The notes under the pieces were generated by a model. That model ran no database searches. It was not told the DNA's origin and was given only the letters and a program-made list of their open reading frames with translations. DNA of 36,906 bases. It comes from a virus. This document shows, in pieces, positions 1 to 36,906 of this stretch; within the stretch, counting starts at the first letter, position 1, and the number at the start of each line of letters is the position of its first letter. The translations under genes were made by a program, and so were the position numbers. The stretch covers positions 1-36,906 of IMG/VR virus record IMGVR_UViG_3300025598_000088, one strand, 5' to 3'.

Positions 1-126
1 GCCCCGCAAGGCCGCAACCCCGCCGCCCCCCAAGACATGGCGCCAGGTGTGGGCAGAGGCAGGCTGCAAGCCGATTCCGCCGGATGTGGAGATCACGCCC
101 GATGCGTTCGCAATCCCCCGCCGCGG
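1..126. repeat. Terminal direct repeat, left copy (assembly circularity)
   Basis: Bases 1-126 are identical to 36774-36899. The repeat lies within the primase-helicase coding frame and the frame is continuous across the join. This fits a circularly closed contig rather than a biological terminal repeat. See the right copy for the mismatch at the very end. Confidence 0.93.
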
Positions 127-1930
127 CAAGCCCGACCACCTTTACGTTTACCGCGACCTTGACGGCACCCCGCTGTGGGTCGTCACCCGGTGGGACGCGG
201 TCGAGGCCGAGAACCTCACCAAGCTGTTCCTGCCTTGGCAATTCCGCATTGACGGCTGGCAGCGCGGCGGCGTGCCGGCGCCCCGGTGTTTGTACGGCCT
301 CGAGCTGCTCCCCGGCAACCCTCGCAACGTGGTCATCGTAGAGGGCGAGAAGGCCGCAGAGGCCGCCAGACGCCTTCTGCCGACCTCGCCGGTGCTGAGT
401 TGGGCCAACGGGGCCGCGAGCGTCACATCGACCGACTGGAGCGACCTCAAGGGCCGCAAGGTAGTCATCTGGCCCGACGCCGACGCGCCGGGGCTGGCTG
501 CCCTCAACGAGATTGCCAACCTGATCGCCCCGATCGTGGACGGGCCGGTGCGGTACGTCGACGCCGGCAACGTGGAGCCGGGGTTTGACGCCGCCGACCT
601 TGGCAATATGAGCCCGGAAGCCGCCTTCCAATGGGTCAAGGCGCGCCTCAAAGTCTGGAACCCGCCCACGGCCGTTGAACCGCTGGCCGAGGTGCTGCCG
701 CAGGAACCGGTCGTGGAGACCAAGCACGTCCCGGACGCCCGATGGGGCGAGTACGGCCTCGAGCTGCGCGCCAGCGGGACGCCGCACCCGAGCATTGACA
801 ACGCCGTTCGCATCTTGGGTCACAAGATCCCTGCCGGCGACATCCACTTCGACAGTTTCTTGAACCAAATCCGCATCCGCGGGACGAACGGCGCCTTCAT
901 CCGGCTGGTCGATCACCATCTCGTCACGCTCACGATCGCCATCCAACGCGACCACCTGATGCAGGACATGAAAAAGTCCACGGTCGCCGACGCCATTGAA
1001 TTCTACGCTCGCAGCAACACCCGTAACTGTCTGACCGAGTGGCTCCAGTCCCTTCAGTGGGACAACGTCGCCCGCGTGGAAGACCTGATGACGATGGGGT
1101 TCGGGGCCGAGGACAACGAGTACACCCGCGCCGTGTCGCGCAACTTCCTGATCGGCATGGTCGCTCGAGCGATGCGACCTGGCTGCCAATTGGACACCCT
1201 GCCGATCTTGGAAGGCGCACAGGGCATCGGCAAGTCGCAGGGCTTGCGCGCACTCGCGGGACAATTCTATGCCGACATTGACACCGCGATGGGCACCAAA
1301 GAATTCGCCGAGCAACTGCAAGGCAAGTGGCTGGTGGAACTCTCCGAACTCAGCGCCATGCGGCCGTCTGACGTTGAAAAGGTCAAGTCCGGCATCACCC
1401 GCACCGTCGACGTCTACCGCGAGCCGTTCGCCGTGCTGGCATCCGACCATCCCCGTCAATGTGTGTTCGCCGGGACAACCAACGCCGAGAACTACCTCGT
1501 CGACACCACTGGCAACCGGCGGTTCTGGCCGGTGCGGTGCGGCGTCATCAACCGCGAGTGGATCATCCAATCCCGCGAGGCCCTCTTTGCCGAGGCGCTC
1601 CACCTGTACACCCACGGGACAAATTGGTGGACGATGCCGGGAGACCTTGCACGCAAAGAGGTCGATAGCCGTATGTTCGGGGATGCACTCACTGAGCGCG
1701 TCCGCGCCTACACGGAATCTCACGGGACAAATGTCCGCATCAACGAAGTCCTTGAGGCATGGGACGTGCCAGAAGCTCAGTGGTCGGCACCGTTACAGCG
1801 CCGCATCGCCGACGCTCTTCGAGCCTTAGGATGGCAGTCGACCAAAAGTAACGGCAGGCAAGTGTGGCGGGCACCCACGGGACAAATGCCGATAGCACCT
1901 GGCACGGTAAGCAACATCCGCCGGCTCTAA
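1..1930 (+). CDS. Toprim/VirE-type primase-helicase (3' part; 5' part at 36460-36906)
   Basis: The frame is open from base 2 and continues a gene that starts at 36460 and crosses the circular join; joined, it encodes 747 residues. A Toprim domain is visible with VEGEK near residues 218-222 and WPDADAPG near 263-270, the acidic Mg-binding positions of primases. A VirE-type P-loop NTPase domain follows (PF05272-like), with Walker A GAQGIGKS near 510-517, then ELSEL and TTGNRRFWP motifs typical of that family. Inferred role: priming and unwinding at the fork on host-supplied polymerase, since the phage has no polymerase gene. It is the last gene of the helicase-nuclease-primase operon. The GTG at 47 is internal, not the true start. 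Family assignment is strong; primase activity itself is inferred. Confidence 0.88.
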   Translation, partial: PRKAATPPPPKTWRQVWAEAGCKPIPPDVEITPDAFAIPRRGKPDHLYVYRDLDGTPLWVVTRWDAVEAENLTKLFLPWQFRIDGWQRGGVPAPRCLYGLELLPGNPRNVVIVEGEKAAEAARRLLPTSPVLSWANGAASVTSTDWSDLKGRKVVIWPDADAPGLAALNEIANLIAPIVDGPVRYVDAGNVEPGFDAADLGNMSPEAAFQWVKARLKVWNPPTAVEPLAEVLPQEPVVETKHVPDARWGEYGLELRASGTPHPSIDNAVRILGHKIPAGDIHFDSFLNQIRIRGTNGAFIRLVDHHLVTLTIAIQRDHLMQDMKKSTVADAIEFYARSNTRNCLTEWLQSLQWDNVARVEDLMTMGFGAEDNEYTRAVSRNFLIGMVARAMRPGCQLDTLPILEGAQGIGKSQGLRALAGQFYADIDTAMGTKEFAEQLQGKWLVELSELSAMRPSDVEKVKSGITRTVDVYREPFAVLASDHPRQCVFAGTTNAENYLVDTTGNRRFWPVRCGVINREWIIQSREALFAEALHLYTHGTNWWTMPGDLARKEVDSRMFGDALTERVRAYTESHGTNVRINEVLEAWDVPEAQWSAPLQRRIADALRALGWQSTKSNGRQVWRAPTGQMPIAPGTVSNIRRL

Positions 1931-1966
1931 AAAAATGCCTCCCAAAGGATAGACCGATGGGAGGCA
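1929..1966 (-). terminator. Intrinsic terminator of the minus-strand RadC operon
   Basis: Read on the minus strand, a perfect 9-bp stem (TGCCTCCCA / TGGGAGGCA, 1958-1966 and 1936-1944) with a 13-base loop is followed at once by six T residues. This is a textbook rho-independent terminator for transcripts arriving from 3557-2063. It sits immediately after the stop codon of the converging primase gene; on the plus strand the stem has no U-tract, so it would act mainly on the minus-strand transcript. Confidence 0.85.
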
Positions 1967-2062
1967 AACGCGCGCGAGAGGGCACGCGCGGAGACTCGAT
2001 CAGTTTAACACGGCCGATCGGCCGGCCGGCCGACGCGCGAAGCGCCGGCCGAACGGTTCCGA

Positions 2063-2206
2063 TCAATGGTTTTTCAGGTACAGGTATACGTTAGCCGCTA
2101 CCAGTACCGGAAAAGCGAACCACAATGGGGCGCCCATTGCGATAATCAGTAGGGCAAGAAATGCACAACCCTTGAGAATGTCATAAGTAACGTCAAACAA
2201 TGTCAT
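2063..2206 (-). CDS. Small hydrophobic membrane protein (47 aa), third gene of the RadC operon
   Basis: Starts with ATG at 2206, overlapping the stop of the upstream gene as ATGA, with GGGGGA six bases upstream as ribosome-binding site. The product is 47 residues. After a short N-terminus (MTLFDVTYDILKG) a hydrophobic stretch covers about residues 14-44 with a Gly-Ala-Pro break near 25-27, so it could form one long or two short membrane helices. It ends LKNH. I do not recognise a family. The coupled start and position before the terminator argue that it is a real gene. A membrane partner of the other two products is one possibility, but that is inference. Confidence 0.65.
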   Translation of the reverse strand: MTLFDVTYDILKGCAFLALLIIAMGAPLWFAFPVLVAANVYLYLKNH

Positions 2207-3081
2207 ACGTCCCCCATATTGACAGCGAAACCCTCTCCGGTGCGCGCTCGAACGGCGCCGATCCGCGCGACGACGGCCGGCGCCGTTATCCGTTTGAACC
2301 GTAGACCAACGAAAACCCCTTTCGGGTCGGCCGGCCGGTAATCGTGCGCATCCCCATCAATGACTCGCAATGTCCGACCGTGAATTGTCGCACGGGTCGG
2401 AACTTCGCGCCCCATGAATGGCACGGCAACATTCAACCCCATATCAAGCGCTTCCAGCATATCGGCCGCGCGATTCACCGGATCATAGCTGTACGTCAAA
2501 CGATAATTTGTTGGCAATCGCGGGACGCGAAAACGAGCCGGAATTTTAGTGTAGTCGTAAAACGACACTCTCGGGAAAGCTCGCATCATAGAGTCATGCG
2601 TGCCAGGCCTAACCCGAACCCCGTACACGTCGCGAGCCCATGCGACTAGTTCACGGGACAATTCGAGCCCCATGCGCTCATATGCGTTATCCGACGTCGC
2701 ATTCGGCCGAACGGCCGGCCGCATCCCTAGCACGCGCGCCGTCGCAACGTGCCGGACAATCTCCGAAAACCATACCGTTAAAAACGATTCCCGATCGTTC
2801 CAGTAGAACCCCGTCCTATTAATGCGGGCGCGCTCTTTGCCGACGGCATACGCCCGATTACCGGCACCGTCCAGGCAAAGATCCCGACAACCGCCGGCAT
2901 ACGCACATACCGTTTTTCCGCCGGCGCTGTCGGCCGGCGCCAAATGCAGCGGTAACGTCAAAACATTAAGTTTTGTACTCTTACTCGTTTTCGGGTTTTC
3001 TAGTGCGTCGGCAGAAAGCGCCCGCACGCCATGTTTTTTTGCGACGGCTCGAGCCGCGCGCAATTGCGCCGGCAATCTCAT
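2203..3081 (-). CDS. DUF7227/GP88-like phage protein (292 aa)
   Basis: Chosen start ATG 3081 overlaps the RadC-like stop as ATGA and has GGAAGG about seven bases upstream; an in-frame ATG at 3111 would only add ten residues. Near residues 57-80 there is a cysteine cluster, CAYAGGCRDLCL, followed by a Gly/Asn turn and basic residues. It resembles the conserved motif of phage DUF7227/gene-product-88 proteins (C-x-F/Y-A-x-x-G-C-x3-C). Further on, RPNATSDNAYE and YDYTK also fit that family as I remember it. The function is unknown; metal or cofactor binding by the cysteines is a guess. It is the middle gene of a three-gene accessory operon with RadC-like and membrane proteins. Confidence 0.6.
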   Translation of the reverse strand: MRLPAQLRAARAVAKKHGVRALSADALENPKTSKSTKLNVLTLPLHLAPADSAGGKTVCAYAGGCRDLCLDGAGNRAYAVGKERARINRTGFYWNDRESFLTVWFSEIVRHVATARVLGMRPAVRPNATSDNAYERMGLELSRELVAWARDVYGVRVRPGTHDSMMRAFPRVSFYDYTKIPARFRVPRLPTNYRLTYSYDPVNRAADMLEALDMGLNVAVPFMGREVPTRATIHGRTLRVIDGDAHDYRPADPKGVFVGLRFKRITAPAVVARIGAVRARTGEGFAVNMGDV

Positions 3082-3557
3082 ATGACGCCTTCCTTTGCCA
3101 ACGAGACGCAATCGGTGCTGGCAATAATGAGATGGTCAATCAACCGAACGTCTATGAGCGCGAGCGCATCCCTCAAACGATGCGTAATCATCTCATCCGC
3201 GCGACTAGGCGACGGATTCCCCGAAGGATGATTATGGAAAAGAATCACGGCCGCAGCGCCGTGGTTCAAGCATCCTTTCACACACTCGCGCGGATGCACG
3301 CTTGCGCCGTCAATCGTTCCCGTGAAAAGGATCTCCACCGACAAAACACGATGCCGGTTGTCCAAATAAACGAGCCCGAATTGTTCGCGCTCTAGTCCGG
3401 CCTGATGCATCAAAAACGCGCGCGCTTCGGTCGGATTGCCAATCGTCGGCCGATCCTTACTGGCGCTCGCGAACGTGTAGGCGCTCGCGCGCTCACATAC
3501 TTCTGCCGGTTTAGCGCGACGATAGCGCGCGCCAGTCTTTACGAATAATTCTAACAT
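3078..3557 (-). CDS. RadC-like JAB/JAMM domain protein (159 aa)
   Basis: The JAMM metalloprotease signature is intact: Glu75, His108-x-His110-Pro-Ser-Gly and Asp121 in HNHPSGNPSPSRAD. This is the C-terminal half of bacterial RadC (usually about 220 aa); the N-terminal helix-hairpin-helix part is missing, as in many plasmid and phage versions. Start ATG 3557 has GGAGA upstream. It is the first gene of the minus-strand operon and faces the non-coding control region. RadC-like proteins are common in mobile elements and anti-restriction islands; their biochemical role is unsettled and the old DNA-repair label is not well supported. Family call is firm, function open. Confidence 0.88.
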   Translation of the reverse strand: MLELFVKTGARYRRAKPAEVCERASAYTFASASKDRPTIGNPTEARAFLMHQAGLEREQFGLVYLDNRHRVLSVEILFTGTIDGASVHPRECVKGCLNHGAAAVILFHNHPSGNPSPSRADEMITHRLRDALALIDVRLIDHLIIASTDCVSLAKEGVI

Positions 3558-3597
3558 GATTGTCTCCGCATTCCCTTTGTTGTTGTGTCATGGCGCC

Positions 3598-3629
3598 ATT
3601 GCCATGCCGGCATAAAGTAGCATGGCAAT
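3598..3629. repeat. Perfect 10-bp inverted repeat upstream of the RadC operon
   Basis: ATTGCCATGC (3598-3607) and GCATGGCAAT (3620-3629) form a perfect inverted repeat around a 12-base spacer, 41 bases upstream of the RadC-like start. It could be a transcription-factor operator or a 5'-leader hairpin. The GGCAAT half-motif recurs at 3945, 3961 and 4354, which favours a protein-binding site. Confidence 0.6.
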
Positions 3630-3630
3630 T

Positions 3631-3676
3631 GGGGAGCATGCAAGTTTCAGGGTGATACTCCCCAAAGTATCCCTAC
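3631..3676. repeat. Left arm of large inverted repeat flanking the AT-rich core
   Basis: Contains three blocks in inverted order relative to the right arm at 3878-3913: GGGGAGCATG (3631-3640), GATACTCCC (3654-3662) and GTATCCCTAC (3667-3676). The two inner blocks with their 4-base spacer match the right arm at 20 of 23 positions. The outer block is separated by 13 bases here and by only 3 in the right arm. The arrangement looks like paired binding-site clusters rather than a simple hairpin. Confidence 0.7.
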
Positions 3677-3877
3677 ACTCGCAACTGTATGATTCGAAGT
3701 GTCTTTTATACTTTTAGGGATATGGGGATATAAAATTTAATATATAGGTGAGAAAGATATAGATATAGGGATAGATAGGTATATATACCTCTATAGTTAT
3801 ATATATATAGATAGGCAAATCATGGTCCCCGCATCCCTAGAACGAAAAAAACGCATGTGATCCATACACTTGCGCCA
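3677..3877. other. AT-rich non-coding core: candidate origin / divergent control region
   Basis: In a GC-rich genome this ~200-base stretch is strikingly AT-rich, especially 3700-3830. It holds no plausible gene. It contains a perfect 14-base palindrome AGGTATATATACCT (3777-3790), near-tandem AGATAT/AGGGAT hexamers (3755-3780), and the motif TAGGGAT(A) at 3715 and 3766 plus an inverted partial copy (ATCCCTA) at 3833. The same motif lies in both flanking inverted-repeat arms. It separates the divergent RadC operon (minus) from the HNH/terminase operon (plus). A DNA-unwinding element with initiator sites, or an operator-rich divergent promoter, would both fit. Confidence 0.55.
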
Positions 3878-3913
3878 GTAGGGATACAGTAGGGAGTATC
3901 CCCCATGCTCCCC
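3878..3913. repeat. Right arm of large inverted repeat flanking the AT-rich core
   Basis: GTAGGGATAC (3878-3887), GGGAGTATC (3892-3900) and CATGCTCCCC (3904-3913) are the exact reverse complements of the three blocks of the left arm at 3631-3676, in mirrored order. Conserved blocks with variable spacers suggest several protein contacts. Further C-rich tracts (CCTCCCC, GTCCCC) follow to about 3934. Confidence 0.7.
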
Positions 3914-4380
3914 GATCCTCCCCAACGTCCCCAAAACGTGACTTGGCAATGTCAGGCGACGGCAATGCTGAGGGGGAGAGCTTAGGGACAATCGGTTCCC
4001 GTCCCCGTCTCCGTCTCTGCCGGCACAAAATGCGCGCTTGGGCGCTAGGGGATAGCGTACGAGCCCGCCTAGTCGGCCGGCGCCGTCCGGTATATAGAAC
4101 GATAGATAGCGCGCGCTATGCGGGCCCGATCGGCCGCGCGCACGCATGCGGGCCACACGGCGCGCCGGCAGAGAGAGAGAATCACGGGATACCGTCGCGC
4201 ATCCCGTCGCTGTCGGCATTCCGTCGCACGCGCGCGAGAGGACGCCAATTTCCGATCAACCGCGCGTTTTCGGCCGGCCGAGCCCGTGGGTCGCGAGGTT
4301 ATTGCTCTGGGGGCCCCCTTTCTTGCCCCCCACCCAAAAAAAACTGGCACCTTGGCAATAGATCGTGTATACGGCTTGGC
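3914..4380. other. GC-rich, palindrome-dense non-coding leader before the HNH gene
   Basis: No convincing gene is seen in these 467 bases: a frame is open from 3943 into the HNH gene, but its predicted residues look like low-complexity Arg/Gly/Ser noise. The stretch is rich in GC palindromes (GGCGCC, CGGCCG, GGGCCC, GGCGCGCC), including the perfect ATAGCGCGCGCTAT at 4106-4119. GGCAAT motifs occur at 3945, 3961 and 4354. A candidate sigma70-type promoter, CTGGCA (4344-4349), an 18-base spacer and TATACG (4368-4373), ends seven bases before the HNH start codon, which lacks a Shine-Dalgarno. This may be a long 5' leader or part of the origin. Confidence 0.5.
4344..4373 (+). promoter_or_regulatory. 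Candidate promoter for the HNH-terminase operon (possibly leaderless)
   Basis: CTGGCA and TATACG are separated by 18 bases, and the -10-like box ends 7 bases before ATG 4381. No ribosome-binding site precedes that ATG. The spacing 6-18-6-7-ATG is identical to the promoter candidate at 10170-10199. The boxes match consensus only moderately. Confidence 0.35.
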
Positions 4381-4752
4381 ATGAAGCGCAAGTTTGATGG
4401 ATTGCTGGCTGAGTGTTGCGGGTGTCGTGAGATGCTGCCGCGAGGGCAATTTAGGAAGCGTGTGCGTGGTGGTCGTGTGGTGTTACGGCCTCGATGTCGG
4501 GCGTGTGAGAAGCCGGAGCGAGCTGCGGCGGCTGCGACGAGGCGCAAGCGTGTGCGTGGGACGTACACGGCGGCGGACGTGAGGCGGTTGTACCTGGTGC
4601 AGAATGGCCGGTGTCGGCGGTGTTTGCGGTCGCTGGCGTTGTTTGGGTATCACGTCGACCATGTGGTTCCGATTGCGAAGGGTGGATTGAATGTGGCGGG
4701 CAATTTGCAGTTGCTGTGCCCGCGGTGCAACTTGAGGAAGGGGGCGAGATGA
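4381..4752 (+). CDS. HNH endonuclease (123 aa), upstream of terminase
   Basis: An HNH nuclease core is visible near residues 78-120: CxxC at 78-81, the HVDHVVPIAKGG metal/catalytic strand at 91-102, GNLQLLC with Asn108, and CPRC at 113-116. The paired CxxC knuckles should bind a structural zinc. The N-terminus has a second Cys pattern (C12, C13, C15, C39, C42), suggesting an extra zinc finger. In many tailed phages an HNH protein encoded just upstream of the large terminase works with it in genome cleavage, which would fit this position; a free-standing homing-type nuclease is the alternative. The ATG at 4381 lacks a Shine-Dalgarno. It overlaps the next gene as ATGA. Confidence 0.85.
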   Translation: MKRKFDGLLAECCGCREMLPRGQFRKRVRGGRVVLRPRCRACEKPERAAAAATRRKRVRGTYTAADVRRLYLVQNGRCRRCLRSLALFGYHVDHVVPIAKGGLNVAGNLQLLCPRCNLRKGAR

Positions 4753-4928
4753 CCGAGCAAGATGTTGCCGAGTTGCGCGAGGAGCGTGACTGGATGATTC
4801 GGCTGACGGCGGAGTACATGCAGAGTGAGCGGTTGAATGTGCAGGGTGTGTACATGACGATCGGTCAGTGTGAGAACGCCGTGAGGGAGTTGTTGGACTT
4901 GCGGAATGTGTTGAAGGATGTGTTATGA
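4749..4928 (+). CDS. Hypothetical helical protein (59 aa)
   Basis: ATG 4749 overlaps the HNH stop as ATGA, and its own stop overlaps the next start in the same way, so the four genes from HNH on are probably translated in a coupled chain. The 59 residues are mostly charged and helical (MTEQDVAELREERDW..., ending NVLKDVL) with no Cys cluster or membrane segment. I do not recognise it. A small coiled-coil partner of the packaging machinery is possible but unsupported. Confidence 0.65.
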   Translation: MTEQDVAELREERDWMIRLTAEYMQSERLNVQGVYMTIGQCENAVRELLDLRNVLKDVL

Positions 4929-5143
4929 CCGAGCAGAAGAAGCCGCGTGGATTGGCTGCGATGACGCCTGAGCGTCGTCGTGAGGTACAGTCGATGGGTG
5001 GCCGGTCGGTGCCGTCGTCGTCGCGGTGGTTTGCGAAAAACCAGGCGGCGGCGTCTGAGGCGGGTCGGCGGGGTGGTAATCGTAAGGCGATCAAAGAGCG
5101 CCAGCGGGCGCAGGAGGCTGAAGGTGGGAATGAATTTCGGTAA
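4925..5143 (+). CDS. Small basic KGG-like protein (72 aa)
   Basis: ATG 4925 overlaps the preceding stop as ATGA. The 72-residue product has two Gly-Gly turns in a basic setting (SMGGRSVPSSSRWF and ASEAGRRGGNRKA), resembling the KGG repeat of small stress-type proteins, then a helical Lys/Arg/Glu tail. No enzyme motif is visible. A DNA-binding role is plausible from charge alone. No small terminase subunit is recognisable elsewhere; this gene or its neighbours could hide one, but nothing in the sequence shows it. Confidence 0.6.
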   Translation: MTEQKKPRGLAAMTPERRREVQSMGGRSVPSSSRWFAKNQAAASEAGRRGGNRKAIKERQRAQEAEGGNEFR

Positions 5144-5327
5144 TGCGACATCCTCGATGCAGGGTGGTACGCCGGTGCAGCGTGAGGGCTGGACGAAGTA
5201 TTTGACGGTCGAGTCGCCCTACATTGGGGTGTACACGGACATCATCGACAGCGAGACGCAGGCGTCGTGGGTGGGCACGAACGCGGACTTGTTGGCGACG
5301 GATTGGACAACGGTCGTGGGAGCGTGA
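5130..5327 (+). CDS. DUF2829 / Tad2-like protein (65 aa), candidate anti-Thoeris protein
   Basis: The 65-residue product begins MNFGNATSSMQGGTPVQREG, then W, and ends NADLLATDWTTVVGA. This matches the hallmark layout of DUF2829 proteins: a start like MNFGxAL, a 'GxxVxRxGW' strand, and a C-terminal 'DLLAxDW' motif. Some DUF2829 members are Tad2, which binds and sequesters the cyclic ADP-ribose-type signal of Thoeris defence. The family call is good; the anti-defence role is inference from family. The protein is at the short end of the usual size. The start at 5130 overlaps the preceding gene by 14 bases, with GGTGGGA just upstream. It sits in the small-gene cluster between HNH and terminase. 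Confidence 0.75.
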   Translation: MNFGNATSSMQGGTPVQREGWTKYLTVESPYIGVYTDIIDSETQASWVGTNADLLATDWTTVVGA

Positions 5328-5328
5328 C

Positions 5329-5511
5329 ATGACGAACGTAGTGACGTGGACGTGGGAAGAGATCGTGAAGTTCGCCGAGAGGGGTGTGGCGTACACGGAG
5401 GGGAACCTCGAGCATGAGGCGATCCTGGTGGCGCGGTGGCTGCATGCCGAGCGTGTGAAGGCGCTGGTTGCGGCGGGCGAGCCGGCACCGGCTGAGACGC
5501 CGGCGGAGTGA
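5329..5511 (+). CDS. Hypothetical protein (60 aa)
   Basis: ATG 5329 follows the Tad2-like stop by one base. The 60 residues start MTNVVTWTWEEIVKFAERG, then read as two amphipathic helices, and finish with a short Pro/Ala/Glu-rich tail (EPAPAETPAE). No family is recognised and no catalytic motif is seen. It completes the coupled small-gene cluster before the large terminase; the tight spacing suggests co-translation with the Tad2-like gene. Confidence 0.6.
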   Translation: MTNVVTWTWEEIVKFAERGVAYTEGNLEHEAILVARWLHAERVKALVAAGEPAPAETPAE

Positions 5512-5578
5512 CGCGGGTGTGCCGCCGCTGGTGGGTGTGTGTTGCTGACCGGCGGCGGTGCGCTTGTTGGAGGAAGAG

Positions 5579-7426
5579 GTGAAGTTCCCGTTAGACCAGT
5601 TCATGCGGTTCGCGAACGCGCTCCTGATCGACACGAAGGAGCGTGGAATGATGCGGCTTGGGCAGAACATGCTTGGGACGCAGCGGTGGTTGCTACGGCA
5701 CATCGTCGAGGGGTTCGAGAACGGGAAGCAGGAGTTCGTGACGCTGAAGTGTCGGCAGGCCGGCATCAGCACGATGTCGTTGGCGCTCGACATGTTCTGG
5801 CTGTTCCGGCACAAGGGCATGACCGGGATGCTCGCGGTGCACGAAGACACGGCGCGTGACCAGTTCCGGTCGACGCTCGAGTTGTACTACGCGGGGCTGC
5901 CGGATGCGTTCAAGCGTCCGATCAAGGATCACAACCGCAACCAGTTGGTGCTGACGACGGGCACGAAATTGCTGTACCGGGTGGCCGGTACGAAGCGGTC
6001 GGGCGGTGGATCGTTGGGCCGTTCGTCGGCGCCATCGTTCCTGCACGCGACCGAGATGAGTTCGTGGGGTGACGCCGAGGGGTTCGCGTCGCTGCGGGCG
6101 TCCTTGGCGCAGAAGAACCCGAACAGGTTCTATCACTGGGAGTCGACGGCTCGCGGCTACAACCTGTTCTACGACCAGTGGAAGGAAGCCGAGACGGCGG
6201 TGTCGCAACAGACGATCTTCGTGTCGTGGTGGGCGAACGAGTTCTATCGGTACTCGCGCGGGTCGGAGGTCTACAAGGCGTACTATGGCGCGAAGGGTCG
6301 CCCGACGAGCCAGGAACGCGAGTGGATGAAGGAGGTCAAGGCGCTGTACGGCGTCGAGATCGACGACGAGCAGTTGGCGTGGTATCGCTGGCTGTCGGCA
6401 GAACAACAGACGGACGAGTCGATCCGATTGCAGGAGTACCCGTGGACGGAGAGTCAAGCGTTCCAGGCATCGGGGTCGCAGTTCTTCAATCCTGTTGTTT
6501 TGTCGCGCCTTTACCAGGAGGTCAACCGGCTGAAGGCGCCCGAGCATTACAGGCTGACCTTCCGCAACAACTTCACGGAGACGGAGTTGGTGACGGCGAA
6601 TTCAAAGACGTGTTCGTTGAAGGTATGGGAGAACCCGAGCCGACATGCGTTCTATGTCTTAGGAGCCGATCCGGCGTATGGATCTTCAGAGAACGCCGAT
6701 ATGTTTGTCTGCTCCGTCTGGCGTGTATGGGCGGACGGGGCACAGCAAGTTGCTGAGTTCTGCGACAACAACCTGACGACCGCGCAGTTCGCGTGGGTGA
6801 TCGCCTACCTTGCCGGCGCCTACGGGCCGTGCACGTTCAACCTCGAGATCAACGGGCCGGGACAGGCGGTGTTGAACGAGTTGCAGAACATGAGGAAGGA
6901 GAAGGTGTTCGGCATGCCGGACTCGCGTCCGATCCTGAAGGACGTGTTGAAGTCAATGCGCGACTTCATGTACCGCAAGTACGACAGCATCTACGGCGGG
7001 TCGGGTGCGCTGCACACACAGACGACGTTCCAGATGAAGGAACGCATGATGAACAACATGCGCGACTACATCGAGCGAGGCATGGCAACGATCGCGAGCC
7101 GCGACCTTCTGGACGAGATGAAGTCGATCGTGCGTGAGGGCGGATCGGCGCCCGAGGCGTCCAGCAACGCGCATGACGACCGCGTGGTCGCGGCGTCGCT
7201 CGCGCTACTTGCGTGGAACGACCAGGTGCGCACCAAACTGATGGCCGCCAACGTGACGCGCAACAGCGAGTTGGAGCGGTCGCTTGAGGCGCAGAAGTCG
7301 GCAATCGAGGTACGCGGGCCGTCGATGGTTCGCAACTACCTCAAGGATCTGGGGGTGCTGGTGAACAAGAACGACGCGCTGACAACCAACGTGAGGATGA
7401 GTCGTGGCACTCGCGTCCAGCGTTAA
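5579..7426 (+). CDS. terL: Terminase large subunit (615 aa)
   Basis: ATP-driven DNA packaging motor with nuclease. N-terminal ATPase: Walker A-like KCRQAGIST (57-65 from this start), Walker B with catalytic Glu in FLHATE (154-159), coupling motif WESTARG (187-193). C-terminal RNase H-like nuclease: Asp364 in LGADPAYG, Glu423 in NLEING, and Asp533/534 in HDDRVVAAS. GTG 5579 is preferred because GGAGG lies five bases upstream; an in-frame GTG at 5558 would add seven residues but has no clear ribosome-binding site. The length is normal for the family. No small subunit gene is recognised upstream. Confidence 0.92.
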   Translation: MKFPLDQFMRFANALLIDTKERGMMRLGQNMLGTQRWLLRHIVEGFENGKQEFVTLKCRQAGISTMSLALDMFWLFRHKGMTGMLAVHEDTARDQFRSTLELYYAGLPDAFKRPIKDHNRNQLVLTTGTKLLYRVAGTKRSGGGSLGRSSAPSFLHATEMSSWGDAEGFASLRASLAQKNPNRFYHWESTARGYNLFYDQWKEAETAVSQQTIFVSWWANEFYRYSRGSEVYKAYYGAKGRPTSQEREWMKEVKALYGVEIDDEQLAWYRWLSAEQQTDESIRLQEYPWTESQAFQASGSQFFNPVVLSRLYQEVNRLKAPEHYRLTFRNNFTETELVTANSKTCSLKVWENPSRHAFYVLGADPAYGSSENADMFVCSVWRVWADGAQQVAEFCDNNLTTAQFAWVIAYLAGAYGPCTFNLEINGPGQAVLNELQNMRKEKVFGMPDSRPILKDVLKSMRDFMYRKYDSIYGGSGALHTQTTFQMKERMMNNMRDYIERGMATIASRDLLDEMKSIVREGGSAPEASSNAHDDRVVAASLALLAWNDQVRTKLMAANVTRNSELERSLEAQKSAIEVRGPSMVRNYLKDLGVLVNKNDALTTNVRMSRGTRVQR

Positions 7427-7886
7427 CACGCCGGGTGACGACAACGACCTTGCCTGGAACGACAGGCATCTTCAGTACGTTTGGCTTTGGCTGTTGCGGA
7501 ACGAGCGCAGTCCGTACTACGGGTGCCCGAGCATGCTGCTGACGGCAATGGATGTCGATCGGCCGCACTGGCCGAGCTTGCGAAAGGCTGGCCGTAGCGG
7601 CAAATACTACATCCGTTTCAGCGTCCGCGTGCGGCTCACGGCGCGGTTCAAGGTGGTGCTCTCGGGCGAGTTCCTGCCCCGCATCGACAAGCGCACCCGC
7701 AACGGCATCGTCCGCGCGTTCACGTTGCTGCCGCAAGAGACGCCGATCCCTCTGCCGATGCCCCCGTGGATCAGGGGCAGCATCAAGATCACAAGCAAAG
7801 GCATCCAGTTGATGGTCTCCAGTGCCTCGAAACCGCGTGTTTTTGGGGAAAAAAGCAGGCTTTTTAATCCGTTTGGGGTGAAATGA
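7404..7886 (+). CDS. Hypothetical phage protein (160 aa)
   Basis: GTG 7404 overlaps the terminase end by 23 bases and has GAGGATGA upstream. The product starts MALASSVNTPGDDNDLAWND, has aromatic residues near 24-30 (YVWLWLL), then a basic beta-rich middle (YYIRFSVRVRLTARFKVVLS) and a Lys/Arg-rich end. There is no recognisable domain. It overlaps the next start as ATGATG, so it is in the packaging operon between terminase and portal. A minor head or packaging accessory is possible; nothing proves it. Confidence 0.6.
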   Translation: MALASSVNTPGDDNDLAWNDRHLQYVWLWLLRNERSPYYGCPSMLLTAMDVDRPHWPSLRKAGRSGKYYIRFSVRVRLTARFKVVLSGEFLPRIDKRTRNGIVRAFTLLPQETPIPLPMPPWIRGSIKITSKGIQLMVSSASKPRVFGEKSRLFNPFGVK

Positions 7887-8299
7887 TGGCTATTTTGAAA
7901 GAATTTCGGTGCGCCGCTCACGGGCCGTTTGAGGCGTTCGTCAAAGGTGATAAGGTGCCAAAATGCCCTGCCGGATGCTCTGCGCGGTGGGTTTCGCGCG
8001 AAATTCGCACCGCTCCGGCGGCTCGAGGCAACGTCACGGGCCGCATGGACAACCTCCAGAAGGACTTGGCGGCGGATTTCAAGTTGCGAGACCTCAAGGT
8101 GGACAAAGAGGGCGGCAACAGCGTCATCAACGAGTTGCGAAAGGGCGAGACGCAGGACTACAGCGCATACTGGGCGCCCGCAAACAAACTGAACATCAAG
8201 GAGTTCAGTCCGACAGCGGCTCTGTCATCGCTGAACGCGCCGAAGAAGGCACCGACCAAGATTGAAGGCAGTCACCGAGGGCCGCTACCGGAGGTTTGA
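7883..8299 (+). CDS. Zinc-ribbon-like phage protein (138 aa)
   Basis: The N-terminus carries a metal-knuckle pattern: FRCAAHG (C-x2-H, residues 9-13) and KCPAGCS (C-x3-C, about 27-32), like the small zinc ribbons of FmdB-type proteins. The rest is charged and probably helical or disordered, ending in KIEGSHRGPLPEV. It is translated from ATG 7883 (or the adjacent ATG 7886) overlapping the previous stop. It lies directly before the portal gene, a position where many podophages encode a similar zinc-finger protein of unknown role. Confidence 0.6.
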   Translation: MMAILKEFRCAAHGPFEAFVKGDKVPKCPAGCSARWVSREIRTAPAARGNVTGRMDNLQKDLAADFKLRDLKVDKEGGNSVINELRKGETQDYSAYWAPANKLNIKEFSPTAALSSLNAPKKAPTKIEGSHRGPLPEV

Positions 8300-9948
8300 T
8301 GAAGATTCCAACAGACGACATCGAGCGTTTCAACTTCGTGATGGACACGCGCACGAAGTGCACGGCCAGCCGCGAGGATCGGAAGAAACTGTACGCGACT
8401 CAGCGATCGTTCTTCCTGTTCGGTTGCGGCCCTGACGCCGACACGCGGGTCATCAACAAGGTCTATCCGCACATCGACCAGTTGGCCGGCCTTATGTACT
8501 CGTCGGAGACGACGCGGTTCAGCATCGACATTCCGCCGTCTGTGTCAGATCTGATGAAAGAGAAGATCCCGCCGCTGATGCAGAAACTCAACGACACCTG
8601 GCACATGTCGAACAGCGACCTTGTGTTCTCACAGGCGCTGCTGTGGTCGTTTGTTTACGGGTCCATGTTCGTCAAGACCCGCATCGCTGTCGGCGGACAG
8701 ATTGAGCCGTATGTCGTCGAGCCGCATGACCTTGGCGTGTTGCGCGAGGACGTGTGCGGCCTCTGGAAGCAGGAAGCGTTCTGCCAGTATTACTGGGTCA
8801 CCGAAAGCCAGATGGAAACCCAGTTGAAGGAGATTGACCATCCGAAACTGGCGCGCATCATGGAGACGGTGAAGGAGCGCCCGAAGCAGCAGCATCCTGA
8901 GATGCAGCAGATCCTGAACCGCATTGAGACGGCGGCTTCAAGCCCGACCATGATCGGCAACATCAACTTCGACCTGTCGACGCCTTCGCTGTACCGGCCC
9001 AAGGTCGCGGAGAAGTTGGTGCAGATGTCGGAGATTTACATCTGGGATTCGGAGAAGGCCGACTATCAGGTCTTCACGGTCGCAGACCCCGGCGTCATCA
9101 TCTTCGATCGCCCGCTCGAGCGCATGTTTTTGAAGAACGAGTCGCCGATCATTCAGGTCTGCCCAAACCCGGCGCACGACTACTTCTGGGGCTACAGCGA
9201 GGTCGACAAACTGATTCCGCTCCAGCGCATGCGTAACGAGCGCATGGAGCAGATCACTCACATGATGAACTTGCAGGCGCGACCGCCGAAGTTCGGATCT
9301 GGCTTCCAAGGCGACGTGTCGGAGATCCAAGACACGATGGATTCGCCGTCTGGCCTCGTTGTCGGCGACATGCCAGGTGCGAAATTGGAGACCGTCTCGC
9401 CGCAGATCCCTGACGATTTGTTCCGAGAGATCCGCGAGATCGACATGATGTTCGAGGAGATGTCCGGCATCACGAACGTCATCCAAGGCAAGGGCGAGGC
9501 CGGCGTGCGATCGCAGGGCCACGCGGCCAACCTTGCGCGTCTGGGCTCAAGCCGCGCGAAGAAGCGTGCGCTCTTCATCGAAGACCAGTTGGAAAAACTC
9601 GCGACGCTGTACATGCAACTCATGCAGGCATACGACACGGAGACGCTGCGCGACAACAAGGGCATCGAGTTCATCGCGGAGCAGTTCACCGATCGGTACA
9701 TTGTCAAGGTAGACGCGCACAGCAACAGCCCGATCTTCCAAGAGGATCAGCGTGCGTTGGCGTTCGAGTTGTTCAAGGCGAAGGCGATTGATCGTGAATC
9801 GCTTCTTGACCTGCTTGACGTTCCCATGAAGGAACTGCTAAAAACGAGACTGCGAACGAAGATCGAACCCGCTGAAGCCGCAGCCGCAGAGGCTGAGAAG
9901 CAGGCGGTTGCTCAAGGTGCCAAGGTTCACAAGAAGGGAGCGCGATAA
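8299..9948 (+). CDS. Portal protein (549 aa)
   Basis: The dodecameric channel at the capsid vertex. Length, position after the terminase and before scaffold and capsid, and sequence features fit podovirus portals: acidic/aromatic N-terminus, YPHIDQLAGLMYSSETTRF near 53-71, a PNPAHDYFWGYSEVDKLIPL wing segment, QRMRNERMEQI, and a SRAKKRALFIEDQLEKLA helix before the crown. ATG 8299 has GGAGG four bases upstream and overlaps the previous stop by one base. The C-terminal 40 residues are Ala/Glu/Lys-rich. Its stop overlaps the start of a 13-residue ORF as TAATG. Confidence 0.88.
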   Translation: MKIPTDDIERFNFVMDTRTKCTASREDRKKLYATQRSFFLFGCGPDADTRVINKVYPHIDQLAGLMYSSETTRFSIDIPPSVSDLMKEKIPPLMQKLNDTWHMSNSDLVFSQALLWSFVYGSMFVKTRIAVGGQIEPYVVEPHDLGVLREDVCGLWKQEAFCQYYWVTESQMETQLKEIDHPKLARIMETVKERPKQQHPEMQQILNRIETAASSPTMIGNINFDLSTPSLYRPKVAEKLVQMSEIYIWDSEKADYQVFTVADPGVIIFDRPLERMFLKNESPIIQVCPNPAHDYFWGYSEVDKLIPLQRMRNERMEQITHMMNLQARPPKFGSGFQGDVSEIQDTMDSPSGLVVGDMPGAKLETVSPQIPDDLFREIREIDMMFEEMSGITNVIQGKGEAGVRSQGHAANLARLGSSRAKKRALFIEDQLEKLATLYMQLMQAYDTETLRDNKGIEFIAEQFTDRYIVKVDAHSNSPIFQEDQRALAFELFKAKAIDRESLLDLLDVPMKELLKTRLRTKIEPAEAAAAEAEKQAVAQGAKVHKKGAR

Positions 9949-9989
9949 TGCGTCACAAGCGGTCGGCCAAGCGCAAGATGCGCCGGTAA
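9948..9989 (+). CDS. Micro-ORF encoding a 13-residue Arg/Lys-rich peptide
   Basis: ATG 9948 overlaps the portal stop (TAATG). The peptide reads MRHKRSAKRKMRR, with 8 of 13 residues Arg or Lys. GGGAG in the end of the portal gene (9937-9941) may serve as ribosome-binding site at six bases. It could be translated by re-initiation after the portal. A very similar 13-residue basic peptide follows at 10039. No family is known to me. DNA condensation or binding inside the head is a guess based on charge. Confidence 0.45.
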   Translation: MRHKRSAKRKMRR

Positions 9990-10038
9990 AGGAACTCAGG
10001 GCATAAGGGGTTGGCGATCTAACACAGGAGACACGCAC

Positions 10039-10080
10039 ATGGCTAAGCGTCGTGGTGGTCGCAAGCACAAGCGCAAGTAA
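10039..10080 (+). CDS. Micro-ORF encoding a 13-residue Arg/Lys-rich peptide with a strong ribosome-binding site
   Basis: ATG 10039 is preceded by AGGAGA at 10026-10031, seven bases away, as good a Shine-Dalgarno as any in this genome. The peptide is MAKRRGGRKHKRK: 9 of 13 residues are Arg or Lys. The frame ends in TAA just before the terminator at 10132-10161, so it closes the portal transcription unit. Its strong ribosome-binding site argues for translation despite the size. The same MAK... basic style recurs in the 50-residue protein at 30503. Confidence 0.55.
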   Translation: MAKRRGGRKHKRK

Positions 10081-10131
10081 GCGGTCTGCCGTAGCGGACT
10101 CATGTCTCGCTCCGGTTTCACCGTCGTGCAG

Positions 10132-10161
10132 GCCGCTGCGCTAATCCCGCAGCGGCTTTTT
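10132..10161 (+). terminator. Intrinsic terminator after the portal unit
   Basis: A perfect 9-bp stem, GCCGCTGCG (10132-10140) and CGCAGCGGC (10148-10156), with a 7-base loop and five T residues directly after. It separates the packaging/portal unit from the head genes and is followed at once by a promoter candidate. Confidence 0.9.
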
Positions 10162-10169
10162 CATGTCTG

Positions 10170-10199
10170 TTGACATTGTTCAAAATCGCGGGGTAGAAA
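10170..10199 (+). promoter_or_regulatory. Sigma70-like promoter for the head-gene operon
   Basis: A perfect -35 box TTGACA (10170-10175), an 18-base spacer and TAGAAA (10194-10199). The -10 box ends seven bases before ATG 10207, which has no Shine-Dalgarno, so the transcript could start at or just before the AUG. It lies nine bases after the terminator's T-tract, which supports a real transcription unit boundary. Confidence 0.6.
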
Positions 10200-10206
10200 C
10201 ACGGCC

Positions 10207-10599
10207 ATGAGCGTACCTCCAGAAATCGCACAAGCACTTGCAGGCGGGGCCGCCGGCGGAAAACCGCCGATGCCGACCACGCCGTCACCCGCTGCTGCGC
10301 CGATGATGACGCCGCAACCGAAAGGTGGGAACGAAGCCGGCGCTCGAGCCGACGTGCAAGTGACCATCAAGAAACTCACGATGACCTTGCAGACGTTCCC
10401 GCCCGGTACGGAACAGGGCGACGCGATCATGAAGGCGATCGCCGCGCTCACGAAGGCGTTCGGACAGACCGCCAGCAAGGACAAGGAATTGATGCCTGCT
10501 GAGATCATGCAGGCCGTCTCGGGGCTTGCTGGCCCCGGAAAGCCGCCGCCGGGTCTGCCGGCGCCAGCCGGCCCCGCTCCACTCCCGACCCCCATGTAA
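10207..10599 (+). CDS. Pro/Ala/Gly-rich hypothetical head-region protein (130 aa)
   Basis: The first gene after the internal promoter. The N-terminal 45 residues and the C-terminal 25 are low-complexity Pro/Ala/Gly/Met (for example GGKPPMPTTPSPAAAPMM and the ending PLPTPM). Between them is a helical segment (VQVTIKKLTMTLQTFPPGTEQGD, then KAIAALTKAFG). There is no ribosome-binding site. Similar Pro-rich small proteins occur between portal and capsid in other podophages, but the function is unknown. A scaffold or portal-ring partner is possible. Confidence 0.6.
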   Translation: MSVPPEIAQALAGGAAGGKPPMPTTPSPAAAPMMTPQPKGGNEAGARADVQVTIKKLTMTLQTFPPGTEQGDAIMKAIAALTKAFGQTASKDKELMPAEIMQAVSGLAGPGKPPPGLPAPAGPAPLPTPM

Positions 10600-10611
10600 G
10601 GAACCGCCATC

Positions 10612-10836
10612 ATGCCTGGTGATCGTCTGTTTGACCCGTCGAGTTCGCTCACGATTCGTCCGCCGCAGGACGACGCAAGCCCGAACGACAAGATCCGCAA
10701 CCCGCCCCGTTACATGCAGTACGGCGGCCTTGAAGGTCAGAACGCGCGTGGCTTCATGCCGAACGACATGAAGATCCAGACGCCGGGTAACACGCAGATG
10801 CGTGTGCCGTTCGACCGCAAGAAGCAGCGGTTCTGA
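10612..10836 (+). CDS. Hypothetical small head-region protein (74 aa)
   Basis: ATG 10612 has AAGGA about ten bases upstream. The 74 residues are polar and probably disordered, with many Pro, Asn and Gln (MPGDRLFDPSSS..., ...TQMRVPFDRKKQRF). I do not recognise a family or motif. It is closely spaced with the DUF6321-like gene that follows after one base. Probably a minor virion or assembly protein by position only. Confidence 0.55.
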   Translation: MPGDRLFDPSSSLTIRPPQDDASPNDKIRNPPRYMQYGGLEGQNARGFMPNDMKIQTPGNTQMRVPFDRKKQRF

Positions 10837-10837
10837 T

Positions 10838-11089
10838 ATGGCCGGCGCTTGGCAGCGCAAGGAGGGCAAGAGCCCTCGCGGCGGCCTGAACGAGAAAGGC
10901 CGCCGTTCGCTGCGAGCGCAGGGTCACAACATCAAGCGCCCACAACCGGGCGGCGGCCCTCGCAAGCGTTCGTTCTGCGCCAGAATGAGCGGGATGCGAG
11001 GGCCGATGAAGGACAGCAAGGGACGCCCGACCCGCAAGGCCAAGGCGCTCTCACGCTGGAAGTGCAAACGGCGCAGTAGTCGACGATAA
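10838..11089 (+). CDS. DUF6321-like basic phage protein (83 aa)
   Basis: The sequence matches the DUF6321 layout known from other tailed phages: AWQRKEGKSPRGGLNEKGRR near the N-terminus, PQPGGGPRKRSFCARMSGM in the middle, and a Lys/Arg-rich end (ALSRWKCKRRSSRR). It is very basic and has two cysteines. The family has no established function; neighbouring head genes and its charge suggest a nucleic-acid-contacting virion component, which is inference. ATG 10838 follows the previous stop by one base. Confidence 0.7.
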   Translation: MAGAWQRKEGKSPRGGLNEKGRRSLRAQGHNIKRPQPGGGPRKRSFCARMSGMRGPMKDSKGRPTRKAKALSRWKCKRRSSRR

Positions 11090-11100
11090 GGGGTAACGAC

Positions 11101-11613
11101 ATGGCATCGCTTGAAGATCTACCGGAGTCGGAGCAGGCAAAAGCCCTCGCTCTGTACCAGTTCGTGCAGGGCAACCCCGACGTTGCCAAGGATCTGCGCC
11201 GCAAGGCGCGTGCAAAGAACCCGAACATGCCCGTGCCGGATTCGGACATGCTTGAAGATCACTTCAACTCGGAGATCGAGACCTTGCGGTCCGAACTCAA
11301 GAAGCGTGACGAACAGGCGCTCGAGCAGTTGCAGACGCAGCGACGCGCTGACGCGCACGCGCGAGTGCGGGCCGCCGGCTTCGAGCCGGAGCAGGTCGAA
11401 AAGACCATGATCGACAACAAGATCGGGGACTACGATGTCGCCATTCGCTTCATGCGGCAGGAGCGCGAACTCGCGCCGGCAACGCCGGAAGCCATCACGC
11501 CGATGTCCCTGCCGGATGGCAAGGATCTCTGGGCTGACAAGAATCGTTGGGCAAAGACGCAGGCGTTCGATGCCATCAACGAACTGAAAGCGAAAAGGTT
11601 AGGGGCTAGGTGA
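11101..11613 (+). CDS. Scaffolding-like protein (170 aa)
   Basis: Located directly before the major capsid gene and composed almost wholly of charged helices (for example SEIETLRSELKKRDEQALEQ near residues 57-76), with a short basic C-terminus (NELKAKRLGAR). These are the usual features of a podovirus scaffold protein, which guides coat assembly and is then lost. The sequence itself is too diverged for a family call, so the assignment rests on context and coiled-coil character. AAGGGG lies upstream of ATG 11101. Confidence 0.65.
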   Translation: MASLEDLPESEQAKALALYQFVQGNPDVAKDLRRKARAKNPNMPVPDSDMLEDHFNSEIETLRSELKKRDEQALEQLQTQRRADAHARVRAAGFEPEQVEKTMIDNKIGDYDVAIRFMRQERELAPATPEAITPMSLPDGKDLWADKNRWAKTQAFDAINELKAKRLGAR

Positions 11614-11672
11614 ACAAACGCTGTCGCGGGGATGTGCTGGCAGCCAAACTTTTGACTCAGGAGTAAACGACC

Positions 11673-12686
11673 ATGCCAGTGTTTGGACAAGGCATCGTCC
11701 CGGCAGCGGGCCCGATTGCCAACGAATTGACGTACGTCACACGGCGTGCGTTTATCCCCAAGATGGTGGTGCAGTTGTACCAGGCGTCGCCTGTTATCGC
11801 TGCGCTGCTCGGCAACTCGCAGACGGCCACCGGCGGTGTCTCGTCGGTCTCGGTGCCGGTGCAGGGCCAGCCGTTCGTCAACAGCCAGTGGACGGACTAC
11901 AGCGGCTCGTTCCAGCAGCCGCAGGCGCAGCAGGGTGCGTTCCTGGCTGAGTTCAACTTGAAGGCGATCGTGACGCCGATCCCGTTCCTCGGAATGGAAG
12001 GCGCTGTGCAGATGGATCACGCCATCATCCCGCTGCTCGAGGCGCGTATGAACGACGCGACCAACAGCATGATCGACGCGATGGCGAACGCGCTGTACAA
12101 CAACACCACGAACACGCAGCAACTTCTTGGACTGCCAGCGGCAGTAGACGACGGCACGAACACCGTTACCTATGGAAACATCAACCGCACGGCCTACCCG
12201 TGGTGGCAGTCCAAGATCTACTCCACCAGCGGCAACCTCAACCGTCTGAAGGCAGTGACCTACATCGCCGCCGCGCAGAAGTACGGCTCGGAGATGCCCT
12301 CGTTCGGCGTCGTCGGTATCGGCACCTACCTCGGTCTCGCGCAGGACTTCCTCCAGACCGGCGTCGAGACGTACCAGATCTCGCCGGGACAGGGCTTTGA
12401 CAGCGACGGCGACCGTCCGCGGTCGGCCTTCCGTGCGATCGACATTGCCGGCGTGCCGGTCTATGCCGATCCGTACTGCCCGGAGGGAACGATGTTCCTT
12501 CTGAACAGCAACTACCTCAACCTGTACGTCCACGACCAGGCGTCGTTCGCGTTCACCGGGTTCGAGTCGTTGCTCTCCAATTACCAGTTGGGTTATGTCG
12601 GAGCGGTCTTGACGCTGTGCGAGTTGGTGCTGACGAAGCCCAAGACGTGCGTCAAGGTCACTGGCCTTACCCCGGTTAGCATCTAA
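11673..12686 (+). CDS. Major capsid protein (337 aa)
   Basis: Probable HK97-fold coat protein. Supporting features are the position after the scaffold-like gene, AGGAG before ATG 11673, and a typical capsid pattern: N-terminal helix with YVTRRAFIPKMVVQLYQASP, a beta-rich core (SSVSVPVQGQPF), a central helical spine (LLEARMNDATNSMIDAMANALYNN), and a domain with IAGVPVYADPYCPEGTMFLLN, which is a strand-turn common in phage coats. The C-terminus ends in a beta strand (KVTGLTPVSI). Only a few cysteines and no protease gene are seen, so capsid maturation probably does not use a separate protease. Confidence 0.82.
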   Translation: MPVFGQGIVPAAGPIANELTYVTRRAFIPKMVVQLYQASPVIAALLGNSQTATGGVSSVSVPVQGQPFVNSQWTDYSGSFQQPQAQQGAFLAEFNLKAIVTPIPFLGMEGAVQMDHAIIPLLEARMNDATNSMIDAMANALYNNTTNTQQLLGLPAAVDDGTNTVTYGNINRTAYPWWQSKIYSTSGNLNRLKAVTYIAAAQKYGSEMPSFGVVGIGTYLGLAQDFLQTGVETYQISPGQGFDSDGDRPRSAFRAIDIAGVPVYADPYCPEGTMFLLNSNYLNLYVHDQASFAFTGFESLLSNYQLGYVGAVLTLCELVLTKPKTCVKVTGLTPVSI

Positions 12687-12698
12687 GGGAGAAGCGCA

Positions 12699-13403
12699 AT
12701 GTCCATTCTCAAGATTGCGGTTGCGGGAACCGATTACTACACCGAACAAACGACCACTCAGATCCCCATTTCGGCGGGTGCGAGCGGTACGTTCTCGGCG
12801 GCGAACAACATCGCAACGATCACGACCACCTCGGCTCACGGTCTGACGTTCTCGCCGTCCGCTGGCACGCTTCCGAACTACTTCGTGCAGTTCGGTGGCA
12901 CCACGTCGGGTCTTACCGGAACCGGCATCCTCGTCGGCAACAACTTCCGTATCCTGTCGATCCCGTCCACGACGACGTTCACGATCTACACGACCGTGAC
13001 GGCGGCGACGGTCACCTCGATGACGATCATCCCGGTGTTCTTCCCGACGTTCATCGCGGCGCTTCTGTCGGGTGCGGCAACCAACAACGTCGTGAACTCG
13101 ACCACGGGCGCGTTCGGCGTGTCGGGCAACTACCCGAACTACGGCAGTTGCTTTGCCAACTTGGTGTTGGGTTCAAACCTCAGCGGCGTGTACGGTGCCA
13201 CCAACTCGGGTACGCCGTGGCTTGACGCCACGACGGGCAACACCCCGTCTGTTGGCAACGGTGTCACAGGTACGTCGGCGGGTCAGAACCGTGTTGGCCT
13301 TGGTTCTGCCTTTGGCGGCATTATGAACCAGCGGTTTGGTCCGCAGGACTACCTGATTGCCAGCGGCACGTCGGGAACGTCGTACATTTCAATCATCAAC
13401 TAA
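12699..13403 (+). CDS. Virion structural protein, probable head decoration (234 aa)
   Basis: Follows the capsid gene with GGGAGAAG before ATG 12699. The product is rich in Thr, Ser, Gly and Asn and predicted beta. Residues about 27-105 (AANNIATITTTSAHGL..., SIPSTTTFTIYTTV) resemble the small beta domain with an 'AHGL...TTFT' pattern that is often seen in phage structural proteins; a similar stretch lies in the tail protein at 27119. Decoration of the capsid is the likeliest role, from position; a minor tail protein is possible. Confidence 0.55.
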   Translation: MSILKIAVAGTDYYTEQTTTQIPISAGASGTFSAANNIATITTTSAHGLTFSPSAGTLPNYFVQFGGTTSGLTGTGILVGNNFRILSIPSTTTFTIYTTVTAATVTSMTIIPVFFPTFIAALLSGAATNNVVNSTTGAFGVSGNYPNYGSCFANLVLGSNLSGVYGATNSGTPWLDATTGNTPSVGNGVTGTSAGQNRVGLGSAFGGIMNQRFGPQDYLIASGTSGTSYISIIN

Positions 13404-13422
13404 CTGAAGCAGGGGTGCTGAC

Positions 13423-13824
13423 ATGAATGATGGAGTCCTCGATACGTCGGCCTACGTCCGCGTGACCAATCACACGGATCGGGTCATCAAGGCAAAGTAC
13501 GACGGCGTGGAGTACACGTTCGGTGTCGGCACCCCCGTGGATGTTCACATCCACGCGGCGGGCCACATCTTCTGCTTCGGCAAGGATGACAAGACCAATG
13601 CGTTCCATCGTCTGGGGTGGCTTGATGGCCGCACCTACGATGCCGCAAAGGAAATCCTCGACAAGATCACGTTCGAGGAAGTGCCGCAGCCGGCTGTCGA
13701 TATTTCGTCCAAGCGACGATCCAAGATCAGTAAACCAACACCCCTGGTCAATGCTGGTGCGGATGACGGGGAGGAGGATTCCTCCTCCCCTTCTGATGCT
13801 ACGGGGACGCTCGGGGATTTCTGA
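13423..13824 (+). CDS. Hypothetical head-completion-region protein (133 aa)
   Basis: The N-terminal 90 residues look globular (VRVTNHTDRVIKAKYDGVEY, then HAAGHIFCFG with several His). The last 40 are disordered and acidic (DDGEEDSSSPSD). It lies between the decoration-like gene and the adaptor gene, the usual place of small connector proteins, but no family is recognised. A perfect 11-bp palindrome lies inside its 3' end at 13768-13790 and encodes part of the acidic tail. Confidence 0.55.
   Translation: MNDGVLDTSAYVRVTNHTDRVIKAKYDGVEYTFGVGTPVDVHIHAAGHIFCFGKDDKTNAFHRLGWLDGRTYDAAKEILDKITFEEVPQPAVDISSKRRSKISKPTPLVNAGADDGEEDSSSPSDATGTLGDF
13768..13790. repeat. Perfect 11-bp inverted repeat inside a gene
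   Basis: GGGGAGGAGGA (13768-13778), one base, then TCCTCCTCCCC (13780-13790). In RNA it could only form a hairpin with several arm bases unpaired as the loop. It is followed by TTCTGATGC rather than a U-tract, so a classic terminator is unlikely. It encodes part of the acidic tail of the gene at 13423. Confidence 0.5.
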
Positions 13825-13838
13825 CGTGCGGAGGCTGA

Positions 13839-14489
13839 GTGAATCTTTCGACATACATCACTCAGGTGCAGCGGCTGCTGCACGATCCGAACGCTCAGTA
13901 TTGGTCAACGGCTGAACTGACGGATTACATCAACGAGGCGCGGAACCGTCTTTGCAAGGACACCCGCTGCCTCCGTCAGTTGGCAACAAACATCACGCTG
14001 CCTTACGGGCAGGAACAGTATCCGCTGGCAAGCATCCAAGCGTCGCTGCCAGCGGCGCTGGCCGGGTACACGATCGTCGATGTCATGGGCATCACGATCT
14101 ACTGGGGCAACACGCGCATCAAACTGGCGTACCTGCCGTGGACGCGGTTTGATGCCCAGTTCCGATACTGGCAGACCATGCAGAGCCGCCCTGTCTGTTA
14201 CTCGAGGCAGGGCATCGTCAACGTGTACGTCGGCCCGATCCCTGATACGAATTACAACAGCGACTGGGACGTGTCGTTGGTGCCTCCGGCGCTGACCTCG
14301 AACAACACACCGGAACCGATCACGGAACCGTGGGTCGGTGCCGTGAAGTACTACGCGGCGTACCTTGCCAAGTTCCGCGAGCAGGCGATGGGCGAGGCCA
14401 ACCTGTTCAAGCAGATGTACGAGCAGCACGTCGCGATGGAAACGAAGGCGTGGCAGGTTCGCGTTATCCCTGATCCTTACGCGAAGTGA
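13839..14489 (+). CDS. Head-tail adaptor protein (216 aa)
   Basis: The N-terminus TYITQVQRLLHDPNAQYWST followed by LTDYINEARNRLCKDT is the typical start of podovirus head-tail adaptor (gp4/gp11-like) proteins that bind below the portal. The middle is beta-rich (IYWGNTRIKLAYLPW), then a C-terminal helix (AMGEANLFKQMYEQHVAMETK) likely to contact the portal clip. It is translated from GTG 13839, with GGAGG four bases upstream. The next gene is the putative nozzle, which fits the order adaptor, then nozzle. Confidence 0.75.
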   Translation: MNLSTYITQVQRLLHDPNAQYWSTAELTDYINEARNRLCKDTRCLRQLATNITLPYGQEQYPLASIQASLPAALAGYTIVDVMGITIYWGNTRIKLAYLPWTRFDAQFRYWQTMQSRPVCYSRQGIVNVYVGPIPDTNYNSDWDVSLVPPALTSNNTPEPITEPWVGAVKYYAAYLAKFREQAMGEANLFKQMYEQHVAMETKAWQVRVIPDPYAK

Positions 14490-14498
14490 GGATGAGCC

Positions 14499-16544
14499 AT
14501 GCCAGGGTTCCCGGCCAAGGAGACGCAGGACAAGGGTGAGCGTCAAACCCTCACGAAAATATTTCGTGAGTTCAAGGGCGTCAACACGAAGAACGACCGG
14601 ACTGCGATCCCGCAGGACAACTTCTACGACCTTGTGAATTTGATGCCGATCGGTGCGGCCAACCTGCACTCGGTTCCCGACAAGTCTGGCGTGCTGTATG
14701 CGTATGGAGCCGACTCGATCTATCGGTTCCAATACGCGAACATCAACAGCACCGACTACCTGATCTGCTTTGCCACGAACGGCAAGGTGCTGGCCTACGC
14801 GATCGCGACCAGCACCGTGACGACGATCGCCGCAGCGGGAACGCTGTCCGGCGGCGGCAGCAAGATGGATCAGTGGAAGAACGAAGCCGTCCTGATCGTC
14901 GACACCAACGGCTACTTCTACTGGAACGGCACGACGTTCGCGCAGATCACTGGCGGAATCTTGCCGTCGACGCCATTTGTGAACCCGGACATCGCGGTCT
15001 ACAACAACTACGTCTGGATCGTCAGCAACCGTCTGTTGTACGTCAGCAACCCGAACCAGTACAAGTCCGGGGCTGGCACTGCACTCAGCACGATCGCCAA
15101 CTTCGCGTCAGGCTCCACATCAATCACAGTCCTCAATGCGTCGTCGCTGATGTCGGCGCTTGGCAACGTCGTGGTCGGAAGCACCGTTACAGGCAACGGC
15201 ATCCCAGCCAGCACGACGGTTTCCACGATCAACTACACGACGGGCGTCATCACGCTCAACAACTCAACGACGCTCGCGGCACCGACACCGACAACAGCCA
15301 CCAGCGCATCGTTCAATGCTGGAGACGGGCAGATGACGGTTGGGTCGGCAACCGGAATTCAAGTCGGGTCGTTGGTGTTGTCAACGTCGGCTGGCGCTGG
15401 TTTGCCGGCGGGCGAGGCAGTCGCGTCGTCTTACATACCTGGCAGCACGGTGGTGCCGCTCACGATCACGACGACTGCGAACCATGTCACCGGCAGCGTC
15501 TATTACTTCACCAACGCCGTCACGCTGACGTTCAGCACGACCGACAGCGGTTGGGATATTTCGGGCGGCTCGTTGGTGCAGAACCTGACCGACCCACAGT
15601 TCCGGGGTCAGGTCACTCGTCTGTTGTCGGCCAACGGTTACCTGTACCTGTACACAAAGTCCTCGATCTTCGTGATCTCGGACGTGTACATCCCGAACGG
15701 TGCCGTGCCGCCGTCGCCGGTGTTTAGCATCGTCAACGTGCAGGCGCTGATCGGCAGCGACCAGCAGATGAGCATTTTTGCGCTGGATCGCAAACTGTAT
15801 TTCGCCAATCCATACGGCCTGTGGGGGCTTGAGGGCGTCACGGCCAAGCGCGTCTCTGAGGATATTGACGGCACGATCCAGTACCTTGACCCGTCGTGGC
15901 AGATCTCCGGCGGCACCGTCGAGGTCTGGAACATCGCGCAGTCGGCGTTCCTCATCAAGCAGTTAAACGACCCCGTGTTCGGCACTCGTATCGTGCTGGC
16001 GTGCGTTTTTGACGGAAAATGGTGGTTCTACCAAGACGGCACCAACATCACGTTTGTTGGATCGGGCATGGCCGGAACGAACCAGAACGTGCCTTCCATG
16101 TTTGCGCTCATCGGCAACTCGCTCTATCAACTGTTCGCCAACAACAGCACGTCGCCGCAGTCCAGTTGGAAGACCGCGCTGTGGGCAATGGACGACTCGC
16201 TGGCCGACAAGGAAGTGTTCCGCGCAGGCTTCGAGGTCACGGCGGCGAGCGGCGTGCTGTCGACGTTCACTCTGTCGCTTGACACTCCGAACCAGTCCAC
16301 GCAGATCAATCCGACCTCGGCATCGTCGTCGGTTGCCTGGACAAACGCGGGCGGGTCGTTTGTTGCGTGGCAGAACAACAGTCTGGCAATCGTCGGCTGG
16401 TTCTCGGGAACGTACCTGCTGTTCTTCGCTGACGGTCTCGGCGGCTACGGCAAATACGTCGGGTTGAGCGGCACGGCGACAAGCGGCAACCCTTACGCGA
16501 TCTCGTCCAACGCAATGGACTACACACTTAGGAAGCGGTGGTAA
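14499..16544 (+). CDS. Tail nozzle-like structural protein (681 aa)
   Basis: Large beta-rich protein encoded directly after the adaptor. Repeating motifs such as YRFQYANINSTDYLICFATNG and WKNEAVLIVDTNGYFYWNG, then LSANGYLYLYTKSSIFVISD and DRKLYFANPYGLWGLEG, look like successive blades of a beta-propeller, as in podovirus nozzle or hub proteins (T7 gp12, P22 gp10). Residues about 196-346 appear to be an inserted tandem of two smaller Thr/Gly/Ser-rich beta domains (motifs such as VTGNGIPASTTVSTINYTTG). The C-terminus resumes propeller-like strands. Assignment rests on order and fold impression, not on a clear family match. Confidence 0.6.
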   Translation: MPGFPAKETQDKGERQTLTKIFREFKGVNTKNDRTAIPQDNFYDLVNLMPIGAANLHSVPDKSGVLYAYGADSIYRFQYANINSTDYLICFATNGKVLAYAIATSTVTTIAAAGTLSGGGSKMDQWKNEAVLIVDTNGYFYWNGTTFAQITGGILPSTPFVNPDIAVYNNYVWIVSNRLLYVSNPNQYKSGAGTALSTIANFASGSTSITVLNASSLMSALGNVVVGSTVTGNGIPASTTVSTINYTTGVITLNNSTTLAAPTPTTATSASFNAGDGQMTVGSATGIQVGSLVLSTSAGAGLPAGEAVASSYIPGSTVVPLTITTTANHVTGSVYYFTNAVTLTFSTTDSGWDISGGSLVQNLTDPQFRGQVTRLLSANGYLYLYTKSSIFVISDVYIPNGAVPPSPVFSIVNVQALIGSDQQMSIFALDRKLYFANPYGLWGLEGVTAKRVSEDIDGTIQYLDPSWQISGGTVEVWNIAQSAFLIKQLNDPVFGTRIVLACVFDGKWWFYQDGTNITFVGSGMAGTNQNVPSMFALIGNSLYQLFANNSTSPQSSWKTALWAMDDSLADKEVFRAGFEVTAASGVLSTFTLSLDTPNQSTQINPTSASSSVAWTNAGGSFVAWQNNSLAIVGWFSGTYLLFFADGLGGYGKYVGLSGTATSGNPYAISSNAMDYTLRKRW

Positions 16545-16546
16545 TC

Positions 16547-17299
16547 ATGGCTGGTTCAATCAACACACCGAACACGTTTGCGTCGCAGAGCGGGCCGATC
16601 CCGCTGTCGCAGTTGGACACCAACTTCTCGACGATCGCGACCGCGCTCAACACGTTGCAGAACTTTGACAACTACTACGCCGATGGCGGCACCACGAACG
16701 CAATCGCCATCACGGTGTCGTCGCCGCAGATTGTCGCCTACGGTGCCGGCCTTCTGGTGCAGGTCAAGGTCGCGTTCACCAACACGGGCGCCACGACGCT
16801 GAACATCAACGGCCTTGGCGGCGTTGCCATCATCACGTCGTCGGGTTCGGCCCTTGGCGCGAACACGCTCATCGCTGGCGGCATCTACCAGTTCCAGCAC
16901 GACGGGACGTACTTCCAGATCCAAACGCAGTCCGTGTCTGTTACGGGCGCTCAGATCAATGCGGCGCTTGGCTACACCGCCGGCTACATCAACGTGCCTC
17001 AGAACGCCAAGACGGCAAACTACACGTTGGCTGCGACCGATGTCGGCAAGCACATCAGCATCACGACGGGCGGCGTCAACGTCCCTGTTTCGGTGTTCAG
17101 CCCTGGCGACATCGTGACGGTGTTCAACAACTCGGGCACAAGCCAGACGATCACGCAAAACAGCGGTGCGACGTTGAGACTGGCCGGAACGGCGACGACG
17201 GGCTCGAGGACGTTGGCTCAGTACGGCGTCGCGACGATCCTGTGCATTGTGGGCGGTGCAACGCCGACGTTCGTTGTGACCGGCGCGGGTGTGACCTGA
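16547..17299 (+). CDS. Tail fibre-like protein (250 aa)
   Basis: ATG 16547 is preferred to GTG 16538. The N-terminus has LSQLDTNFSTIATALNTL, the short helix typical of phage tail fibre/appendage attachment domains. The rest is Ala/Thr/Gly/Asn-rich and beta (VAFTNTGATTLNINGLGG, GDIVTVFNNSGTSQTITQN), like trimeric fibre shafts and caps. It overlaps the next gene as TGATG by one base. Host receptor contact is likely, but the receptor is unknown. Confidence 0.65.
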   Translation: MAGSINTPNTFASQSGPIPLSQLDTNFSTIATALNTLQNFDNYYADGGTTNAIAITVSSPQIVAYGAGLLVQVKVAFTNTGATTLNINGLGGVAIITSSGSALGANTLIAGGIYQFQHDGTYFQIQTQSVSVTGAQINAALGYTAGYINVPQNAKTANYTLAATDVGKHISITTGGVNVPVSVFSPGDIVTVFNNSGTSQTITQNSGATLRLAGTATTGSRTLAQYGVATILCIVGGATPTFVVTGAGVT

Positions 17300-17910
17300 T
17301 GAGCGGCATCACCGCCTTGATGATGTTCGGCGCGTCCGGGTTCACGCCTGTTGTGAACACCTACACGACCGGAACCGGACTCACGGAGACCGTGCCGACT
17401 GGCGCGTCCCAGGTCGTCATCGAAATCTACGGCGGTGGCGGTGGCGGTGCGGTCAAGGGATCAGGCAGCGTAGGCGGCGGCGCCGGCGGCAGTTACGGCA
17501 AGAAGACCATTGCGGTGACTGGCGGCAACACGTTCACCTACACGGTCGGCATTGGCGGCAACGGCGCGATTACGCTGCCTGCGTCCGCCGGCACTCAGGG
17601 CGGCGCTTCTACCGTGTCTGGCACGGTTGCAGGCGGCTCTGTCAGCATGTCGACAGGCAACGCAGGGCCGGGAACTCCGGCTGCTGCTGGCAGTCCGTCC
17701 ACGCCTACGGGATGCGACGTTGGTACGCTTGGCACATCAGGCACGTTCAGCGCGAGCGGTAACGGCGGCGCAGGTGCTGGCCCGTTGGGTGGAACGGGTG
17801 GTGGCGCGGCCAGCAACGGCAACATCGTCGGCGGCGGCGGTGGCGGAGACAATTCCGGCTTCGGCGGCGGATCGGGCGCTCGAGGCGAGATCATTTTCAG
17901 TTACACCTAA
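17299..17910 (+). CDS. Glycine-rich tail appendage protein 1 (203 aa)
   Basis: True start is ATG 17299, overlapping the previous stop. After a 40-residue lead, the protein turns to glycine runs (VVIEIYGGGGGGAVKGSG, GNIVGGGGGGDNSGFGGG), ending RGEIIFSYT. This matches the glycine-rich domain of phage appendage proteins, which can form polyglycine-II-like lattices. Two longer relatives lie at 26064 and 27119. The family is associated with receptor binding in other phages; here it is inferred. Confidence 0.65.
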   Translation: MSGITALMMFGASGFTPVVNTYTTGTGLTETVPTGASQVVIEIYGGGGGGAVKGSGSVGGGAGGSYGKKTIAVTGGNTFTYTVGIGGNGAITLPASAGTQGGASTVSGTVAGGSVSMSTGNAGPGTPAAAGSPSTPTGCDVGTLGTSGTFSASGNGGAGAGPLGGTGGGAASNGNIVGGGGGGDNSGFGGGSGARGEIIFSYT

Positions 17911-17922
17911 GAGGATCAACGA

Positions 17923-18156
17923 ATGGATTGGCACGCGGTAGCGACAGGGTTGATGACCATCCTTCTGAGCATCATCGGTTGGACGGTCAAATCGCTATTT
18001 GCGGACGTGCAAACCCTGTCAAAGGATCTGACCACGCATCGCATGGAAGTGTCGGACAAGTACGTCCGTAAAGAGGACTACAAGGCAGACATCGCTGAGA
18101 TCAAGGACATGCTCGGCGCGATCTTTTCCAAGTTGGACAACAAGGCCGACAAATGA
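17923..18156 (+). CDS. Small membrane-anchored protein with coiled coil (77 aa)
   Basis: One hydrophobic helix at about residues 5-25 (AVATGLMTILLSIIGWTVKSL) is followed by a charged helical tail (LSKDLTTHRMEVSDKYVRKEDYKADIAEIKDML). GAGGATC precedes ATG 17923. The layout is like XhlA-type or other single-TM phage proteins that sit in the inner membrane. A role in lysis or ejection is possible; it is away from the lysis genes at 30655, so the choice is open. Confidence 0.5.
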   Translation: MDWHAVATGLMTILLSIIGWTVKSLFADVQTLSKDLTTHRMEVSDKYVRKEDYKADIAEIKDMLGAIFSKLDNKADK

Positions 18157-18500
18157 TTGTGACGCCGTTCGGTGACCTGTCGTTTGGAGATGACCGGGGG
18201 CTGCGCTCTTGGATCTCCAACCACGACATCAGGCACCGGGTGGAGTTACAGGCGATCGGTCGCAAGGGTGTCGCGCTGCCGTACTCGTCGCTTGATCAGA
18301 AGATCGACGATGACTGGTTTGGCCGTCACCTGCTGTACCACATGTCCATGCTGCGATACGCCGTGGACGACGACACCGTGTCGGCACAGTTGCTCGAGAT
18401 GAAGTGGGACGACGCTCAGAACTTCCAAGTCTGGCACCAGATGCACAACGACCTGCACTCGGTGCTGGACGAGCAGTTGGGGATCAGCAATGCCGTTTAG
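18153..18500 (+). CDS. Hypothetical phage protein (115 aa)
   Basis: ATG 18153 overlaps the previous stop as ATGA. The protein is soluble, with many His, Asp and Trp (for example DDDWFGRHLLYHMSMLRY and WHQMHNDLHSVLDEQLG). The His/Asp-rich helices could bind metal, but no known motif is evident. It overlaps the next start by 11 bases. Similar small genes before ejection proteins are seen in other podophages without known role. Confidence 0.55.
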   Translation: MIVTPFGDLSFGDDRGLRSWISNHDIRHRVELQAIGRKGVALPYSSLDQKIDDDWFGRHLLYHMSMLRYAVDDDTVSAQLLEMKWDDAQNFQVWHQMHNDLHSVLDEQLGISNAV

Positions 18501-19839
18501 CATCGCGTCGCCTGATCCGAACACCAGTCAGACCGGCATCGCGAAGCCGGGTACGTCCATTCCCTCGCCGCAGGGTGTGAGCAGTTCGTCGTACCCCACG
18601 CCAACGCCGATGATGAAGTCCAGCGATGGCATGGGCAAAGGCGAAAAGACTTCTGAGGTTGATACAAGCGCAGCCGCTCTTGCTTACAACCAACAGATGA
18701 ACCAGAAGGTTCAGGCCGCCTATAACGCCGCAAACGGCCCCGGTCTGTTGGAATACATTGCGATGCTAGGCGGTGCATTGGCGGTCGGGCCGGCGATCGG
18801 CAGTGTTTTTGCAACTGGCACGCCGGCGGCGGCGGTCACGGGCGCGGAATCCGCAGCGGGCGCTGGACAGATTGCTGCCTCGACCGCCGCTGCCGGGGAA
18901 GGCGCCGCTGCTACAAGCGCGGCTGCTGCCACTGCTGCCGGCACATTGCCAGAGGTTGTTGCAACCGCCGCCCCGTTGGCCCCATCCGCTTTTACAGGTG
19001 TCGAAAGCCTTGGCCTTGCAGCGGGTGGCGCGGGCGCGCTTTCGAGCGCCCTTGACCTAACGGGCGCGTCTGGCAGCACCATGCCTGCCGTAAACGCTTC
19101 TGCCAGCGGGTTCCAGCCCAATTGGAGCCAGATCGGCCAGAACGCCCTGAAGCGCGGCGCCATCAACTCGGCCATCAGCGCGATCACTGGCGGCAACCCC
19201 CTCAAAGGGTTCGCGAGCGGCGCGATCGGCGGCGCGATCGGGGCCGGTCTTGGGCAGTACGAGGCGGCCACCGGCGCCCTTGATGCCCTTGGCAAGACGC
19301 CGATCGCCGGCATCAACGCGGCCATCTCGGGCGGTGCCACGGCGGCCATCATGGGCGGCAACCCCCTCAAGGCAGCCCTGACCGGCGGCGTGGCCGGCGC
19401 GGCGGGGAGCGCCCTCTCGAGCATCCTCGGAACCGCCCCGGCTGACGGCCAAGGGTCGTTTGACCCCGGTGCGATCATCGGCGGTCAGGCTGCCGGCGTC
19501 CTGATGAGCCGCATCCTCGGCACGTCCAGTCCGGTAGCAGGGGGCGTCAGCGGCCTTCCAACGTCGTATAAGCCGCCCGGAACCGGGGGCACAGGTGCGA
19601 CAGGGCCAACCGGCGCGACCGGCACAAACGGCCCCACGGCTGATATAACGGTGCCCAAGCCTACCGCTTTGGGCACGATACCCGTTTCGTACCCAACGAC
19701 CCCCTTCTTTGGCGTAGGATTCGGGGGTGGCGGTGGTGGCGGCCAAGGGCCGTCTGGGGACGACTACTCGTACTTTGACGAACAGAACAAACTGAAGCGG
19801 CTGCTCGCGGCCCTGCAACAAGGTGGAGCGTATGGCTAA
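18490..19839 (+). CDS. Internal virion/ejection-like protein, Ala/Gly-rich (449 aa)
   Basis: Long Ala/Gly stretches dominate, with glycine-zipper-like segments (FASGAIGGAIGAGLGQYE, GGVAGAAGSALSSILG) that could insert in or cross membranes, as expected of proteins ejected with the DNA to make a channel. A short collagen-like GATGPTGATG segment and a Gly run near the end are followed by a charged tail (DEQNKLKRLLAALQQGG). It is the first of four large genes in the ejection block. No sequence family is certain. Confidence 0.55.
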   Translation: MPFSIASPDPNTSQTGIAKPGTSIPSPQGVSSSSYPTPTPMMKSSDGMGKGEKTSEVDTSAAALAYNQQMNQKVQAAYNAANGPGLLEYIAMLGGALAVGPAIGSVFATGTPAAAVTGAESAAGAGQIAASTAAAGEGAAATSAAAATAAGTLPEVVATAAPLAPSAFTGVESLGLAAGGAGALSSALDLTGASGSTMPAVNASASGFQPNWSQIGQNALKRGAINSAISAITGGNPLKGFASGAIGGAIGAGLGQYEAATGALDALGKTPIAGINAAISGGATAAIMGGNPLKAALTGGVAGAAGSALSSILGTAPADGQGSFDPGAIIGGQAAGVLMSRILGTSSPVAGGVSGLPTSYKPPGTGGTGATGPTGATGTNGPTADITVPKPTALGTIPVSYPTTPFFGVGFGGGGGGGQGPSGDDYSYFDEQNKLKRLLAALQQGGAYG

Positions 19840-20995
19840 TCCAGCAACCGACCCGTACAACCTAGCAGGCGCAGTGACGCCGGCAGCGGGGCTTGCGCCG
19901 TTCACCCCGTCCTCGATTGGTTCGCCGCTTTCTGCCGGCACCGGGTTTGGCGGCCCGACCTCGCTCCCGTCTTTGCCGGACGCCGGCGCCGCGCCGGTCA
20001 CGTCCGGTGCACCAGCCGCTGCGTCAACCGGCGGCACGTCGCTCGGAGACGCCCTGACGCCCTCAAACACCACGCTCGGCCTGCTCGGGGCCGGTGCAGC
20101 GGGTCTGTACCAGCAGAGTCGGGCGCAAAGCCAGAACCAAGGCTACGTCAATCAACTCCAGCAGATCGCACAGCCATCGTTGCAGGCAGGTAATACCTAC
20201 CTCAACCGGGCGTTGTCGGGCGCTCTGACGCCAGCACAGCAGGCTCAACAGAACGCTTTGCTTGCTCAAGGCAACACGTTGACTCAAGAGGCGGCACCTT
20301 ATTTGGCAGCCGGCGCGGCGGGCTTGCAGGCGTACCAGTCCGGCCAGTTGCCGGCATGGCAGCAGCAGCAGTTGGACAATCAGACGGCGGCGGCGATCGC
20401 CCAATTGAAGGCGTCGCTCGGCCCGAACGTGGACTCCAGCACGCTGGCCGCCGGGATCCAACAGATCCAAGAGCAGGCCGGGATCGCCAAGGGCCAGTTG
20501 CTGCAACAGAACCTCGCAACGGCTGAGAACGAGTACGGCATCGGCACGCAGCAGCAAGCGGCGGCGTTCCAAGCCATCAATGCTGGGTATCAGTCGGCGG
20601 TCACAGACGCGCAACAGTCGTTTGAGGATGCGATCTCGGCGTTGACGTTGGGTGACCAGGCGACATTGGCGGCCATCCAGACGGCGATCCAAGGCAACAG
20701 CCAGATCGCATCGGCCACGTCCGGTCTGTTTGGCAACCTTGCGATGTCCTACGCGATGATGCAAGGCAAGGGCGGCGGCGGCTCGAGCAGCATCATGAGC
20801 GGCATCAAGAACCTGTTCGGCGGCAGCAGTGCGGCGTCGAGCGGCAGCACGGACACCTACACGTCCGGCGGAACGACTGAGGTTCCGGCGTCGTTGTCTC
20901 AGGACACAGGCACTAGCAGTTTTGACCCGAACGCCAGCATCTTGCAGGCACCGGCTGACGTGACCAGTTTCATCCCCTCGGACTACGGGACTTAA
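19832..20995 (+). CDS. Internal virion/ejection-like protein, Gln/Ala-rich (387 aa)
   Basis: ATG 19832 is chosen (GGTGGAG upstream; it overlaps the previous stop). After a disordered Pro/Ala start, residues about 85-320 are Gln/Ala/Leu-rich helices (YVNQLQQIAQPSLQAGNTYL, TQQQAAAFQAINAGYQ), typical of podovirus internal or needle-type proteins. A short Gly/Ser turn (GGGGSSSIM) leads to a Thr/Ser-rich C-terminus. Ejection into the host envelope is inferred from position and composition. Confidence 0.55.
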   Translation: MANPATDPYNLAGAVTPAAGLAPFTPSSIGSPLSAGTGFGGPTSLPSLPDAGAAPVTSGAPAAASTGGTSLGDALTPSNTTLGLLGAGAAGLYQQSRAQSQNQGYVNQLQQIAQPSLQAGNTYLNRALSGALTPAQQAQQNALLAQGNTLTQEAAPYLAAGAAGLQAYQSGQLPAWQQQQLDNQTAAAIAQLKASLGPNVDSSTLAAGIQQIQEQAGIAKGQLLQQNLATAENEYGIGTQQQAAAFQAINAGYQSAVTDAQQSFEDAISALTLGDQATLAAIQTAIQGNSQIASATSGLFGNLAMSYAMMQGKGGGGSSSIMSGIKNLFGGSSAASSGSTDTYTSGGTTEVPASLSQDTGTSSFDPNASILQAPADVTSFIPSDYGT

Positions 20996-20996
20996 C

Positions 20997-22226
20997 ATGG
21001 CAGACGATCTTGCAAAGGCGACCGGCTCGACGGCAGATGTGCCTGATCTGAGTGGCGTTCCTAAAGACATCACAAAGATGTACCAGTTTGCGGAGTCGCA
21101 GCCTGACTACCAGGAGGCGGCCAAGCGGCTGAAAACTGAACGCGCAACGATGGAGACGGAGCAGGGCCGTCTCGCCGGCCTGTTCCAAGAGCGCCAGAAG
21201 CTCGCCGGCCAAGCGCCGGTGCCTGACACCAGCAATGTGCCGGCCGTCAAAGACCTGGCGGAGTACTCAACTGCGTCCGCACCGATGTTTATGATCATGT
21301 CGGTCGTCGGCGGCATCATCGGCCGCAAAAACGCACTGGCGGCCATTCAGACACAGAGCGCAATGGTCGATGCGATGAACCAAGGCCAGATGCTGAAGTT
21401 CCAGCAGGCCAAGGCCAAACACGACGAGGCTGTCGACAACATTGATCGCGAGTTCAAGATCCGGCAGGCCGTCTACGACCAGCAAATGAAACTGTTGGAA
21501 GGCCAGATTGACGCCTCTCGAACGGCCGCAGAGATGGCCGGCAACGCTGTGGGCGCCGACCAGAAACTCATGGGCGAGATGAAAGGCAACGCGCTGAAGG
21601 CGTACGAGGGTATTCTCAAGGCCAAGAACAGCGGCGCAGGATCTCGGCTTGAGGGTATTGCTTTCAAAGGGCTTGAGAAGGAAGCTGGCGAAATCCGCGG
21701 TGCTGCCGATGCGGCAACGAAGTACAAGCAGCGCGTTGATGCCGTTGTTTCCGCGTGGAGCGAACTGAGAGAAGCGATGAAGAAAGATCCGTCGCTCGCG
21801 GCTCAAATTGATTCGGCGGCGCTTGACCAAGAAGGCGGCGGCCTTTCAAAACTCAACAACCTAAACCCCGCGATCGCCAAGTTCACGACAGCGGCTGCGC
21901 GCCTTGCGCCTGCCGCGATGCGTGAAATCAATCAGGGCTTGTCGGCGGGCGCCATTCGAGCGGCCGGTGTCAAGTTTGCGAACATGGAAATCAACTCGTT
22001 GCCGTCGCTCAAGGGTGGCGTAAACACCGCGCAAGCGGCTATTGACGAGATCATCAAGGACGCGCAAGGCATCTATTCCGATGTGCAGCAAAAGCAACAG
22101 AGCCTTCAGAAGCGCACGGAGGACGTGGTGAAAGGGCGTTATGCCTCGGCGATCTACGGCGGCGCTCCGATGGGCGGTGCGGCGCCGGCCGGCAGCGGCG
22201 AAGTCGACTTCTCGAGTCTGCCGTAA
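20997..22226 (+). CDS. Internal virion/ejection-like protein (409 aa)
   Basis: A mostly helical protein with a hydrophobic segment near residues 94-118 (ASAPMFMIMSVVGGIIGRKN), then a long Gln/Lys/Ala coiled-coil-like part (FQQAKAKHDEAVDNIDREFK), ending in Gly/Ala/Pro and DFSSLP. The single membrane-like stretch within a soluble helical protein fits an ejected channel component. It starts one base after the previous stop, and its own stop overlaps the next start by one base (TAATG). Confidence 0.55.
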   Translation: MADDLAKATGSTADVPDLSGVPKDITKMYQFAESQPDYQEAAKRLKTERATMETEQGRLAGLFQERQKLAGQAPVPDTSNVPAVKDLAEYSTASAPMFMIMSVVGGIIGRKNALAAIQTQSAMVDAMNQGQMLKFQQAKAKHDEAVDNIDREFKIRQAVYDQQMKLLEGQIDASRTAAEMAGNAVGADQKLMGEMKGNALKAYEGILKAKNSGAGSRLEGIAFKGLEKEAGEIRGAADAATKYKQRVDAVVSAWSELREAMKKDPSLAAQIDSAALDQEGGGLSKLNNLNPAIAKFTTAAARLAPAAMREINQGLSAGAIRAAGVKFANMEINSLPSLKGGVNTAQAAIDEIIKDAQGIYSDVQQKQQSLQKRTEDVVKGRYASAIYGGAPMGGAAPAGSGEVDFSSLP

Positions 22227-25018
22227 TGGACGTGCGGATGCCGGACGGAACGCTGGTTCGGAACGTGCCGGAAGGCACGACCAAAGACCAGTTGCTGGCA
22301 AAATACAACGCTCACAAGCAACAAGCGGGCGCAACGCCGGCTGCTCCTGCACCTGCGCCGGCCGCTCCCACGTCGTCACCGCCGCCCGTTCCTAATGAAG
22401 CGCCGGGGCTTGCTCGACGTACCGGCATGCAGATAGCGGGCGGTTTGACGAGTCTTCTGGGTCTTATCCCAGGAGCCGGAGTTGCAGCCAAAGAAATCAA
22501 GGGTGCGGTAACTGGCGAAGAGCCGGATTACACAAAAGAAATTCCGATGCCTGGCCCTTTTGGCGCAACTTCAAAACAAGTGGCGCAAGTTGAGTCTGCG
22601 ATGGCGCCGACAACGGCAGCCTTATCACGGATTGCTGCACATCCGTCAACCCTGCCAGGACAAATTGCAACCGCAATCACCGGGCAAGTAAAAAGCATTA
22701 TTAAAGGCGGCCTCCATCCGCGAAACGACAAGGAAGCGTTCGAGGCGGGCGAGAGCCTCGTTAACATGGCTACTGTCGTTATTGGCGGAAAAAAAGCCAT
22801 TGACGTTGTCGCCGAAAGCGTTTTTCAACGCTTGGCTAAGAACGAGCTTGCGGAATTGCGTAAAGCCTTGTCTGAAGGCAACAAGGCCAAGGTTGACGAG
22901 ATTTTCCGCGGCAAGCTTGAGGAAGTTCGCGCAGAAATTGATGCCAAGGAAGCCGCCGTCAAGACGGACTCTGAGATCGTCAAGCGCCGTCAGGAAGAGC
23001 ATCGCCGGCAGACTGAAGACCGGCGTCAGGCGCATGAGGCGCACATCAGTCACCTCAACACGAAAATCGATGAAGCGTCTCGCGGCCTCAACACCAAGAA
23101 AACTGAAGAGTTGACGCGCATCAGGAACGAAGCCGTTGAACGTGCCCGCAAAGCGCACGAAGAGGAAATGCTCCGTCACCGCGAGCTGCATGAGGAGCAT
23201 CAGCGAACCGTCGAGGGCGCCAACAAAGAATTGGCGCAGGCTCGAGAGGCGGCCGATGCGTTGGCGAACGCTGAAAAACTAAAACTGACGGCGTATCAGA
23301 AGCGCATGTATCAGCGTCGCTTGACCAAGTTCATCACGCGAACTAACGCGGAGTCCGCTGGCAAAACCGTTGGATTCCCTCGCGCAGACGGTCTGGCAAT
23401 GGATCAACCCGTCAAGGACTCGCTGAGTTCGCGCATTGTCGACTTTTTTGACAAGCGCATGCAGGCCGAACGCGAGAAGGTCAAGTCAAGCAAGATCTAC
23501 ACCGACCTGTTTGGCCGCATTGATGAACTTCGAGAGAACGGCGAAACCTGGGGAACCAGCACGCCCGGTCTTGAGTTGCTTTCAGATCTCAAGTCACAAC
23601 GGTGGGTCAGTGCAACTGCCGGCGAGAGCGACACCTCGACGTACCTGCGCGAGCAAGTGCGTCGCGTCGTCGCCATGCTCGAGCATGAACCGCGGCCGAT
23701 GGTGTCGGAAGAGGGCGAAACGATCCGATTCCCGCCCGTTCCCGTGCAAGGCGAAGAGGTCATCAACGTCATTCGCGACCTCAATCGGACGGCGTGGCAG
23801 ATGTCGGAGGCCGGCAACGCCAGGTCGTTTGAACTGAAAGGTCTCGCAAATCGCATTGAGGATGGCTTGCGCGGGTTTGTTGGCGACGAGTTCATGCCGC
23901 GAGAAAAGTGGAAGCAGCTCATGGCCGAAACAAACCGGCTAGAGCAGCTCGACGTGCCCAAAATCGCTGTTGGCCGCAAGGGTGCGGACTACATCCCAAT
24001 GGATCAGCGCGATCGGCGTGTGCCCATTGAGAAGGTTGAAGATCAAGTTTTCGGCAACAGCAACAACATCAATCAGCTCAAGTCGTTTGTGCCGCCAGAA
24101 GAGTTCATGGGGATGCTGGATCAACATCTCTCGAACACGTTCAGCAACATGACCAGCAAGCAAGTCCGCGAGTGGCTGTCTGGCAAGGGCTCTTGGGTAG
24201 ATTACGTTGGCGAACCCGCTTTGCGTGACCGGATTGAGCGTTTTGCAGTCACCCTTGAAAAAGAAGAGGGTTTGGCCGCGGAAGCCGCAAAAAACGGCGA
24301 AAAATTGCAGACTGCAATTGAAAAACACGAAGAGAACCTGCAAGCGGACATCGCCAAGATTGAAGCAGAGCGCGTCAAAGCGCGGACTGAGGCAGAGAAG
24401 GCCGCTCGAGCCAAGATCAAGGGCGCAGAAGTCTCGACGGTCGGCAAGGGCAAGGAGGCTACGGCCGCTCGGCGTGCCACCATCAACGAGGCGCGCCTCG
24501 CCAAGACGCAGCAGGAGGAAGCCTTGCGTGCGGCGTTGGCACCCGAAGAAGCCGGAGTCAAGGGACTTGAGGCCGAACGAGGTGCAGCGCGTCGTGCCGG
24601 CAAAGCGGCAACCGCGGCCGAACGGCGCGAGGCATCGCAGATACGGCGCGAAGTTGGAGAGCAGGCACAGACTGCCGAACGTGTCCGCGGCGATAACCGG
24701 CGACTCGGGCGCATTGCGGACAACCTTGAGCGTGTGGTGTTCTCGCAGAACCCTGTCGGCGCCCGCAACAAATTCCGGTCGCTCAAGCCGTCGCTGGTGG
24801 AATCGGGCTTGATGCAGCAGGAAGAAGCCGACGCGATTGAGCGGTTGCTGGAGGAAGACGTGTCCAGCACGCTTGAGCGAAAAGCAAACTATCGGGCTCG
24901 AGCTGCAATGCGCCGGTGGAAAGAAACGATCATCAAGAGTGCCCTGTATTCAACAGGTCTTGGTGTTGGCGGCTACGGTGTCTACCAGGCGCTCAAGCCT
25001 GTGGCGGGCGAGAAATGA
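22226..25018 (+). CDS. Large internal virion/ejection protein (930 aa)
   Basis: The N-terminus VRMPDGTLVRNVPEGTTKDQ and following LLAKYN is a short beta-hairpin/helix motif commonly found at the start of large phage injection proteins. A Pro/Ala linker (about 35-58) and a hydrophobic segment (about 67-87) follow. The bulk is charged coiled coil (for example RRQEEHRRQTEDRRQAHEAH, and EAEKAARAKIKGAEVSTVGK near the C-terminal third). The end has another weak hydrophobic helix (SALYSTGLGVGGYGVYQAL). It is the largest gene and closes the ejection block. No lytic transglycosylase motif is visible. Confidence 0.6.
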   Translation: MDVRMPDGTLVRNVPEGTTKDQLLAKYNAHKQQAGATPAAPAPAPAAPTSSPPPVPNEAPGLARRTGMQIAGGLTSLLGLIPGAGVAAKEIKGAVTGEEPDYTKEIPMPGPFGATSKQVAQVESAMAPTTAALSRIAAHPSTLPGQIATAITGQVKSIIKGGLHPRNDKEAFEAGESLVNMATVVIGGKKAIDVVAESVFQRLAKNELAELRKALSEGNKAKVDEIFRGKLEEVRAEIDAKEAAVKTDSEIVKRRQEEHRRQTEDRRQAHEAHISHLNTKIDEASRGLNTKKTEELTRIRNEAVERARKAHEEEMLRHRELHEEHQRTVEGANKELAQAREAADALANAEKLKLTAYQKRMYQRRLTKFITRTNAESAGKTVGFPRADGLAMDQPVKDSLSSRIVDFFDKRMQAEREKVKSSKIYTDLFGRIDELRENGETWGTSTPGLELLSDLKSQRWVSATAGESDTSTYLREQVRRVVAMLEHEPRPMVSEEGETIRFPPVPVQGEEVINVIRDLNRTAWQMSEAGNARSFELKGLANRIEDGLRGFVGDEFMPREKWKQLMAETNRLEQLDVPKIAVGRKGADYIPMDQRDRRVPIEKVEDQVFGNSNNINQLKSFVPPEEFMGMLDQHLSNTFSNMTSKQVREWLSGKGSWVDYVGEPALRDRIERFAVTLEKEEGLAAEAAKNGEKLQTAIEKHEENLQADIAKIEAERVKARTEAEKAARAKIKGAEVSTVGKGKEATAARRATINEARLAKTQQEEALRAALAPEEAGVKGLEAERGAARRAGKAATAAERREASQIRREVGEQAQTAERVRGDNRRLGRIADNLERVVFSQNPVGARNKFRSLKPSLVESGLMQQEEADAIERLLEEDVSSTLERKANYRARAAMRRWKETIIKSALYSTGLGVGGYGVYQALKPVAGEK

Positions 25019-25215
25019 AAGCCAAGAAACCTGACGACCTGGACGAGGGTCGCACCATGATCTCCGCTTTGATGCGGTCGGCTGACAACTTTGAGGATAA
25101 ACTCAAGGCGTTCGATCGTTGGGTCAAGTTCCAAGAACTGGTGCGCCGGCAGAAGGCGGGCGCGATGGGTACGGGTTTCGAGGACTTGGGAGAGTCGGAA
25201 GCAACTGATTTGTAA
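25015..25215 (+). CDS. Hypothetical helical protein (66 aa)
   Basis: ATG 25015 overlaps the previous stop as ATGA. The 66 residues are charged and helical (LDEGRTMISALMRSADNFED, FDRWVKFQELVRRQKAG) with no motif that I recognise. Tight coupling to the large ejection gene suggests a chaperone or minor partner, which remains a guess. Confidence 0.55.
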   Translation: MKAKKPDDLDEGRTMISALMRSADNFEDKLKAFDRWVKFQELVRRQKAGAMGTGFEDLGESEATDL

Positions 25216-25224
25216 GGGGTGTTT

Positions 25225-25452
25225 GTGAAGCAGTTGGATCTGTTGAACGTAATGCACGCGGCGACGCGAATTGTTGCGGCGCGTGTATTGAGTATGATAT
25301 GCCTCGGCATGTGTTTCGGTCTGTTCTGTTGGGCGATGTTCCTTGGGACGCCGCTTGCGGTTGGGACTGCTGCCGGGTTCGGAATCATTGTTTTTCTGCC
25401 GGTGCTGGCCGCCGATCGCAGGAAGGGAGGCGAACGTGAGCGTGACGAATGA
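25225..25452 (+). CDS. Two-TM small membrane protein, possible second holin (75 aa)
   Basis: GTG 25225 is preferred because AAGGGG lies five bases upstream; GTG 25219 is the alternative. Two hydrophobic segments (about residues 20-40, VLSMICLGMCFGLFCWAMFL; and 44-62, AVGTAAGFGIIVFLPVLA) are joined by a short turn, and the tail is highly charged (DRRKGGERERDE). This is the class II holin layout, but it is distant from the endolysin and 3-TM holin at 30655-31432. It could also be an unrelated membrane protein. Confidence 0.5.
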   Translation: MKQLDLLNVMHAATRIVAARVLSMICLGMCFGLFCWAMFLGTPLAVGTAAGFGIIVFLPVLAADRRKGGERERDE

Positions 25453-25741
25453 CATGAACAAGAAGGGCGCGAAGCGGCTTACGGCGGTCACAAGCCTCCG
25501 TTGGAAAGAGCCGACGAGCGATCGGTCGCGCTTTGCGACCCAATTCATTGCGGACTACAGCAACCCGAAGGCTGTGATCCCCGACAACCGCAAAAACGTG
25601 TTGATCGAGGCCAGCACGGGGCCGCGCGGCAACCGCGACGGGCACATGTCCATCAACCCGTCCACCAACCGATCGGCGGTGTTCGGCCCGATGCGGAACG
25701 TGTTCCTCGGCTCGTCGGAAGACGATCCGGCCAATTTCTGA
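25436..25741 (+). CDS. Hypothetical protein (101 aa)
   Basis: GTG 25436 is chosen because GGGAGG lies five bases upstream; it overlaps the previous gene by 17 bases. The product is basic at the N-terminus (NKKGAKRLTAVTSLRWKEPT) and carries Asn/Gly-rich turns later (ASTGPRGNRDGHMSINPSTN), ending SSEDDPANF. It has no known motif. It lies at the start of the second appendage cluster, so a minor tail component is possible. Confidence 0.55.
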   Translation: MSVTNDMNKKGAKRLTAVTSLRWKEPTSDRSRFATQFIADYSNPKAVIPDNRKNVLIEASTGPRGNRDGHMSINPSTNRSAVFGPMRNVFLGSSEDDPANF

Positions 25742-25748
25742 GGCTGTC

Positions 25749-26063
25749 ATGGCAACAAACATCGCTTTTGCGCCTCAACAGAACACGGTCAGCATCTCGT
25801 TGACCACCGCGTCGGCCAACGTCGCCCTGCCGGCCCTGATCGGCAGCGGCGTCGGCTACCAACTTCGCATCTTCAACTCGTCGACGGCGACGGCCTTCAT
25901 CGCTTTCGGTCAGTCGGGCGTGACGGCTTCGACATCAACCTCGCTGCCGATGTTGCCCAACTCGGTTGAGGTGTTCTCAATCCCGTTCAACACCAGTTAC
26001 GTCGCGGCGATCGGCTCGGCGACCAACGGCACGGTCTACATCACTCAGGGTGAGGGTCTGTAA
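25749..26063 (+). CDS. Small beta-rich virion protein (104 aa)
   Basis: Thr/Ser/Ala-rich, predicted beta throughout (VSISLTTASANVALPALIG, FNSSTATAFIAFGQSGVTAS, NGTVYITQG). Similar small beta proteins are common next to tail appendage genes of podophages. Its stop is directly followed by the ATG of a glycine-rich gene, so the two are probably translated together. No catalytic motif is visible. Confidence 0.55.
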   Translation: MATNIAFAPQQNTVSISLTTASANVALPALIGSGVGYQLRIFNSSTATAFIAFGQSGVTASTSTSLPMLPNSVEVFSIPFNTSYVAAIGSATNGTVYITQGEGL

Positions 26064-27110
26064 ATGACGCTTCGAGTCGCAGGCGGTGGCAGCGGCGGTG
26101 GCCTGTCCACTGCAACGAACGGCATCCTGTTCGCGTATACGGGCACCATCGTGTCCGGCACGGTGGGTCAGTCGACGGCGACCTACACGCCGACTGCGGG
26201 TGCGAAGTTCATCGAGGTGTTCGTTTGCGGCGCAGGTGGCGGTGGTGGCGGTGGGCCGTCCATGTCGCCTAGCACCAACTACGTTGCCGGCGGAGCGGGC
26301 GGTGGTGGCAGTTCGTTCACTTACGGCTGGTTTCCCATTGCGGCTGTTGGATCGTCCGTAACTGTTACCGTGGGCGGCGGCGGTGCGGGTGGCGCGGGCG
26401 GCGGCACTACGTCTGGCAATTCGGGCAATGACGGAACGGCGGGCGGTGCGTCGTCGTTCGGTTCGTTGCTGCAAGCCGGTGGCGGCGGTTCTGGCGGCGG
26501 TGGGCCGAATTCTTCGACGACCTTCACAGGTTCGGGTAGCGGCGCAGGCGGTGTGCCCGCTGCGGGCGTAACCGTTGGAAACGGAACCGGAGCGACGGCG
26601 GGAACGAGTTTTTACTCGTCACTGTCAACTGCACTCAACGGCAACAACGGCAGTTCAGCGGGCACGGCTGGAACCCCTGTTACCCTTCAGTTCTTCGGAA
26701 GCCCCGGCGGCGGCTGCGCGGCTGTGTTGGCAAGTACCACTCAAAAAGGAACGCCCGGTTCTTCGAATTTGACCGTGGCACCGTCAGGCGGCGGTTCGGG
26801 TTCAATTGGCGCTGCAACGGGTGTTGCTGGCGGCGCTGGTGGCGCCTTGCCGTGGTTGGCGACAAACCCGCCGAATGGCGGCGGCCCCAGTGCTGGCGGT
26901 AATGGCGGTTCAGCAACAGCGTTGTCTGCGTTCACGCCTGGATTTGGCGGCGGCGGCGGCAGCGGTGGTCGTAACGGCACCGGCACTTACTCTGGCGGCG
27001 CGGGCATCAATGGCGGCGGTGGTGGCGGTGGTGCCAGCACGACGGCTGGCGGCGGTGGCGCAGGCGGTAACGGCGGCTCAGGATTCGTGTACGTCATTGA
27101 ATACTTCTAA
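26064..27110 (+). CDS. Glycine-rich tail appendage protein 2 (348 aa)
   Basis: After a short lead the product alternates beta stretches (KFIEVFVCGAG) with runs of 5-7 glycines, the pattern of the glycine-rich domain in phage appendages. It ends GFVYVIEYF, comparable to the ends of the two relatives (RGEIIFSYT at 17299 and GLVVIITTF at 27119). It starts at the base after the previous stop. Receptor binding or attachment of fibres is inferred. Confidence 0.65.
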   Translation: MTLRVAGGGSGGGLSTATNGILFAYTGTIVSGTVGQSTATYTPTAGAKFIEVFVCGAGGGGGGGPSMSPSTNYVAGGAGGGGSSFTYGWFPIAAVGSSVTVTVGGGGAGGAGGGTTSGNSGNDGTAGGASSFGSLLQAGGGGSGGGGPNSSTTFTGSGSGAGGVPAAGVTVGNGTGATAGTSFYSSLSTALNGNNGSSAGTAGTPVTLQFFGSPGGGCAAVLASTTQKGTPGSSNLTVAPSGGGSGSIGAATGVAGGAGGALPWLATNPPNGGGPSAGGNGGSATALSAFTPGFGGGGGSGGRNGTGTYSGGAGINGGGGGGGASTTAGGGGAGGNGGSGFVYVIEYF

Positions 27111-27118
27111 GGTGAACC

Positions 27119-28555
27119 ATGACGCAACAGGTCATCAATGTCGGATCGGCGCCGAACGACGGCACGGGTGACCCGGCTCGAACTGCGTTCCAGAAGACGA
27201 ACTCAAACTTTACCGAACTGTACACGGCGACCAACTCGGCCACGCCTTTCTCGTCGCTGTCAGATCCTGGCGCGTACCCGTCTGGCACAGGCAACCGCAT
27301 CGCTGACAGCGTGCTGCTGATCCGCAACAGCAACAGTCCATATCGAATGTCGGTCAACGAACTGGTCGGCGCGGACATTCAGGTGTTCAACCCGGCAACT
27401 ACGGTATCCAACCCGTATACATGGACGCTGCCTCCCGGTGGCAAAAATGTGCGAGCGTACTTGGTTGGCGCAGGCGGCGGTGGCGGCAGCGGTGCAATGG
27501 TTGCGGCGGGCGGTAATTGCAGCGGTGGCGGTGGCGGTGGCGGTGGCTCGTTCGTTGAGTTCACTGCCGACGCAACGCAGTTGAACGGAACGACGTTGCA
27601 AATCTACATCGGTGCTGGCGGTACGGGCGGCGCTGCTCGAACAGGCAGCGTTGGTGCAGGTAACGCTGGCAACGCAGGCGGTGCGACGTACATATTATCT
27701 ACCACGTCAACGGCTAGTTTGTTGATCGCTCGAGCCTATGGTGGTCTTGGCGGTCAAGGCGGTTCTAACACTGGTGCCAACACGCTTGGTGGCAACGGTG
27801 CGGGTACGTTCACGACCGTCCAAACGGGCGGCGCAACGACGGCCACGAGCGGCACAGGCACGACTGCAACCATCACGTTTGCGCCCGCATTGGCTGTGGC
27901 GCCTACTGTTGGCTCAACTGTGCAAGTTGAGGGTGTTGCGCCGTATGGCTATAACGGCACCTACACGATCACGGCCTCGACGACCACGAGCGTGTCGTTC
28001 GCCAACACGACGACTGGAGCGCAGACGCTCGCAGGGTACGTCGTGTTTACCTATGCAACCTCTGGCGGCGCCACGGGCATGGGGGATTCCACGTCCACGC
28101 TTAGTTACCCCGCGCAAGTTTACGGTGGCGGTGGCGGCGGTGGCACCAGCAGTGCCAATGGTCCGTTGTTCTATGCGGCAGGCGCCGCGTTTGGGGGTGG
28201 CGGTGGTGGCGGCGGCGGCAGCATCAAAGCGGGTGCGGCAGGATATGGCGGCGGTGGCGGCAGCACGTTTATTGATCCAGTTGGATTGGGCTTTGGCGGC
28301 GCTGTAGGCCAGCCCGGTGTGGTTGGGGGCGGCGCGATCCTCGCCTACACAGGCGGCGGGTCTGGATCCGGTGGCGGCGGTTCCAATGCCACCGCAGGCG
28401 GTCACGGTGGCGCGGGTGGCACGTCGTATGGCATTGGCTTTGCTGCGGGCGGTGGCGGCGGTGGTGGTGGCGCCTCGACGTTTGCCACTACGGAATACTC
28501 GGGCGCGGGCGGTCAAGGAAACAACGGTCTGGTCGTCATCATCACGACGTTCTAA
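27119..28555 (+). CDS. Glycine-rich tail fibre protein 3 (478 aa)
   Basis: The N-terminus INVGSAPNDGTGDPARTAFQ followed by KTNSNFTELY is a classic virion-attachment motif of tail fibres. Next comes a glycine-rich part interrupted by a different beta domain (about 238-312, with VGSTVQVEGVAPYGYNGTYT and SVSFANTTTGAQTLAGYVVF) that resembles the domain in the gene at 12699. Glycine repeats then resume to the end (GLVVIITTF). The modular layout suggests recombination between fibre genes. Probable receptor-binding appendage. Confidence 0.7.
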   Translation: MTQQVINVGSAPNDGTGDPARTAFQKTNSNFTELYTATNSATPFSSLSDPGAYPSGTGNRIADSVLLIRNSNSPYRMSVNELVGADIQVFNPATTVSNPYTWTLPPGGKNVRAYLVGAGGGGGSGAMVAAGGNCSGGGGGGGGSFVEFTADATQLNGTTLQIYIGAGGTGGAARTGSVGAGNAGNAGGATYILSTTSTASLLIARAYGGLGGQGGSNTGANTLGGNGAGTFTTVQTGGATTATSGTGTTATITFAPALAVAPTVGSTVQVEGVAPYGYNGTYTITASTTTSVSFANTTTGAQTLAGYVVFTYATSGGATGMGDSTSTLSYPAQVYGGGGGGGTSSANGPLFYAAGAAFGGGGGGGGGSIKAGAAGYGGGGGSTFIDPVGLGFGGAVGQPGVVGGGAILAYTGGGSGSGGGGSNATAGGHGGAGGTSYGIGFAAGGGGGGGGASTFATTEYSGAGGQGNNGLVVIITTF

Positions 28556-28557
28556 CC

Positions 28558-30012
28558 ATGACGTTCCCGCTCATCAATCGACAGAAGATCGGGATCATCT
28601 ACAACGCGCTGGTCCCGCAATCTTTGGCCGATGCGAAGGACTACATCGCTCGTCGAGGGCTCAACTCGTCGTTACTGCTCGGCGTCAACTTCTATCCACC
28701 GTCGTCTGATCCTGCCCAAACAAACGGCGGCCTATACCTCGCATGGCCGTGGATATTTTTCAACAAGAACGGCTATAGCCCGGACATCGTGACCGCGCCT
28801 TACAACACGATGTCGTTGATCTCCGGCGTCGCTCAGTGGACAAACGACAACTTGCTTGAGGGAATCATCCTTTCGACGTACACGGCAGAGTCTGTCACGT
28901 CACCGCCGGGTGGCAATTTTATGTCGTTGTCTCGGCTGCTTGGAATGGCTAATCAGGCTGTTGCGTATGGATTGAGTCCAACAGGTTCTGTTTGGAATCG
29001 CGTAAGCGACACGCTGGCATCGACTTACCTGCCGCAGTACAACCAACAGACGTGGTACAGCAGCGTCGTCAATCAATCAAACCCGCCGTCGCCCACGAAT
29101 CTGTACTCTTACGGATACAACAGCGCAGCAAATCCGTTGGCGTTATACACGCCTGGTGGGTGGCAACAGTTCAGAACAATCGTCAACCCAAACTGGAAGA
29201 CTCTGTACTTCAGCACGGGTTACCGGCAGATCCCGGCGGGTCGTCTTGGGATGCCCAATTTCTTTGTGCCGGGTGCTACGCAAACCAAAGCACCGATTCA
29301 AGAAGTCACAACGATTTACGGCGTGCCGGTTTATCAAAACGCTGTCACTAGCGCACTGGCGGCAGAACAGGTCAATCAGTCGGCATCGCTGCACCTTTAC
29401 AGCACGCAATTGTGCTATCAGCAAATTGGCAGCAACCCGCCGACGTACTTCGTTTCGCCAACGAACAACGCTACGGTTGGTCCGTTCTTGCAATCGCGTG
29501 GCTTCACTAACGTCAAGAATGTCGCGCAAGGCGGCGACATTGATCCAACAGCGTTTTACAACGGCACCGTCACAGTGCCGAATGTGTTTGGTTACGCCAT
29601 GGCGTCAGCCACTCGACCGGGGACGCCTTTCGGTTTGTATTACCCATCAACGCCTGTTGCAAAAGGCGCTTGGTTGGTTGATTGGTCAAGCGCCGACGTG
29701 TTCGTTAGCCAACCGTTCATGGTGCAAAACGGCACGGCAACCATTGCCAACACGGGCGAGCCGCTGGCGCCGTATTGCGGCGCATCGCCCAACGAGATCG
29801 CGTTCATGCTGACGACGACCCGCTGCTCGATGATGGAGGCGTCGTTTTTGTCTGTGCAAGCCGACTACCTGACGGGTCACAACATGGGTCCGGGAATCTA
29901 CGGCGACCCGCTCTACAGCCCGTACCAGTCGACGCCATCGTTCACAAATTTCCAGTTGCCCACTTCCAACAAACTCGGCCTGCCTGACGGCAGTTGGTTG
30001 ACGGTACCCTGA
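28558..30012 (+). CDS. TIGR03790-like protein in tail locus (484 aa)
   Basis: N-terminal KIGIIYNALVPQSLADAKDY with IARRGL, and C-terminal RCSMMEASFLSVQADYL followed by GIYGDPLYSPY, correspond to the two ends of TIGR03790-type proteins ('vvyN...dS..ia.yY...R.ip' and 'G.t..EA...........GDPLy.P'). That family, known mostly from myxobacteria and planctomycetes, has no confirmed activity; its C-terminal pattern recalls gingipain-like cysteine peptidases. A catalytic dyad cannot be assigned with certainty. The gene lies between glycine-rich fibres and a PASTA protein, so a virion enzyme or tip protein is plausible. My match is from memory and needs a profile search. Confidence 0.5.
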   Translation: MTFPLINRQKIGIIYNALVPQSLADAKDYIARRGLNSSLLLGVNFYPPSSDPAQTNGGLYLAWPWIFFNKNGYSPDIVTAPYNTMSLISGVAQWTNDNLLEGIILSTYTAESVTSPPGGNFMSLSRLLGMANQAVAYGLSPTGSVWNRVSDTLASTYLPQYNQQTWYSSVVNQSNPPSPTNLYSYGYNSAANPLALYTPGGWQQFRTIVNPNWKTLYFSTGYRQIPAGRLGMPNFFVPGATQTKAPIQEVTTIYGVPVYQNAVTSALAAEQVNQSASLHLYSTQLCYQQIGSNPPTYFVSPTNNATVGPFLQSRGFTNVKNVAQGGDIDPTAFYNGTVTVPNVFGYAMASATRPGTPFGLYYPSTPVAKGAWLVDWSSADVFVSQPFMVQNGTATIANTGEPLAPYCGASPNEIAFMLTTTRCSMMEASFLSVQADYLTGHNMGPGIYGDPLYSPYQSTPSFTNFQLPTSNKLGLPDGSWLTVP

Positions 30013-30503
30013 TGCCTTGGACAGCAGACACGACGTTTGTCACGGCTGACTCGACCTACGCAACAGCGGACGGGTCCGGCCAGTCCGTGCAGTCGGTCGT
30101 CGCCAAACTGGTCAACGACGGCCTCATCGTCTACCCCGACATTGAGTGGGTGCCGTCGACGCTCGCTTATGGCACGGTGATCTCGTTCAACCCGCAGTAC
30201 GGCACGGTGGTGCAACCGTGGACGGTGGTGCAGATCACGGTAAGCCTGGGGTTTGTCAACTCCGTGTCCAATACAACGGTTCCCAACCTTGTGGGCCGGC
30301 AGCAGTACGACGCCCACAACGCTATAAGCGCCGCAGGGCTCATCTGGAACGTCGACCTATACGCCTATAGCCCGACAGTCCCGGCGACTTACGTCGTCTC
30401 TCAGAACCTCACAGCCGGTTCTAGCGTGCCTCCGTCCACCCTCATGCAAATCACGGTATCCTTGGGGCCGCAACCTTCCACTCCAACCGTCACGGTGCCC
30501 TAA
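30012..30503 (+). CDS. PASTA-domain protein (163 aa)
   Basis: Residues about 88-152 form a clear PASTA domain: TTVPNLVGRQQYDAHNAI, then SAAGLIW, SPTVPATYVVSQNLTAGSSV and ITVSLGP. Residues about 24-80 look like a second, degenerate copy ending in VVQITVSLG. PASTA domains bind peptidoglycan or beta-lactam-like groups in bacterial kinases and PBPs. Here the role may be cell-wall contact by the virion or help for the endolysin, encoded two genes later. ATG 30012 overlaps the previous stop by one base; its stop overlaps the next start (TAATG). Confidence 0.78.
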   Translation: MPWTADTTFVTADSTYATADGSGQSVQSVVAKLVNDGLIVYPDIEWVPSTLAYGTVISFNPQYGTVVQPWTVVQITVSLGFVNSVSNTTVPNLVGRQQYDAHNAISAAGLIWNVDLYAYSPTVPATYVVSQNLTAGSSVPPSTLMQITVSLGPQPSTPTVTVP

Positions 30504-30655
30504 TGGCTAAGCAAGGTCTCTACGCAAACATTAACCGCCGCAGGAAGGCGGGTCTGCCGGCCAAGAAACCCGGTGAGCGCGGCTACCCCACCGACAAGGC
30601 GTTCGCCCGGTCGGCCAAGACCGCCAAGCGCAACAAGCGCAAGGGCACCCGGTAA
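30503..30655 (+). CDS. Small basic phage protein (50 aa)
   Basis: Fifty residues starting MAKQGLYANINRRRKAGLP and ending KTAKRNKRKGTR, rich in Lys and Arg. The 'KGLYANI...KRK' opening and 'PTxKAFxxSAKTAK' end match a small basic protein that I have seen in many unrelated tailed phages; its role is not known. It is coupled to both neighbours by TAATG overlaps. It shares the basic MAK... style with the micro-ORF at 10039, but clear homology between the two is not evident. Confidence 0.7.
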   Translation: MAKQGLYANINRRRKAGLPAKKPGERGYPTDKAFARSAKTAKRNKRKGTR

Positions 30656-31056
30656 TGGCCTCGCGTCTCATCTCTGACCTTGACCCCCGGTTCCAGCCTA
30701 TCGCGCAGTCGTTCCTTGACGACTGCAAGCAAGCCAACATCGACCTCTTGGTGACGTGCACCCTGCGTCCGCCTTGGGAGCAACAGGCGCTGTACGCGCA
30801 GGGCCGCACAATGCCAGGGCGGATCGTCACAAATGCCAAGGCCGGCCAGTCGGCCCACAACTACGGGTTCGCGATCGACGTGGTGCCCATGGTCGCCGGC
30901 AAGCCTGATTGGGACGGCTCGCATCCGATCTGGGATCTGGTCGGCAAGGCCGGCATTACTCGAGGTCTGGTCTGGTACGGGCTTCCCGATGCCAAGTTCC
31001 ATGAGAAGCCGCACTTTGAGTTCCCCGGTTGGGAGAGTCTCGTCAATGGCCGCTGA
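30655..31056 (+). CDS. Endolysin: M15 family peptidase (133 aa)
   Basis: Peptidoglycan L-alanyl-D-glutamate or D,D-peptidase. The zinc site is visible: His68 and Asp75 in SAHNYGFAIDV, His120 in KPHFEF, with Glu117 as the likely catalytic base. Length and architecture match single-domain VanY/T5-endolysin-like phage enzymes. There is no signal peptide, so it depends on a holin, encoded next with an 11-base overlap. Cytoplasmic until lysis. Confidence 0.9.
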   Translation: MASRLISDLDPRFQPIAQSFLDDCKQANIDLLVTCTLRPPWEQQALYAQGRTMPGRIVTNAKAGQSAHNYGFAIDVVPMVAGKPDWDGSHPIWDLVGKAGITRGLVWYGLPDAKFHEKPHFEFPGWESLVNGR

Positions 31057-31432
31057 TCCGATCACCGCAGGGCTTGACCTTGCCAAGACCGTCGTGCAGA
31101 CGATCTGGCCCGACAAGTCGGAGCAAGAGAAGGCGCAACTGGCGGCTGCCGTCCAGATGGTGCAGTCGCAACTCAACATCAATCAGGCGGAGGCCACCAA
31201 CCCGACGCTGTTTGTGTCGGGCTGGCGTCCGTTTGTGGGATGGGTCTGTGGTGCGGCGTGCGCCTGGAACTGGATCGGCATCAAGATCGCGCTGTTTGTC
31301 GCTGCGCTCTACGGCTACAAACTGGCGCTGGCGCCGGTGGACTTGGCGGAGATGAGCCCGATCCTGATGGGTATGCTCGGGCTCGGTGGTCTCCGCACCT
31401 TCGAGAAGATCAACGGAGTGGCGGCGAAGTAG
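31046..31432 (+). CDS. Holin, 3-TM GTA-type family (128 aa)
   Basis: The sequence RPFVGWVCGAACAWNWIGIK with adjacent ALFVAALYGYKLA and SPILMGMLGLGGLRTFEK is the hallmark core of the GTA_holin_3TM family. An N-terminal amphipathic segment (about 20-50, Gln/Ala-rich) precedes three hydrophobic stretches at about 60-77, 78-96 and 103-117. It would permeabilise the inner membrane for the M15 endolysin encoded just upstream. Last gene of the plus-strand late block; its stop (TAG) abuts the stop of the opposing operon with no base between. Confidence 0.82.
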   Translation: MAADPITAGLDLAKTVVQTIWPDKSEQEKAQLAAAVQMVQSQLNINQAEATNPTLFVSGWRPFVGWVCGAACAWNWIGIKIALFVAALYGYKLALAPVDLAEMSPILMGMLGLGGLRTFEKINGVAAK

Positions 31433-31618
31433 TCACTCCTCGCCGTCCTCCTCCTCTTCCTCCTCGACCTCGTTCTCGTAGTAATCGGCCCCGCACTCGG
31501 GGCACCCGCCGCCGTCGCCAAGGTCGATGTACGTGTCGCCAAACGGCACCATCGTGCCGGGGCCGTCTTCGCCCTCATCGAACGTGTGGCCGTTATCGCA
31601 GATGAATCGGTCAGTCAT
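31433..31618 (-). CDS. Acidic zinc-ribbon-like protein (61 aa)
   Basis: Possible zinc ligands are C7/H11 (CDNGH) and C39/C42 (CPECG). The C-terminus is a run of Glu and Asp (NEVEEEEEEDGEE). The upstream gene's conserved end supplies AAGGGGGCAG as ribosome-binding site. Last gene of the minus-strand recombination operon. DNA mimicry by the acidic tail is possible but speculative. Confidence 0.6.
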   Translation of the reverse strand: MTDRFICDNGHTFDEGEDGPGTMVPFGDTYIDLGDGGGCPECGADYYENEVEEEEEEDGEE

Positions 31619-31847
31619 GCTGCCCCCTTGCGCGGATGGCTGCGACGCAGTTCAGTACGCCGCTGTTCCATTCTGCCGTGCCCATCATCCCGTCACCGAC
31701 CAAATCATCACAAACCTTCGCACACGCCTCGCGCTCATGGGCAGCGACAAGGGCAGCGAAGCGTTCAAAGTTTTCCAAAATTCCAGACGACTCCAATCCA
31801 GTCATTCCAGCAACTTCTGCCATCTGAATGATGTCATCCCTGTTCAT
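31611..31847 (-). CDS. Small phage protein, tandem paralogue C (78 aa)
   Basis: MNRDDIIQMAEVAG opening, ERFAALVAAHEREACAKVCD core and AAIRARGQ end; the three-part layout is shared with the two genes upstream (31834 and 32054). The family is frequent in phages of Pseudomonadota, and its function is unknown. ATG 31847 is preferred to the upstream ATG because GAGGGGGCAG lies just before it. Overlaps its neighbours by 14 and 8 bases. The core has Cys residues that could bind metal. Confidence 0.65.
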   Translation of the reverse strand: MNRDDIIQMAEVAGMTGLESSGILENFERFAALVAAHEREACAKVCDDLVGDGMMGTAEWNSGVLNCVAAIRARGQHD

Positions 31848-32067
31848 TCTGCCCCCTCGCACGGATCATTTCTGCCAAACGCAATGCTTTGTGTTCCTCA
31901 CACAATCGCGCACACGCCTCGAGCTCATGCGCGGCGACAAGGGCGGCGAAGCGTTCGAGGTGTATTTCGTCTCCCCACGCTTCACAAAGTAGCGGTTCTT
32001 TATTGGAATAATGAACCATGTTGAAACCCGCCTCACGCGCCATCTGAATGATGTCATCGCGGGTCAT
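31834..32067 (-). CDS. Small phage protein, tandem paralogue B (77 aa)
   Basis: MTRDDIIQMAREAGFNMVHY opening, LERFAALVAAHELEACARLC core and MIRARGQ end. It is the copy closest to paralogue C: the first 10 residues differ at two positions, and the FAALVAAHE core is identical. The middle differs in length, so the copies have diverged by small insertions. Start ATG 32067 with AAGGGGGAAGT directly before it. Confidence 0.65.
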   Translation of the reverse strand: MTRDDIIQMAREAGFNMVHYSNKEPLLCEAWGDEIHLERFAALVAAHELEACARLCEEHKALRLAEMIRARGQNEQG

Positions 32068-32284
32068 ACTTCCCCCTTGCGCGGATGGCTGCGGCGCATT
32101 CATGGTGGTCAACCCACATATTTGAACCATCGTCACATAACTTTGCACATGCCTCGCGTTCGGCTGACACCACCATCTCAACAAACCGCATGAGGTGAAT
32201 AGCCATCAGTGTGTTATCGGAAATGGGCTTTTCTTGCCACAACTCCGACGCTACCGCCATGTTGTAATAATCATTAGGGGTCAT
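32054..32284 (-). CDS. Small phage protein, tandem paralogue A (76 aa)
   Basis: MTPNDYYNMAVASELWQEK opening, RFVEMVVSAEREACAKLCDD core and CAAAIRARGKY end. More diverged than copies B and C, but the core and end motifs align. AAGGGGGAAGT precedes ATG 32284. Function unknown; its place in the RecT/exonuclease operon suggests early expression. Confidence 0.63.
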   Translation of the reverse strand: MTPNDYYNMAVASELWQEKPISDNTLMAIHLMRFVEMVVSAEREACAKLCDDGSNMWVDHHECAAAIRARGKYDPR

Positions 32285-32601
32285 ACTTCCCCCTTCCGCG
32301 CCAGCCGCTTCAGCGTGCGCGACATCATGTCGACCATCGCCTCACTGTCAGCGAAGTCGCGCTCAAGGCGTGCGATCGTCTCGCGTGCTTGAGCAAGATC
32401 CAACTTGAACGCCTCGGCCCGTTTGTTGGCCTCCATCATCCGCGCCTGTGCGCTGTCTCGAGCCCGCAGCGCCGCGCTGGCAACTTCCCAACCGTGATTG
32501 CTGAGAGGGTCTGTCTGTTTGATGTTTTGCATCTCAGCGCGCAGTTCGTCTTGCGCTTTGAGTGCCTTCTGCATTAACGAGTCGTTGATTGTCATGGTCA
32601 C
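32281..32601 (-). CDS. Coiled-coil protein (106 aa)
   Basis: GTG 32601 overlaps the stop of the HTH gene as GTGA, with AGGAG eight bases before it; the in-frame ATG at 32595 is the alternative. The protein is nearly all charged helix (for example KLDLAQARETIARLERDF and QDELRAEMQNIKQT), a likely coiled coil, without other motifs. It ends KGEV, and those codons form the next gene's ribosome-binding site. Function unknown. Confidence 0.6.
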   Translation of the reverse strand: MTMTINDSLMQKALKAQDELRAEMQNIKQTDPLSNHGWEVASAALRARDSAQARMMEANKRAEAFKLDLAQARETIARLERDFADSEAMVDMMSRTLKRLARKGEV

Positions 32602-32777
32602 AGTTTCTTCTCCTCAAACTTGATGATCTCAGCCAAGTCATAAATCACCGGGTTCCCGCGCTTCAACAATTTGCGGTACGGCGGCCCGATCTTTTTCCAC
32701 CGCCAGTTGGCGAGGGTGCTAGGACTGCACCCCCACCGCTTGGCAAGTTGCTTAGTTGTCAGAGTCTGGCGTTTCAA
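32598..32777 (-). CDS. Small HTH (excisionase/MerR-like) DNA-binding protein (59 aa), TTG start
   Basis: TTG 32777 overlaps the RecT stop as TTGA, and AGGAGG lies upstream. The translation reads (M)KRQTLTTKQLAKRWGCSP, then STLANWRWKKIGPPYRKL and NPVIYDLAEIIKFEE. This is a typical helix-turn-helix_17/excisionase-type fold: 'LTTKQLAKRWGCSPSTL' is the helix-turn-helix and 'GPPYRK...VIYDLAEI' the wing. It is the only obvious DNA-binding regulator in the genome and could control the minus-strand operon or bind the control region at 3598-3913; both are inference. Confidence 0.75.
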   Translation of the reverse strand: MKRQTLTTKQLAKRWGCSPSTLANWRWKKIGPPYRKLLKRGNPVIYDLAEIIKFEEKKL

Positions 32778-33622
32778 AACAGATCCTCCTCAACGGGTTC
32801 AGGTGCGGGTGCCAGCGCGGGCGTCGCCTGCTCGGCGGCAACCATTGCGTCCAGCGCTTTGGAACGGCGACGCGGCGCCGGCGGCGGCGGAGGGGTTTCC
32901 TCCACGGCGGGCTGCGCTTCCTCTGCCTGCGCCGGCATCGGTGCGTCGTCTTCCTCCGGGTCGCGCAGGCGATCCACGACGGCCAGATCCACAATCGGCA
33001 GCCTTTTCTTAAGACGGTGCAGCACGCTCTTCTGCGCCATGCGGTCGTACCAAGTCTTCCACGGCCCGCTATCCGCGGCCTTGCTGGCGGCGCGAACTTT
33101 GTCAATCTCAGCGACCGTCATGGTCTCAACGTACGTCCGATCGCCCACTCGAGCGACGGCCGCGACACCCACGAACTCGCCGCGGTCGCCAAACACGATC
33201 GGCCGGTGCGTGATGTGCTGACCGTTGTCGTCGTTCAGCACCTCGATGTGGTCGTTCGCGTACACGCTGATCGCATACGTCGGGATATTGGCCTTCGCGA
33301 GCTGCGCGATGATGCCCTCGACCATCGGCATCCAACGCACCGCCTTGACCCAACGGTCGCCCGCTTTGATGTTGTACAAAACGAGCGCGCCCTGCTTCCC
33401 GTCCGGCATCAACCCGTCAGCGGCGGCGCGACAGATCGCGTTGTAGAGCGACTGGCGGTCGCCCTCCAACACAGACGGGTTGTTCTGCAGCGCGACGATC
33501 GTCGTGCGCGTGAACCGATCCTGGCTGACCCCGGCCGGCAGCAACTGCTGGAGCTGCTGCGCGAACCCGGTGGATTGCAGGGCGTTGACGACCTCCTGCA
33601 CGGCCGGCATCCGACTATTCAT
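32774..33622 (-). CDS. recT: RecT-family single-strand annealing protein (282 aa)
   Basis: RecT hallmarks are present: LMPDGKQGALVLYNIKAGDR, then WVKAVRWMPMVEGIIAQ, and near residues 165-205 VAEIDKVRAASKA with GPWKTWYDRMAQKSVLHRLK. The last ~65 residues are a Pro/Ala/Glu-rich tail ending EEDLF, like an SSB-type acidic tip that may recruit host factors. It anneals ssDNA made by the adjacent exonuclease, giving recombination-dependent replication or end repair. ATG 33622 has GGGGAAG upstream and overlaps the exonuclease stop by eight bases. Confidence 0.9.
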   Translation of the reverse strand: MNSRMPAVQEVVNALQSTGFAQQLQQLLPAGVSQDRFTRTTIVALQNNPSVLEGDRQSLYNAICRAAADGLMPDGKQGALVLYNIKAGDRWVKAVRWMPMVEGIIAQLAKANIPTYAISVYANDHIEVLNDDNGQHITHRPIVFGDRGEFVGVAAVARVGDRTYVETMTVAEIDKVRAASKAADSGPWKTWYDRMAQKSVLHRLKKRLPIVDLAVVDRLRDPEEDDAPMPAQAEEAQPAVEETPPPPPAPRRRSKALDAMVAAEQATPALAPAPEPVEEDLF

Positions 33623-34634
33623 CGTTCTTCCCCTTTTTCTGACTGACACGGAAATTACGATACGCCTTGCGGGTGTAAGCCGGCACCTCGGCCTCCGCCA
33701 CCACGCCCGCACTAATGGTGAATCCGTCCGCAGCGATGACGCGCTCGGCGTCACCGATCAACTGGAGCAACTCACCCTTGATCGCCTTTTTACGACTGGC
33801 GGCTCCCGACTCGACGTTGCTCATGTCAACGTACTCGGCGCACAGCGCCGTGACTTTCTGAGCCGTCTCAGAATCGCCCTGCGCGTCAAGCACCTTGTCG
33901 GGCGTTGCGAAGTTATACAGGCGAGCGATCAACTCAGCGTCACGCGGCATCTCTGCCGGCGGCGTCTTCCCCGCCTTAAGGTCGCGCCAAAACTGCTTCG
34001 ATGCGTCCTCAAGAATCTGCCCAACCTCAAGGTCGCGATCCCGCACCAGCATCCGCAGCGTGTTGCCCGAAACCAGCACACCGATCGCGGCCCACTCGCG
34101 CTCAATGCAGTGCAACTGGTGTTGCACTTGCAGCTCAATGTGCGGCGGCGCTTCCATCGCGTCGCCCTCCGTGACCCAATGGCGCTTCCACACCATCCAG
34201 TCGACACACTTGATTTCGAGGATGCCAGGGCCGCTCCGGTTGTACATCGCACGCAGCGCATCGCCGGACAACGCCTCGCTGTCCTTGATGCCGACGATCT
34301 CGTAGTCAAAGGACGAGCCCATGCCGGTGCCGTCACGCGAGACGTAGGCGTTCAACTTGCGAACCTTCACGCCGTACTCGTCGGCGATCGCTCGAGCCAC
34401 CGCCTCCTCAAGGCGCAGACCCCACTCCATGCGCTCGCTCATCTCGAACGATGTGGGCTCCGCCTGCTGCTTTGCGTGGAACAACTCGAACGGCGTAAGG
34501 TATGGAGACATACCTTTCAACGCACTGCTTTCAGTCGATGAGATGTAGCGGTGCCGTAGCGCCAGCCATTCCTCTTTGCTTTTCGGATTGTGAATCGTCA
34601 TAAGACCCCCGGTCTTGCTTAATTGCCAAGTCAT
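33615..34634 (-). CDS. YqaJ/lambda-type alkaline exonuclease (339 aa)
   Basis: PD-(D/E)XK exonuclease partner of RecT. Visible catalytic residues: Asp110 in SSFDYEI, Glu140-x-Lys142 in ILEIKC, and the QVQHQL helix near 169-174; the N-terminal EEWLALRHRYISSTESS and ERMEWGLRLEEAVA segments are typical of the family. ATG 34634 is preferred because AAGG lies five bases upstream; ATG 34601 (with a hairpin directly before it) and ATG 34667 are alternatives. It is the first gene of the minus-strand operon, 41 bases from the divergent helicase gene. Confidence 0.87.
   Translation of the reverse strand: MTWQLSKTGGLMTIHNPKSKEEWLALRHRYISSTESSALKGMSPYLTPFELFHAKQQAEPTSFEMSERMEWGLRLEEAVARAIADEYGVKVRKLNAYVSRDGTGMGSSFDYEIVGIKDSEALSGDALRAMYNRSGPGILEIKCVDWMVWKRHWVTEGDAMEAPPHIELQVQHQLHCIEREWAAIGVLVSGNTLRMLVRDRDLEVGQILEDASKQFWRDLKAGKTPPAEMPRDAELIARLYNFATPDKVLDAQGDSETAQKVTALCAEYVDMSNVESGAASRKKAIKGELLQLIGDAERVIAADGFTISAGVVAEAEVPAYTRKAYRNFRVSQKKGKNDE
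34602..34616. repeat. Short perfect hairpin beside an alternative start codon
   Basis: AAGACC (34602-34607), three bases, GGTCTT (34611-34616). On the minus strand it ends exactly before ATG 34601, an alternative start of the exonuclease gene. It could modulate translation or be an operator; it may also be chance. Confidence 0.4.
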
Positions 34635-34675
34635 GGTACCCTTCCCCACAATTTCCGTCAACTTCACTTAATCTC

Positions 34676-36058
34676 ATGGAACTTAGACCGTATCAAAAAA
34701 CGAACCTTGACGCGATCCGCGAGTCGTTTCGCACCGGCCACAATGCGCCTTTGTTTGTTGGCCCCACCGGCTACGGCAAGACCGTGTTGTTCTCGCACAT
34801 CGCGAAGAGTGCGGCCGATCGCGGCAAGCGCGTATACATCTTGTGTCATCGGCAGGAATTGATTGATCAGATCGTTTCTGCACTTCGCATTGTCGGAATC
34901 AATCCCGGCATCGTTGCGCCCGATCAACCGGAGACCGCCGCGATCGTGCAGGTCGCATCGGTGTGGACGCTCGTCAATAGGTTGTGCCGGTATCCCGCGC
35001 CAGACCTATTAGTTGTAGACGAGGCACACCATGCCACCGCGAAGACGACCTGGGGGAAGATCCTCTCGTACTGGCCGAACGCCAAGCGCCTTGGCGTCAC
35101 CGCCACGCCAATACGGTTGTCGGGCGAGGGCATGCGTGAGATGTTTGACGACCTCATTTTGGGGCCGACGACACGCGAGTTGATTGAGGGGGGATACCTG
35201 TCGCCTGTGAAGGTCTATGCGCCGTCCACAGCCGACACGACTGGAGTCAAAAAGCGTGCGGGCGATTTCGTTATCAGTGAGTTGGAGTCGGCGCTCATGG
35301 CCTCGACCGTCACGGGTGACGCGATCACGCACTATCAAAAACTCGCGGCCGGCAAACGAGCGGTCGCATTCTGTGTCAGCGTGACGCACGCCCGTGCCAT
35401 CGCTGACGCCTTCAACGCCAAGGGGATTGCAAGTGAAAGCATTGATGGATCGCTGGATAGAGAAGAGCGTAGCCGTCGCATCGCGGCTTTTCGAGCTGGG
35501 CGCATTCTGGTGCTTGCTAGCTGCGAGCTGGTCAGCGAAGGATTCGACTTACCGGCGATTGAGGTTGGCATCTCTCTCCGGCCTACTGCTTCCGAAGGAC
35601 TCTGGCTTCAGCAAGTTGGACGATGCCTTCGAACGATGGCCGATAAGTCTTCCGCGATCATTCTTGATCACGCCGGAAACACCCATCGTCACGGACTCCC
35701 CACCGACGACCGAGAATGGTCCCTCGACGGACGCGAAAAGAAAGTCGCGAAAGAAAAAGTCCCGAGCGCACGCACCTGCAAAGTCTGCTTCGCGTGCAGC
35801 CCCGCAACCGCGACCGCTTGCGTCGAATGCAACGAGCCGTTCCCCGTTAAAGCACGCAAGCTTGAGCAGCGCGACGGTACGCTTGAAGAAGTTACGCAAG
35901 CCCACCGTCGTACACGACCCCGCAACGACGCCGACACTCTCGAAGGATTGATCCAGTTGGGTCGCATCCGCGGATATAAAAACGCCGTGGGTTGGGCTCA
36001 TCACGTTTACACCGCACGCCAAAAGAAAAAGTACAAGGAGACATTCAATGCCAAATGA
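34676..36058 (+). CDS. SF2 DEAH helicase (460 aa)
   Basis: Superfamily 2 motifs in order: Walker A GPTGYGKT (29-36), DEAH (115-118), TATP (142-145) and the arginine-finger motif QQVGRCLR (312-319). The C-terminal region carries a cysteine cluster (C368, C371, C374, C382, C385), probably a zinc knuckle. Similar helicases occur in phage replication loci and may unwind recombination intermediates. First gene of the plus-strand replication arm; no clear Shine-Dalgarno precedes ATG 34676. It lies 41 bases from the divergent exonuclease start, so the two operons probably share one control region. Confidence 0.9.
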   Translation: MELRPYQKTNLDAIRESFRTGHNAPLFVGPTGYGKTVLFSHIAKSAADRGKRVYILCHRQELIDQIVSALRIVGINPGIVAPDQPETAAIVQVASVWTLVNRLCRYPAPDLLVVDEAHHATAKTTWGKILSYWPNAKRLGVTATPIRLSGEGMREMFDDLILGPTTRELIEGGYLSPVKVYAPSTADTTGVKKRAGDFVISELESALMASTVTGDAITHYQKLAAGKRAVAFCVSVTHARAIADAFNAKGIASESIDGSLDREERSRRIAAFRAGRILVLASCELVSEGFDLPAIEVGISLRPTASEGLWLQQVGRCLRTMADKSSAIILDHAGNTHRHGLPTDDREWSLDGREKKVAKEKVPSARTCKVCFACSPATATACVECNEPFPVKARKLEQRDGTLEEVTQAHRRTRPRNDADTLEGLIQLGRIRGYKNAVGWAHHVYTARQKKKYKETFNAK

Positions 36059-36470
36059 CCGCAAGCCGTATCGCTCAGAGAGTCGCATCCTGCGCGAGAT
36101 CCACCTGACCCTATCGAAAGGCGCCGCTCGACTGTTCCGCAACAACGTCGGCAGCGCGTGGCAAGGCAAATTTTTTTATCGCCCCGACGAGTCCATCCAG
36201 ATCGTGCGCCCGCAGCGCGTGACATACGGTTTGTGTGAAGGGTCGTCCGACCTCATCGGCTGGCGCTCGCGCATCATCACGGAGGAGGATGTTGGCAAGC
36301 GCTTTGCGCAATTTGTCGCGATCGAGGTCAAGAGTCCGACCGGCAGCGTGTCAAAGACGCAGCGCGCGTTCGTGGACGCCGTTAAGAACGCTGGAGGCAT
36401 TGCCGGCATCGCCCGATCGGTACCCGACGCGGCCGAAATCCTGACCGGAGACGCTGCCGATGGCAATTGA
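36048..36470 (+). CDS. VRR-NUC domain nuclease (140 aa)
   Basis: The PD-(D/E)XK VRR-NUC core is seen: GSSDLIGW with Asp68, IEVKS with Glu93 and Lys95, and KTQRAFVDAVKNAGG with Gln105. Stand-alone VRR-NUC proteins of this size are common next to phage helicases and are thought to cut branched DNA. AAGGAG lies eight bases before ATG 36048. It overlaps the helicase by 11 bases and the primase by 11 bases, so the three are made together. Confidence 0.88.
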   Translation: MPNDRKPYRSESRILREIHLTLSKGAARLFRNNVGSAWQGKFFYRPDESIQIVRPQRVTYGLCEGSSDLIGWRSRIITEEDVGKRFAQFVAIEVKSPTGSVSKTQRAFVDAVKNAGGIAGIARSVPDAAEILTGDAADGN

Positions 36471-36906
36471 CTTCACGACCATCAAACAAGCCGCGATCCT
36501 GCGCTCTGAGGAACTGCTCCGCGAGTGGTACCCGGAAGGCCGGGTTCGTGGCGCCGAATTCGTGATCGGCGATCCCGAGGGCAACGCCGGCGATTCCATG
36601 TCAATCAACCTCAACAAGGGGATTGGCATGGACTTCGCGACCGGCAAAAAATTCGGCGACCTCATTGACGTCTACGCCGCCCGGTTCGGCGTCGACATCA
36701 AGACGGCCGCGGTCGCCCTCGCTGACCGCTTCAGCATCAAGGTGGCCCGCAAAGACCGCGACGAGCCCCGCGCGCCCCGCAAGGCCGCAACCCCGCCGCC
36801 CCCCAAGACATGGCGCCAGGTGTGGGCAGAGGCAGGCTGCAAGCCGATTCCGCCGGATGTGGAGATCACGCCCGATGCGTTCGCAATCCCCCGCCGCGGA
36901 ATCGGC
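36460..36906 (+). CDS. Primase-helicase, 5' part (continues at base 1)
   Basis: ATG 36460 overlaps the nuclease gene by 11 bases. These 104 upstream residues plus the repeated region form the N-terminus of the Toprim/VirE protein described at 1-1930. It reads MAIDFTTIKQAAILRSEEL, then NLNKGIGMDFATGKKFGDLI, which resembles the N-terminal non-Toprim part of phage primases (without the CHC2 zinc cysteines). The last seven bases (36900-36906) do not match the left end and would break the true frame sequence. Confidence 0.85.
   Translation, partial: MAIDFTTIKQAAILRSEELLREWYPEGRVRGAEFVIGDPEGNAGDSMSINLNKGIGMDFATGKKFGDLIDVYAARFGVDIKTAAVALADRFSIKVARKDRDEPRAPRKAATPPPPKTWRQVWAEAGCKPIPPDVEITPDAFAIPRRGIG
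36774..36899. repeat. Terminal direct repeat, right copy
   Basis: Identical to bases 1-126. From 36900 on, the seven last bases differ from bases 127-133. The likely cause is an assembly end overlap with a few erroneous or variant bases; a true terminal repeat would more likely be longer and cleanly bounded. Confidence 0.93.

Follow-up and report, generated by a model that had tools for sequence, protein, structure and literature searches.

We show that the open frame at positions 5130–5327 (+ strand) of the window, by which we mean the whole stretch of viral DNA analysed here (a virus record of 36.9 kb that includes genes for primase/helicase, terminase, portal and major head protein), is a real gene, and that its 65-residue product belongs to the Tad2-like family PF11195, within which it represents an undescribed short lineage of a large and already known family. 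Tad2 proteins are used by other phages to soak up bacterial alarm molecules, and signals of three kinds have been linked to them, namely gcADPR, His-ADPR and cyclic dinucleotides. Considering the analysis as a whole, we suggest that the window protein is, on balance, probably a miniature and divergent signal-binding counter-defence protein of the Tad2 family, a putative role to which no ligand is assigned. The protein would be made during infection, would assemble into a multimer as Tad2 does, and the multimer would bind and hold a small nucleotide-type signal from a host defence system; by analogy with Tad2, the signal would be held without being cut and the defence effector would stay off. 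Since it combines the same core with a stripped-down pocket, the protein may offer a natural way of testing how small a Tad2 can be and still bind a signal, and screening the short-lineage alleles could reveal a new signal. Our computations cover the family, the fold (from a model whose alignment included canonical Tad2 sequences), conservation by purifying selection, and cassette exchange; the sponge mechanism of Tad2 itself has been described elsewhere (PMC12043709).

The gene and its family

The initial annotation had placed here a frame with the layout MNFG...G-x-x-V-x-R-x-G-W...DLLAxDW and had proposed a DUF2829/Pfam search as a check. The frame, running from ATG to TGA and encoding MNFGNATSSMQGGTPVQREGWTKYLTVESPYIGVYTDIIDSETQASWVGTNADLLATDWTTVVGA, is present, and the search returned PF11195 (Tad2-like, formerly DUF2829) as the sole Pfam match, clear at 39 bits against a cut-off of 25 (profile positions 1–73 of 73, E 1.2e-9), which rules out a chance resemblance. 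Residues G13, R18, W21, D53, D58 and W59 are invariant across 26 aligned sequences, so that the family core of G, R, W and D.(L)A.DW is retained. The first three lie in the alpha1-beta1 segment of the domain (MNFG...G..V.REGW, residues 1–21, positions 5130–5192, +; helix 3–11 and strand 16–18 in the predicted structure) and the last three in the helix motif DLLATDW (residues 53–59, positions 5286–5306, +; predicted helix 51–55). When the protein was compared with PDB sequences by phmmer, ModTad2 came first (E 9e-4), followed weakly by AcrIIA7, SPO1 Tad2 and SptTad2, and a profile built from six short sequences alone found seven PDB sequences at E<=10, all of them Tad2 or AcrIIA7 (best E 2.6e-7). 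Matches in PHROGs are to families of unknown function, and NCBIfam gave no match to the protein.

The start at 5130 is supported by a ribosome-binding region (GGAGG...GAAGG, positions 5113–5124, +), whose GGAGG is conserved 6–12 bases upstream of the ATG in all six phages compared, together with the finding that the frame in close relatives opens only about 10 codons before this ATG; for the latter reason a GTG at 4980 was rejected as the start. The gene overlaps by 14 bases (5130–5143), just as had been claimed, a small upstream gene at 4925–5143 (+) that serves as the locus marker in relatives. The description of this upstream gene as KGG-like holds as a motif resemblance and finds no counterpart in Pfam, where no match appeared even at E 10. 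Overlaps of 4 bases link it to the small genes at 4381–4752 (an HNH endonuclease) and 4749–4928, all upstream of the Tad2-like gene. Downstream lie a gene for a 60-residue protein of unassigned function (5329–5511, +) and the gene for the large terminase subunit (TerL; 5579–7426, +), which was our anchor for finding syntenic relatives. Further upstream, positions 3558–4380, some 800 bases in which no convincing gene is seen, are GC-rich with CG- and AG-repeat stretches and separate a minus-strand block from the plus-strand late genes; on the minus strand, positions 2203–3557 carry a GP88-family gene and a RadC-like JAB-domain gene, adjoining the plus-strand packaging and structural genes.

Small genes of this family are not new as such. 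Homologues of AcrIIA7/DUF2829 had been found in six phyla by 2019 (PMC6739104), a rhizobium phage with a Tad2-like gene was reported in 2026 (PMC13299392), and other members of 60–65 residues are already in databases, similar small genes having been annotated by depositors. The suggestion that the gene could be missed by gene callers is accordingly doubtful, given that comparable family genes of 71–78 residues were annotated by depositors in several phages. Two proteins of similar length, from Klebsiella phage KpS110 (A0A2K9VAK2, 60 residues) and Siphoviridae ctg5k4 (A0A8S5M8A0, 65 residues), resemble the window protein in predicted fold (TM 0.70–0.79 by query) at about 21–24% identity, and no function was reported for either in the literature searched.

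Predicted fold and shortened pocket

The AlphaFold2 model of the window protein, built as a monomer (as were all predicted structures) from 26 aligned sequences, reached a pLDDT of 83.8 and a pTM of 0.70, with the element order alpha-beta-beta-beta-beta-alpha-beta. Tad2 and AcrIIA7 account for every one of its 23 best PDB matches (TM 0.74–0.80 by query), a resemblance that leans on the canonical Tad2 sequences included in the alignment, and the next, unrelated entry follows at E 1.5. Indeed, a model of the relative L003 made from six short-lineage sequences alone was of low confidence (pLDDT 73), and a PDB comparison gave nothing for it at E<=0.001. The Tad2-like fold, as had been anticipated, is thus borne out by the model and is well supported by sequence and model together, though not by an independent model.

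Within this predicted fold the pocket region is shortened. Throughout the short lineage, exactly 31 residues separate the core W from the D of DLL..DW, compared with 53 in SPO1 Tad2 and ModTad2, 65 in SptTad2 and 71 in AcrIIA7; most other family members compared have 38–55 residues, and three further divergent ones have 32–34. All four kinds of solved Tad2 carry W-N-G-K-x-M, where the short lineage has W-T-[KDN] (W-T-K-Y in the window protein), and the loop before the last helix, which reads SQTD in SPO1 Tad2, AcrIIA7 and SptTad2 and SVSD in ModTad2, is TNAD, VNAD, TNPD, TNVD or TSAD. Intermediate forms occur in Pseudomonas phage MR4 and Vibrio phage JSF38 (NGKGL, spacing 38) and in Synechococcus phage S-CBWM1, whose gp144 (78 residues, annotated as hypothetical; 47.9 bits to PF11195) likewise lacks WNGK and SQ, with W-T-D and PRNSD there instead, but differs from the window protein in its longer N-terminus and longer spacing. 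The earlier remark that the protein is shorter than usual, so that its specificity could differ, is therefore supported by sequence, the NGK loop and the SQ being replaced in every short relative.

What this may mean for the ligand can be judged from a review, according to which beta4, alpha3 and three loops (beta1-beta2, beta3-beta4 and beta4-alpha3) make up the gcADPR pocket, and an insert lying between beta2 and beta5 provides the cyclic dinucleotide site (PMC12043709). This insert, present in some Tad2 proteins only, is absent from the window protein (spacing 31, against 65–71 in AcrIIA7 and SptTad2). With the beta1-beta2 loop reduced, the beta2-beta3 insert missing and the beta4-alpha loop changed, as compared at the level of these loop descriptions rather than of the exact ligand-contact residues of SPO1 Tad2, binding of cyclic dinucleotides appears unlikely and binding of gcADPR of the SPO1 type uncertain.

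These features bear directly on whether the protein could be a Tad2 in the strict sense, that is, a tetramer sequestering the type I Thoeris signal 1''-3' gcADPR as in SPO1, which would be a special case of signal binding. SPO1 Tad2 (8sme, 8smf, 8smg; SPO1L3 Tad2, WIT26397.1) shares with the window protein the PF11195 domain and the G, R, W, D.(L)A.DW core, the window model matches its gcADPR-bound structure (TM 0.75–0.80 by query), and the beta4-alpha3 segment W...DLLATDW is well preserved. Against this, the two proteins differ in spacing (53 residues from W to DVLA, against 31), in the loop that lines the gcADPR pocket, shortened and stripped of W-N-G-K (NGKNM against TKYLT), and before the helix (SQT against TNA, with TN, VN or TS across the short lineage); of the two, SPO1 Tad2 is the one shown to bind gcADPR. 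Moreover, a TerL search of 84,980 species genomes found no relative, and hence no Thoeris-bearing host, nor was any other defence system linked to the phage. We consider the strict reading unlikely. The proposal of the initial annotation that this is an anti-Thoeris protein sequestering a cADPR-type signal gains no support beyond family membership, as neither a Thoeris system nor a host was linked to the phage and the pocket parts are reduced or missing, and it is weakened further by the other activities recorded in the family. ModTad2 from a Myroides odoratus prophage (8v3e, 9eib), the best single-sequence PDB match and alike in its core motifs but unlike the window protein in its spacing, NGKGM loop and SVSD, binds His-ADPR of type II Thoeris (PMC13299392). 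AcrIIA7 (8kbi–8kbm, 9kzr) and SptTad2 (8wjd) share the PF11195 fold (TM 0.74–0.76 by query) and, unlike the window protein, carry the insert linked to cyclic dinucleotide binding; AcrIIA7, moreover, is a reported Cas9 inhibitor with a DUF2829 domain (PMC6739867, PMC6739104), and this domain is the known link between the window protein and that activity.

Relatives, selection and cassette exchange

A TerL search of IMG/VR gathered 28 contigs, two of which (L001 and L028) are 99.8–99.9% identical to the window across the aligned region. A Tad2-like gene occupies this position ahead of the terminase, with the same small gene immediately upstream of it, in seven contigs (L003, L031/L032/L036, L037, L034 and L035), which carry five distinct alleles, all short; one representative of each allele passed the Pfam cut-off (34–37 bits), and the gene was recovered again in contigs searched along their whole length. 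In L040 and L043, which are more distantly related, the versions found are sub-threshold and lie before rather than after the KGG-like gene, and several relatives with sequence upstream of TerL showed no Tad2-like gene there. Two Manatee Spring phages have 44–46% TerL identity; in one of them (L085) no gene before TerL is annotated as Tad2-like, as judged by annotation only, and the record of the other begins at TerL. A nucleotide search with window positions 4300–12700 gave no match among phage records.

Between the window and L003 the Tad2-like protein is the most diverged of those compared (37% identity, against 88% for TerL, 72% for the upstream, 69% for the HNH and 46% for the downstream protein). 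L003 and L031 are 98–100% identical over about 600 bases upstream and 93–100% over about 540 bases downstream, but only 47–72% in the stretch that begins near codon 13 of the Tad2-like gene and takes in the following gene. The opposite pattern is seen between L031 and L037, with identities of 95–100% in the Tad2-like gene and upstream of it (their Tad2-like proteins differ by one residue) and of 67–83% inside TerL. These patterns indicate that the Tad2-like segment was exchanged on its own, and that the Tad2-like gene and the next gene move together, as one small cassette, among phages that are otherwise nearly identical. Where TerL begins (about 2700 in L031), the L031/L037 identity falls sharply from about 99% to about 70% at the nucleotide level, a recombination breakpoint.

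L031 lacks the next gene and has instead a Pro/Thr-rich tail on its Tad2-like protein. Such Pro/Thr/Val-rich C-terminal tails, ending in KGK or SRK, are seen in L031 (2239–2514; also in L032, L036 and L037), L034 and L035, and resemble the end of the L003 downstream gene, as if two genes had been fused by deletion.

The Tad2-like gene is nonetheless kept as a protein. Between L003 and L031 dN/dS is about 0.18 (dN 0.178, dS 1.009), and differences at codon positions 1, 2 and 3 number 13, 9 and 25, so that purifying selection on the gene is shown by computation. These values, with their third-position excess, the 31-residue spacing fixed in all short alleles and the conserved ribosome-binding site make it highly improbable that we are looking at a Tad2 relic being lost through decay, an idea that the short length, the sub-threshold versions in L040 and L043 and the relatives with no such gene upstream of TerL might otherwise encourage.

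A doubtful but possible alternative is that the Tad2 fold is reused for a role unrelated to nucleotide signals, such as attachment to some protein of the host or the phage, or inhibition of CRISPR as has been reported for AcrIIA7. The reduced pocket elements and the DUF2829 domain of AcrIIA7 are compatible with this, as are the versions near the same place in the distant L040 and L043, and Tad2-like domains also sit inside much larger phage proteins (200–270 residues), from which it follows that a sponge role is not necessary for every family member. In one of these, a 251-residue protein of phage csAssE-Sib (L099, 246–1001), a short Tad2-like domain with a spacing of 34 forms the C-terminal part. 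Yet AcrIIA7 itself has been solved with a cADPR isomer and cGG bound (8kbk), and fast divergence with cassette exchange suits a defence-facing role. Cassette exchange is, on the other hand, common among phage genes of many functions.

Returning to the putative signal-binding counter-defence protein, the swap of alleles in otherwise near-identical phages singles out this locus as a place of possible adaptation by phages to some feature of the host. A stronger version, in which a lineage of minimal sponges of the Tad2 family, their pocket rebuilt, captures a defence signal not bound by known Tad2 and is exchanged as an allele cassette with the downstream gene as its partner, seems to us improbable.

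Finally, the short-lineage profile gave one match, a Tad2-like gene (56 bits) at 3001–3231 of L095; this Acidobacteria MAG contig is possibly of phage origin and was not used as a host clue. Two different Tad2-like genes lie in tandem in L074 (469–944; 23.5 and 30.2 bits to the Pfam profile) and in L078 (469–941), and the small genes downstream of these tandems look ParB-like or terminase-like by eye.
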